A DNA stretch of 64,000 nt from Chrysoperla carnea (Eukaryota > Arthropoda > Insecta > Neuroptera > Chrysopidae). The position numbers and the translations under genes were made by a program. The notes beneath the pieces are model-generated. The model was given only the letters and a program-made list of their open reading frames with translations, did no database searches and was not told the DNA's origin. Below, in pieces: positions 1 through 64,000 of this stretch (within the stretch, counting starts at the first letter, position 1; each line of letters opens with the position of its first letter). The DNA lies in the NCBI RefSeq assembly GCF_905475395.1, contig NC_058340.1, positions 62,350,181-62,414,180 on the forward strand, written 5' to 3'.

Positions 1-1057
1 ACAGAAATAGGTACAAAGTAAAGTCATACGATTTGATGTTTTCTTTTTATATTCTGAAAGATGACTGTATGCCTTAATGAACAAACATATTTTTAGAAAA
101 AAAAACTTAATTACTCGTAGGACACCAAACTTTAGCTCAACTGTAATTTTTGCTCAAAATGTTACATTTTCATTAACATTTCCACTTTCAACAAACAAGA
201 TATCAATCAAAACAAACGCACAATCACAACCCAAAATATGTCTGAATCGAACTTTCCTGTGAATCAACTTTATAACTAATCCATAGCAGGCATAGTTAAG
301 TTTTCCTAGAAAAAGTGTGTTTACTTATTTTTATCTTTAAAAATTTTTGATTTTGGTTAATTTTGTTTCTAGAATATTGATAATGTTTTTGCATGGAATG
401 AATGATACCTATTTGTATCTTCGAAATAGTGTCTTTTCGGTAACACTATTTCTTCTGGATCTTCAAGCATCGATATTTATAGAAAACTACGGACTAAATT
501 GAAAAATCTTCTTGACTTCCTGTTAATTTCACCACAGAATTCATCATCAATATTCGAATTAATAGTCTATAATTATATGTTAACCAACTATTCCCATAGC
601 AGGTTAGTTTTTCTAGGAAAAGAATGTTTACTTTTTTTAGCAATAAAAAACATAACAAGCATATCAAATTAGAAGATATCTAAATGGTTATTGCATTAAT
701 TTTTTAGTTTTCCTCTTTAATATGGAACAAATTTCGCAAAAAAAAAAAACAAACATTATTTTAGAAAATTAGAAAGTTCCAACTTAATGTCATGGCATTA
801 ACATAGACCTTGTGATTTTTATTGACCATTCTGTTTTTATATAAAACTGCTAGATATAGTAATAAATGATGAAGCAAATAGTATTATAAAATATATGGAG
901 ATAGTACATTTTATTGAGACCCTGTTCTAGTTTTCCTACAAATGGTAGAAAATCATCATATGGATAACGTGAATTTTATATCTAATGTGTATATACATTT
1001 ATCTATACAGGATGTGCTTGTCTAAAAAATATATTTTATTCCAACACACAAGATAGT
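1..1057. other. AT-rich intergenic sequence, no gene seen
   Basis: No splice-supported or family-recognisable coding sequence is visible. A phrase resembling the end of a mariner-type inverted repeat (ATACAGGATG) occurs near 1005, but I found no partner end for it. Confidence 0.5.
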
Positions 1058-1602
1058 CCCCAGTACATCACGTAATTTTTTCAGATATTAGCACACGCTC
1101 CAAACTTCGTGAATGGTATCGTTTTGATGAGTTTACCATTTTTTTACTATTATGACATTCTCAGAGCTCCGTTTTCGAGCTTGACTCTCTAAATATGTCA
1201 ATTTAACCGTGTATTGATTGAGCCCAAAGTACAAAATTTTAAATTTTTGCAAAATAAAAATTTGAAAATTTTAAGCAAAAAAGTACTCTTGTAATGTTTA
1301 ATCTAGACGCTTATTTTTGGAAATAAAAATTCTTCAAAAATTATAAATGCAATATTCGGATTTAAGAAAAGTGAAATTCGCTTAGCTAACGGAGCTCCTG
1401 CGTTACGCATTTTTTTATTTAGAATAAGTAAAGACCATGTGGTATATAATCAATACACGGTTAAATGGCCTGTTTAGAGGAGTCAAGTTCGAAAACGCAG
1501 CTTTTGAGAACTGTCACAATGATAAAGTAGGATAAACTCGTCAAAACGAAGTCATCCAAGTTTGGATCGTGTGGTAATAACTGAAAAAAGTATGTGACCC
1601 TT
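1058..1602. mobile_element. MITE-like element with ~165-bp inverted arms
   Basis: The left arm (about 1060-1225) reads outward to inward as CACACGCTCCAAACTT, then CGTTTTGATGAGTTTA, then TTAACCGTGTATTGATT. The same blocks return in reverse complement at about 1440-1600, so the two ends can pair over roughly 165 bp with scattered mismatches. The middle is A/T-rich and non-coding. This is the structure of a non-autonomous DNA transposon. I see no clear target duplication, so the superfamily is undetermined. Confidence 0.6.
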
Positions 1603-2359
1603 TCTATATGGCCCATATTGAGCTAAATCATGCACGAGTACATAAATTCTTGTTTTTTTAGATAAGCATATACATATAAAAAAAGCTGGTGACATTATTT
1701 TTTACATAAATTTTATAATTATCACAAAATAATTAGTTTCAAAATAAAAAATTTCAAAAGCTCGCATATGTGACAATAACTTTTTTTGTGGAGCTTTTGG
1801 ATAAAAAAAACATATGAAAATTCTGAACACGTTGCATACACAAAAATCGGGGACCTTTAAAACGAAGAGAAACCAAAGTTAAAGAATACTGAATAACATT
1901 AGAAGAAACTTGTCATTCTATACACAATAAGTCAATAGAATGTCTTAAGATTTTATCAATAAAAAAAAGTTCAAACAAAAAATCGTTAAAATATTTAAAA
2001 GCTGTTCAATGTAAAATTACACACCTATTGACCAATAATGACAGCTTTTCTATACATAAAATGGTAGTGTTGAAAGATTTAATGTGAAGAACATTATGGA
2101 TAATTTATTTTTGTACCAAATTTTGTTTTAACACACGTTGAAAGAGATTTATTTCGTATTTGATGACAAATTAAATATCTAGTGTTTTTGAAAGTATATA
2201 CAAGTTAACATTTTTGATGTAAATTTATTTAGTCCTTTGAGCTGAAATTGTATCCAATTTGTTGAAGATTAGTGTAGTAAATTACTGCATAGCCCAGGAT
2301 TATTTTTGACATGAAAATTTTTTAACGAAACTAGGTTAAAAAATTTTCTATAGATATGA
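1603..2359. other. AT-rich intergenic sequence, nothing recognised
   Basis: Homopolymer-rich sequence with no convincing ORF, repeat end or RNA gene. Confidence 0.5.
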
Positions 2360-2845
2360 CTTTTATACCAAGTATATGAAATATATCAAGTTTAGACCCT
2401 AAGTTTGTAGCGCTTAAAAATATTGATGCCACGAACAAAATTTTGCTATAGGCGTTCATAAAATCACCTAATTAGTCCATTTCCGGTTGCCGATAACTCA
2501 AAAACGAAAAAAGATATCAAGTTGAAATTTTTATAGCGCCTTGGTTCCGTAGGACCCATATTGCCAACCGTTAGAGATAGAACAAAAATTTACAACTACA
2601 AAAATAAACAACTTTTGTTTGAAACATTTTTTTGTAAACATCACTGTTTACCCACGAGGGCGCAAATTAGATACAAATTTTTAAAATATGTATTATATGG
2701 GAATATCAGTTATGAATGTGTGGATAACTAAAGGTGGCTATTTTTCTTTACTTACGTGTCGTCAACAAACAAATGACTGCGTCATCAACACTGTTTATAC
2801 ATGGTATTTCAATAATTAACTCAGTCAATTGTTTGTTTTCACTTG
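2360..2845 (+). repeat. Interspersed repeat family A, copy 1 (internally deleted)
   Basis: Shares long blocks with copies at 19655-20220, 22561-23070, 49755-50140 and 60768-61310. Shared blocks include AAATCACCTAATTAGTCCA, GATAACTCAAAAACGA, ACCGTTAGAGATAGAAC, AACATCACTGTTTACCC and TTAACTCAGTCAATTGTTTG. Compared with the fuller copies it lacks the block around GGACGTAAAAAGTGAGGTC. No terminal inverted repeats, poly(A) tail or coding sequence are visible, so the class is unknown. The 82-codon open frame at 2734-2982 starts inside this repeat and is not conserved in the other copies. Confidence 0.8.
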
Positions 2846-3279
2846 TTCTGAGGAGCCAAAGCGCAAGCTGGATTTATTGCTGCACTTCTGTTCTTTTCGG
2901 CCTTGTTTTTTCATCAAAACTGCTGAACAGTCGAAGAAAATATGTCTTAGAATTTTGCAAGGAGTTAATTTTTGAAGTTTGATGTGATTTTGAGCAAGAT
3001 AATGTGTGGACCTATATGTAGCAGAACCCCATTATACCCTTTTAACTCTATTAGGCTAGAATATGATTCCTAAGAATTAATTTGTAAGATTCCTAAGAGG
3101 CCCCTTCTCTATTATTCGGAAAAAATAACAGTTAAGTGTGGCTGAAAGAACTAAATGTGTATGTGACTGTATTCTTTGAGACGAATATATGGATATAGTG
3201 TGGCATTAGAATTTGAGTTTTTAAAAATAGATTTTGTAAGTAATGTACGCCCAAAAAATTTTCTAGTTTGGTAACACAG

Positions 3280-3470
3280 TTAAGGTAGTACGAGCATCAA
3301 GGGAAGTTTAGACTTGTGGTTGAAATAATTTGTACCTTATTTTCAACTGATGATGAATTTTGTTATAATTTCATTTTGTCAATTTATAACATAATTCACC
3401 ATTAAAATTGAAAATATATACATATTTTTTTTAAATTTGTGTCCCCACTTTCGTACTCATACATCCTTAA
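3280..3470. mobile_element. MITE family J, copy 1, TTAA-flanked
   Basis: TTAA at 3280-3283 is followed by GGTAGTACGAGCATCAAGG, and the right end (TCGTACTCATACATCC) is followed by TTAA at 3467-3470. The arms are imperfect inverted repeats. Related copies lie at 44762-44942 and 46079-46586. Flanking TTAA is typical of piggyBac-type insertions, but the inner ends do not match a classical piggyBac terminus, so the assignment is an inference. Confidence 0.6.
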
Positions 3471-3978
3471 TTATTCGGGCACAACGGTTTTTTTTTGTTT
3501 TCAATAATTTATTAAGGTTTTAAATTTAATTTAAATAGTTTTATTTTAATTTCCAACGACTAGTTTTGGAGAAATCTATGAAAACATATCTTTCAGCTAC
3601 CGTTTTATTTATTTAAATAATTGAGAGCCCAACACCCCACCCCTCAAATTTTCAGGACTGATTTAGACTTCAAGTAACAAAACATCAAGGCTTTTATACA
3701 GAATTGCCTTGGCGCTGTTACATCCTTAGAATTTGAACAGTGAAAAATAATTATATTTAATAGTTAAAATGTAAATTTGTACAAGTGGATATGTTTCATA
3801 TATAACTATTATATTTCAGAGGTTAACCACTACGCCAAATGTACAGATAACAATTTCACAATATTGTTAATAATATATTGTATGAGAGAATTTTCCATAT
3901 TTTATTGTAGGTATATGAAAATTTTGTATATTAAATTTTGTGGTGTAATATTAGACGAATCATTTTAGATCAAAAAAG
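3471..3978. other. AT-rich sequence with a stray family J end
   Basis: Around 3650-3730 the words TTTAGACTTCAAGTAACAAA and TTGCCTTGGCGCT resemble the right arm of family J, suggesting a degraded second insertion. Otherwise nothing is recognised. Confidence 0.4.
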
Positions 3979-3988
3979 GCTAAAATGA

Positions 3989-4770
3989 AGAATTTTTATG
4001 TACCTCAACCAGTTCGGGCCAGTTTTTTTTTTTTTTTTTTATATATTCAGGAAGGTCCATATATCAAAATCTACATCTAACTTCATGCCACTAGAAAGTT
4101 TGGCCATTGCTATGGGCCAAAAAAGGCCATTATTATAATAAGTGATTTTTGAAAATTTCAAAACCGTGAAAATATGGAACAAAATGGGCCAGAAACGTAC
4201 ATTTGGGGATTTTTGGGATCGCTGACCACTATTTTTTAGTCAGAATTTCGATATACTCCCCCTCTCCTGGGGTAATTCACCCCGTTGGTCAAAATTGAAT
4301 ATTTACAGAAAATTGCATTGTTAGGTCAACGAAGGACGAAAAACCCTAAGAAGGGGGGGAGTATATCCCCATTTTAACTTCGTGATAGTGATGGGTGAAC
4401 CCAAAAACCCCTGAGTATACTTTTTTGATCCATTTTGTTGAATATTTACAGAATATTGCAATTTTGGACCAGCGAGGTAAATTACCCCAAGAGGGGGAGA
4501 ATATATCGAAATTCTGATTTCGGAATAGTGATCAGAGATACCGAAAACCCCCGAGCATACGTTTCTGGCCCATATTTTCAAGGTTTTAATATTTTCAAAA
4601 ATCACCTCCTAAATGGATTCTAATGATTAGCCTATTGGGCCCATAGCAAAAACCAAAACTTTCTAGCGGCAAAAAGTTAGATATAGATTCCAATATATGG
4701 ACCTTCCTGATCATTTATTAAAAAAAAACTGGCTCGATAGGTTGAGGTACAAAAAAATTGTCTATGAAAT
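3989..4770. mobile_element. Near-complete foldback (palindromic) element
   Basis: Left end GTACCTCAACCAGTTCGGGC (4000) is matched by right end GGCTCGATAGGTTGAGGTAC (4750). Further matching pairs continue inward (TCAGGAAGGTCCATATAT with ATATATGGACCTTCCTGA), so almost the whole segment is self-complementary. The word GCTAAAATGA occurs just outside both ends (3979-3988 and 4771-4780) and may be a 10-bp target duplication, which would fit a Mutator-like insertion. Short direct repeats around GAATATTTACAGAA lie on both sides of the centre. The mirrored ORFs at 4321-4605 are by-products of the palindrome. Confidence 0.75.
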
Positions 4771-4893
4771 GCTAAAATGACACGACTATATTATGGATCG
4801 GAGGCCGGTAACATTGAAAACCCCGTAATTGAAAAATTTCTATGTTAATCAACCGTTATCAAAAAATATGTTAAAATTAATTAAGCTTAGTTT

Positions 4894-5239
4894 ATACCTG
4901 ATTAAGCATTCGTTCTAGTTTTCGAGAGACTTGATTTTTAGATCCGTTTTTTTTTTTTTTTGTGTGTAAAATTCTAGGCTTTCCTTTATTATTTAGGCAA
5001 TTTCATGATCCTGACCGTTTAGCACTTAATAAGCATCTAATTGTGTTTCCTTAACATTCATTTTTTCATTATTATTTTCATTGCGTTGCGCAACACAGCT
5101 TTGAGTATTGAGTTGCGGTGTAAGTTACAGAGCACCTAATTTCTGACTTTTTTAATCTAATTGGGACCTAAAAAGTACCTAATTTTGGCATTTTTTTAAA
5201 TGCGATTTCCGTAGTTTGCGTAGTTAGCGTAACAGAGCT
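4894..5239 (-). mobile_element. Truncated copy of the 493-bp MITE found at 30.9 kb
   Basis: On the minus strand this matches the element at 30928-31420: AGCTCTGTTACG end at 5239, then CGGAAATCGCATTT, GTAACTTACACCGCAA, AATGTTAAGGAAACACAATT and GAATGCTTAATCAGGTAT. The matching stops near 4894, before the second inverted repeat, so one end is missing. Confidence 0.75.
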
Positions 5240-5531
5240 TTATCTGAGAGAATTATATTATGGTCTGCTTTGGATCATTCGTTTATTATATCAAATTTAA
5301 AACTCCATGCCATTTCACTTTATTGTAAGTGCATTCAATACTTTTTCCATTCATAAATTTTTCATAGTATTCAACAACATAATAAAACAAGAATCTCTGA
5401 AAAAGAATTCACATTAGGCCAACATTCACAATTTTTTATTCGTCACGTGAGTCGTCATGTGATAGTACGTGATTATATATGACGTGATTACATCTTGTTC
5501 ATAACAGCACAATAATAATACTTACCCTATA

Positions 5532-5803
5532 CAGACTGTCCCAAAAGTCATGAATAACACAATAAATATCTAGATATAAGACAAAATTTTAAGAAGAAAA
5601 GCCCATCATGTTTTTCAATCTTACGAACAAGATAGGTCTTGATTAATTATCGTTTTTAGTTTTAAGAATATCTCGATTAGTTAAACCAAATTGAAATTTG
5701 TACAACAAGCAAAGTTATGGAAAATAAAATGTACGATATTTTCAAAATTCATTGTTTCTAATTCATAATTTTTCTACTATGAATGACTTTTTGAACACCC
5801 GGT
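5532..5803. mobile_element. Tc1/mariner-type MITE
   Basis: The left end TACAGACTGTCCCAAAAGTC pairs with the right end, whose reverse complement reads ACCGGGTGTTCAAAAAGTC, and both continue into CAT[G/T][A/C]AT-like sequence. TA dinucleotides lie at or next to both ends. The CAGGGTGTNCC-like terminus and TA target fit Tc1/mariner MITEs. No coding sequence lies inside. Confidence 0.6.
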
Positions 5804-7484
5804 TAAAAAATACGAATACCTTTAAACCGTCAAAATACTGAATGAAATCAACAATTTGACGTGGAAAACAAGAATGTGGATTAAATAAGTTCCTTACACC
5901 AAAATGACAAAATGGTATCTAATACGGCATAGCTATATTAGCCACTGCTTCTGATCTGGCTGGAGACAAAGATATTATATGAGAACTAGGAAATGCGGTG
6001 TAATTTCAGGCAGCTTTTTGGGGGAACTATATAGCGATATTTGCCTGGAGCTTGTGAAACTGCTGAAATTCTTCGTGAACTTTATCGATAACTTATTTTT
6101 GTATTCATCGCTAAGTTAGTGCATTTTTAATTATAATTGACAAACTGAGAACCCGCAATCATTCAGTTCCAAGCAGTCCAACGTAAAGACTTTTGAGTGT
6201 CTTAGTCTTCAAATACCGTGTTGTTATATAAAAGTAAAATTCTGTGAATATCTTTTGCCTGTCTTTTAGCGTTTTGATAATATAATATGAAATAATAAAA
6301 CTTAGTTCGTATAATTGATGTAATGAAAATCGAATTTTTCGTGCTAGTCTGTTGTAGATTTTAAATTAAAAAAATGAGGTGCACAAAAAAACCCATTTTT
6401 CCACCCTTTAGACATTTACAAACTATCAAATCATTCGTTTTAAATTTCATTCTTTTAGCTTGTAGAGTTAGAGACGGCAGACAAAAACGAAAAAATATAT
6501 TTTCGTAACGGCAAAAATATTAATTCTTATACAAAACACCAAAATGGCAAGACATTGAAAAATATCATCGAAAATAGAATATCATTTTATTATCATTATA
6601 AGTGATATACAGACCGTGTTCAAAAGCATTTCTATCGGAGATAAACATAGTTTAAAACAATACACATACATACATACATACTGAGTACTTGTAGTGTTGT
6701 TAGTACGCAGTTTAACATAGTTATAATATCTCTCTCTTTCATTCCCACTTATTGATGCCCTATTAGAAATGATTTACGACACAATTTGTATACAATCGAT
6801 AAAAGGAAAGCGTTTTATACGACCATCATTACATGACCAAGAAAATGCAATGTATTGAAAACTATCGTAACACTTTAAATGCACATCGTAATATAAAATT
6901 TTTAAATTTTTATTTGATAAAATGGTTTATGTCATGGTGACAGACAAAAAACACATTATGCACTCGAAAATGCAATCATAAAGTCTGTCTGTTTTATGTG
7001 CAAAATACACATGGTACCATATTAAAATAAATTATGATATCTATATATTAAAATTTGCTTTTTAATATCAACATTCAAAGTCATACAGAATAATAACAAT
7101 GGGGAATATCGATGACTTTTTTTGCTTGAATAAAAGTTCAATCATATAACGAACAGCAGAGGAAAATTATTTTTTCGAATAACTATAAAATCAACCAAGA
7201 TAAAAGCTATCAAAGATTTGTTTGTATCTCTTTCTAGAAAAACAGAATTTTTCAATGAGTTATCAGCATGCGAACCTGGCAAAGTGTTGCCAAAAAACTA
7301 ATATTTGGAAGAATATATAAAATTTTGAATCCTTAAAAAAAATATGATTATTCACCATTTAGTATCCACAATTAAAATAAATAAGACATTTAAAGGATTA
7401 TTTTTAAATGGAGGGATGTGTGTGTATGTATTAATTGTAGTATATATGTGTATTCATTCCTAGTATATGTGTGAGACAGTAGAT
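5804..7484. other. AT-rich intergenic sequence
   Basis: Contains a short ACAT-type microsatellite near 6661-6680. No gene, RNA or clear repeat ends recognised. Confidence 0.5.
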
Positions 7485-7493
7485 GCTGAGGTA

Positions 7494-9649
7494 TTTTTTT
7501 TTTTTTTTTTATCCTAATATTCTATTATTAGTTCCTAAAGGAACTATAAATAGGTCTGATGAATAGATAACATGAACGGCAACTACCCAGTGATAGTCAC
7601 CTAATCGAATTTATAGTATGTGAACTATAATTAAAACTATTTACGTAAATCTAAATCTTAAATCTAGAACACTTTGTCTATTTAGTCTATTTACTCTTTC
7701 ACTATTGTCTAAGAGATTTATTACTTCAACATTTGGGTGCCTTTCAAGGCGAGTCAAGTAACTTTCACTGAACCGCGTAATTTCTTCGCGCACTGTGGGC
7801 ACTTCAAGACTACGGTGAATGTCGTCATTACGCACGTACCAGGGAGATTCACTAATTGTTCGTAACACTTTTGATTGAAACCGTTGAATAATTTCGATGT
7901 TACTGTTGCTAGCAGTTCCCCATACTTGAATCCCATAAGTCCACACAGGTTTTAAAATTGTTTTATACACTAGCACTTTATTGTCTAATGATAACTTAGA
8001 TTTATGACCTAACAGCCAGTAAAGTTTCGAAAATTTTAAATTTAATTGTTTTCTCTTGGGCCAGATGTGTTTGCGCCAAGTTAGCCTTCTGTCTAAGTGA
8101 ATTCCCAAGTATTTCACTTCGTTTGCCTGTGGAAAACTGACATTGTTCATTTTTACAGCTGGACAAGTTTCCCTTCTTAAAGAGAATGTTACTTGAACTG
8201 ATTTTTGTTCATTTACTTGAATACGCCACTTTTGTAACCAGTTTTGTATTTTATTTATACTATTTTGTAGTCTTTGTGAAGCTACATTTGGGTCCACGTC
8301 TGTGGATAATATTGCAGTATCATCTGCAAAAGTAGCTATGGTATTTTTTCCGTCGGCTGGTAAGTCCGCGGTATATATCAAGTAGAGAGTTGGGCCCAAA
8401 ACGCTGCCCTGTGGTACGCCAGATTGAATAGGAAACAAGTCAGATAACTCTTCTTGAACTTTGACCTGAAAATGCCGATCTTCTAGATAAGATTTCAAAA
8501 TACAATAATATGTACTCGGAAGATGTTGTTTTAATTTGTAAAGTAAGCCAGGGTGCCATACTTTATCGAACGCCTTACTGACGTCAAGAAATGAAGCTGT
8601 ACAATATTTTTTTTCTTGAAAGCTTTTGTTTATTGTGTTAACTATTCGATGCACTTGTTCTATAGTTGAATGTTTCTCACGGAACCCAAATTGGTGGTCT
8701 GGTATGATCTGCGACTCATTCAGTATAATCTTTAATTTTTGTAGAAATAATTTCTCAAAGAGTTTAGATAGTGTTGGTAATAAACTGATAGGTCGATATG
8801 ATTTGACTTCGTTGATTGGCTTTCCTGGTTTTGGAATTAGAATTATTTGTGATATTTTCCAAGGACATGGAAAATAGCCCAGTCTCAAAATCGCATTGAA
8901 AATATTACGAATCATGATTATCCCATTATTTGATAACTCATTTAAAATTCTAGCTGTTATAAGATCAAAACCTGGTGATTTTTTTGGGTTTAGTGTTTTA
9001 ATTACCGCACTTATTTCGTTTAGAGAAAAAGCCTCTATTGGTGGGGATAATTGTAGTGGAGCACTCAAGAACTGATCAATTTCTTCGTCGGGTGCATCTT
9101 GTGAATTGGAAAATGTATCTTTCAATTCTTGAGCAAAAAGATCAGCTTTTTCTTTGTTGCTCCTTGCCCATGAACGATCTTGATTTCTTAAGGGTGGAAG
9201 AGCTTGTTGCGGTTGGTTGCAACGTTTTGTAGCTTTCCAAAGTGAGTAATCCGTCGCTTCTGTTGGAGATAGGTTTTCTAGATAGTCTTGAATACAATTT
9301 TCTTTTAGTTTTTCAAGTAAGCGTTTTAAATTTTGTGACGCTTTGTTGAAGCTGTTTTTGTCATTTGGAAATCTTGTTTGCTGCCAGATTCTTCTTAATC
9401 TGCGCTTTTCTGAGATAAGCTGCCTAACGTTTTGTGGGAGTAAACTTTTAGATTTAAGGCTTTTAATGCCAGGGGTGGATTCTCTGGCTGCTTTTTGGAT
9501 AGTTATTGTGATTTTTTGTACAGCTAAGTCAATATCCTCTTCTGATTTTAACAGCATTTTTGGATTTAGGTTATTATCGAAATGCCATCGAAAATAGTCC
9601 CAGTCTGTGTGACGGTTAGTTAAAGACGCGGCACCTCCTTTTTGAATAA
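7494..9649 (-). mobile_element. 5'-truncated Jockey-like non-LTR retrotransposon with poly(A) and 12-bp TSD
   Basis: The minus-strand element carries one reverse-transcriptase ORF, a short 3' UTR and a poly(A) tract (seen as a T run at about 7494-7510). The 12-bp word GCTGAGGTATTT flanks it on both sides (7485-7496 and 9650-9661), which is a target-site duplication; its last Ts merge with the tail. The 5' end is missing: the endonuclease region expected upstream of the reverse transcriptase in Jockey-type ORF2 is absent. An undamaged ORF with an intact TSD points to a recent insertion. Confidence 0.92.
7641..9647 (-). CDS. Reverse transcriptase ORF (Jockey-like ORF2, 5'-truncated)
   Basis: An open frame of about 668 codons runs from the truncation point to a stop at 7641; the first internal Met is at 9557. 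It encodes the C-terminal part of a LINE ORF2. Recognisable reverse-transcriptase motifs in order are ILIPKPGK and SYRPISLLPTLSK, FGFREKHST, the first catalytic block with SFLDVSKAFDKVWH, the GVPQGSVLGP block, and the catalytic ATFADDTAI (the FADD box). The thumb and C-terminal region include KYLGIHLDRRLTWRKHI and KTILKPVWTYGIQVWG, both typical of the Jockey clade. Its product would copy LINE RNA into DNA at a nicked chromosomal target. The N-terminal linker (TNRHTDWDYF) that normally follows the endonuclease is present, but the endonuclease itself is not, so this copy cannot mobilise itself. No frameshifts or stops are seen. Confidence 0.93.
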   Translation of the reverse strand: MQKGGAASLTNRHTDWDYFRWHFDNNLNPKMLLKSEEDIDLAVQKITITIQKAARESTPGIKSLKSKSLLPQNVRQLISEKRRLRRIWQQTRFPNDKNSFNKASQNLKRLLEKLKENCIQDYLENLSPTEATDYSLWKATKRCNQPQQALPPLRNQDRSWARSNKEKADLFAQELKDTFSNSQDAPDEEIDQFLSAPLQLSPPIEAFSLNEISAVIKTLNPKKSPGFDLITARILNELSNNGIIMIRNIFNAILRLGYFPCPWKISQIILIPKPGKPINEVKSYRPISLLPTLSKLFEKLFLQKLKIILNESQIIPDHQFGFREKHSTIEQVHRIVNTINKSFQEKKYCTASFLDVSKAFDKVWHPGLLYKLKQHLPSTYYCILKSYLEDRHFQVKVQEELSDLFPIQSGVPQGSVLGPTLYLIYTADLPADGKNTIATFADDTAILSTDVDPNVASQRLQNSINKIQNWLQKWRIQVNEQKSVQVTFSLRRETCPAVKMNNVSFPQANEVKYLGIHLDRRLTWRKHIWPKRKQLNLKFSKLYWLLGHKSKLSLDNKVLVYKTILKPVWTYGIQVWGTASNSNIEIIQRFQSKVLRTISESPWYVRNDDIHRSLEVPTVREEITRFSESYLTRLERHPNVEVINLLDNSERVNRLNRQSVLDLRFRFT

Positions 9650-9840
9650 GCTGAGGTATTTAAACAGTAAAAAAAAACTGGGTTTATAGCCTTACTTATG
9701 TGTACGTATATCATGGGTACTCAGCCAATAATTTTTGATTTGAATGCTGGGATAGAACAAGTCTCTCCTTATATAACTATCATTATTATCGAACACACCA
9801 TTTATTTTTGAGAATTTAAATATTCTCAATATCCAATATA

Positions 9841-10197
9841 CAGGGTGGGCCATTTTAATCCATTATGGCTTATAGCTTCTTTTGTAGTTAACCAATCAAA
9901 AAATAACTTAAACAAAAGCCGTAGAATTTGATAGGGAACATCATGTTTTTATATCAGATTGGACCTAGTTCTCCAAGTTGCTTTAATAGGTCGAATAAGA
10001 CTTTAAATTAGAAAGTTGATCCTCATAAAAAACTAACAGTTTTTAATTAAAACAATTTTTCTAAAATCGTTATGTTTCGGAAAAGTATGTCATTTTATTT
10101 TCAATAAAAAATGTTACTTTTTTATGAAGATGTTATTTTTTGATTGATTAACTACAAAACAAGCTAATAGCCATAATAGAAAAAATGGTACACCCTG
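9841..10197. mobile_element. Tc1/mariner-type MITE, 357 bp, TA-flanked
   Basis: The left end CAGGGTGGGCCATTTTAAT and the reverse complement of the right end CAGGGTGTACCATTTTTTC match and continue for about 70 bp (TTTTGTAGTTAACCAATCAA with TTTTGTAGTTAATCAATCAA). TA lies immediately outside each end (9839-9840, 10198-10199). The interior is AT-rich with no ORF. Confidence 0.85.
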
Positions 10198-10723
10198 TAT
10201 ACCTATCGTTGTAAGTGAAAGTGACTATCTATTATCTATTTATGTGTATATTAGCTACAGAGCTCATTTATACAATAAGCCAGACTAACAAGTTGGCCAG
10301 ATATGTTCCAGAACTACTTTTGGCGGACCGATCGGTCTTTGTGTGTGCAACTCTGACAAATCAGGATTCTTAAAGTCGGTTTTGCATTCTTCAAGTGGTG
10401 TACTGAATACTGCATTATATAAACTTTTTATTACGTAAGTAGTATGAATTTGTTACAACCAGTATTTGTAATCATGTAAGTTGTCAAATGTATATTAAAA
10501 CAATGTGAGTATAGTAACAATATAATAGAACAAAAAAAAAAGTATCTCGCTGTGTATAGAGATACACTCCTCAATTCTAATAGTCGTCACTCATCCAACA
10601 GTAGTGTTTTCTATGTTCTGTGTTCAGTGTATGACAATCTAGATAAATGACGGAAATTAAAATCATCTTTAATTAAAACAGAAGAATTCATTTTACATAC
10701 ATACACTACATACACAAGGTATA

Positions 10724-11180
10724 CACGGTGTTCTATAAGTGACTGTAGAACGTTCGACTTTCTGAATAAGCTCATAGAGATGAAGGAAAAAGTTATTTTC
10801 CAATTTTCGATCTGAGGACTAATTTAGAAGATATGGTTCTGGAGAAAATTGCAAAATTTGTTTATAATACTTATTGTAGGTGCCATTTAATCACACTTTC
10901 ACAAAAGTATAAAGTGATTTAATTGGATTAACTTGTTTTCTTTATTTAATTACCAAAGTATTTCAGATTTCTTATTATTAAAAACAACAAATAATATAAT
11001 TCAAACTCCGTCTTCATATATCAGGAAGATTTATTTGAATAATCAAATTTTTTAATTTTTTCCATAACCATATCTTCTAAATTAGGCCTCAGATCGAAAA
11101 TTTGTAAATAACTTTTTCCTTCATCTTTATGAGCTTTTTCAGGAAGTCGAAAGTTCTGCAGTCAATTATAGAACACCCTG
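10724..11180. mobile_element. Tc1/mariner-type MITE, 457 bp, long arms
   Basis: TA at 10722-10723 is followed by CACGGTGTTCTATAAGTGAC; the right end in reverse complement reads CAGGGTGTTCTATAATTGAC and is followed by TA. The arms match for about 130 bp, including AGATGAAGGAAAAAGTTATT and TTTAGAAGATATGGTT. The interior has no coding sequence. A lone right arm of the same family is at 11885-11992. Confidence 0.85.
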
Positions 11181-11884
11181 TATATGTTGTAGATGAATGT
11201 AATATGCGATTCAGACCTACCTACATTCATTATATATAATCAATATTACGATGCTCATTTCACTTTGTTCTACCTTATAATATACCTTTAGTTATAAATA
11301 TATTTATTAAGAGGGAAAAAAAACTATTTTCAATATCACACAAACTCTATATATAGGTTTAAAGTCCCAGAATGACCACAATTGGACATAATATAGTGAT
11401 TGAGAGAAAACAACTTTCAATAGAAAAGATCTTATCGAAGAGTATGATAAGATATCAGAACCTCTGATTTGATAGACTTTGTGAAGTTGAGTGGTTATTT
11501 TCTACCTTTTCTGAGTTTTTGAACCATAAAAAATAAATTATAAAAAGTATTTGACAGCCTATAACAGAAAAATCAGAATCTACCGGTTTTTTGTCACAAA
11601 AATGGGTGGTTATTTAAAAATTTCAAATATAGTTAAAATCATTTATGATGAGTATAGTTATATGCATTAAATGGAAAGGTTCTTACCGAATCGCTATATA
11701 AACACCTTTCAACACTTATTTATTAGAATTATACGCCGAATATAAACAGCCAAGTAGAGTTTTTTTTTTGTAGTAATTTTGCATGTAGGTTACTCCTTCA
11801 TATTATGATAAAACACTTTCTCTGTTTAAATGGTATTTTATTGGATGCCTTTTATTTTGATGAATGTATTTTTTATTAATTGAA

Positions 11885-11992
11885 AAATTAGGCCTCTGAT
11901 CCAAATTTGTTTAAGAGAATTTGTTTCTTTTTCTTTTTAGCTTATTCAGGAAGGAATACGTTTGCAGTCAACTATAGGACACCTTGTAGACA
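11885..11992. repeat. Solo arm of the 10.7-kb MITE family
   Basis: Diverged match to the right arm of the preceding MITE: AAATTAGGCCTCTGATCC, then TTTAGCTTATTCAGGAAGG, then GCAGTCAACTATAGGACACC. No opposite arm is found nearby. Confidence 0.6.
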
Positions 11993-12044
11993 TACTTTCA
12001 CTATAACAAGTGAAATTTACAAAAACCCCGAAATTTTTAAGTTA

Positions 12045-12078
12045 AGTTAAGTCCCCGAAATTTTTCGGGGACTTAACT
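12045..12078. repeat. Perfect 16-bp-arm hairpin
   Basis: AGTTAAGTCCCCGAAA (12045-12060) is followed after two bases by its exact reverse complement (12063-12078). A direct repeat of CCCCGAAATTTTT lies just upstream at 12026-12038. It may be the end of a transposon or a folded RNA element; there is no nearby gene to assign it to. Confidence 0.7.
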
Positions 12079-12114
12079 CTTAGCTCGCACCTGAAACATT
12101 AAGTTATCTTTTTC

Positions 12115-12376
12115 CTTAGAGCCTTTATCAAACTGAATCGATTTTGAAGATCATCGCCTATTTTTTAGTTTTTTCCGGATGCGGAACCCTAAAAATATAG
12201 CTAAGAACACTCTCCATTAAATTGTCTTTCGAAAACAAAATGAAACAAAAAAATCAAAATTTGTCCATCCGTTTAGGCGCTACGATGTCACAGATAGACA
12301 GACAGACAGGCAGATAGACAGACACACACACGGTCAAACTTATAACACCTCTGTTTTTAGTTCAGGGGTTAAAAAT
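12115..12376 (+). repeat. Interspersed repeat family F, copy 1
   Basis: Shares GAATCGATTTTGAAGATCAT, ATCCGTTTAGGCGCTACGAT, GTCAAACTTATAACACC and a terminal GGGGTTAAAAATG with copies at 13003-13270 (minus), 14660-14840 and 15062-15311. It contains a CAGA/TAGA microsatellite at about 12292-12328. Class unknown; this kind of sequence is widespread in insect genomes. Confidence 0.75.
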
Positions 12377-13002
12377 GTAGGCACAGGTTGCTCATAAAAA
12401 CTTTTGGTGTTAATGATCATATTTGTTGATACTTTTAATCTTTATTCTTATAACCGATTTTGACGATGTATAAACTTTTTGACAAAAACACTGTCAAAAA
12501 TTTTAATGTTTTAATTAATTATTGTTTATTTATTAAATAAACAACTGTTGAATTTAAATGATATAATTTTTGAATATTATACCAACAATTAGTAATTGTG
12601 GCCGGTAGTTGTAGTTATTGTCCATTAAAGGGGGTGATTTTGCGGTGCAATGAATAAGGGAAATCTAATAAAATGAATATTTTATACAAAATAATGTATA
12701 ATTATACAAAACTTGTTAGGATTGCCGTCGCACATCCCGTCAAAGCTAACTAAGCTTTCAACTGGTAAATACGGATTGAAACAATCACACCTGAATTAAG
12801 ACATCCAAATTTTAATCTGAAAATTGTAAAATATTGTAAAATTTAAAAAAAAAAATTGTTAAATATTCAAAAGAAATTGAAAATACGTTAGCGGAGTGTG
12901 AGTTTTTCATCGATGTAGATGCTTTCCAACGAAAAAAGTTTCAATCCAGTAATTGTTATTTAAGTAACTGCTAAATTGTGCTTTTGCTCAGAAAAATGTC
13001 TA

Positions 13003-13270
13003 CCTTTTTAACCCCCGAACTAAAAAAGGGGTGTTATAAGTTTGATCACTATTTGATATCTGCCTGTCTGTCTGTGGCATCAGTGTTTGTAAGGTAATTT
13101 AATGGAAAGTGTTCTTAGCTATGATTCAAGTGCAGGTTTAGGTTTCTGTACCCGAAAAAGTAAAAAATTGGCGATGATCTTAAAGAACTTAAGGAAAAAA
13201 GTAATTAAATGGAGAGCGTTTTTAGATATGATTCAAGTGCTAATTTAGGGTTACGTACTCGAAAAATTTG
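13003..13270 (-). repeat. Interspersed repeat family F, copy 2 (inverted, partly duplicated)
   Basis: Begins with TTTTTAACCCCCGAACTAAA, the reverse complement of the family F terminus, then the CTGCCTGTCTGTCTGTGG microsatellite. The AATGGAAAGTGTTCTTAG...GATTCAAGTGC segment (from 13101) recurs at about 13207, giving a partial internal duplication. Confidence 0.7.
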
Positions 13271-14042
13271 TCGTGGGCTTTCTAAATTTTGTAAATTTCG
13301 CTTGTATACTGCTTTCATACATTGTATATATTTTGAATCAAAACAAAAAATTCAATTTCACCTTCACTTTTCAGTTGGTAATTTTCTTTTCTCTTAAACA
13401 AAAAAAAAAAAATAAAAGTTTTCATAACATAATTTGACATTTTTATATTTTCATCGAAATATAAACAAAAAAATCAAAATCAAAATATACACCTGAGCAT
13501 TTGAATTTTAAAAGTTTTTCGAATATCTCATGAGAAAATTAGGTTATTGGGTCATGGACGTATATCCATATTATTATATTCCTAACAAATATATCGTTGC
13601 AAACGTACTGTATAGCGTACATATTATAAAATATATTCGTAATAAAATGTTTGAATGTGCATTATTTGAACATTTTTCTTTTTCTTATTTTATTTCGTAT
13701 AAACATCTTTTTTAATTTAATTTAGTTCAAGACGTTCAAATTGCAAAATTGATTTTATTTTAACATTTCTTCAAATTAATTGAATTATAAAAATAATTTA
13801 TTTGATCAATTAATTTCATTATTTTTGTATTATGACACTTTCTAAGATAATTTTGTTTGAAAATCAATCAGTTTAAGTGAATGAAAATAATTATCTTTAT
13901 TTAAGTTTGTTTTTTAATTTATCCCAACTGAAATGACTAATTTTTCCCTATGGAATGGTCTAATTGCTACGAGCTTAAATTTAACTTGCAACATTGTTCA
14001 AGTATGAATATTTGTTGCCTCTTGATTTAAAAATTGATTTCG
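13271..14042. other. AT-rich intergenic sequence
   Basis: Very A/T-rich; open frames here are short and have no recognisable features. Confidence 0.5.
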
Positions 14043-14159
14043 TATAATAAACCGGAAACACTTGAACACTTCCTCTTCAAGTGCCTGATCCAAAAACCCT
14101 ATTGGCAAGATTTTACATACGAAAATACATTAACAATGATTAACTTACAGCCCAAATGA
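14043..14159 (+). pseudogene. Relic of a LINE reverse-transcriptase C-terminus
   Basis: A 38-residue frame ending in a stop includes PETLEHFLFKCLIQKPYWQ. The ETLEHFLFKC pattern resembles the second half of the C-terminal CCHC knuckle that ends many Jockey/I/R1-type LINE ORFs (E-T-x-x-H-x-x-x-x-C). The rest of the ORF is gone or unrecognisable, and I see no poly(A) or target duplication. Confidence 0.5.
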
Positions 14160-14659
14160 TTAGTCTGATCTTAATAGAAATAAAATCAACGACATTTATT
14201 ACTGTATTCGACAATTCTGCTTAGAAAGACTCTATCTACCGATTTTCATGGGAACCTTTCTATAGGCCACTTTATAGACATAGAATTTATACATAGAATT
14301 TTTCGCCATAATTAACGTTGTTCGTGATATACTATTTATAGTGCTTACCTACGCATAAATAATTTAGATTGGTTATATTTGGATGTATGATTTTTGGTTT
14401 GATTCGGCAACCAAAAAGTTTTTTTGAATATCAAATAAAATACTTGCAAATAAATATTAAATGTAGCGGAATGTACCTAATTCAGTAAATGCTATTTTGC
14501 ATGAATTTTCTTGGGCAGAACAAAAAGTAAAAAGTAATGGGAAATTAATAAACCGATGGCAAATTTGGATGGCTAAACTAGGAATCATAATTTTATAGCT
14601 ATAATTAGGATACTACAAAACATGTTACAGGAGTATAGGTATAATTAGATATACAAGTG

Positions 14660-14840
14660 AAAACAAAATTTAAAAACCCCCCGACAAATGCGATTTATTC
14701 CTTGTATACCAATTTTTGGAAACTTAGCTATAAAATGTTCTCAATCAAGTTGGTTCGACCGTTTAGGGACTACGATGCCATTGAGAAACACACAGACGCA
14801 CAGTTAAATATTTTAAACTTATAACACTCCTTCTTAAATC
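14660..14840 (+). repeat. Interspersed repeat family F, copy 3 (diverged)
   Basis: Contains TTTAAAAACCCCCCGACAAA, GACCGTTTAGGGACTACGAT and AACTTATAACACTCC, matching family F with many changes. The CAGA block is reduced to ACACACAGACGCACAG. Confidence 0.6.
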
Positions 14841-15061
14841 AATATCAAAGTGATGGTCAAGGACATCAGATGAGATGAAAAGGATACTAAGAGAGCTATC
14901 ATTTTTGGGACTAATTTTTGGAAATATTTTAGTTCTTTTGAATTATTGTTTTGAATTACCTAATTATTTTACCATTTCACTTTTCAAAATGAATTGAGCC
15001 AGGTTTATTTGACCATTCATTTTCATTGTAATTATTTATATGTTAAAATTATATGTCATGC

Positions 15062-15311
15062 CTTTTCCAAACTGAATCGATTTTGAAGATCATCGCCAAT
15101 TTTTTAGTTTTTTCGGGTACGGAACTCTAAGTTGACACTTGAAGCAGAGTGAAGAACATTCTCCGTTAAATTACTTTTCAAAGGGAACTAAAAAAAAGAA
15201 AATCGGTTCATCCGTTTAGGCGCTACGATGTCACAGACAGACATTCACACAGATACACACACAAAGTGGTCAAACTTATAACACCCTTTTTTTAGTTCGG
15301 GGGTTAAAAAT
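15062..15311 (+). repeat. Interspersed repeat family F, copy 4
   Basis: Closely matches copy 1: AAACTGAATCGATTTTGAAG, TCGCCAATTTTTTAGTTTTT, ATCCGTTTAGGCGCTACGAT, GTCAAACTTATAACACCC and terminal CGGGGGTTAAAAATGG. Confidence 0.75.
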
Positions 15312-16161
15312 GGTTTATGATTTGAAATTCGTTCCCATGGAGACTTTTGATCAGGATGCTATGACCCACAAAATTCTTCTCTATGAGCAAATTAGCCCGA
15401 GAGCCAATTTCTATAAGTTGTTCTGTAATAATTATATTTAACTTATTGGTGCAAATCTATTCGAATCAGAATGGGATAGAAATAAATTGAATTAAAATCT
15501 CATTAAGTGGTAATTTTGTAAATACCTATCCAAATACAAAGTCGTGGGCAGTTTTAGTTATAAATAATTTTATATCTTTTCAAATTATTTAATTATTGAA
15601 TAACCCGGTCAAATCGATATAAATATTTTAATAATTTTATATGCAATGAAAAAGAATTCCACCGTTATACTTTTTGAATTACATAAATGAAAACTCAAAG
15701 TGAAATGTTCTAAAAATCATGAAAAATTCACGAGAAGTAAAAAAAAAGGTAAATAAATTACACGAATTGGATTAGTATATTAAATTATGTATACAAAAAT
15801 ATTAATCTAGGGATATTTTATATTCAAAAGTTTATTACCTGTAAAATTTCTTGCACATCTATAATATAGTCACACATAGAACGAGAGTACATTGTGTGAG
15901 ATCACAGTACTCACAAAAGTATATAGAAATGGTGTCTGGTCTGTCTGATGTGTTCCCATGGGAACGTAATAAATGGACTGACTATTATCCGACCAATATA
16001 CGTAACCAAGTATAATACAGAAAATGTTAAATGATTTGACTACAATGGCGTCAGTAATATTTATGATTTGTTTTGTTTTTTATGAGTAACAATTTTCTTT
16101 TTGATTATACTAAAAAATTAAATAGTGTATTACTCGTATAACCGTCGAGCTTTGGATTCAA
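15312..16161. other. AT-rich intergenic sequence
   Basis: No supported gene, repeat terminus or RNA. Confidence 0.45.
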
Positions 16162-16174
16162 TGGACATATTTAG

Positions 16175-16513
16175 GTTAGGTTAGGTTAGAGTGGCTGTCC
16201 TGGGGTGGGACACACTTAGACCATAGGATCCGTTGTGATACCGTAAAAGGGATGGCTCATCCCCGGCCACTACTCCCTAAACCATTTGGAGCTGTTTAAG
16301 AACAGCAGGAGGCCTTTGACGTCGACTGACTTTAGGCCGGACAGGTCGTCAAAGAGAGGCTGGCTCAAGTAAGTCCATCTCCTCATGACAAGAGCTGGGC
16401 AGTGACAGAGAAGATGAGACATTGTCTCCTCCTCTTCATCACTGTGACAGCTCCTGCAGTAGTCGTGATACACTGCCAGGCCTAAGCGTTGAGCATGCTT
16501 GCCGCCTAGTCAT
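16175..16513 (-). mobile_element. Severely 5'-truncated I/R1-like LINE with (CCTAA)n tail and 13-bp TSD
   Basis: On the minus strand a coding fragment (16512 to stop at 16270) reads GGKHAQRLGLAVYHDYCRSC, continues through a cysteine/histidine knuckle (CRSC...HLLCHC), and ends SSKWFRE. This matches the end of the RNase H plus C-terminal CCHC knuckle region of I/R1-type LINE ORF2. A GC-richer 3' UTR follows, then a tail of TTAGG units (CCTAA on this strand). The word TGGACATATTTAG flanks the whole piece (16162-16174 and 16514-16526), a 13-bp target duplication. The tail is therefore part of the element and not a telomere; its base composition is unlike the surroundings. Confidence 0.88.
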
Positions 16514-16558
16514 TGGACATATTTAGTGCACACGGAATAAAACGAACTTTAAAATAGA

Positions 16559-17046
16559 TTACAAGCTCATGCTGAAATTTTTCGGTTGAAATAATCCACC
16601 AGAAATCATGTAGTAAAAGATGTTCCTATATGTAAAAGTTAGTTTAAGCTATACGACGTCAATTTTGCTCGGTACAGGTGAGTACAGATGGGAATATGAA
16701 AGTCACACCTCTTTGTATCTCGTCCCTGCACCATAAAATATGTACGGCGTTGCTGGATGCTAACTATACATCAGTATTCAAAGTAAATAACATAAATACG
16801 ATACAGAAATAAATTCGGTAACTTAGTACCGAAACTTTTTGATCTACAGTCATTTCCCGAAGCCCTACGTGATTTATTTCTATACGGCATTTATGTAATT
16901 CACTTCAAATGCTTAAGGAGAGTTAGTATCCAGTAACGCCGTACGTATTTGATGGTGCAGGGGTGAGATATCAACATATTCTCACCTGTACCGCGCAAAA
17001 TTGACGCCATGGTGCTTAAACTTACTTTTACATATAGGATAAAAAT
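16559..17046. mobile_element. MITE family C, copy 1 (right end truncated)
   Basis: Long imperfect inverted repeat. The left arm contains ACAAGCTCATGCTGAAATTT, CCTATATGTAAAAGTTAG, TTTTGCTCGGTACAGGTGAG and ATATGTACGGCGTTGCTGGA. The right arm returns them in reverse complement (ATCCAGTAACGCCGTACGTA, TACCGCGCAAAATTGACGCC). The outermost part of the right arm is missing after about 17046. Other copies: 26698-27230 and 52266-53636. The minus ORFs at 16900-17275 overlap this repeat and are not supported as genes. Confidence 0.8.
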
Positions 17047-17518
17047 GATATAAAAGCGAAACCATAAGTAAACGCCCTTTTTTTGATTTCCTAAGCTGCA
17101 CAGTGACATTAAAATTGTGGAATATATTGCAACCTTTTAATTGGAAATCTAAGGATGATGCAGTTAAAAACAAAATGACGGTAAAAACAAAATTGAGCCA
17201 AGATCTGCCAAGATCTTCCAACAAGTTCTCCCAACAACTTGCATCGTTTTTAATGATATTATTATTTGGGATCAATTAAAGACTGTGCTTCCGTCCATCT
17301 TGTGTCAGATTTTCACTAATATCACCCTAATTATTATTTTTTGTATCGATTGTTTTTTTACGACTAGCAGAAGGCAGTCTTATATGAGGTCTTATATTAC
17401 TCTTTTATAAAGACTAATAATATCTCTTACCAGAAAAAACTCAACTACGGACATGTCCTATTTTTATATTCTGTTTTATGCATTGGCGTTAGATTTACTG
17501 AGTATCAAACAATTTTAA

Positions 17519-17789
17519 GCGTGCCAACATCTGAGGTAATTGCTTAGGTAAATTCCATTGTAGATTCATAAGAAAAATGTAAAGTGATACGTGATAAGTA
17601 TTTTTTTAAGTCAAAAAGCGAAAATTTTCAGTGAAGTTACGATATTTTATGTAAAACATTTTGTGATATGAAAATTAAACATTCTATATATGTTTTTTTT
17701 GATAAATGTCCCTATATTATTTTCATAAATGTATTTTTTTGATAAATATCCCTAGCTGATCTAAGCAATTACCTCAGTTGCTAGCACGT
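17519..17789. mobile_element. MITE-like element with ~32-bp inverted ends
   Basis: Left end GCGTGCCAACATCTGAGGTA continues into ATTGCTTAG; the right end in reverse complement reads ACGTGCTAGCAACTGAGGTA followed by ATTGCTTAG. The interior is A/T-rich, with a tandem TTTTTTTGATAAAT[A/G]TCCCTA word at about 17693 and 17735. Confidence 0.65.
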
Positions 17790-17799
17790 TTCTCACTGT

Positions 17800-18775
17800 A
17801 CGAAAAGATAGGCGATGCTCATAACTATAAAGTCATTGGGTTTATGTAACACCTACGACCGCATAAAAATTTGTATTTAAATTATTCTGTACACTCAATT
17901 AGTATCAAATAAAGTTTACACATTTATGGGGTATGAAAATAAATCATATACACATATGTGTGTCTGCAGTGTGCTACCTTTTGACTTGTGGCATCCGCTT
18001 AAAGGCAGTATAATAACCTTAACCCAAACACAATGTTTATTTTATTTTATCATCTATACAGGATGATACATAGGCCAGGGAAAAATTTTTGACACAAGAG
18101 ATCAAAAAAATTTGTAGCGCTGGAGCTACGCTAGCTAAGCGAATTTTCTCAGAGATTGAAAAAAATATCAAATTTTTCTTAAAATCGATCATTATTGACT
18201 GATCAAAAAATATTTTGAAAAAATTCCAAATTTCGTGTTTTGTGCAAGCCCCTACCCCTCTTGTTTATCTGTCGATTTCCAATTTTCCAAAAAAGTTTAC
18301 AGACACATAAATGTATATATACATATATATATAACTTTTAACGATGGTCATTTTTGACATCTTTTAGGCAGAATCGATGAACATTTGATCAAATTTTTTC
18401 AAAATTCCTTCATTAGTACAAAAGCATCAGCCCCGTTTCCTTCGGCAATTCGCTAATAATAATAACGACGATTGATTCGAATGACCTCAAAACTAAAATT
18501 TTTACAGTTTAATATCTTTTCTAGTGTCAGTGACACTAGAGATTTTTGTGCTTTATCACCACCTATTGGTACATATTGTTATTCTGCAATTCTGAAAAAA
18601 TATTCTGAGTGTGCAGTTTTGGTTTTATGTCTTATGACCATTTTTGTATTGTTTTGTATTCTAAGTTCATTTTTTTTAACAACATGAGAGTGGTAGTTTT
18701 CAAAATAAGAAAAAGTTTACGTGAAACTTTACATTTCAAAGTAAAATTTAAAATAACTCTGTATTCATAATAGAG
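17800..18775. other. Intergenic sequence, nothing firm
   Basis: A possible mariner-like end (CTATACAGGATGATACATAG) lies near 18055 without a partner. The 71-codon frame at 18472-18687 has no recognisable feature. Confidence 0.4.
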
Positions 18776-18924
18776 CAAGAGCCCGCTTCGGCCAGACGCA
18801 CATCATTTCATAAAACCCTAAAGTTTATCTGCGCACGTCACCAACACAGGTAAGAACGATGAGCGACTATGTAGTTTAGGTAGTGGTTACCTTGGCAGGT
18901 AACAGGTAACAAAGGTGTAAAAAA

Positions 18925-19494
18925 CAGCACCTCAAGTACATTAAGACATAAAGCTCTATTTTTTTACATTTTCTTCAGAATAATATTTAAAATGACGTCA
19001 TCCATTGCCAGACACTTAGTATAGTTTCAACCCCCTGCCAGACACCCCCAAACTCTAAAAAATTGTGATTACACTTACATTATAGTATAAAAGCTGAATT
19101 TTATATATGTTTCTTGGGGGGCTATGAAAAGAAGTTACCCCAGTAGCCAGACAGTTTTCAAGGTTTTTTCCATCTTGCCAGAGGCCTTGAGAGTCCGCCG
19201 TCGGTGTAGCAGCACCTCAAGTACATTAAGATATAAAGCTCTATTTTTTTACATTTTCTTCAGAATAATATTTAAAATGACGTCATCCATTGCCGTACAC
19301 TTAGTATAGTTTCAACCCCCTGCCGGACACCCCCAAACTCTAAAAAATTGTGATTACACTTACATTATAGTATAAAAGCTGAATTTTATATATGTTTCTT
19401 GGGGGGCTATGAAAAGAAGTTACCCCAATAGCCGGACAGTTTTCAAGGTTTTTTCCATCTTGCCAGAGGCCTTGAGAGTCCGCCGTCGGTGTAG
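18925..19494 (+). repeat. Left-arm tandem array: two 285-bp units
   Basis: CAGCACCTCAAGTACATTAA starts at 18925, 19210 and again (partial third unit) at 19495, giving an exact 285-bp period. The outer unit has GCCAGAC at 19007, 19037 and 19146. The inner unit has GCCGTAC at 19292 and GCCGGAC at 19322 and 19431. Confidence 0.92.
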
Positions 19495-19654
19495 CAGCAC
19501 CTCAAGTACATTAAGGTATAAAGGTCTATTTTTATTTTTTTACATTTAAAATATTTGTTCATTGGATTTCATACGATAAACAATATTATTACCTCACACA
19601 GTCAAAACTTGAATTTCTCAAAAATATTAACAAAACTCGAAAAATTTATGGATA

Positions 19655-20220
19655 ACTTTTTATACCATGTATGAAATATACATAGTATATTAAGTTTAGT
19701 CCCAAGTTTGTAACGCTTAAAAATAATGATGTTAGGAAAAAAATTTTGTCATAGGTATTCATAAAATCACCTTATTAGTCCATTTCCGGTTGTCCGCCCG
19801 TCCCTCCGTCCGTCTGTGGACACGATAACTCAAAAACGAGAAAAGATATCGCGTTGAAATTTTTACAGGGTACTCAGGACGTAAAAAGTGAGGTCAAGTT
19901 CGTAAATGAGCATCATAGGTCAATTGGGTCTTGGGTCCGTAGGACCCATCTTGTAAACCGTTAGAGATAGAACAAAAGTTTAAAAGTAAAAAATGTTCCT
20001 TATCAAAAATTAAACAACTTTTGTTTGAAACATTTTTTCGTAAACATCACTGTTTATCCGTGAGGGCGCCAATTAGGCGGAAATTTTATAATATGTACTA
20101 TACTTGATTATCAGTTATGTATGTGTCACATGTTTGTATGTGTAATGTGATAAAGAAATCAACACTGACTATGCATGGTATTCCAACAATTAACTCAGTC
20201 AATTGTTTGTTTTCACTGGT
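19655..20220 (+). repeat. Interspersed repeat family A, copy 2, inside the foldback loop
   Basis: A fuller copy: ATACCATGTATGAAATATAC, AAGTTTGTAACGCTTAAAAA, TCCGTCTGTGGACACGATAA, GGACGTAAAAAGTGAGGTCA, ACCGTTAGAGATAGAACAAA and CAACAATTAACTCAGTCAAT. It occupies most of the unpaired centre of the foldback element. Confidence 0.85.
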
Positions 20221-20290
20221 TTAGATTTGTTTTTTTATTAAACTCACCATCTCACTTAAACCCGCCTGAATATATATTGCCTCGCGCTCG

Positions 20291-20857
20291 CACCGACGGC
20301 GGACTCTCAAGGCCTCTGGCAAGATGGAAAAAACCTTGAAAACTGTCCGGCTACTGGGGTAACTTCTTTTCATAGCCCCCCAAGAAACATATATAAAATT
20401 CAGCTTTTATACTATAATGTAAGTGTAATCACAATTTTTTAGAGTTTGGGGGTGTCCGGCAGGGGGTTGAAACTATACTAAGTGTCCGGCAATGGATGAC
20501 GTCATTTTAAATATTATTCTGAAGAAAATGTAAAAAAATAGAGCTTTATATCTTAATGTACTTGAGGTGCTGCTACACCGACGGCGGACTCTCAAGGCCT
20601 CTGGCAAGATGGAAAAAACCTTGAAAACTGTCTGGCTACTGGGGTAACTTCTTTTCATAGCCCCCCAAGAAACATATATAAAATTCAGCTTTTATACTAT
20701 AATGTAAGTGTAATCACAATTTTTTAGAGTTTGGGGGTGTCTGGCAGGGGGTTGAAACTATACTAGGTGTCTGGCAATGGATGACGTCATTTAAAATATT
20801 ACTCTGAAGAAAATGTAAAAAAATAGAGCTTTATGTCTTAATGTACTTGAGGTGCTG
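20291..20857 (-). repeat. Right-arm tandem array: two 285-bp units (inverted)
   Basis: Reverse complement of the left array; unit boundaries at 20572 and 20857 are 285 bp apart. The inner unit carries GTCCGGC at 20345, 20454 and 20484; the outer unit carries GTCTGGC at 20630, 20739 and 20769. Confidence 0.92.
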
Positions 20858-21006
20858 TTTTTTACACCTTTGTTACCTGTTACCTGCCAAGGTAACCACT
20901 ACCTAAACTACATAGTCGCTCATCGTTCTTACCTGTGTTGGTGACGTGCGCAGATAAACTTTAGGGTTTTATGAAATGATGTGCGTCTGGCCGAAGCGGG
21001 CTCTTG

Positions 21007-22560
21007 GACTATAAAGTCTCAGCAATTTTTTGAGCTCATTTTAAGCTATTTTGTCCTAAAATTTTTAAGGGCATAAGCGAAATACAAATATGTTAAATTA
21101 TTATGATGCTCCACTCAAAATTTTCCTGGTGATGTTTGTATTTTATTTGTTTTTGTTCTGGCTATTTTTTGATTTGGTAATACTTGGAGGTCAAATAAAA
21201 ATTCGTAAAAATTAATGAAATATCTTTTATAAATGAAATAATTCTGGTCTGGAAAAAAAAGTTTTTAATTCACGAAAAAAAAATTTTTTTCAGAAAAGAT
21301 ATTCACAACATTTCTTTTCACTTCATCACTTCTTAAATAAAATTTAACACTCGGCTATAGATATGTTACACACAGAGAAAAAAATATTCGTATACACCAT
21401 TACACATATTAACTTTTTACGTAATATAGGCAGAACACGTTGTGCGTAGTGATAAAAAAACAAAGATCGTCAGCTATGTAGTCAAACATGCATAAAATAT
21501 TAGGATGCAGAAACAAAGGTTTTTCAAAGGAATAATGAATGGTATAGTGGATTGGAGATATACTTATAAATGATCAATGAACAAATTTTGGGGACACTAA
21601 ATAATAAAGAACGAAGTACGAAGAAAAATTTTAACAAGCAGAAAATTATTATATCACAGAATCCTTAGGATGTATGAGCATAACAGCAATGTTTGATTTA
21701 AAGGCTCTAAAATTTCTTTATAGGTAGACTTTTACTCAAATATGTGGTTAAAATTTCAGCTTAGGTATCCATACAAATTTTTAAGAAAAAAAATTATTGA
21801 AAATCCCAAAACTTTTTAGAAGTGAATAAGATGAAAAAAAAAAGAAGATATATAAGTGCTGCCTTATAAGATGAAAATCTTTGTCATTTCGATCGGAATT
21901 ATTACAAGGGAGAGGGCCTGATTTTTTTTTTGTACGTTAATGAAACGCAAAACTCAACTTTTGAACTTTTTTGCCGTAACCAAACAGTTTATTTATTTGA
22001 AATGTTTAAAAATAATATATATACATATATATAATATTGGTCTAGTTGATATTTTTTATTTCAATCATTCCTGAGGGATTTCTTATTTTCAGTACATTTT
22101 ACAGTTAAATTGTTTCACAGTTTTTAGTCCCAAGTGTACCGGCTATTTAATTGATTACAAATTTTTATAAATTTTGTTATTATTTTAAAAATGTTGGCTT
22201 AAAATTTTTATTTTCAAATCATCAACATTAATTAAAGCAATTTTTTGATAAGGATATTACGAAGCACACAAAGCACTCCACTTTTAGCAGCTAAATATTT
22301 TATTTGTGGAAAGGCCTTTTTTAGCACCCTTTACGCTTATTTAAATAATAAAAAAATTGTTAGATTTCTATATGGTATTAATTTTTTTGAACCACTAGGT
22401 ATTTTATAATAAATGCTTTTTTTCGGAAATTAATCATAAAAAATTGTCTCTTCTTTAAAATAAAAACAACCAGAATAATTGATTTGAATCTTGTTTTAAA
22501 AGATTCAAATAATTTACCAATTATCCATTCCTGTTTGGAAATGAAACATTCCATTTTAAG
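21007..22560. other. AT-rich intergenic sequence
   Basis: No gene or repeat end recognised apart from simple A/T tracts such as the (AT)-rich stretch near 22016-22034. Confidence 0.5.
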
Positions 22561-23070
22561 CAAGTGAAAACAAACAATTGACTGAGTTAATTTCTGAAAT
22601 ACAATGTATAAACAGTGTTGATTACTCTGTTACATTACACATACATACATGTTGCACATATATAACTGATATTCCCATATAATACTACAATTTGCGCATA
22701 ATATGCGCTCTCACGGGTAAACAGTGATGTTTACAAAAAATGTTTCAAACAAAAGTTGTTTAATAAGGAACATTTTTTACATTTAAACTTTTGTTCTATC
22801 TCTAACGGTTTACAAATTGGGTTCTACGGACCCAATTGACCTATGCTGCTCATTTACAAACTCAACCTCAATTTTTACGTCCTGAGTGGTTGTAAAAATT
22901 TCAGCTTGATATCTCTTTTCGTTTTTGAGTAATCGTGATGACAGACGGACAGACAGACGTTAGACAGACAACCGGAATTGGACTAAATAGGAATTTTATG
23001 AACACCTATATCAAAATTTTGTTCATAGAATTAATATTTTAAGGCGTTACAAACTTGGGACTAAACTTAA
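22561..23070 (-). repeat. Interspersed repeat family A, copy 3
   Basis: Minus-strand copy, beginning (on +) with AACAAACAATTGACTGAGTT and including GGGTAAACAGTGATGTTTAC, GTTCTATCTCTAACGGTTTA, GACAGACGGACAGACAGACG and GGCGTTACAAACTTGGGACT. Confidence 0.85.
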
Positions 23071-23636
23071 AGATCTTTTGAAATTTATAAACTATAAAAA
23101 CTCTATAAGATATCCTATAAAAATAATTTTAGAAAACTATAGTAATATTCAATTATAATGACTGAAAATATTATAGATATGATAATTTTGAAATACTTGC
23201 CGAAAAATTAATTCAAGTTTCCTTAACGGACAAAAAAAAAAAGATAAATTTCATTTAAATAAAACATGTCTCACATGCATTTTAGTTTTCACGTAGCTGA
23301 ATGTTGACTCTTTACAATAACTGGGTTGATATAAAATAATTTCTACTGATCAGTAGAGAATACTAGAAGACAGGAAAATGGCTCGGAAAAACGATATATT
23401 TGTATATAAATATACAGGATGATCAAAAATTTTGTACAAATATTTCAACAGGTTGTAGAGCTGAGTGAATTTGACAACTAGTTTGTTGGCAATGGTTCCA
23501 TGTCGATTTATCTTCGTAAATCTCACCGCGGTTATTTCGTTTTTGAAATTTCTTCTTCCGACCATTTGCCCATGGAAATTTATCCTTCAATCATTTGGTT
23601 CTTGGACAATCTTTCCTCAGAAAAATTACTTTGAAT

Positions 23637-23791
23637 TTGATTGAAATACCCAGGTGCAGAACGCTTAGGTAGCTAAAACACCTGGGTATTTCTATCATAG
23701 GGTTAACGCAAGGCCAAAAACCCTCAGACTCGTGCATATGAACCCCATTAGAAGCATGGCAAGCCCATAAAATTCCAGGGTATTTCAATCA
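23637..23791. mobile_element. Small inverted-repeat element with internal hairpin
   Basis: TGATTGAAATACCCAGG at the left returns as CCAGGGTATTTCAATCA at the right. Inside, GAAATACCCAGGTG (23643-23656) pairs perfectly with CACCTGGGTATTTC (23679-23692), so the left end alone can also form a hairpin. The minus frame at 23591-23788 simply reads through it. Confidence 0.55.
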
Positions 23792-24596
23792 CAATATTAA
23801 AATAAGTTTAACAAAATTTATATGTATTTTTTGGAAAGTTAATAGTTAAGAAGAAATAATATTCAGAAATGAAATGACCGGGGGCGAAATGACAAAAATA
23901 AAATTTTCGGGGATCAATGTGAAGAGCATAAAATATCTAAGGTCGACGTGACAACAGTTCAAATGCGGGATTAAATGACCTAGAACGAATCTATCCCTCT
24001 CTTGGCAACGCCCATATCGTGTTCGGTAGGCCGTATGAATACATGTCATAATTGTGTACTGAAAGCTAAGCTAGTTCAGGTACGGGTTGGATTTGAAGTT
24101 TAGCTTCGAGTTAGAGTTCCGTTTGGCATTACGCATGCCTTGATGTCAATGATTTTCGTTGTTACCAGTCGAATATTTTTTGTAGTAATTTTTTGCTCAT
24201 TCTGTATGTATGAAAAGTGTTTTATTCTCTGAAGTACCAATGTAAAACCACTAACTAGACACAGACAGACAGGCAGAGGATGTACTCTTTTCTGGAATAT
24301 GTATATATATATATATAGTAACAAGTGTTGCCAACTGTTCAACTACTGATAAAATATACATGTATTTTAGAATATACAACATCGTCTTTATATTTTAAAA
24401 GTTCGTTTCGAAAATAAAATCAATCATTTTAATGTAAAAGTACATAAATTCAATATTTTTTACATTATACAACATTATATGTTTACAATTTGTATAAATG
24501 AGTATCATCAGTTTAATCAATGCATGATTTTTTAAGTTTTTTAATATTAATTTTATAATAAACTAGCCGTTACTTGTCTAATTTGCTGGTCATTTT
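23792..24596. other. Intergenic sequence
   Basis: Contains a short (TA)n tract at about 24301-24318. No supported gene. Confidence 0.45.
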
Positions 24597-24857
24597 CTAC
24601 TTTATAAACAAATATTGGTGCACAATTTTCCCCTTTTCCCACTTGTACCTTAGGGCTTCCCTCTGTACCCTCTGTACTTCTGGCATCAAAAAACTTAGGA
24701 GCTTTCTTCGCTTAGAAGTTAGTTTCGCTCGAAATTTGGCACATCCAAAGTGAGGCAAAAGAGAGGGTGGGCAATCAAGGCGTGAAGTGAGTGAATCAAT
24801 GAGATCCTTTACCTGCTTGAAAATTGACACTCCTGGGAGTTCTATGGAAGAAGAAGG
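24597..24857 (-). pseudogene. Coding-like fragment of unknown family
   Basis: An 86-codon open frame begins right after TTGGCTTATTAG, which could be a splice acceptor, and runs to a stop at 24597. The product is basic and of ordinary amino-acid composition (IFKQVKDLIDSLTSRL, then CPPSLLPHFGCAKFRAKL, then a lysine/arginine-rich end). This is unlike the translation of the A/T-rich surroundings. There is no ATG at the front, so it would be an internal or terminal exon or a fragment of a mobile-element ORF. I do not recognise the family. It is divergent to the fragment at 25223-25492. Confidence 0.35.
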
Positions 24858-25222
24858 CTAATAAGCCAAGAACCATCGTCTTCACAATACTTATATAATT
24901 TTCGAATTTGACCTCAATCGGTAAAGTAGATACACCAAAGATTATCATATATGTAAAGATTTGGAGAAGAAGAATCGAGAATTGAATCGCGAAAATATTA
25001 AAACAATCGACTTTTTCCCTTTGAAAATTTTATTAGAGAAACCTTATTTATGCTACTTATTATGGCACCGAAGATTGGGTTCATTTGGTTCCAAGTATTC
25101 AAAACTTTGAAACTTTCTTAAACCTCTGTTTTGAAACATTTCTAGTTCGATAAATTCTAGCAAATGATTCATCACGTTTTTTAATGTTCCTCTCCAAAAC
25201 AGAGCATACTATGATTGCTTGA

Positions 25223-25492
25223 GTGAATATGCAGGCAAGGTCTTTTTGTGCTTCAGCAGGTGTTTGGTTGCTACAAACACCTTGCAATTATTTTCATTCA
25301 TTAGCGCCTCTTATAAATGCATCAAAACTTTCTTTTTGGGACCTTGATATTCATGGTAATCCTTTTCGATTTTTAGCATTGCCAATTTGTCCTCAAACAA
25401 ATTTACCCTGGAAACACAGGCGTCTTGGGAATTCAGTTGATAACTCATTACTTCATTTTGTCAAACAAATTTACTCAGGACTTTCGAAGTAA
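25223..25492 (+). pseudogene. Coding-like C-terminal fragment, part of a repeated sequence
   Basis: An 89-codon frame ends ...LLHFVKQIYSGLSK and stop. Its composition looks protein-coding (INASKLSFWDLDIHGNPFRF, LPICPQTNLPWKHRRLG) rather than random A/T sequence. The last four codons plus about 300 bp of downstream sequence recur at 28513, where they end in a poly(A) run, so this is probably the 3' end of a retrotransposed or mobile sequence. Family not recognised. Part of it (25423-25451) is repeated at 25788-25816. Confidence 0.4.
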
Positions 25493-25787
25493 AATGGTTA
25501 TTTTGTAGTAATTTTTGTTTTGAAAGTATAAAAGTGGATACAATGCTGTTTAAAAATAATATTGGCATAAATTAGACAAGACATTAGGGAAATTTGCTGA
25601 ATCGATTAGGTATTCATACGGAAAATTTGGAAATTTTTCTTCATTTAAGTTGATACTGAGAAAAAGGAAAATGGTGCATACAAATCTGTCACTATTTCAC
25701 GACCTATTACAATAAAAGCTTGTTCCTTGTCGCTCTGTCATTCTATGTACCATGTTTTTAGTTCCTCAAATACTCTCTTTATGTGTG
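25480..25787 (+). repeat. Repeat family D, copy 1
   Basis: Shares nearly 300 bp with 28513-28812 (AAAGTATAAAAGTGGATACA, TTGCTGAATCGATTAGGTAT, AAATCTGTCACTATTTCACG, GTTCCTCAAATACTCTCTTT). Compared with the second copy it has an extra ~20 bp after AAATGGTT and an extra 12 bp after AAATTAG. At its right end it runs into TCTTGGCAATTCAATCGATA, a diverged repeat of sequence at 25423. Confidence 0.85.
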
Positions 25788-25984
25788 TCTTGGCAATTCA
25801 ATCGATAACTCATTACCATCGGTCCTGATTTTTTTTAATCTTTAATGCTTTGCATTTAAATGATTCTAGGGTTAATTTAATCTCCATGAGTAATAATATT
25901 CTGCAACCTTACTTCAGTTTCCACCTATTTTCACCAAATATTTAAATCATTCCCGAAAATACGTAGTTTGCATCACTTCACTAC

Positions 25985-26247
25985 ATAGTATAAAACAAAG
26001 TCACTTCCCGCTGCCTGTCCCTATGTATGCTTTGATCTTTAAAACTACGCAACGGATTGTGACGCGGTTCTTTTAATAAATGGAGTGATTTAAGAGGAAT
26101 GTTTATTGTATAATACATATATAATATAGTAGAGAAGCACTGATAATTTTGGAGGTTTCTAATGTGATGTCGTAAATAAACACATTTTTGTATATAAAGA
26201 TATTAGTATCAGTATTGCACTCGTACGAAGCCGGGTGGGTCGCTAGT
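25985..26247 (+). mobile_element. Helitron 3' end, copy 1 (non-autonomous)
   Basis: Ends CGTACGAAGCCGGGTGGGTC then GCTAG|T, matching the insect Helitron terminus in which a short hairpin (the GCCGGG...-type stem) precedes CTRR. Upstream text TTCCCGCTGCCTGTCC, GATCTTTAAAACTACGCAAC and GGTTTCTAATGTGATGTCGT is shared with copy 2 at 31780. The 5' end is not recognised. No Rep/helicase coding sequence is present. Confidence 0.85.
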
Positions 26248-26697
26248 CATTAATGTAAATCAAGTATCATTAACAATGATCAAACTGCTCTTTGAGAACA
26301 CACAAACTGTGAGAGTTAAATAATATTGCTAGTCAAATAATTATTTGCCTAAATTTACGTTTACTTGCACCATATAACTCACAGTACCTACATAAAACAA
26401 TACATCATAATTGAGAGCAGTTATAGAATGAGTTTATTATTGTAAATAAAGAGAAAATATCATGTAATAGTTACATAATTTATTTGTCTTTTTCTATAGC
26501 ATAGACATACTGGCTACAACAAAATAATAATACTCTACAAGTCTACGCTAAACGTATTATTTTATTACGTAAATTTATTAAATTAAATTTTAAATTGTCA
26601 ACATAATAATAATATAAATGATCATCTTTATAATTTTGATGAATATGCCTTGTCCAATGACTTCTCTATAGTAATTGTCTAGAACAGAAGTTCCAAC

Positions 26698-27230
26698 TGT
26701 AGACCACATAATGAAATTTTTCGGATGAAATGACCCAGCAGGAATTATGTTGAAAAAGATGATCCTATATGTAAAAGTATGTTTAGGTACCATGGCGTCA
26801 GTTATGCATGGTACCGGTGGTACAGAATATACGTGGGAATATGAATGTTTCATCCCTTGGTGTCTTACTCCTGCACCATCAAATATGTACGGCGTTGCTG
26901 GATATTAGCTCTATGTAAGTTTTCGATACGAATAACATAAATGCCGTACAGAAATAAACACTTCCAAAATTTACAGGGCATAAAAAAAATTTTTTAACTT
27001 CCGGTATCGAAGTTACCATATTTATATCTGTGCGGCATTTATGTAGTATCCATCAAAGCCGTACATATTTGGTAGTACAGGTGTGAGACAGCAAGGGGTG
27101 TGGCATTCATATTCTAATTTGCACTCACCTGTACCTCGCAAAAGTGACGCCATGGTGCTTATACTTACTTTTTTTCTACATGATTCCTAGTGGGTCATTT
27201 CAACCGAAAAATTAAAGCATGGGCTTGTGA
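26698..27230. mobile_element. MITE family C, copy 2 (nearly complete)
   Basis: The left arm runs from ATGAAATTTTTCGGATGAAA through CCTATATGTAAAAGTATG and ACCATGGCGTCAG. The right arm returns GACGCCATGGTGCTTATACT, GGGTCATTTCAACCGAAAAA and a tip AGCATGGGCTTGTGA. It shares ATATGTACGGCGTTGCTGGA with the other copies. The minus frame at 26590-26853 runs through the left arm and is not a supported gene. Confidence 0.82.
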
Positions 27231-28512
27231 TCTTCTGGTATTACTGATAATAGGATTTTTCCCAAGGAAAGTTGTTTACCAAAATATATTTAGGACGGTA
27301 AAGCATCATTTTGGAATTTTAAATTTTTAATTCCACACTTTTCCATTTAAGTCTTAAATTACTTGTATATTTTATGCAAGCCAAATTCGTATTTATGTAA
27401 ATAAATTATCTTATTTAAATTCTTATGTATTTAAATATCAAAATTTTATGTATCTACATGAGAAATACCGAATGTTTAAAAAGATGAACTTTTAAAAAGC
27501 AGAAATAGTTTTCACCACCTTCGCCATCAATATCGTTTCAAAAGGGCTGGAGACTCACTTTCCCACAACTAGCCTCTTATTTTTCGAGATGCATTTTTCA
27601 ACGAGTTTGTCGTTTCGTAACAACAAATATAAATTTGTATATGTTCTGCATACTGTATTAAAATTTACTAATTATATTTGTAAAATTATAATTTTGTTAT
27701 TTGATGAGAATTTAAAAGAATTGTACAGAAAATTATACAAAATCTGTAATTTTTGGAGCGTTGATAACTCCAAATTTCTACAACACCGATCTCCGATTTA
27801 TAAAATATTTTAATCCTGAGATTTAAGAATTTTTAAATATATATAATCTGATTGAAGATTTTTTGATAATAATAAATGTTGTAATCTATTATTTAGAAAG
27901 CAAACAAAATTTTTTTTTTCTTTTAAATCCGGAAAGTTCATACTTTTGTGAGGCAATCGCAGATACTTTCATTTATAATTTTTTAAAGATGCTTGACACC
28001 TTCATACCTCTCAATTTCTTTGCTTCGCGGCTTTTAATGGGTTACCAATCCATTTGAATTATCTACAATAAAAGTGTAAAATTCAGTAATATGTGAACAC
28101 ACCTCAAATGTGTCTCTCTAATTGGGATTTCCAAAATTTTCACGTACTTAACTGCTTTAAAAATTTTATTCTGAACATATTTTTTGATTATCTGTTAACC
28201 GAACGAAAGTTTTATATTTTATGAAATGTAAAATGTTAACAAATATCTCTGTTTTAGTATTGGGTGGCTAAAAAAATATGGTCAAGATTATTTTTAATAA
28301 AAATACCAAAATACCTCCGTATTTGCAATAAAATTATTTTTATTTAGATATGCGAGTCAATATCTACTTAACAAGATGAACGTAATTACTTAACAGATGA
28401 ACGTAATTACATTAGGTAAGCAGATATGAGTGAAGGTCTATCCTAATTCGGATCTTAGACCAATTGAATCTACCATTAGAAAACGATATTCATAAAGGTC
28501 GCAAGTGGATGA
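27231..28512. other. AT-rich intergenic sequence upstream of the membrane-protein gene
   Basis: No supported coding exon. The open frames at 27589-27813 and 27863-28057 are A/T-rich and featureless. A 15-bp direct repeat (GATGAACGTAATTAC) occurs at about 28375 and 28395. Confidence 0.4.
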
Positions 28513-28812
28513 ATTAAGGACTTTCTAAGTAAAATGGTTTTGAAAGTATAAAAGTGGATACAATGCTGTTTACAAATAATATTAGCATAAATTAGGGAAA
28601 TTTGCTGAATCGATTAGGTATTCATACGGAAAATTTGGAAATTTTTCTTCATTTAAGTTGACACTGAGAAAAAGGAAAATGGTGCATACAAATCTGTCAC
28701 TATTTCACGACCTATTACAATAAAGGCTTGTTCCTCGTTATTCTGTCATTCTATGTACCATGTTTTTAGTTCCTCAAATACTCTCTTTATTTGTGGAAGC
28801 CAAAAAAAAAAA
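28513..28812 (+). repeat. Repeat family D, copy 2, with poly(A) end
   Basis: Starts at GGACTTTCTAAGTAAAATGG (the end of the coding-like frame of copy 1) and ends with a run of about 12 A after GTGGAAGCC. The 5' truncation and A tail indicate retrotransposition. It lies about 150 bp upstream of the splice acceptor at 28958, so it is inside the presumed 5' intron of the membrane-protein gene. Confidence 0.75.
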
Positions 28813-28958
28813 ATGATTTTCTAAAATAACAACTAAATACAGTCATACATTTTTAATTACACCTTGTATTCTATCTAATTAAATTTTAAATACTAATTAA
28901 AATAATTACTATCCTAAACTAAATTAATATTAACATTATTATCTTGTTCTGCTTACAG

Positions 28959-28993
28959 ATGCAATACGTATAATGACGTTGTGTAGCACGTGA
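28959..28993 (+). promoter_or_regulatory. Exon start with two upstream ORFs; TGATG stop-start overlap
   Basis: A splice acceptor (TTCTGCTTACAG) ends at 28958. The exon opens with ATG at 28959 that starts a four-residue ORF (MQYV, stop at 28971-28973). A second ATG at 28973 opens a six-residue ORF (MTLCST) whose TGA stop (28991-28993) shares its A with the main ATG at 28993. Such an arrangement is compatible with termination-reinitiation or repression by upstream ORFs; leaky scanning is also possible. Confidence 0.6.
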
Positions 28994-30897
28994 TGCACGG
29001 TACTCGTGGTGGAGGTGTTGGTGTTGGTGGTGGTGGTATGGGTGTTGTGACCACTCCTAATAGTAATGGCGGTCGAACGATACCAACATCAGTGACATCA
29101 TCATCGCTATCTTCAAAATCACAATCATCAGTAACACAATCACCATTAAGTACAACAACAATTAGCGCAAATGAATTAATCAAACGTGAATTTTATGCAA
29201 CTTATGACGTAATGACTGGTATACGAATTGCAGCGACATTGGGAGGCTTCTTTGGCTTAGTTGTAATATTAGTTGTATATAAATCAAAATCAAAAACTGA
29301 GAAAGCGCTCAATGATCCATATCTGGCAGCTGTGGCAGCTGAAGCCGTTGCAGAAGCTGAAGCTGATTTACAAGAGGAAGAGATGGCGTTACAAGCAGCA
29401 TTAGAAGCTACTGCAGCATGGTCGTGTAATCCACGTGCATCACGTACCGCACGCCAAAGTTTAGGTAATATGAGTGCACCAACAATGTGGGCACATAGTC
29501 CACGATTCTCATCAGTCGGAGGTGGCTATGCAAATTTACTAACACCACCAACTCGTGCACAAACATACGGACCTAAAAGTTTACCAGGCTCAGCTTTACG
29601 ATTTCATACACAACCATCGTGTAAGGAACTAGATGATGATGATGACGATGACGACGATGCTGACCATGATCGAGGAGGTGGTGCGGATGATGATGCGTTT
29701 GATGAATTCGACGATGATTTTCAGTTTTTAAATGTAAATAAACGTAATTACCGTAGATGTAGCAACATAACATGTTCTAGTTCTGATAGTAGTTATCTAG
29801 AAAGGCGTGGCAGTGCTGTTGTTGGTTTGCCTCCACCCCCGGCATTACCAACGAGTAGACGACGAAGTTCTGCTGAAAAATGTTGGGATTTTTATTATCC
29901 AATTGACATTCAAGTAATTCAACCAACACCTGATATGTCACCAAGTAGTAGTGAACGATGTGTATTATATGATACTGTCCCGGGTGGTGGAGCTATGACC
30001 GATGTAAATCGATTACAAGCTGCAAATTTAACTGTGACAGGATCATCATCATCTGGTTTAGTGGTTCCTTCACGTTTAGCGCCTTTGGCTACAATTAGTA
30101 GTTGTGCTAGTTCAGTGTTAGGTACAGAATTAGATCAACGATCCGAACTTGGATCGGATTCTGTATTTATGGACGATGATAATTATTGCTATGATACAGA
30201 TGATGAAGTTACACAATTTAGTACTGATAGTAGCGAAGAGAATTTAATAACAACAGATTTACAATTGCAAGAATATAGTGGTCGACAATTACAACCATCG
30301 TTAAAACGACAACATTCTTGGAAACGGCGTGCATCAGCTCCATTACAACGACGAAAAAGTATTACACAGCAACAACAGCAACGTTTAATGAAAAATGCAG
30401 AATCAATAAATTTATTAAATAATGGTAGATCTGATTCATTAAAATTAATATCAAAATCATCAGAAAATATTCAATTACGATTATCATCAACGCGACGTTT
30501 AAATACAAACTCTGGAAATTTATTAAATCGTATTGCTGAAACAAGTTTATTAAATAATCGTGTCGCCGTTGCCACAGTTAGTAACAACGATTTTAAGCCT
30601 AATACATCTATTACAACACCTGTCAAAATAGCTCAAAGACCACCTTATCCTTTACCCTCCCAATGTACAATTGATGCATCATCCACAAATGTAAGTGATA
30701 CATCAACATTAGTTGCAACTACTTCACATTTAAGTGATGATAATACAACACAATCGTGTAGTTTAAATATGCCGCCAACACTTTATATGGTGAGTAGTCC
30801 ATCGACTACGTCATCGCAACAAAAGATGAATAAAAATAAAAAATCTAGTTCATTAGTAAATATTGAATTAGGTGCATCACAAGAGACTTTATTCTAA
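28993..30897 (+). CDS. Single-pass membrane protein with long Ser/Asp-rich tail, 634 aa, family not named
   Basis: The main start is ATG 28993; the frame upstream is closed by a stop at 28984, and the exon follows an acceptor at 28957-28958. In order: a Gly/Val- then Ser/Thr-rich N-terminus (1-60); a conserved-looking ELIKREFYATYDVMTG lead-in (61-76); one transmembrane segment (about 77-95) followed by KSKSK; an Ala/Glu-rich helical stretch (110-142); an Asp run (about 214-245, from GAT/GAC codons); a block around CWDFYYPIDIQVIQPTPD (297-314); an acidic SDSVFMDDDNYCYDTDDE segment (388-405); a basic RQHSWKRRASAP region with a glutamine run (439-463); and a C-terminus ETLF that fits a class I PDZ ligand. 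There is no signal peptide, and positive charge after the membrane segment suggests N-outside with a cytoplasmic tail. I do not recognise the family; a scaffold or signalling role is only inference. A MITE lies 30 bp after the stop. Confidence 0.88.
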   Translation: MHGTRGGGVGVGGGGMGVVTTPNSNGGRTIPTSVTSSSLSSKSQSSVTQSPLSTTTISANELIKREFYATYDVMTGIRIAATLGGFFGLVVILVVYKSKSKTEKALNDPYLAAVAAEAVAEAEADLQEEEMALQAALEATAAWSCNPRASRTARQSLGNMSAPTMWAHSPRFSSVGGGYANLLTPPTRAQTYGPKSLPGSALRFHTQPSCKELDDDDDDDDDADHDRGGGADDDAFDEFDDDFQFLNVNKRNYRRCSNITCSSSDSSYLERRGSAVVGLPPPPALPTSRRRSSAEKCWDFYYPIDIQVIQPTPDMSPSSSERCVLYDTVPGGGAMTDVNRLQAANLTVTGSSSSGLVVPSRLAPLATISSCASSVLGTELDQRSELGSDSVFMDDDNYCYDTDDEVTQFSTDSSEENLITTDLQLQEYSGRQLQPSLKRQHSWKRRASAPLQRRKSITQQQQQRLMKNAESINLLNNGRSDSLKLISKSSENIQLRLSSTRRLNTNSGNLLNRIAETSLLNNRVAVATVSNNDFKPNTSITTPVKIAQRPPYPLPSQCTIDASSTNVSDTSTLVATTSHLSDDNTTQSCSLNMPPTLYMVSSPSTTSSQQKMNKNKKSSSLVNIELGASQETLF

Positions 30898-30927
30898 ATT
30901 TTTCTGTTTTGTGATTGAAGAAGAAGC

Positions 30928-31420
30928 AGCTCTGTTACGCCAGCGACGCAAAGTACGGAAATCACATTTAAAAAATACTAGAATTATGTACTTTTTAGGT
31001 GCTAATTAGGAACCATAGTCAGAAATTAGGTGTTCTGTAACTTACACCGCAAATCAATACTCGAAAATTGCGTTGCCAGCATTATGTGATGTTAGAAACG
31101 CTTATAAAAATTTTAATGAAATAATTAATGTTAAGGAAACACAATTATGTGCTTAAGTGCTAAACGTACAAGATCGTGAAATTTCCTAATTAATAAACGA
31201 AAGCCTTGAATTTCGCAAAATAACGGATCTTAAAATTAGATCTCTCTAAAAATTTAAACTAAGACGAATGCTTAATCAGGTATATGCGTGGTACAGAGCT
31301 ACCTAAGTTACAGAGCACCTAGTTTTTGACTTTGATACCGAATACGCACCTAAAAAGTGCCTAATTTTGGCATTTTTCAAATGCGTTTTCCGTACTTTGC
31401 GTCGCTGGCGTAATAGAGCT
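30928..31420. mobile_element. 493-bp MITE with 9-bp target duplication in the presumed 3' UTR
   Basis: Left end AGCTCTGTTACGCCAGCGAC and right end GTCGCTGGCGTAATAGAGCT are inverted repeats (one mismatch over 20 bp), and homology between the arms continues about 140 bp. AGAAGAAGC flanks both sides (30919-30927 and 31421-31429). A 9-bp duplication with long arms fits a Mutator-like MITE; an 8-bp reading would fit hAT. It begins 30 bp after the stop codon of the membrane-protein gene. A truncated relative lies at 4894-5239. Confidence 0.88.
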
Positions 31421-31779
31421 AGAAGAAGCATTTTATGAAGAAATTTTAAAAATATCAGCATTTATTTTATTTGTTTATAATGTTATAATTATTGATAATA
31501 ATTGTTTTTGATATACCTATATATTCATCTAATCTAACCTCAGACATTTTATAATTTTAATTAAATTTAAGCTCTTACATACTATGCCTTTTTCCATTCC
31601 TATCGGTTTTTTTTTACTCTTCTTATTTTACCTTATTCTGTGTAGGCCGTAACTGCTCAAGAATTTCTTTTTGATATATTATGAACATCGGATAAATAAT
31701 GGCCTTGATTAACTGATAAATGTCGATTTAGTCGGACGGCACGCTTTTGAGGTATCAATCATAAGAACGATATGTTTTT

Positions 31780-32011
31780 AAAGATCAAGTCGCTTCCCGC
31801 TGTCTGCCTGTCCTTATGTATGCTTAGATCTTTAAAACTACGCAATGGATTTTGATGCGTTTAGTTTATATTTATAATACATGTATTAGAAGACCACTGA
31901 TGAGGTTTCTAATGTGATGTCGTGAAAAAACAAAATTTTGTATATAAAGACATTCTGTAGTATATTAAGTATCAGCATTGCATCCGTGCGAAGCCGGGAC
32001 GGGTAGCTAGT
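31780..32011 (+). mobile_element. Helitron 3' end, copy 2 (non-autonomous)
   Basis: Shares CGCTTCCCGCTGTCTGCCTG, GATCTTTAAAACTACGCAAT and GGTTTCTAATGTGATGTCGT with copy 1 and ends GCATCCGTGCGAAGCCGGGA, CGGGTAG, CTAG|T. No coding capacity. The 5' end is not identified. Confidence 0.85.
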
Positions 32012-35000
32012 AAAGATATAAATAAAATTATCGGTTGCTAAAAGTCTAGAAAGCGCTTCGTTGCCTATTTTGCTAACATCTTATACATAGTACCGTGTAA
32101 CCACAACCTATGGTTTTAGCACACTTGGTTTTACCCACTAACATTGCTAATGTATCAAAGGTATAGATCCGTCTCCCCGAACTAATTAAAAAGGTCTATC
32201 TGACGATAGTTTTTCTATTTTTTACCCCTTTTATCTATCTTTATTATAGACAAAGAATTCAATATACGAATGTGTTAAATGAAATCATACAATAATGCGA
32301 CCTAGACTTTCTTATTTTTTTACACTTTTGAGTCTGTTATTCCCTTCGTTGGAATAATTAATACAAAAAAATGGGTTTTGCCTAAATATTATAGATGAAG
32401 GCTTAGTATGTAAGACGTTTAAGAATCATTCAAGATTGGATTCGGATATTAAATTTTAACAATGAAATCATTAAAACGCAATAATGTTAAGAATAACTGG
32501 TGCTTAAAAGTGCTTTTGCACTTCTGTGTATAATGCATACATTTTATTAGTACTCTAGAATTTGAACCATTTTATCCAATATTGTATTTCTATTTTTATT
32601 ATATTTACAAAAATTCGCTAAAAGTGCATTCTACATTGTATATGGCGTTGTATAAGATTTCGATTTGGATGCTATAAATAACGAATTAATTTACTATTTC
32701 TGTGCCATGTATCGAATAGACGCCATAACATGAAACAAGTAAATTTCGAGTTTTATATCAAAAATACATTTCTAGCGCTTGATAAGGCAGTTTTGACTCA
32801 ACTGGTGTTAATAAGACTTTATATGATGATGAAATCCGAAGATAATAGGAAACATTTAATCTAAAATTTAATACGAGTTTTAAAATGAATACCTGAATCC
32901 AATCTAAATTTGACTGTTCTATCTCAACTTGAACAATATAAAGATAAAATCTACCATTTTTTTCGTTTAGTATTTTAAGCGAAACATCAAATAAGTGATT
33001 TTTGACTAATTACACATTTTGAGTAACTTGAACAAATTTGAGTAAAATGTTGTTTACTCCGATGAAAAAGTTTACAAAAACTTAAAATTATGTATTCTAA
33101 GATTTAAACTCCTCCTATCTTTTTATCAAGAGTAACCAAAGATCTTATTTTGTTTCGCTGATATTTTAATTCATATATTAGTTTAGTTCGAAAATCGAAA
33201 ATAAAAACAATAAAAGAAAAAAATAGTAGATTTTCAATAAGATAATAATTTTCTTCATTGATTTGAAAAAAAAAAACATATTAATAAGATCAGGGTAATT
33301 TTTTAATTACACACATTTCTTAAAAAAACATTTGTCAACTATTATAGACTGTTAGTCCAACCATTAAGGAATTTGATATAAAAAAAAATTATACTAAATG
33401 AGAAAAAAATTAGATATCTTTTAAAAAATATAGAAACAAAGAAAAACGTCGTTATATATATGTACTTATTAATATATGAATATATAATTTTTTACATAAT
33501 TCTATATATATATATAAAAAAAACTAAAAATGTATAACAATTTTCAAATCAAATAGCTAATATTTTTTCACAATTTTAAACAAAAAATGTAATTTTACAT
33601 AATCTATTTACTAATGGTAATATTTATCAAAAAAAAAAACCTTATTCTATTGTATTATTTATTCTATTGATTTTATTAAATATATTGACTAATTTCCAAA
33701 GTGTATTTTTAATTTATTTTTTTATTTTTATGAAGTTATATGAATAATATAAAAAAATTAATCAGTAATCGGTTTATTCTAAAGCTGGAACGAAAATCAG
33801 TGTATCATAGTATCGAAAGGTTTGTTTAATGAGTCATTAATTATGAGCCATAAAGATAAGGATCGAACAAAAGAAAAATTGGTATCAGTAAGGAATTTAG
33901 TACCAAAGTCGTGTGTATACTTATATATTTTGAATATACTGAAAATTTCCCAGAATTGAAGTCTCAGGCTTGAAAAACGTTGCTTATAGCCAATATACAT
34001 ATAAATTTTCTTTGATTTCTAAATTTAACAAAAATTTCTTCTTGGATCGAATATTCGATAGAGAAATTCATTAGAAGAAAAAATGTCCAAATTTTATTTG
34101 CCTTAAAATGAAGAGTTCGGAGATGTTAGTAGTTGAAGCTTGTCTCCTGTTAATTAGAAAATATTTGTTTCTCTAAATGAAAAATTCGTTGACCTTAACA
34201 CCTATATATGAAATCAATAAATAAATCTATTTCTTCTAGAATTAGCCATTCAGGGTTAGCCATTCGACCGAGTAGGAAACTGTCCTAGCCGAAGTGTGGA
34301 ATTGGAGAAAGGTTAAAAGGGAAAGACACAAAAAAGGGATATCGATAATGCTTCATTTCCGACTCAGAGTAACGAAAAAGATAAAGTCATTCATTAATTA
34401 CGTAAGGATAATTTTGGCAATTTTTGAACATATCTACTCCACCCTCCCTCACCCATGTGAGGGTATACGGTTTCTCAAACCCCCAATTTTTTTTATGATA
34501 ATAACATGCTGTAAAAAAAAGTTCAGATACACTAAAACTCACAGTTGGACGTAAATCAAATATTTTTATTTTTAAACAGATAATTTAGGTTCAAGATGTA
34601 ATTTGAAGTGTACATTGTAGAATAAAGAAAACCATTCGGCGTTCGAAATAGAACTAGACTTCTATTATTAAATTTCAACTAACAAAATATTACGTAAGAA
34701 TGGGTTTTACCTACATATGCAGATTATTTCTAAAAAATGTGAATTGAAATATACGACTTTTTTAAGGCTTTCGTACCTTGGCTTTAATGCTGATAGATGG
34801 AAAACTATCTTGTGACAAAAATTGTTACTTCTACTCTTGTATCAGATATTATCGATATCCATTATTTACATTTAAAAATTCTAAAATATCAATATATTAA
34901 GTAATATATTAAAATGTATTTATTATATAAATTATATAATTTGTTAGCTATAGGTAATAGTTACAGTTTTTGCCACAAGATACGGTACTATCGATAATAT

Positions 35001-36545
35001 GTGCTGTATGCAGTGATACCACTACAAAATCTTGTACTTTTAAATTTCATTCAGTATTCCAACAACTCCATATTCATTGATAACTTCAATTTTGTGGAAA
35101 TATAATAATTAAATAATATTATTCTTATAACTTCAAAATCCTTTGCGTGAATAGGTAGTATTTTTTTTTTAATAAAATTCTGTTCTAGAAGAAAAATAAA
35201 ATTTTTGACAGTGGTGCTGCTGACCATAAAGAATATTTATAATATAAATATGATCAAATAGACCAAAGAGAAAAAATGATTGATAAAAAAAAAATGTTTG
35301 TTAAAATGTTAAAAGTTTAACTACAATAAAAAAAAAAAAAAACCAAAACCTATTTAAAATTGTTATTAGAATATTAGCAATAATTAAATTTTAGGTGAGG
35401 TAAAACATAAATAACCATTTATGTTAAAATGGTAAAATATTTTGGCCTATAATAATAAGATTTATTTATTTTATTGCATTGGCCAATTTAGAAAATTGTT
35501 GTAAATACGTCATATATCCTCAAAAAGTCCTACATAAATTTCATTTTTAATAGTAAACATAGGCAATGTGCATCATTTGTTATGTCTATGTAGTTGCCTA
35601 GAGCTGAAATATTATTAAAAAAATTAGGCAACTTATTTGTAAAAAAGAAAAGACCGTAGTTACCTTGTACAGCCCCAAAAATATTTTCGTGGTTAACGAT
35701 GTGATTCTTAATTACTATACATTCACTTTTTGGCATTTTCCATAAAAAAACTTTGATTATCATAAAAATAATAACCAATACATATCAAATATGGTTTCAA
35801 AAAAGAGAATTAAAGTTGATTGGTCCATTATTTGTAAAAATAAACTGAAAACTTTTGTTATTTATCAAATAGATTTGTTAAATAGAGATTATATTTTATT
35901 TTACAAAAATTAACAACTAGAACAATGGAACGAATTTTAATTCATTATCTTGTAAATATTTTAAATAATAATTTTCTTTAGCAATTTTTAATAATTTCGA
36001 CAAAAAAAATTTATGATGCCTCTTAAATGTTTGTGGCTTTATAAGAACAGTCCAAAAAGCACAATGTATAGAAAACAAAAAGGATACTTTTAGCAAATAG
36101 AACAAACAAAATTATATATTATATATAAAAACCTATATATTTACAAAGTATACAATTTGAATTTAATTTTGAAAATTAAGAAAAAAAAAATGAAAATTCG
36201 AATTATACACTGTGTACGGAAAGTATGAAAATTGTAAATTGTTATTAACTTTATAATAGGAAAAAAATAGGAATGAATTGGAATCTAATTTTTTATACTA
36301 ATTATTTGGAAATAAATTGGAAAGTATTTTAAAAATAGTGCTACGGCATTTGTTGATGATAATAAAATAAACATTTTTTAGTTGCTCTTCCAATTCGCCA
36401 CTTGCCTAAGCTACTAAAAAATCCGTATTTATTGTTTGAAAGAATTTTCATGTTTTTCTCGGGCCCTCAAGAAACTATAGAAAACGCTGTTGTGTTACAT
36501 AATGAGAGTTGTAGAGGGTGTAAACATTATCTTAGAACGTCCTTG
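32012..36545. other. Long AT-rich intergenic region
   Basis: No splice-supported gene, no repeat family shared with the rest of the window, and no RNA gene seen. Open frames (33797-34000, 34294-34554, 35530-35778, 35917-36105, 36402-36590) are short, A/T-rich in composition and lack recognisable motifs. Confidence 0.5.
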
Positions 36546-36734
36546 GTGGAAAAAATATTTGAAGAAAGAATGAGTCTTAATAAATCTTAGAAAATTTTGA
36601 ATTTCTCAACGTTTTTGCACTAGTCTGAATAAATATGAATTAGACTACTCCAAAAACGTTGAGAAATTCATAAGACTTTTTCAGAGTTTTCGATGACTTA
36701 TAATACTTATTCTTTCTTCAAATATTTTTTCCAC
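36546..36734. repeat. 189-bp imperfect palindrome
   Basis: The outer arms match perfectly for 26 bp (36546-36571 with 36709-36734; core GGAAAAAATATTTGAAGAAA). The inner arms GAATTTCTCAACGTTTTT (36599-36616) and their reverse complement (36652-36669) are also perfect. Between them the pairing is imperfect. It could be a small MITE without a recognisable target duplication, or an RNA-hairpin source. Confidence 0.75.
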
Positions 36735-37613
36735 GAGGGATATAATTAAATGACAATAAAAAGGATATTTATATGGACTTACGAACTAGAGTTGTCAATG
36801 ATATAAAACAGATTATATGTTCTGTGATTTTTCATAGCCATTCAACCGTCATTATAGGGCTATCTATGATTTCTTGGAGTCGCGAATAAATTGGAAGCAA
36901 GTTTTTGGAAACTATGATTACTAGAGATAAGTTTTTATCCGAAATTTGAAAAAATTATAATTTTTTTGGAGAGATGAGATTTCAAAACTTAAATAAAAAT
37001 AAAATTATGAAAAACACTCAAAAGTATAAATTATGAGAAATTGTTATACGGCTTTTCGAAAAGTAACTTCATCTTCATTGTTTTATTTTGACAAATTCCA
37101 GCATATTTTTTAATAAAATTATAAAAATAATAAATTATTTCCAAATAAATTTGTACGATAATTTTCTAGATGTGTTTCATTCCTAATACAATCAAAGGAG
37201 CTAAAAATAATATTTATGTTTGAAAAAAGTTTATTTATGATAAAATTATGTGCCTGATTCACATGCGATCATAAGTTGTTATTAAATGAAGGCATAAATT
37301 AAGATTTTAAATTGTTTTTCTTTTAAGGAACATGTGAATCAGTTATTATTGTTTGTAACGAATTAAAAGAAAAAATGTACCATATTATATTAACAAAAAT
37401 AGATAAAGTTTTGACCTTTAATGCAGTGATTAAAAATAAATTTATGGCGGAATAGAAATTATACTTTGAAATTGAAGTATTTTTACACAAATAATTTTAC
37501 AATTTTTCTTATTTTTTTTACGTAAATATATCTGATCCAACGAAAAAAGTATATAGACCTTTTTGTGTATAAATTAATAAGCTACAACTTATATCACTAC
37601 AAGTACAGGCGAA

Positions 37614-37971
37614 GGTATAAGGTATAAGGTATAAGGCCGACCTTCACCCATCTGATATTTAAATTCTGATTATTGATTGATAAACACGCTTATGATAACT
37701 TGTCTATAGAAAAGTGTTTCATATATAAATTAATCTTAATCCAATACCAACCAATACCTTACTTCCAATACCAGTTTCGATTGGTTAAAAGATCGGTGTA
37801 GAAAAATAATTGATTAAATTAAATTCATTTAATAGAAATAGCCATACAAATTTTTCGAGGTACAAACTATCATAGGCGTGTTTCTCAATCAATAAAATAT
37901 CATAAAAAATTGGTCTCATTTGGATATCAGATGGGTAGAGGTCGATCTTATACAGTCTCTTAGTCTATACC
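37614..37971. mobile_element. MITE-like inverted-repeat element, GGTATAA repeats at one end
   Basis: The left arm starts with three GGTATAA units, then GGCCGACCTTCACCCATCTG and AAACACGCTTATGATA. The right arm returns these as TATCATAGGCGTGTTT and CAGATGGGTAGAGGTCGATC, ending TAGTCTATACC. Arms are about 110 bp with mismatches; no coding sequence. Confidence 0.65.
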
Positions 37972-39300
37972 GTTTTTAATATAAAATTATTTGGTTCTAA
38001 GATATTCAGAGAACTTGATTTTACCGTCATACAAATGGTAGAAAGGATTTTTTCATTATCTAAATTAAGCAAATTTCTTGGTTTTAATTTTCTTGCAGAA
38101 AAATTCTAGTTTTATTCGATCAATGATTAAAAATTCAATCTTAAATTTAATTTAAATTCGAAAGAAATATAGAAAGTCTTTTTGTATTTTTAGTCACTGG
38201 TATAATTAAATTATCTCCGAGTTTAAAAATATTTGTATATTTTTAACGACTGCCAAATATTGTAAATTGTATCGAAGCAAATGATTGTGTTAATTTGAAA
38301 GTGTTATTTCGTTTTCACGTATTCCAAGTAAGCGTGGCATCGTAAGTGAGCATAATTTTATGTATTGTATAAAACAATTTGAGGCTTATATTTCGGGGAT
38401 TGAAGAAGGTTTTATTAATTACTTTGAAAAGCCAGCAATAGTTCCTGATCAATGCGATCTACATATCTCTCAACATATTTTTTACTTTTTAATTTGGCAG
38501 ATAAAAAGTGCGGTGATCTGTCTTTAAATTTAACATCCGCTGTATGCTTTGTCTGGAAAAAAATGCCATGAATGGATGAGGCAGCTTAATTCACAGAGAA
38601 AACGACGAGGAGGTAAAAAAACCATCCGCGCTTTTTCTCTTTTGAACTAATCATTGAACGTGTGGTAAATCAGAGAGTAGTAAAATTACAGACGATCGCG
38701 TTTTTTATCTTCTGAACACTTTCACTGATCACTGATTAGTTCAGCAGATAAAAATGACCGTCATAAAGATTTAAAAGCACACTCGATGTACTATTCCTGT
38801 AAAAAAAAATTATGAATGTGCTTAGTTGTTCCTTTGAACTAAATTCCTTTTTTTTTAAGAAAAAATGCATAATTGTTGCTAAATTTACAGAGACTCCAGT
38901 AAAAAAAAACGAAGTATCGACCGGAACCACAACCATTATTTTTTGGCTTTTGGAATTACCTATGATTCGGCGTTAAATTGGTGTCGTTAAAAATTTGTTT
39001 TTAAAATTGGAGATGGGATTATTGAATCTTGTATTGTAAAAAGAACAACTGTAATATTGTAATTTTTAATAATAAAAAAAAACATGTTGTAAGAGATATT
39101 ATCGCAATAAATGTTAAAACAAAATATGTTTTTCTTAATTCTTCTTAATAATGCTTTACTACGGGAATTCGATACGATTTTTTGCTTTTATTGTTTGTAA
39201 AACATTCGTGAGTTCCTTTCACGAATCCATCATTAAAGGGGATTACTCCCCCCCCCCTTCCAAACTAAATATAAGCACCACTTTTCAATTATCGAAAATA
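37972..39300. other. Intergenic sequence with a poly-C run
   Basis: Includes a C run at about 39248-39258. No supported gene. Confidence 0.45.
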
Positions 39301-39339
39301 TATCTATTTTTCTTTTAACTATTTATGATATTTTCGATG

Positions 39340-39690
39340 GCGTGACTATACGAAAGCTTTAATTTCTGACTCTCCTTTCCTCTAACTTGAACCTTATATC
39401 CGTCTGATAAACCAAGATTTAGAACACACCGTCTATACAAAGTATTAAAAAGTGGCAGTTATGGATATTATAAGTAGATGTTAGAAAAAAGAACAGTATT
39501 GTCACATAACATAGAGATTCACTTAGAGTGTATCAGGAGGAATTATCGATGACAAGTCTTCGAAAAACTTGAGTTTCTGACTCTGCTCTCCTTTAACTTT
39601 AACCGTACATCCGTCTGATAAACCGAGATTTCCAATACACCGTCAATACAAAGTTTTAGAAAGTGGCAATTTTAAGGATGTTAGAAAAAA
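39340..39690 (+). repeat. Diverged tandem duplication, ~207-bp spacing
   Basis: The block TTTCTGACTCTCCTTTCCTC ... CCGTCTGATAAACCAAGATT ... ACACCGTCTATACAAAGT ... AAAGTGGCA (39362-39465) recurs about 207 bp later as TTTCTGACTCTGCTCTCCTT ... CCGTCTGATAAACCGAGATT ... ACACCGTCAATACAAAGT ... AAAGTGGCA. No coding sense is evident. Confidence 0.7.
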
Positions 39691-40333
39691 AGATCTGCCA
39701 CTGTTAGTCAAAAAACTTACGAGGCTCACTTTTAGTAGGATGATGAAGAGATAAAATTTATGGTGTGAAGTGAGGAATATATAATTTTAAAAATAAAATA
39801 AGTAAAATTTATTTTATTATTTTTGCCTTATTTTGCAAAAGGCAAAAAATTATGCGGAATCTCACAGCTACTCACGAAATACAATCAATCGGGCGGGAAA
39901 TATATGTCGGGCTATAATGATATGCTTGTGCTTAAATTTGTACCAATATTTAGAGAGCTCCCTCCGTTCCTTGCTTACCTTACTTTGTCGATGATTTTGT
40001 GTCTAAATGAAATCTTCCAATAAGATATCCAGTAAAAAAACTAAAAAATTTGAACTGCTCTATAAATGAGCATTAAAACATTGAAAGAAACGAGAATATA
40101 AAAAACAAAAATATATTCTCTGAATTAAAATAATATAACATTAGTTAAAAATATATACATTTTGTAAATGTAAAACATACATTACATTGAAAAAAGCATT
40201 CTAGAACTTTCGAATTAATTAGATATTATAAATTTAAATATTTGGTTTTAATTGTGTTCAGTTACACAACGGTTATTTAACTTAATTATTTCTGATATGA
40301 AAAATATGATTATTAAACTTTTAACTATTCGAT

Positions 40334-40339
40334 TTTATT
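40334..40339 (-). terminator. Poly(A) signal AATAAA, ODF3-like copy 1
   Basis: AATAAA on the minus strand (TTTATT on +), about 72 nt beyond the exon 3b stop and 177 nt beyond the exon 3a stop. It could serve transcripts using either last exon. Confidence 0.5.
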
Positions 40340-40410
40340 ATCAGGCATTTTATTTCAAAAAAATTGCTTTTTATCTTCAAAAAAAAAATTCATAGTATGG
40401 GGGGTGAATT

Positions 40411-40470
40411 CTACGAGTGTGGTGAGTGTTTTATTCCAGAACTATGCACTGAAGGATAACCCATCACAAC
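40411..40470 (-). other. Alternative terminal exon 3b of ODF3-like copy 1 (degenerate)
   Basis: An acceptor (TTTTTGTCTAG) is followed by 19 codons ending SSGIKHSPHS and stop, in the phase that continues exon 2. The paralogue at 43909 uses the matching exon to encode DYPPAHSFGIKHSPYSWNY. Here the key SFG is SSG and the end is shortened, suggesting relaxed constraint. Confidence 0.6.
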
Positions 40471-40515
40471 CTAGACAAAAATTTAACACGTAAAAGTTTT
40501 AATAACGATATTTTT

Positions 40516-41655
40516 TTACGCATAAATATGAGAAAGGATATAATTACATTCAACGCTTTCTGGGACAGGATGAAATGGGAAAATGGCTCTGTGATTAGAA
40601 TGGCGAATACCAAAGGAAAAATCTGGATAGTAGGGTTTATTGAGGTAAACCTGTAAAAAACAATTTATAAATTTAATACTTAAAAGTCTTTTACACATTT
40701 TTTCATTTTACGTTTTCTGGAGCATAGTCACCAGGCCCAGGTTTTCTTGATATATCTTTAGGTAGTTCATAACGTTTACTCATTGTAAATGCAGGAGCAC
40801 GTTGTTTTACAAAATTATCTTTGGGAGAATATTTAGTTGGGTTAGGATTCTTCACCCGTTCATCGGTTACATCTTTATATCTTCCAGTTATTGTATAAGA
40901 TGGAGCTGCCCGTTTATTTCCTTCCTTGCATCTACCAATTGTTGATGGAATTGTATATAAATTTGGCCCAGGAGTATTACCATGTTTGCCTATCGATGGT
41001 CGTAAACCAATTGAATATTTTGGTGATGAATCCAATTTTTTTTCCGAATTTTCTGGCATATAATCACCAGGTGCTGGTGTTGTAAAGCTGCTCTTTTCTT
41101 TATTACGACAATGAATACTTAATGCTGGCGCCGTTGCTTTTCCTACTTAAAATAATAATAAGGTACATTAATTTATTTAACTCATTTAGGTATAATAATA
41201 AAAGTGAGCTATAAACTTGGTCACCTAGATTGATATTAGCTTTTCTTGTTTAATTCAGACCGTCAAGGCAAAAGTGGCCTATACATATGCATGGTGTCTT
41301 TTTTAAGTTGACTTATGCTTGAAATTCGATATATAAATCGAGTCAAGGAAAATGCTTCAAAAGAAATACGTTTCAAAGGCACACAAAAAAATTATCGATT
41401 AATCATAGAAATACCCTTTGCACTTAAGCCAGTCACATCATATTTTGATGGTCCAGGTCCAGTTGTATCGTATTTTTCTGAATGACGATTACCAAATGAA
41501 AATGCAGGTGCTCGATTAAGTTTTGATATAGGAAGCCTTGTTGTGCCAATTAATGATGGTAAAGCAATAAATGCTGGTCCTGGTGATGAACTCTCCGCAG
41601 CAATTGGTCCTCGCCGTTTTGTTGGCACCCATTGACGCTGTGTAAATCCACCCAT
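40516..41655 (-). CDS. SHIPPO/ODF3-like (CIMAP family) protein, copy 1
   Basis: Three exons: 41655-41415, 41142-40712 and 40650-40516 (3a). All introns are GT-AG, of 272 and 61 nt, with phases 1 and 0. The 268-residue product begins MGGFTQRQWVPTKRRGPI. It carries repeated SHIPPO-type P-G-P-x-x-Y plus APAFSFG-like units: RAPAFSFGNRH...TGPGPSKYDVTG; SPKYSIGLRP...NTPGPNLYTIP; AAPSYTITGRY...NPNPTKYSP; RAPAFTMSKRY...KPGPGDYAPE; and a last unit PDFSFGIRHSNH. Human ODF3 is about 254 residues, so the length is typical. Family members are microtubule-associated proteins of sperm tails and cilia; a testis role here is inference from the family. One repeat has lost its PGP (PNP), unlike the usual form. 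Tandem paralogue of the gene at 43909-45589. Confidence 0.9.
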
Positions 41656-41705
41656 TATTATAACTGGATAATAAATACCGAATCTGTTGAATAGAAATTT
41701 TCGAT

Positions 41706-43517
41706 AACCATAAAAAATGATGAAATAATAAAAATCTATGATTTTCTTCGAATATGTTGTATTATTAGGTAAGCATTCAATTTTTTTAAATTGTCAAAAT
41801 AATATATTCTCAAATAGTCTAAGAGCAATTAGACCAAAAACCTACATTCTTTTACAACCTTCAGCAATTTTTAAGACACTTCTTATTAAAGTGGGTGTAT
41901 ATTAAGAGTTTAAACCAAATATCAATAATAATCAAAGGAATTATTATATTTGTTCTTATTGGTGTCAGTAATCCCTTTCTTAACGGTATCTTCGATAAAA
42001 TTATTTGAAAACCTTTAAAACGGCTTAATTATTCACTAGAGTGATACTCACCCGCTTAGCTGGGTTTAAAAGTAAAGATTGATAAAGATTGTTCTCGCTT
42101 ATCCCCTTTTTATAACACTCGAAATAATGGTGGTAAGGATTGTTTTACACAGGTAAAATATATGTATGGTTTTCTAATTTTCTAAATGTATAATAGTAAT
42201 TATTCATTGAGTATATCAGAGAAGATGGCCGTGAAATATTTTATATTGACTATTTTTACAGAAATCTGTATTTTATGGTAATGTCAAATTAAATTAATTT
42301 TTAAATTTTTTTTAATTTTTTTATTAATTTATCTTTATAAATTATATCTCATGTGTTATTTTGATATATCGGCTATATTTCTGTACAGTTTCATTAAAAA
42401 CCATTCGCTAGTTTTAGCGTGAAAGCTAACAAACAAACAAACAAACAAACATGCTTACTTTCGCACTTATAATATATAGAGATGCCAATCAATATTTTAG
42501 CAAATTTAATCATAATAAACTTACCAGTAAATCTAAAAATCCTTAACACTGTACTACTATCACCTTACGTTCATCAGCAACATGCTTATTAATAAATCTA
42601 TGAACAGACTACCAAGTTTTTTGATCGGTACGTAATGTAATTTTTCCTTTAATACTATTTTACTATAATTTCGGAATAAATAACAATTTAAAAAAAAGCA
42701 CCATAAGCTTTATAGTGACTATACTTTGTAATAAGTTGGTTTGTTCTGATATCTCTTCGACTTTTTTGGGGGGAGTTTTGCATCTGAAAGTAAATGGTTA
42801 ACTATTTGGGTATTGTTGTACTGAGGAAAGGAAATCTGGAAAAATTTCTTTAAATCGATCCTATCTAGTTAACACTGAAAATAGACCATTCTTAAATCTA
42901 TTCTATACGGTCTGTATATGCGAAATCCATGCATATAATTACTAATTTACTGACTAGTTCACAGATTATTGTGTAACCAGGTTTCTCAATACTAGCAGTA
43001 ATTTAAAATTTTGCATCAATGTTTCTTTTATAGTCCAGAAGATGTGCAAGAAGTAACGTTTCGAGAAATTCATCTTGTTTAAAAAGTTTTTCTCAAAAAT
43101 TTCCTGGCGACAATACGTATAATATATACATCTTAGATAAAAGGCACTAAAAAAAGTTTCATGTATTTTTTTCAACATTAATACGAAGTTACTTCAATAA
43201 AATTTTAATTTCTTGGAGTGAAAATATTTGTTAAAAAAACTTTTTTGTAGTAACTTTTTAGCTCTTCAAATCGATTTTCTAAAAATATTTTCATACTTTA
43301 CATATTATGTAGATGTACATGCAATTAAAGCTTTTCAGAACAGAAAAGCTATGTCTGTAGTTAGTAAGCCGCAACCTTTAAGTTGAAAACATTTTTTTTA
43401 ATCCACTCTTCAAACAGGATATATTTTCATTACTTTATGGTTGTTTGTCCTTTTTGAGAGGTGAAAACCTCTTCCAGAATAGTTGTAGAAATAAAAAGAA
43501 AAACAATAATTACAGGA
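41706..43517. other. Spacer between the duplicated ODF3-like genes
   Basis: No gene seen. It holds a probable LINE/SINE 3' end at 42395-42482. Homology between the two gene copies stops at about 41705 on one side and 43518 on the other. Confidence 0.5.
42395..42482 (+). repeat. Retroposon-like 3' end with (AAAC)n
   Basis: GCTAGTTTTAGCGTGAAAGC then six AAAC units then ATGCTTACTTTCGCACTTAT. Sequence of this form commonly ends insect non-LTR retroposons. A diverged relative (ACAGACATACTTTCGCATTC) is at about 49340-49375. Confidence 0.5.
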
Positions 43518-43829
43518 TTTGAACTGAGCTGTAAAATGTAGGAGTCTATATAAAGGGTCATAGAACATTAAAAGAAATAAACTAGAACATGAAAAAGCAA
43601 AAATATATTCTCTGAATTAAATAACATTAGTTTAAAATATACCTACATTTTATAAATGTAAAATATATATTATATTGAAAAAAGCATTCTAGAACTTTCG
43701 AACTAGATTTTAAAAATCTAAATAATTGGTTTTTATTGTGTTTGCTTCACATGGTTATTTAACTTAATTATTTCTCTGTGAAAAATCTGATAATAATTAA
43801 CCTTTTCTTCATAATTAAGCTCCTAATAG

Positions 43830-43835
43830 TTTATT
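43830..43835 (-). terminator. Poly(A) signal AATAAA, ODF3-like copy 2
   Basis: AATAAA on the minus strand, about 75 nt downstream of the stop codon at 43909. Confidence 0.5.
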
Positions 43836-43908
43836 GCATGTTCCATTGGCTGAATGTAATTTTGACACGTTATTTCAAAAATTTGTTTTTATCTTCTAAT
43901 ATAAATTA

Positions 43909-45589
43909 TTAGTAATTCCACGAGTATGGTGAGTGTTTTATTCCAAAACTATGCGCTGGAGGATAATCCAGTACAACCTAAAAAAAAAAAAAATTAGAAC
44001 GTAAATTTTTGATAACGTAGGTACCAAATTCTTTATTTCTAATAGATTAAAAGTTTTACAGCTTTGAACTGGGACAGGAATATGGAAAAATAGTCCCAAG
44101 AAAATGGAAAAATACGATTTTTAACATGTATTTTATGCTTTTTTCGTTATACCTTTTCTGGAGCATATTCACCAGGTCCTGGTTTTCCCGATAAATCTCT
44201 AGGTGGTTCATAACGTTGACTAATTGTGAATGCTGGAGCGCGTTGTTTTATAAAACCATCTGTTGGATCATATGAACCTGCGCCAGGATTTTTTACACGT
44301 TCATCGGGTACATCTTTATGTCGTCCAGTTATTGTATAAGATGGAGCTGCTCGTTTATTGCCTTCTTTGCATCCACCAATTGTCGATGGAATTGTGTATA
44401 CATTTGGTGCTGGTGTATCACCATGCTTCTCTAACGATGGTCGTAATCCAATTGTATATTTGGGTGATGAATCCAATAATGCTTTTACAGATTTTTCTGG
44501 TGCATAATCACCAGGTGCTGGTGTTGTAAAACTGCTCATTTCCTTATTACGACTATGAATGCTTAATGATGGTGCCGTTGATTTTCCTACTTGAAATATA
44601 TACGCACGGTATTTATTTTGCTCAGTTTTGTTTAAATATATTTAAAGTGAGTTATAGTTGCGGCTTGTAATATTTGATAGACCTCGAGTGTGGTCGAGAT
44701 TGTTGAAGACTTTTGCGAAACAAGTTGCAAAACTTTATGAATATTTATTCATTTTTCTGACTTAAGGACGTACGAGCACCAAGGCAATATCGAAAAACAG
44801 ACCAAGGCGGAATATCGAAAAAATGTATTCTTATTTTTCGTCTACATTCATGAAGTTATAACAAAATTCATCATCAAAGTAGAAAATAAGGTACAAATAG
44901 TTTCAACTACAAGTCTAAACTTGCCTTGGCGCTCGTACTACCACAAAGCTTTGTTTTATTCGACTTTAAAAGATCGGACATTTTTTAAAGTAATTTTGTT
45001 TAAAAAAAAAGTTTGGGATAGTCGCAGCATTCTGAAAGCTGGATTCATACTTTTTGTATGCTATCTGAATGTATATCTTCAAAAGCTAAAGCTTTGTGTC
45101 TTTAACCCGAAGCTTCTATAAGAATAATCTGATGTCTGCCTTTCGGAAGTGGGGCTATTTCAAAAAAATTACTGAATTTGTTCCACATTTTGGGTGTTTT
45201 GGAGGACAAAATCACTTTTAATAGCAAAAGATGTAATAAATTAATCGAAATAACTGATATACGATTCATATCAATTGATTTTGATATGAAGTCCGTTGGA
45301 AATACGTCTATATGCAATTTTTTTAAATCTGTTAATAATAAAAATTACCCTTTGCACTTAAACCCGTCACGTCATATTGTGCTGGTCCCGGTCCAGTTGT
45401 ATCATCTTTGTCGGAATGACGATTACCAAATGAAAATGCTGGTGCTCGATTTAATTTTGATTGAGGAACATTCTTTGTGCCAATTAATGATGGTAAAGCA
45501 ACAAATGCTGGTCCTGGTGATGCACTCTCAGCAGCAATTGGTCCTCGACGTTTTGTTGGCACCCATTGACGTTGTGTAAATCCACCCAT
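43909..45589 (-). CDS. SHIPPO/ODF3-like (CIMAP family) protein, copy 2
   Basis: Three exons: 45589-45349, 44586-44153 and 43977-43909. Introns of 762 and 175 nt are GT-AG with phases 1 and 0, and the last acceptor sits behind a long T tract. The 247-residue product is close in length to ODF3 (about 254). Repeats in order: APAFSFGNRH...TGPGPAQYDVTG; APSLSIHSR...TPAPGDYAPEKS; SPKYTIGLRP...TPAPNVYTIPS; AAPSYTITGRH...NPGAGSYDP; RAPAFTISQRY...KPGPGEYAPEK; terminal AHSFGIKHSPY. Exon 1 is nearly identical to copy 1. Family role: structural microtubule-associated protein of sperm flagella. Intron 1 is enlarged by a MITE (44762-44942). The second intron keeps a remnant of the alternative exon 3a used by copy 1. 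Confidence 0.9.
44061..44097 (-). pseudogene. Remnant of exon 3a inside copy 2 intron 2
   Basis: The minus strand reads GGGACTATTTTTCCATATTC then CTGTCCCAG, matching the exon 3a segment of copy 1 (40554-40592; CATTTTCCCATTTCATCCTG then TCCCAG). The exon start, its acceptor and the SFGIRHS codons are missing. Confidence 0.6.
44762..44942. mobile_element. MITE family J, copy 2, in intron 1 of ODF3-like copy 2
   Basis: TTAA (44762-44765) then GGACGTACGAGCACCAAGG. The right end in reverse complement reads TGGTAGTACGAGCGCCAAGG then CAAGTTTAGACTTGTAGTTG, matching copy 1 at 3280. No TTAA remains on the right, so that end is slightly damaged. Confidence 0.7.
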
Positions 45590-45645
45590 TGTTTTAATAG
45601 ATTATTATACCAAATCTGTTGAAGAAAAATTTTTGATTACCAACA

Positions 45646-46078
45646 CACATTTATTATTAACTAAATCCTAATCCACCCAATTTGCAGGGTGATTCGAATC
45701 GAAATCGTTATCGTTTATCGAAGCGGGCGGGTACCTGCTATCTTTATAAATTATAGACTATGTGTTATTGGCAACTTTGTATAGGTAAATTAATATTATT
45801 ATTATATTACCTAATAACCGAAAACAAATGAAAATAAACGAAAAACTTAACGTATAGTGTAAGCGACGGAAAGTTATATAACAAAGTTATTACATTTTAT
45901 ACTTTGACCTTAAAGCGGTGATCCGCGTTAAATTTTTTCCGAGTGGATTGTCTTTTTCCTAAGACAAGCTCCAAATTGTTTTAAAATATTTTGTCACTAT
46001 ACAATTAAATATTAAAAATCGCTGAAAAAATGAAAGTTAAATTCGTATTAGTATTAAATTTGACAGTATTGGAACGAA
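45646..46078. other. Upstream flank of ODF3-like copy 2
   Basis: AT-rich; no promoter motif I can assign with confidence and no further gene. Confidence 0.4.
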
Positions 46079-46586
46079 TTAAGGTAGTACCAGCATGAAA
46101 TCACTTTTCGACAGATTTGGCCGAATTTTTTTTCTCGGGTTTATAATAGATTTATTTATGAATTCCTAAAATTTCATAATTTTTGACCGTTTAGATCGCG
46201 AGATATTTAAAGACAAAGTTCGCGATTTTGAGGGTCATGTCCCATTTAAAGCATGTAAAATGTCCGGTCTCTCCAACTATTTTTTATGATATTATTATAT
46301 TTTGAAGAAAAAGTAGAAAAAAATGTTTATACAATACAATTCTAAGAAAAAAATTTAGAAATTAATTTTCACTTTCGAGATATTAATTCTGACGTAAATT
46401 GATCGAAATTGGGACGTTGGCATAATTATTTCCCATTTTAAACGGTCAAAATTTCTGAAACTTTGGGAATTAATAGTAAGCATTATTAAATTCTTAAATT
46501 TAATTTTTCGTTAAATTCTGTCGAAAAAAAAATTGTACCATTGCTTTAACATAGAAACTGCAAATACCATGCTGGAACTACGTTAA
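46079..46586. mobile_element. MITE family J relative, 508 bp, TTAA-flanked
   Basis: TTAA (46079-46082) then GGTAGTACCAGCATGAAATC; the right end TACCATGCTGGAACTACG is followed by TTAA (46583-46586), so the reverse complement CGTAGTTCCAGCATGGTA mirrors the left. Inside, TTTCATAATTTTTGACCGTTTA (split across both arms) recurs inverted as AAACGGTCAAAATTTCTGAAA near 46440. No coding sequence. Confidence 0.75.
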
Positions 46587-47173
46587 GTATAGAATGTTGT
46601 CGAATTCCAAAAATGAAAAATAAATGGAATAAAAAAACGGTGTTTTAGAATCCAATTCAATAATCTATTGTCAGTTATTGTTCCTATTCTAATCTATACT
46701 ATATCGATTATCGAACATAGTCAGAACGAATCAGTTTAATAATTTATTTAAAGGAAAAACATTTTCGGAAGTATTTGTCATACACAAGCCACTTTTAATT
46801 AACTATTGTTATGATTTAAAACACGAAAATTCTATTATTTTCGAATTAGATCTATAGATTATATTTCGTATCATTTAGTGCCAGTATCAGGTAGGGAGGT
46901 ATATTTGTTAACTCGTGCAATGAGAGAAATGTATAAAATAGCATAACAGAACTAAATCGAATCAATGTAAATGATGTAACGTAGTTTTAATTTTATTATA
47001 TGTAAAAATGGGTTTTCCATTAATAATGTCTGTAATTTAATGTTAAACAAATTGTATATGAAATATCATTAAAAAATATACAGTAATTTGTTTGATGTAA
47101 TGAATATTGCGAAATTTATCATCATAAAACATACGTGCAATGTTGAAAAACACATGTAGGTACCTACACAATA

Positions 47174-47712
47174 GGGAATATTCATGAAATTTAAATTTGG
47201 TTCAAATATTTTTCTTCCGTAACTTTATTGACTGGACATTTCAACTAAACCATTATTTTGGTAATTATTATCTTTTTAATTACTTAAAATTAATTTATAA
47301 AAGTACAAATTCAAAATTTCTAAAAAGGAAATTCAAATTTTTATACGGACGTGACATCATAGTACGGGCTTGTCAAATTTGTTGAGATACTGTATGATAT
47401 TAATTACTTACATTTTATATGGTATTTTATTAAACTAATTTATTAGAAAACTTAATAATAACTAAATAGTGGAAATTCATTTTTTTAAAGTGTAAATTAT
47501 ACATTGAACTGTCACCAATTGACAGATTACGTACTTATACGCCATCAATAGAGAGCGCCAAAAAACTGCGTTTAAATATCTCAAAATTATAATGTATTTT
47601 AAATAATTTTTTACACTTAAATACATCATTTTTAAGTAGTATTTATATTTTTTTTTGTTATAACGGTGTAAACAATGAATTAAAAATATAAAAGAAATAC
47701 ATGAATATTCCC
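47174..47712. mobile_element. MITE family G, copy 1, 539 bp, TA-flanked
   Basis: Ends GGGAATATTCATGAAAT and, in reverse complement, GGGAATATTCATGTATT; TA lies outside both (47172-47173, 47713-47714). The interior is about 90% shared with the copy at 58397-58944 (ATACGGACGTGACATCATAG, ATTGACAGATTACGTACTTA, AGAGCGCCAAAAAACTGCGT). TA plus short ends suggests a Tc1/mariner-type origin. The ORFs at 47197 and 47477 are inside it and not genes. Confidence 0.85.
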
Positions 47713-47714
47713 TA

Positions 47715-49754
47715 TTGAATTTTTCTATCACAATGTGAGTATTCGGTTCGAGCAACTTACCAAGTAGCTCATATCACCAATATAAGTCGACTTCATAGTT
47801 TAGTACAAAATTTGAAAGCAATTGGTGCAGTAAATAATGAGCACAACACACTAACCCTTTCATAGCGTAAAGTTTGATTCGGTGCCCTTAAATAGGTACT
47901 TGAACAATACTGCGCTTAAACAATATCATCGATGATATCGAACCGAAGCAGTGGGTAAAATTTGGTTTTATTTATCACAAAAATCGCATACAGAAGTTTT
48001 TTAATTTAAACTTAAAGCCTGGACACTCTTAATGGAAAACCTTAAATAGGTTATCCGTGACTCTGTTTGTACGGTACGAATTATATTTTTTCTAGTCAGT
48101 TCTTCGAATACAAGATTAGAAATTGTATAGTAGTTCGTTAATAAAGTGATCTTATGTATAAGTAAGATTTCTCAACGCATTCTCACGAAACACTAACATT
48201 AGTATCGATAAGGTGACACTTAAAAATTGTGTGTATCGAAAATATATTAGATATTTAAAATTTCAAGAATTACTAAGCTAATTCGAATGAGAAACAGTGT
48301 AGATATATCGAGACAAACATTGACCTTTTTTTGCTTTTACAAATAGTCTTGAATTTTCAATTGCCATGACAATACTTCGAATGTTCGAGTATATTGAAGT
48401 AACGTATCTTGACAACAGCAGAAAATAACACATCTGCAAGGGCATTTCATTATCTTCAAAATGAGCCTTAGTACATCCCAAAAAGATCAAGTAAAACAAA
48501 GTTACATGTTTGCAAAAAAAATCGTCACGTCTATCTTAGATAATTTTAAATTTAAATGTTATTTTTGAACAAATTTTCATAAAATTTCCAGAAGAGTTTT
48601 TTTTTTGGAAAAAAACTGCAATTTAAATTATTAAAAAAATCAATAATTGTATGATAACTTTTTTTGTTGTAAATAAATAAATACAATTTAAAACCGGATT
48701 ATAAGATAGATTAAAATCGAGATCCTTGAGGGTATTTTATGACAACAACAAAAAACAAAAATTTAAAACAAGTTTTTTTATTTACGTAAAAAACAATTGT
48801 TTCATGCATAACCAAATATAGAATTGATTTCAGTATTTCGTAGAAAAAAAACTTTCGCAAAATTTTGAAAATATTTTTTTTACATATATGGATCTCTGAT
48901 TTACGATCAATTGAAATTGAAAAGGTATGTTTGTAATAAGTTAAATTCCTGACAATATTTACAATCGAAGAAAGACAGCAAAATAAGGTGGAGTTGGTCC
49001 ATCAAGCCCGCCTTGATATTACGCCTATTAAAATCAATTATTTAATTGTCTCTTTAATTACAAGGTGAGATTGAATTGTTGAAATTGAATTGAAAATACT
49101 GATAATTTGCAAAATATTTAGTGTAGGTTTGTGTACATTTACAGAGTGAGCCAGGACAAATGCAACAAAATATTCACTTAAAATTCGCAATCACTTAGAC
49201 GATATAGAACGGCATTAAGTTCCTAAAACTCTCGTTTATTTGAACCTGACTTTGAATTAATTTTCTACAGTAATTGATCTCTTTCTGTGTTATCCCTTTC
49301 TGTATTAGACCGGTTCAGTGGGTTTGTCTATGAAATGAACAGACATACTTTCGCATTCATTATAGAAATGTTAATTGGAATGTGATTATTTCTGTATTTT
49401 TTTTACAAACTCAAATTGATAGAGTAAAAATGAAATAGTTAAAAATATTTTTTAAATTAAAATACTTTAAAGACATTAACTACAAAATGTAAATTCCGAC
49501 TTACTAAAAACTTTAATGTTCCGGGTCTTTATAAATAATAATAGGTAACTGAGAGACACGCCAATCGGCCGAGAGCTCTAAAATATTTAACGTTTAATTA
49601 TTTAGACCTTGCAAGTTGTAATTGTAATTAGCGGGAAGGGGCGATTACTTAATTAAATTGCCGTTGAATCGATGAGATTGAAGTGATCGGCTATACTCGT
49701 GAGTGTTTTGAGCATATTTCGGCGTAGTTCCTATAAATGTAAGCAAGAACGACA
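47715..49754. other. AT-rich intergenic sequence
   Basis: No supported gene. A diverged retroposon-like end near 49340-49375 is the only recognisable item. Confidence 0.45.
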
Positions 49755-50140
49755 AATAATTGACTGAAATACCATGCTTAGATAGTGTTGTAAAGAAAGA
49801 TACGTCATATAAGTAAAGAAAGACAGCCACTCTTATATAGCCGTGTATATATAACACGACTGTGGTGTTACACAAATATAACTGATATTCCCATACTGTA
49901 TAATGTTATAATCTAACAACCCGCCTTCACGGGTAAACAGTAATGTTTACGAAAAAAAGTTTGGAGCAAAAGTTGGTTATTATTTTATAACAAAAATTTT
50001 TTACTTTTCAACTTTTGTTCTATCTCTAACGGTTTACGAGACTACGGGCCCAAGATCCAATTGACGTATGTTGCTCATTTACGAAACCAATCTCACTTTT
50101 TACGTCCTGGGCACGCTATAAAAATGTCAACTTTTTTTGC
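49755..50140 (-). repeat. Interspersed repeat family A, copy 4 (truncated)
   Basis: Includes AATTGACTGAAATACCATGC, ATAACTGATATTCCCATAC, CACGGGTAAACAGTAATGTT, TTGTTCTATCTCTAACGGTT and TTTTTACGTCCTGGGCACG. It stops before the GATAACTC block seen in longer copies. Confidence 0.8.
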
Positions 50141-50784
50141 TAAATTTTCGATTAAATCAAACTGATTTGATTAATTATAGTATTAGTGAATGTCTAATTA
50201 TAAATATGACTTAATATCTCTACCGTACAAAATTATGTAATTGGTTGAATTTAAAAATGACATTATTGAAACCTACAGTGTTATAAAACAATAGTATAAA
50301 AAGTCAAGGCTAATATTGTTGTTAAATAAATCAGATAAATCAAATTGAAGCCACTGTGTTTGTATGCAAAACTAACATTTTATTTATCTATCATAAACTT
50401 GGAAATTTATATTTAATGTAGATAAATTTAGTTTACCATTTATTCTAAAGTAATGTGAAAATATTGGGTGATCGCGTGCGCTACCGTAATTTCGACAAAC
50501 ATGCAAACATAATTTTAAGGATTCTTAGCGTATACGAAATTTTTTTAAATATAAATTCTCATATATCTGTCTTGAAAAATATTTACTTTTTTAATATTTA
50601 TTTTTTTTCCGAATATAGTGTAGTCTAAGTATAGCAGATTTGAAGCGCACTAGTGGGGAACATTTTCTTACGAATTTTTCTCGAATGATTTTGATCGAAA
50701 ACTGATTCTACCAAACCTGTTATTATATTTCCTGTTAGGTAGACACTGTAATCATATTAGAATTAGCAAGCAAAAAATAGTTTT

Positions 50785-51364
50785 GAAACTATGTTCCTTA
50801 TCACACGATATTTGTTTGCTGGTTGGGAGTTAAAACCAAAAAAAACTGCAACAGACACCAAAAACTGACATCTAGGATACCAAGGAAACTAAAAATTTTT
50901 CAATCGATTCAGGTTTGCCATGAATTTTGAGAAAATGCAAAAATCTTTTTATAAGTGTCAATGTATATTTTTTGTCAAAATTTAGTTTTTTATCAATAAA
51001 AAAAATTGAGTTATGAAAGTTATCAGAAGTTAAAGAAAATAGAGATAATTTAAAATAAGTACAATGAAATTTTTATGTTATGTTATAACAAATACTCTGA
51101 TCAAACTAAACGTAAAGTACCCACATATTGGGTTGACTACGTAATCAGAAGTATGTCTTTTTTAAACTAAAATTACAATTATTTCATACAGTAAAAATTA
51201 AAGGTAGCTATAAAATTATGTACTTTAAAGAATCAAACAAGTATTTGACTTTTAAAATTAATACCTTAAATTTTCAGAAAAATATCTTAAATTTTCAGAA
51301 AAATAAATTAAAAAAGTAAGCGCTACATTTATAATGTAACAAGATACGAAAGGAATATAGTTCC
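50785..51364 (+). mobile_element. MITE-like family K, copy 1
   Basis: The left end GAAACTATGTTCCTTATCAC and the right end in reverse complement GGAACTATATTCCTTTCGTA form short inverted ends. The interior matches, in inverted orientation, the copy at 62546-63091 (GTTTGCTGGTTGGGAGTTAA, GACACCAAAAACTGAC, ATTGGGTTGACTACGTAATC, CTTTTTTAAACTAAAATTAC). A 20-bp direct repeat around CTTAAATTTTCAGAAAAATA lies near 51265-51305. Confidence 0.7.
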
Positions 51365-52265
51365 TACCGAATGTCTTACGACACTTCCCGTTCTTTTTTT
51401 TACTTAAAAAAATAGTATTAATACCACTTGAAGGCCTTTTCAGATAGGTCAGAATGTCAATTTTAGAACCCATTGTTAAAAATGTTTGAAAACCCGAAAA
51501 ATAAAATAAAACGCAACAATTATTTTCAAATTTTACAACTGTGAAAATATTGTGTAATAATTTTCACATTCTTTGATGATATAAAATTATAATTTAAATA
51601 TTCGACCAATATTGTAACAAAAATTGATATTTTCAAAATAAAAAGAGCCGAAAACCAAAGATCTGGTTAAAATTTAAAACGACTTTCGATATATCCCACA
51701 AGATATTTCTATATTCAAATGAGACTAGAATGAATATAAAAATTTATTTATCCAGAAGTCTAGTGGGTTCAAATTCGAATTTCAAAGCTTAATTATTCTA
51801 GGTATAATAAAAATTTTAAAAATAAAAAAAATTACTTACTGAAATAAATTAAAAATATAAAATCACCAAATAAATTCAATAATCCCGCCACACAATTTGA
51901 AATTCGATTGTTATAATATTTGTGTACACAGTGATATTGTTGTTTTTAGCAAATTAGTACGTGTGTTCGCGTCGATCGTATTTTCGTGAATGATGGTATA
52001 AATTTTTAGTCACTACACTAACTATTATTTTGCTCTTGTATAAAAAAGACCCCGAATGAAATATCACACTAATATAATATTTGAATGTTTAATATTATTG
52101 TATACTTCAGGAATACTCAAGGTATTATAATTTTATATTCAATATATGTATTTGAAAAAAAAACTAATCAAAAGTTATTACGGTGTACTACGCATGCGCT
52201 ATTGTATTGTTGCTATACCTTTTTGTTTACAAAATATACCAAATAATTTTTTGTGGTTTTATAAG
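51365..52265. other. AT-rich intergenic sequence
   Basis: No supported gene or repeat ends. Confidence 0.45.
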
Positions 52266-52313
52266 ACTACAAGCTCATGCTAAAAATTTTTCGGGTGAAA
52301 TGACTCATCAGTA

Positions 52314-53243
52314 GGGGGGAGCGGAGGCTAATACCGTACATCACTGTTTATCCTGAAGGAATTGAGCTGCGTGCGTTTTCTTGGTGTCAATCATTAGCGC
52401 AGTAGTGTTAGTGTAGCCTCTTAAGTTACTGTGTTATTAAGGGTAATAATTTTGGTATAAATAGATGTTATGTGATTTAGCGCTCGTTTTTACAACTTTT
52501 AAACATCAAAAAATAAGATTTAAGCACCTATTTTTATTAAATTTTATAATGAAATTATTATATTTCGGACTATAAATATCTTTATAATAAGATTTTGATC
52601 AAAGAATCCCTTTATTGAATTTTTCTTAGGTAAATACTCATACTTGAAATTCGAATTCGGTTTCGGGAATTTCCGTACACTGTACGGTATTACCCGCAAT
52701 GAAGCATTACATGAAATTATTTCTCCAGAAGCAGCAGTAAATGCAGAATCAGAGATATCACATGAACTCATTTCACCAGTAGAAGCAGTAAATTTAGAAT
52801 CAGAAATATCAGGAGTTCATGAATTGTGTGTAATATGTAATGAATTTGGTAAGGATGTAGAATTATGGTACAGATGTGTGTCATGTGACAAATGGGCACA
52901 TGCTTTGTGTAGTGGCGCAAATCTGCGGACGATTATATCTGTGTATTTTGTGAATAAGCAAAAGATTACCCACACAGTTAATTAAAAAATACCTTTTCAG
53001 GCTTTTTAGGTTCTTAAAATTATGTACGGAATTAGACGCAAGTCTCGGGTAATTCCGTACAAATAACTTTATAGAATAATTTGATTTTGACACTGTCATA
53101 TTAGACACTGTCAATAATGGATTATTTATATAAAACTAGACTAAATTTATGATGGCTTGATACATAAAGCATTGTATTCTATTAAATAGGTTCGAAGAAA
53201 TACACGTTTAAAGTTAGGTGTACGGCATTACCCTCCGCTCCTC
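52314..53243 (+). mobile_element. 930-bp TA-flanked DNA transposon relic with PHD-finger remnant (pogo-like?)
   Basis: TA at 52312-52313 and 53244-53245 brackets ends GGGAGCGGAGGCTAATACCG and (reverse complement) GAGGAGCGGAGGGTAATGCC, both continuing GTAC. The word GTACGG[C/T]ATTACCC also recurs inside (about 52680-52693; diverged form near 53049-53062), giving subterminal repeats. It carries only the C-terminal part of a protein ending in a Cys/His zinc-finger. TA target sites and PHD-like tails are known in pogo-superfamily transposases, but no DDE catalytic core remains here. Confidence 0.82.
52644..52985 (+). pseudogene. PHD-type zinc-finger remnant of a transposase, frameshifted
   Basis: The 113-codon frame has two similar acidic blocks (HEIISPEAAVNAESEIS and HELISPVEAVNLESEIS, residues 23-56) followed by a PHD-like finger: C62, C65, W75, C78, C81, W84, H86 and C89. 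The last metal-binding pair is lost from this frame. In the frame starting at 52925 it reads ADDYICVFCE and stop, exactly the expected end, so one small indel at about 52916-52925 broke the gene. No upstream catalytic domain is found in the 330 bp before it. Likely a deletion derivative of a pogo-like element. Confidence 0.7.
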
Positions 53244-53636
53244 TAATCATGTTTTAAAAAAGATTCTCCTGTATGTAAAAATAAGTTAAAGCACTATGGC
53301 GTCAATTTTGCTCGGTAGAAGGTGAGAACAGATGAGAATTGAATGTCACATCCATTTGTGTCTAACCTCTGAAAGAGCAAATATGTACGGCGTTGCTGGA
53401 TACTTTGCATAAGTATGAGAAGCGAATTACATAAATGCTGTACAGCAATAAATCCAGTAACTTCAGTACCGGAAGTCAATTCCGGTATGTAATTCGTATG
53501 AATACAGGGGTGATTCACCAAGGGATGTCACATTCAATTCTCATCTGCACTCACCTTGTATCGCACAAAACTGACGCCATGGTACTTAAACTTACTTTTA
53601 CATATAGGAGCATCTTTTTCAACATGATTCCTGGCG

Positions 53637-56600
53637 GTATATGTGCGCCTAGCCGTTATTCATTCGCTTCATAGGGCAGGTCTCTTATATTTTTCTTAAT
53701 CCTTTTATCTCTTTTTACTTTCTTAAACCTGCATGGGGTCCTGCGGTCTCATTAGCAGAAACGAGAAACGGAGATTTTAGTGCCAATTTTACAGTAAGGC
53801 GGCTAGGTATAGCTAAATATTAAAAAAAAATCAAAAGAGAGAGAAGAAAAGAGGGACGAAGGGTCTGAGAGACAGCACATTTAAATTATGTCGGAAAAAT
53901 TTTAGTATGATCATTATGTAGGAATATACGACAGTGAATGAATGGATAAAAATTGCAATTCAAATGTAACTGAAAAAGGTTTTGAATGCTTTCATTGGAT
54001 ATTTTTTATGCGACCCGTGTACGCTTTCAAAGTTTATATGAAAGGGATAACTTTGACCAGGAATTCCATCCTCCACAAAGGTTACGATAGAGCATAGAGT
54101 ACATATGATTAAGAAACTAGAATGTACAATCTTTTTGAATGGACAGTGCGTAATTCTGATTCGTTGATTTTTAGCGGAAATATAGCTATTAGGAATTTCG
54201 AAAGAGTATGTATTACTATCTACACAAATTCATTTCTGGAGAAATACTATCAATAACATCAATTGTAAGTAATGTACCAACTGTATGTATCAGTTGTTTA
54301 AAATTTTTGTTGAAAATTATATTTTATTTGGAACACTTATTATACTGCTGAAATATTATAGACTGTATATAGAAATTTCTTGTATATTCCGATTTAACTT
54401 TGAATTAGTATAATACTTAGTTCGTTGCCATTATTATTATTATTATTATTATCTATTAAATTCTACACGTAATCGAATATTATTTTTAGACTTATTGTTG
54501 AATATGGCATGTATCTGCCTACCATTTATTTTTGTTATCCATGTAATTTTATACATAAAGACTTTTCTAGATTATTCAAAAAATTGGTATGTGGGTATTT
54601 CATGTTTTTAACTCGTTCTCTTAGAATCTATTTATTTATTATCTATGTTTATAACAAATTTTTGATTGTTTTATTGCAATGTATGTATAACAAAATTATC
54701 TAAAAATAATTTGATCGGTATTGATTTAGAAATTTAAATTACTATAAAAATATTTGTATTTTATTTCATATAAATATATATTCTAGAATTTTCTATCTGC
54801 AAGCATTTTTTAATACCTGTAATTTTTAATACCTCACAAAAAGCAGCTATGCTATAATATTAAAACCTTTGTTTGCTTCTCGCTTATGGTATCGTAGCTT
54901 CCAAAACAGTTTGATGATTCAGTTGGGAATCCCGTTCTTAACTACTACTGATTAAATTCCGATTAAAGATAAATCCATCTATCTATCTTAATAAATGATG
55001 GAAGCGCAAATAAGTGGATTGAACATACCTACTTTTATACAAAACCAAACGTACCCAGCGTTTCCACCATTATTTTACATTCATTTTATTTTCAAAAGAG
55101 AAAAATATAAAGCACAGACATAATTCTACTTTGTATTTTGCTACGACAAAACATTTCTATTGCACAATTTTCCATCTTTAAAATAATTTTCGGTTAATTT
55201 GTTTCTATTTCAATGTATTTCTAATTTAGAATTAATTATACTTTAATTACAATAAAGTTTTTAAATAATTTCTACTACTTAAAAAATCTTACTTTTATAT
55301 TACTCGAAAATAAATATGCTGTCAACGAAATATCTTTTAAGTTTCTGTATTTTAGGGTTTCTGGTTTGTCGATCATTTTTATTTCTCGAGGAAAGAATAA
55401 TTTCGTCCGATTTTTCGAGTATCTTTACCACGTTTGTACAAGAGTAGGCATTCGCCACCAGCGAATATACGTGTTCGTTGACAGCAATGTGACACTCAAA
55501 ACTCATTACGTGGTTTTTTTTAGTAACCTAATGCACGAAATTGATTTCTCGAGTTTTCAAGGAGTTAAGGTGTTTTGTTATAAACCCTGAGTATTGTTGT
55601 AATTACGAGTAGATTGGGTTGAGTTTCTCGACTATAGAGGAGTTGGTTGGGGGCTGTTTTTCCCGTCTTTTTTTCTGTTAAAGCAGGTGTTTTATTAAGT
55701 AGTACAATTTAGGAGTATAATTTAATTAAAATTTAATTCTTAAAAAGTAGAGATATGTTATATTGGAATAGAAATATTCTAGCGTAAAACTAAATTTAAC
55801 GTAGAATTTATTGTTGCATTTTTATATTTTTTATTGCTTGTAATAAAAGACCTAATTTACGAATCTAAAAAAAAAATCGTTAAATCGATATTTTTCGAAG
55901 TAAACGTGAATAACAATTATCAGAGAAGAATATAGAAATGTGTTTTAAAGGAGTCCCAATAATAAGGACCAGTTTATTTGCTTATACCGCTGTAATTAAT
56001 TTTTTTATCACGCTGGTAGTATGGTTGCGGTTTAAAAAAATCAGTCTTAACTATTAATTTAAATCTTCAATAACTAAAATTATAAACAAACAAACTTACT
56101 TTGAAGGTTTGGAAATAATTTAACAAATCTGAAGCCAAAATAAGAATTAATAGCTTTAAGATAAAGAAGTCGAATAGTTTTAATTTTATATAATTTAGTT
56201 CTTAAATTATAGGTTATACCTTTAAACATAGAATTATTTATATTTAAATTAGGAAAATTTCTATTAAATATAATTTTTTTTTTGTCTAAATATGTCTACA
56301 AAGACCAATTTATGTAAATTAAAATTTATTGATGGTTTGTTTAACAACACCTTTGAAAACACCTCTTATTTAGAGCCATATATGTTTAATTTTTATATAT
56401 GCATGGTCAATGCTAGATGATGAGGTCAAGTAATTAAAATATATAAAGCTTGTTTTACAATACTATAAACTTTCTTTATATCATTCTGCTAGGCATAAAG
56501 ATAGCGTAAATTTTTTTATAACAAGCCAAAAATTTGTGTGGGCGTAGTTCATATGTTGTCAAGAAACACTGAGCCAGAGCATTATTGAAAGAACTGCTCT

Positions 56601-56669
56601 TTCAAATATTGGGACCCCGAAAATTTTTAATTGCCTCGTCATCTTAAAATAAAATACTCGGTAGTGAAA
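53637..56669. other. Intergenic region with (ATT)n microsatellite
   Basis: TTATTATTATTATTATTATT tract at 54430-54452. A possible inverted pair CGCCTAGCCG (53647) and CGGCTAGGTA (53801) is too short to call. No supported gene. Confidence 0.45.
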
Positions 56670-57010
56670 AATGAATTATGAATTTTGATAAAAATTAAAA
56701 TTTATGTAGAAATATGCTTAAATATTCTGATTTTAAGTCATAAAAGCATATAATTGTATTATTATATTAAAATTAAAAGTAGTACGAGCCGCCATAATGT
56801 GACATCATAAAGGCAAAAATAATATGCATTAATTACTAATTTGTTGATAGATACATATAATAATTACATACACGAATGTTGTTTTTACCAATATTACGTC
56901 ACCAAAATGACCGACAGCGTTTTTGCGAGAAAAATAGGCATTTTTTTGTGATTTTTTATTAGGAAAATAACCATTTTAAAGTATTTTTTCAAACATACTA
57001 GAATATCCTT
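56670..57010 (+). repeat. MITE family H, copy 1 (partial)
   Basis: Matches 61804-62291 over AAAATTTATGTAGAAATATG, TTAAATATTCTGATTTTAAG, TCATAAAAGCATAT, ACCAATATTACGTCACCAAA and AAGTATTTTTTCAAACATAC. The left terminus is not recognised. Confidence 0.7.
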
Positions 57011-57555
57011 TTGATGAATATCTACCTTTTATCTTACTCTAATAAGAAGATAATCGACTATTTAACTCTCTCGAGATTAGAATAAAAAAGAAAGCTGATA
57101 TTTATAAATTTATCGTAATATTTACCGCGACAGGGTAATTAAAAACTTGCCAGATTCGTAACTTAAGTAGTTCATCATTGTAGGTAACTTAAGTTTCATT
57201 TTTATGAATTGATGAAAGAATGCTATAAAATATTATGGGTTAAGTAACCAAAAAACCAGCCCTCCCCCTATTTCAATTTAAGCTATTCAAAATAGAAGAT
57301 ACTTCATAATTAAATACTCTTTGCCATTGATCTTTTCTAACACGTTTTTATAAGCTTGATCGGAATTGTATGCATGCATTCTTCAACGTAATTTCTCCCA
57401 ACTAGCAGACGTCTAGGACCGATGACAGTACAATAATTTAATAACTTTATCTTAGCATCCTGATCAGGATCATTAGGAAAAACTATCGGTAAACTTATCC
57501 TTATTATTTTTAAAATATTACCGTGAAATATTAAAAGTTAATATTCTCAACAAAC

Positions 57556-57640
57556 AGATGGTGGAGTGGTCATAGTGCCCACTCTTCATGCATATGGTCG
57601 TAAGATCGAAACCCATGCCAGTTTACATTTTTTTTTTTTA
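57556..57640 (+). repeat. tRNA-derived SINE head / tRNA-like pseudogene
   Basis: GATGGTGGAGTGGTCATAGTG resembles a degenerate pol III A box region and AAGATCGAAACCCATGCC a B box (GGTTCGAxxCC-like). Spacing is about 40 nt and a T run at 57628-57639 could terminate pol III. The sequence cannot fold as a clean functional tRNA by eye, so a SINE head is more likely than a tRNA gene. Confidence 0.5.
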
Positions 57641-58396
57641 AATTCTACTTTGTTACCCAAAGGGTATCCAAGCTATCTAGCCTTTTCGAGCCTAAAAATA
57701 AGAAAATAAATTATAGTTTAAATAAACTAACAATTAAAATTATTATCCACTTTTTAATGCAATAAAGCGTGTTTTTTTAGTTTTTTTAAACTATAATTTA
57801 CTTAATTGCTTAATCACGGCGGCAATTATATGCAATCTTTGTTCTTTAAAAGTTTAAATACAAAAACGCAGCTTTCCTTGCAAGGTAGTTTCAAATCGAT
57901 TCAAAATTATTGAATCGATTCGTGATGTCAGCATATGAACACTCTAAATAAGTAAATTTTCAAAAAATAACATAAATCTATCCAAAATAATAAAAAATAA
58001 ACTTATAAATTTATTTTAATGACATTGTAATGAGTTCCATTCAAATTTATACAAATTAGGACATACACATATATTAAATGATTTAATATATTATAATCAT
58101 ATATAAACTTGAAGAATATTTTATCCCCACAATCCCCATAAATATTGTGTAGGAGGGACCTTTTTTTCTTTCAAATAATGACTCACTCAATACAATTCAT
58201 TCAATAATAAATTTGTATCTTTTTAAAACAAGTACATTTATATATTGCCATTTTTTCAATGTTTATTTCTTTTGAAGGTTTTAGGTATTCGAAAGCATTT
58301 TTTTTCGTTTTTGTTTCGTCTTTAGCACCAGTCACAGCATAGCAGATTAATGATATTTCAATCAAGTTCTTGCGAGTAATCTTTTTTTTTTGGATA
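57641..58396. other. AT-rich intergenic sequence
   Basis: Nothing recognised beyond the possible body of the SINE above. Confidence 0.4.
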
Positions 58397-58944
58397 GTTA
58401 ATATTCATGAAATTTAAATTTGGTTCAAATATTTTTCTTCCGTAACTTTAATGTGTGGACATTTCAACTAAACCATTATTTTGGTAATTAATATCTTTTT
58501 AATTACTTAAAATTAATTAATAAAAGTACAAATGCAGTGAGGGCATTTAAAAATTTCTGGAAAACGGAAATTTTAATTTTTATACGGACGTGACATCATA
58601 GTACGGGCTTGTCAAATTTGTTGAGATACTGTATGATATTAATTACTTACATTTTATATGGTATTTCATTAAACTATACTATTCTACGGCTTTTTATTAG
58701 AAAACTTAATAATAACAAGTGTAAATTATACATTGAACTGTCATCGATTGACAGATCACGTACTTATACGTCATCAACAGAGAGCGCCAAAAAACTGCGT
58801 TTAAATATCTCAAAATTATAATGTATTTTAAATATTTTTTTACACTTAAATACAGCATTTTTAAGCAGTATTTATATCTTTTACTTTGTTATAGCGGTGT
58901 AAACAATGAATTAAAAATATAAAAAAAAATACATTAATATTCCC
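58397..58944. mobile_element. MITE family G, copy 2, 548 bp
   Basis: Near-identical interior to 47174-47712, same orientation. Ends are slightly degraded (GTTAATATTCATGAAATTTA at left, TAATATTCCC at right). TA is preserved on the left (58395-58396) but reads GA on the right. Confidence 0.85.
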
Positions 58945-60767
58945 GAGAATTTCGAGCATTACCGTATTCAATATGGTGACATTCATGTTTCAGTTATTAG
59001 AATCCCAAATTTTATTAATCTATACATGAAAAATATATAAGAGTTGAATGAATTTATCAAGGATAGCTTTCCTAGAGTTTTAGGAAAGTAATTTCAATGC
59101 AGATTTCTCTTTTTAGACGCTTATTTTATTCGAATAATTTTTAGCTAGGTTTTATGAAAGTCATAATAATGACAGAAAAATATGGAAACACGTTAAAGGG
59201 CAATGCTTTTATGGAGCAACAACTTTGCTAATTTCTCAAAAAAGGAAAATTTAGTCAATGGCTTCCTCATAGGAATCTTCAAACGATTCCGTGCATTTAT
59301 GACGGCCATAATCATTTTGCCCGTGGTTTATCATTATCAGCATTTATTTTTTAAATTTTAGATTATTATTTACAAAAATGTTAAATTGATTCTATAAACC
59401 ACTCGTCGAAGCCAGAGGTAGAGTGAGTGTAATACCCGATTTAGTACTTTTTGTTCAACACTTTTGAATGTCTCTCGTGGTACAGTAAAGTTTCGATAAT
59501 CGGGAGTGTTCCGATTACTGAATTTGTTCGAAATAGTGGTAATTTACTTTACTGTTGTGTTAATGTCTCTCAGTCTATAATATAAAAAAAGTAGTAATTT
59601 AAACAATAAAACACAATTTTAATTCAAATTAAAGTTTTCCTTTGATCATTTTCGAATAACATTGAAAATTTCACACCTAATTTAATGCTTTATAACTTTA
59701 ATAAATAATAATTTGTTTGGATAATTACAGTCTAATAATGATAGGTTTTTGTAAGGTGTACATTAGGTTAAACCAAAAAGAAGGCGTCTGCTATTACGAA
59801 GTAATGGCATATGTATACATTCGAATACCCTGCCTATTGTAGCCAAATAAAAAAAAATTTCTTGAAAAACAATTTAAAAAAAATCTTTTTCTGAAAATAT
59901 ATTATGAACATAAATGGCTTCTAGCATGTGTAACAATGGTGTATAAGCCACAGGGAAATAGCCCCACACTTGACAAAGTGACAAACAACTGTTCACTGGC
60001 CATGAATGTAATAAAAATGATTGTATATGTCATTTTCCATCTTCAACGTAAAAATTAGTTTTTTCTTTTGGTTAGAAATTAGAAACGTTTTCTCTTGTCT
60101 ACTAAGTAACTTTCTTAACAGTGTATATTTGTATCTTAATTTTAAGTTTAGCCGCTTACAAGATGTTTAATAACAAATGTTTGGATTAACGGAGGTCTCC
60201 GTCACGTTTTAGAGCAAAAATAAAATGCTGTTCTAGAATTTTCAACAAATTTTCCTCTTTATTATTTAAACAAATTTTCCTGTCTCTCTAGTAGACTAAT
60301 AAATGTATTTTTTTATTATAAAGTTTCTCATTAAGAGTGTCGGAACTTTAAACTGAAATTAAAAGTTGTGTAAAAGTTGTCGAAACGATAATCATTTTTT
60401 TTTTTTTTTTTTTGAGAAAACTTCCAGCCAAATGGCAATCGCGCAAAATTGCTTATGCAAAAAATACAATTCTATATCATCGATATCATTTCTTGCGTTA
60501 TTCTAAATTACTAGAGTAGTCTGCAAAACAGCGGTTGTGATTTCACTGGTTTAATAGGATGTATCATTGCACTATTTTAGCTGTGCACTATTCTATTGTA
60601 CAAAAAATATAGGGAACCATGTATATATAAAATATCTATTACCTATTCTTTTTACAAACAGTCAAAGTAACTTTTCATGAGGCTTTTACAATTTTCTAAG
60701 ACTAGATATAAACCATACACTTCATCCTTTATCATGGCGCCTATTTAAGAGTGCCAGAGACTAAATT
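58945..60767. other. Intergenic sequence with a small pogo-like inverted pair
   Basis: ACAGTAAAGT (59482-59491) and its reverse complement ACTTTACTGT (59546-59555) bracket TCGATAATCGGGAGTGTTCC, similar to ends of pogo/Tigger-type elements. A long T run lies at about 60398-60413. No gene. Confidence 0.4.
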
Positions 60768-61310
60768 TTATACCATGCATGTATGAGATATATCAAAGGT
60801 ATATTAAGTTTAGTACCAAGTTTGTTACGCTTGAAAATACTGATGCTACCAACAAAATTTTGGTATACGTGTTTATAAAATCACCTAATTAGTCCTTTTT
60901 CGGCTATCTGTCCGTCTGTCTGTCAATAAGATAACTCAAAAACGAACAAATGCTTATAGCGTGCTAAGGAAATAAAAAGTGAGGTCGAGTTCATAAATGA
61001 GTAACATAGGTCAACTGGGTCTTGGGTCCAAAGGACTCATCTTGTAAACCGTTACAGATAGAACAAAAGATTAAATATAAAAAATGTTTCTTATAAAAAA
61101 AAGTAAACAACTTTCGTTTTTTCCTAAACATGACTGTTTACTCGTGAGAGCGCAAATTAGGCAGAAATTATATAGTATGTATTATATGGAATTATCAGTT
61201 ATGTTTGTGTGGCTATCTTAGAGTGGCTATCTTTCTTTACTTACATGTTGTAAAAAACATACGTCTATACATGGTATTTCAACAATTAACTCAGTCAAAC
61301 GTTTGTTTAT
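60768..61310 (+). repeat. Interspersed repeat family A, copy 5
   Basis: A long copy from ATACCATGCATGTATGAGAT through CGTCTGTCTGTCAATAAGAT, AAAAGTGAGGTCGAGTTC, ACCGTTACAGATAGAACAAA, GACTGTTTACTCGTGAGAGC to ATTTCAACAATTAACTCAGT. Confidence 0.85.
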
Positions 61311-61801
61311 GAACTTTTTTATTTATTTGTGCTAGAGAATTTATTGTTTTGAACGATATTTCATATACAAATTGTTTAAATTTAAAATTCAGTTACCCTT
61401 AATGGAAAACCTTTTATTATTATTATTAATTAAAAATACTTATTTTTTTAAACACACACAAAACACAACATAATAAAGTTTGAGTGTGTAGGATTGTTGA
61501 TACCTTTAAACGGTCGCTCGTCAACGAAGTAGTCCGCCTCAATATTCCTATATATGGTGACGATTACTGAGGTAAAATATACCGTTGTTGTTATATTATA
61601 TGAATGTGAATGTATTAAAATATATATTATATTGTATAAAGAAGGTTTATTATTTTATAATACATACTCATATTATTTAATGTAATATTGGTTGCTGTTA
61701 ACTTGTTTGTATTTAAATTAAAATATTATTAATGAAAAAAAATCAAGGCTGTAATTTGTACAGTATGATACATGATAATGATGTTGTTTTGGAGAATATA
61801 A
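61311..61801. other. AT-rich intergenic sequence
   Basis: Nothing recognised. Confidence 0.4.
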
Positions 61802-61803
61802 TA

Positions 61804-62291
61804 GGGTATTATCGTTAGTCGATAATAAATCATGAAATTTGAAAAAAGTTAAAATTTATGTAAAAATATACTTAAATATTCTGATTTCGAGTCATAAAAG
61901 CATATTTTTCTTTTAAAATATTAAAATTAAAAATCGTAATTTTTAAACTGTTTATCACGTGACCTAAAACGCTTGCAAGCCCTGCTGTGATGTCATAGCG
62001 GTATGAGTCATAGACCATCAATTAGTTCAGTGTAGACAACTGTCTACACTGAATAATATATGAATGTCTATGAATATATCTGTCAAACTTATTTGTGTTA
62101 TTTCATATAATGATACCCATATTACGTCATTAAATTGGATGCTCGCGTTTTTGACAGTTTAAAAAAGGTTTCAAATTTAATTTAAGTTTTTGGCAAGAAA
62201 TCGTGTGTATTTTTCCGAAATAAATTTTTGGTGGTTTTTTATTAGCAAAATCAACATTTTGAAGTACTTTTTCAAAAATAGTGGGATACCC
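61804..62291 (+). mobile_element. MITE family H, copy 2, 488 bp, TA-flanked, with internal hairpin
   Basis: Ends GGGTATTATC and (reverse complement) GGGTATCCCAC with TA outside both (61802-61803, 62292-62293). It contains a perfect hairpin at 62026-62053: TTCAGTGTAGAC, four-base loop, GTCTACACTGAA. Copy 1 lacks the hairpin. Confidence 0.7.
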
Positions 62292-62545
62292 TATTCAGTC
62301 TCAATATTTGAGAGGAGATGGATTCCTAATGTTATCAAAAATAAATTTTAATCAGAACGATTTTTATGACGGGTTTTTTGAAAACATTTTGAAAAAGGGT
62401 TGATTTTTGGTTATTGATCCCACTTTTGAATGACGTCCTTAAGACGCAGAAATTAATTTAGAGTTTGTAAACGAGAAAAATAGGTCAATTGAATCTTGGA
62501 ACCATAAAACCTAACCGTAGGATCTACCGTGTGGTACTACCGGTA

Positions 62546-63091
62546 GGAACTATGTTAGTATTGTATCTTCGTTGTTCGTTGATTATAAATGTAGCCCTTA
62601 CGTTTTTATTTGAGGTATTTTTCTGTAAAAAAGTATTAATTTTAGTACTTGTTTTATTCTTTCAAAAATTTAATTTTAGCTATCTTTTACTTTTTACTTT
62701 ATTATTAGTTTAAAAAAGACATTCTTCTGATTTTGTGGTCAACCTAATATGTGCATACCTACATTTGATTTTATCAGGATATTTATTATTACATAACATA
62801 AAATTTCCTTTTTCTTACTTTAAATTATCTGTATTATCTTTAACTTAAATCACTTCCACATTTTTTTGAATGAAAAACCATAAAATGTTGATAAAAATAC
62901 AAATTCAGAAATAAAAATATTTTTGCATATTCTCAAAATTAATGACAAGCTGAATCGCTTAAAAAAGTTTTAGGTGACCTAAGTGAAAATGGTCGATTTT
63001 TGGTGTCGTTTTTCTTGCTGCTTTTTTTTTGTTTTACCTCCTAACCAGCAAACAAATCAGAACGATAACGTGCGATAAGGAACATAGTCCC
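62546..63091 (-). mobile_element. MITE-like family K, copy 2 (inverted)
   Basis: Left end GGAACTATGTTAGTATTG, right end in reverse complement GGGACTATGTTCCTTATCGC. The interior mirrors copy 1 at 50785-51364. The ORF at 62489-62713 lies partly in it and is not a supported gene. Confidence 0.7.
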
Positions 63092-64000
63092 AAAAAAGTC
63101 TAAATGTAAAAAAATGTTTTATTGTAAAATCCTTATAAAAAAGTCAATTTTTTTTTGAAGAAAATTTTTGCTTAAGTTAAACAAATAGAAAATATAATTG
63201 ATCCCATACATTTTTTAGAGTGACGATACTTTATATAGATAATTTGAAAGCATTTTAGAGTTTGGTATTTTTTTTATTACAAGGGACGTTTTCCGTTTAG
63301 TGTCTAAAACGAATATTTACGGGAAGTTAAAAGATTACAGATGCCTTTAAAACTTACAATGATTACTTTTCTATTTAATTCTGGACATAACTAAAGTGAT
63401 ACCAACCTTTTAAGTAAAAGACGAATGTTTTAGCGTAAGAGACTGGCTAAAGAATTTATGAATAATTTATTGTTGCGATTTTTTGTACACTTTGTACATA
63501 ATGACAATATAAAATAGTTGAATTCCAAAATATTTCATTAATTTTTTAAATTGCAATCAATATCTTTTAAAATATTGTCAATCAGCTTGTTTTTAGGAAA
63601 CATACATTATGTCCTTCAATTGACTTAATGGTTATTATAGGAAGTTTTAAAGCCTTATAAATATGTATATTTTTCAATTGTTATGTAATTATATGTTTTT
63701 TACCAATAATAATTATCTTGTTTATTATCCAACTCCTTTGATACTTTTTTATAGTCTATTTTCATAAAGTAATTAATTAATGGCTGCATATAATTGTACC
63801 TACACAAAAAGTTTTTTTTTTCATTTATTCACCACATATTATAGTATAATATTTATAACTATATTTAATTGATTTGCAAAATTTCCAAATTCTTCCATTT
63901 ATTGTTAGGAACGATATTATTAAGGCTATGTTTTACCAACGGACACGATTTATCTAAGGCGTTATTTAGGGAGAAAGTGGCCTATAATAATCTCTCAGAA
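63092..64000. other. AT-rich intergenic sequence to the window end
   Basis: No gene, RNA or repeat end recognised. Confidence 0.45.

What the first reader, a model, noticed from the sequence alone, without database searches (positions are those of the whole stretch)
40411..44153. Reciprocal loss of duplicated terminal exons in tandem ODF3-like genes
Copy 1 has two candidate last exons in the same phase: 3a (40516-40650, ends its SHIPPO unit with SFGIRHSNH) and 3b (40411-40470, SSGIKHSPHS). Their encoded starts are alike, so 3a and 3b look like an exon duplication giving alternative C-termini. Copy 2 has an intact 3b (SFGIKHSPY) but only a 37-bp scrap of 3a inside its intron. In copy 1, 3b has lost the SFG motif. 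Each paralogue thus seems to keep a different ending, a possible case of an alternatively spliced gene partitioning its isoforms after duplication.
Basis: partly seen in the sequence, partly recalled or inferred. Interest (0 to 1): 0.7.

Follow-up and report, generated by a model that had tools for sequence, protein, structure and literature searches.

The report
Sperm-tail gene pair splitting two endings
Two neighbouring copies of an animal sperm-tail gene appear to have shared two alternative last exons; one copy has lost one of them through a small deletion, while in the other copy the second is wearing away, an instance of a known evolutionary pattern that still needs RNA evidence.

Summary
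The anatomy is real. On the minus strand lie two tandem, open ODF3/CIMAP1-type (SHIPPO-repeat) genes; a search of the 559-Mb assembly found no third. Copy 1 has two same-phase candidate last exons, 3a and 3b; copy 2 has 3b and a 31-nt remnant of 3a. Refinements: (1) 3a is the canonical ending: against a profile of four outgroup C-termini it ranks first of 2,922 window ORFs (E 5e-9), copy-2 3b second (1e-5), while copy-1 3b is not significant (0.3). (2) One 66-nt gap accounts for the whole intron-length difference and takes the 3a acceptor and SFGIRHS codons from copy 2. (3) In copy 1, 3b is only eroded: acceptor and frame are intact, F-to-S and Y-to-H hit conserved sites, and 6 of 7 differences are replacements (not significant, p 0.24). 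So loss is one-sided so far, not fully reciprocal. Alternative splicing is inferred; no transcript or single-copy relative was available. Splitting of duplicated exons after gene duplication is documented (PMC9741552, passages). Verdict: a plausible, incomplete new member of a known kind.

The parts
41415..41655 (-). Copy 1 exon 1 (from ATG; 80 codons and one base)
40712..41142 (-). Copy 1 exon 2 (SHIPPO units; ends PEN, donor AAC|GTAAAA)
40516..40650 (-). Copy 1 candidate last exon 3a, canonical ending (SFGIRHSNH)
40498..40503 (-). ATTAAA, candidate poly(A) signal of 3a (ATCAAA at the same place in copy 2)
   Evidence: consensus match only
40411..40470 (-). Copy 1 candidate last exon 3b, eroded (SSGIKHSPHS)
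45349..45589 (-). Copy 2 exon 1
44153..44586 (-). Copy 2 exon 2 (ends PEK, donor AAG|GTATAA)
44061..44091 (-). Remnant of 3a in copy 2 intron 2; also a pyrimidine-rich acceptor-like site
43909..43977 (-). Copy 2 last exon 3b (SFGIKHSPYSWNY)

Best explanation
The single-copy ancestor was an ODF3/CIMAP1 sperm-axoneme gene whose last exon had been tandemly duplicated into 3a (canonical ending) and 3b (two residues shorter). Exon 2 could be joined to either acceptor, giving two C-terminal versions of the last SHIPPO-type unit: the near acceptor (61-nt intron), with the ATTAAA just after 3a, gives the canonical ending; the far acceptor, with the AATAAA beyond 3b, gives the short one. The gene then duplicated in tandem. 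Copy 2 lost about 66 nt covering the 3a acceptor and its conserved codons, so it can make only the 3b ending. Copy 1 keeps 3a and very likely uses it, while its 3b loses conserved residues under weak or no constraint. Shown here: the exon anatomy, the likeness of the endings to outgroups, the gap, the erosion, and constraint on exons 1-2 taken together (dN/dS 0.38). Inferred: that the gap is a deletion in copy 2, that both endings were made in the ancestor, that they differed in function, and that the split preserves both genes.
For: 3a ranks first of 2922 ORFs against outgroup C-termini (5.1e-9), copy-2 3b second (1.2e-5), copy-1 3b not significant (0.3). Adding 3a to copy-1 exons 1-2 raises the 8iyj score from 108.4 to 135.4 bits; adding 3b to copy 2 raises it from 114.7 to 132.3. 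A single 66-nt gap gives 81 of 175 matches in intron 2 (1 of 3000 single-base shuffles as good; placements a few nt apart score 80-81) and falls on the 3a acceptor and SFGIRHS. ATTAAA after 3a in copy 1 is ATCAAA in copy 2. dN/dS over 224 aligned codons of exons 1-2 is 0.38 (bootstrap 0.23-0.62; 0 of 2000 at 1 or above). In 3b 6 of 7 differences in 19 codons are replacements; the two that outgroups polarise (F to S, Y to H) fell in copy 1. The copies differ most in the last 44 codons of exon 2: 21 of 102 nonsynonymous sites against 33 of 408 elsewhere, p 0.0009, block boundaries mine and uncorrected.
Against: No transcript. Copy-1 3b has no stop, frameshift or splice-site loss. The excess of replacements in 3b is not significant against exons 1-2 (Fisher p 0.24). 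The 3a remnant is short, and its score is matched by 46 of 2000 shuffles of the whole copy-1 intron. Y-to-H also occurs in 3a itself (HSNH). Copy 2 still has an AATAAA inside intron 2 at 44037, and copy 1 has further hexamers at 40677 and 40641, so the poly(A) argument is weak. Both exon-2 donors lack G at +5.
Confidence: 0.6

Rival explanations
1. One-sided replacement, not partition: 3a was the working ending and 3b a spare duplicate. Copy 2 lost 3a and fell back on 3b; in copy 1 3b is, as before, untranslated sequence behind 3a. No ancestral isoform pair was ever divided.
For: 3a is the canonical ending; 3b differs between the copies at about the pace of its 3' flank (6 of 43 nonsynonymous sites; flank 32 of 308 ungapped columns).
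Against: 3b has no indel in 63 nt, whereas the flank after it has about 19 gaps in some 350-390 columns (hand counts from the alignments; chance about 0.05), and copy-2 3b keeps SFGIKHSPY, so 3b was probably coding before the duplication.
Confidence: 0.22
2. The 3a remnant is kept because it is a third 3' splice site or a pyrimidine-rich splicing element, giving copy 2 an alternative ending PEK-FKAVKLLIY or acting as a decoy for 3b.
For: It is the best local match between the two introns and has 17 of 20 pyrimidines plus CAG in both copies; 1.3% of the 1354 YAG sites on that strand reach 16.
Against: The peptides read from it differ between the copies, and in copy 1 the same bases code within 3a.
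Confidence: 0.1
3. Copy 1 is a gene in decline: a weak donor (AAC|GTAAAA) leads to intron retention and a protein ending PENVK, and the erosion of 3b is part of the decay.
For: Donor -1 base is C, not G, with K-to-N; residues where outgroups side with one copy favour copy 2 at 14 and copy 1 at 7 of 43 sites (p 0.19), BLOSUM 27 against 13 (p 0.04), in alignments made with copy 2 as query, which leans towards copy 2. 14% of bootstraps reach the dN/dS of 0.5 expected if one copy were neutral and the other fixed.
Against: Full-length open frame, an in-frame codon indel, an intact 3a, and dN/dS 0.38.
Confidence: 0.12
4. 3a was gained by copy 1 after the gene duplication, by insertion or conversion from another ODF3 gene.
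For: The 66-nt gap could in principle be an insertion in copy 1.
Against: No further ODF3 copy was found in the assembly as donor (which scores only its best candidates and used the copy-2 protein as query); part of 3a beyond the gap is shared with copy 2; the outgroups used end like 3a.
Confidence: 0.05

Closest known systems
Tandem duplicated exon substitution followed by gene duplication (CACNA1F/CACNA1S, FYN-family kinases; PMC9741552, passages seen, citing Abascal et al. 2015, not held)
   Same: Homologous adjacent exons used instead of each other; after gene duplication each paralogue keeps one.
   Different: The cases named in the passages are vertebrate channels and kinases, some with expression data. 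Here it is a last exon in a tandem pair, one loss is incomplete and expression is unknown.
mitf paralogues of fish, 'differential degeneration of alternative exons' (Altschmied et al. 2002; title seen in the reference list of PMC5306129; paper not held)
   Same: By its title, alternative exons degenerate differently in duplicates.
   Different: Paper not read; no comparison of mechanism was possible.
SKI7/HBS1 in fungi (PMC3597508, abstract and outline seen)
   Same: Two proteins of one alternatively spliced gene are split between duplicates.
   Different: There function was shown by complementation; here neither RNA nor function is known, and the two endings are homologous versions of one unit.
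PpSerpin-1 and other insect serpins (PMC10513286, passages seen)
   Same: Alternative C-terminal exons in insects with rapid gain and loss, and higher dN/dS in alternative than in constitutive exons.
   Different: Many endings in an immune protein; here two endings in a sperm-tail protein.
ODF3/CIMAP1 family (PDB 8snb, 8otz, 8iyj)
   Same: Similarity over nearly the whole length (E down to 3.9e-41), SHIPPO repeats, same C-terminal unit.
   Different: A second, shorter candidate last exon; whether other members have one was not tested.

Membership tests
ODF3/CIMAP1 (SHIPPO-repeat) family | SHIPPO (PF07004) repeats above the curated cut-off | tested here: met
   72.9 and 84.4 bits, cut-off 20, 5 stretches each; copy 1 also gave a sub-cut-off Nop10p match (22 bits, cut-off 27.2), taken as chance
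ODF3/CIMAP1 (SHIPPO-repeat) family | Near full-length similarity to axonemal CIMAP1A chains | tested here: met
   E 3.9e-41 (copy 2) and 3.1e-38 (copy 1 with 3a)
ODF3/CIMAP1 (SHIPPO-repeat) family | Located on doublet microtubules of sperm or cilia | not testable with these tools
   Reported for mammalian CIMAPs (PMC11779644, passages seen)
Tandem duplicated exon substitution | Two adjacent exons, homologous, same phase | tested here: met
Tandem duplicated exon substitution | Both exons spliced alternatively into transcripts | not testable with these tools
   no RNA data on hand
Subfunctionalised duplicates (DDC model) by exon loss | Both exons present before the gene duplication | tested here: met
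   3b in both copies; 3a whole in copy 1 and as a collinear remnant in copy 2. The remnant is short, so met with reservation.
Subfunctionalised duplicates (DDC model) by exon loss | Complementary loss in the two copies | tested here: inconclusive
   3a broken in copy 2; 3b eroded but open and with an acceptor in copy 1
Subfunctionalised duplicates (DDC model) by exon loss | Sum of the functions equals that of the single-copy ancestor | not testable with these tools
   no relatives or functional data

The most novel reading that the evidence does not exclude
The locus is caught in the middle of dividing an isoform pair of a sperm-axoneme protein: the choice of ending was set by competition between a near acceptor with its own poly(A) signal and a far acceptor, with a shared pyrimidine-rich acceptor between them still acting in both copies. 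Copy 2 fixed the short ending by one deletion; copy 1 keeps the canonical ending as 3b decays, while the last SHIPPO unit diverges fast, so that the two paralogues come to occupy different places on the sperm doublet.
Probability: 0.15. Interest if true: 0.5.

Novelty: new member of a known kind. Interest (0 to 1): 0.3.

Why it matters
If RNA bears it out, this is a small and still incomplete case of two gene copies dividing the alternative endings of one gene, in which the order of events (deletion first, erosion later) can be read from the DNA. It would add a sperm-tail structural protein and a last exon to cases that the passages I saw describe for channels, kinases and fungal genes, and it would let one ask what the C-terminal unit of ODF3/CIMAP1 does.

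Tried and rejected
Relatives outside the window: the protein search of viral contigs gave 5 pattern matches and no relative. The family search PF07004 in the own genome found nothing at E 0.001 or better, but nothing rang in its 14 control genomes either, so it is not informative. The protein search found only these two copies (5 of 5 places). More distant paralogues and a DNA search for a third copy were asked for repeatedly and never answered. Genome contigs (bacteria and archaea) was not searched.

Chance similarity for 3a: rejected. Gene conversion of the 3' part: the flank after 3b is about 10% diverged against 25% at synonymous sites, but my gapped alignment inflates identity, so I left it open. 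An alignment with very cheap gaps gave 77-90% identity of aligned columns in every region, intron 1 included, and was judged over-fitted; its identities are not used. The replacement excess in 3b was not significant (p 0.24).

Searches behind 'no print record seen of ODF3 last-exon duplication': listings only, in an open-licence library. Altschmied 2002, Abascal 2015 (Genome Biol Evol) and Lambert 2015 were not held. Passages of PMC4465641 and PMC13406575 were seen and are not relied on.

Full report
What is there. On the minus strand at 40.4-41.7 kb and 43.9-45.6 kb lie two tandem genes of the ODF3/CIMAP1 (SHIPPO repeat) family. PF07004 scores 72.9 and 84.4 bits (cut-off 20), and both match solved axonemal chains over nearly their whole length: 8snb E 3.9e-41 for copy 2, 8iyj E 3.1e-38 for copy 1 with 3a (sea urchin and mouse by recall). 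The assembly has 559 Mb in 337 contigs; a search with the copy-2 protein returned five places, all of them exons of these two genes (only best candidates are scored, so distant paralogues may be missed). The window has 29.6% G+C. I could not name the species; that it is an animal, probably an insect, is my impression from gene content and was not tested.

Exon structure. Exon 1 (80 codons and one base) has an AAGG|GTA donor in both copies, and exon 2 ends in phase 0 at PEN|GTAAAA in copy 1 and PEK|GTATAA in copy 2. Copy 1 has acceptors at 40650 (3a, 61-nt intron) and 40470 (3b, 241-nt intron); copy 2 has one at 43977 (3b, 175-nt intron). All three continue with a valine codon, as in PEKV of three of the four outgroup chains. 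Copy 1 has C where copy 2 has G before the donor, which also gives N for K; this should weaken the donor (recalled rule, not scored), and unspliced RNA would end PENVK.

3a is the canonical ending. I made a 21-column profile from four C-termini printed and ran it on the 2922 stop-to-stop ORFs of 15 residues or more in the window: 3a E 5.1e-9, copy-2 3b 1.2e-5, then the exon-1 frames of copy 2 and copy 1 (6e-4, 1.4e-3), and copy-1 3b at 0.3, below the inclusion threshold. Adding 3a to copy-1 exons 1-2 raises the 8iyj score by 27 bits, and adding 3b to copy 2 raises it by 18. 3a aligns with the mouse end VTLNKPCAPTVTFGIKHSDY without a gap; 3b is two residues shorter. 3a against copy-2 3b: 5 of 5000 shuffles reach the score.

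Loss of 3a in copy 2. The best local match between the two introns is copy 1 40584-40555 with copy 2 44091-44061, score 30: reached in 3 of 2000 shuffles of the copy-2 intron, 4 of 2000 of 3a, and 46 of 2000 when the whole copy-1 intron was shuffled. It lies 84 and 83 nt before 3b, and the distances from the donor (127 and 61 nt) differ by 66, the whole difference in intron length. A one-gap model gives 81 of 175 matches, reached in 1 of 3000 single-base shuffles, and puts the gap near 40655-40590 (placements a few nt away score almost the same), taking out the 3a acceptor and the codons for VYLNK...SFGIRHSN. The ATTAAA 13 nt after the 3a stop is ATCAAA in copy 2; against this, copy 2 has another AATAAA inside intron 2 at 44037.

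Erosion of 3b in copy 1. Over 19 codons there are six replacements and one silent difference (exons 1-2: 54 and 40), Fisher p 0.24. F to S and Y to H in copy 1 fall where the six sequences have F or L, and Y, F or (3a of copy 1) H. Acceptor and frame are kept and there is no indel, though the stop comes three codons earlier. The flank after 3b has about 19 gaps in some 350-390 columns (hand counts), so a chance of about 0.05 for none in 63 nt hints at past constraint. So 3b of copy 1 is fading, not gone.

Selection on the rest. dN/dS over 224 codons is 0.38 (bootstrap 0.23-0.62; 14% of 2000 samples at 0.5 or more; none at 1 or more). Of 43 differing residues, four outgroups side with copy 2 at 14, with copy 1 at 7 (p 0.19) and with neither at 22 (the alignments had copy 2 as query), so copy 1 may have changed more. 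The last 44 codons of exon 2 carry 21 replacements per 102 sites against 33 per 408 elsewhere (p 0.0009, not corrected for my choice of blocks), with no such difference at silent sites (p 1). Within exons 1-2 that is where the two proteins differ most.

A point against a simple relic. The remnant has 17 of 20 pyrimidines and CAG in both copies; 1.3% of 1354 YAG sites on the strand have 16 or more. It may be kept as a splice acceptor or decoy. The peptides read from it differ between the copies, so a conserved third ending is unlikely.

Mechanism proposed. One donor, two acceptors, two poly(A) regions: the near acceptor and ATTAAA give the canonical ending, the far acceptor and a distal AATAAA (40354 or 40339 in copy 1; 43835 or 43737 in copy 2) give the short one. 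Copy 2 can only use the far one. Shown: exon anatomy, likeness to outgroup endings, the gap, erosion. Inferred: splicing, poly(A) use, the gap being a deletion, ancestral use of both endings, and any difference in function. [quoted passage not shown] this is inference.

What is known. PMC9741552 (passages) names three outcomes when a gene with tandem duplicated exons is duplicated: both kept in both, one copy losing one, or each keeping a different one, with CACNA1F/CACNA1S as a case of the last and the FYN-derived kinases each retaining one. The locus today is formally the second outcome, apparently moving towards the third. Marshall 2013 (PMC3597508, abstract and outline) shows division of splice forms in fungi; PMC10513286 (passages) shows fast turnover of alternative C-terminal exons in insect serpins. 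I saw no paper on ODF3 last-exon duplication in the listings, which cover an open-licence library only.

Verdict. Observation confirmed; interpretation partly supported; new member of a known kind; interest 0.3.

Noticed in passing
window 40060-40407 and 43560-43911: The 3' flank after 3b is about 10% diverged between the copies (32 of 308 ungapped columns) against 25% at exon synonymous sites: gene conversion, a constrained 3' UTR, or alignment bias.
   Followed up: partly
window 40555-40584 and 44061-44091: The best local match between the two second introns is a strong pyrimidine tract with CAG in both copies, possibly a third or decoy acceptor.
   Followed up: partly
window 18770-19491 and 20291-21012: Inverted repeat with 722-nt arms, 99% complementary, 799 nt apart; perhaps a recent mobile element or foldback.
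   Followed up: no
window 7644-9659 (-): 672-codon open frame with a reverse transcriptase domain (PF00078, E 1.5e-41); looks like a retroelement, probably LINE-type.
   Followed up: no
window 28987-30894 (+): 636-codon open frame with, by eye, a membrane-like segment and an alanine/glutamate-rich stretch; no Pfam match at E 0.01; probably a real gene.
   Followed up: no
window 44850-44942 (copy 2 intron 1) and 3284-3374: A 93-nt stretch 89% alike at both places, a dispersed repeat that explains part of the longer intron 1 of copy 2.
   Followed up: no
window 44153-44284 and 40712-40843: The last 44 codons of exon 2 differ in protein about 2.5 times more than the rest of exons 1-2.
   Followed up: partly
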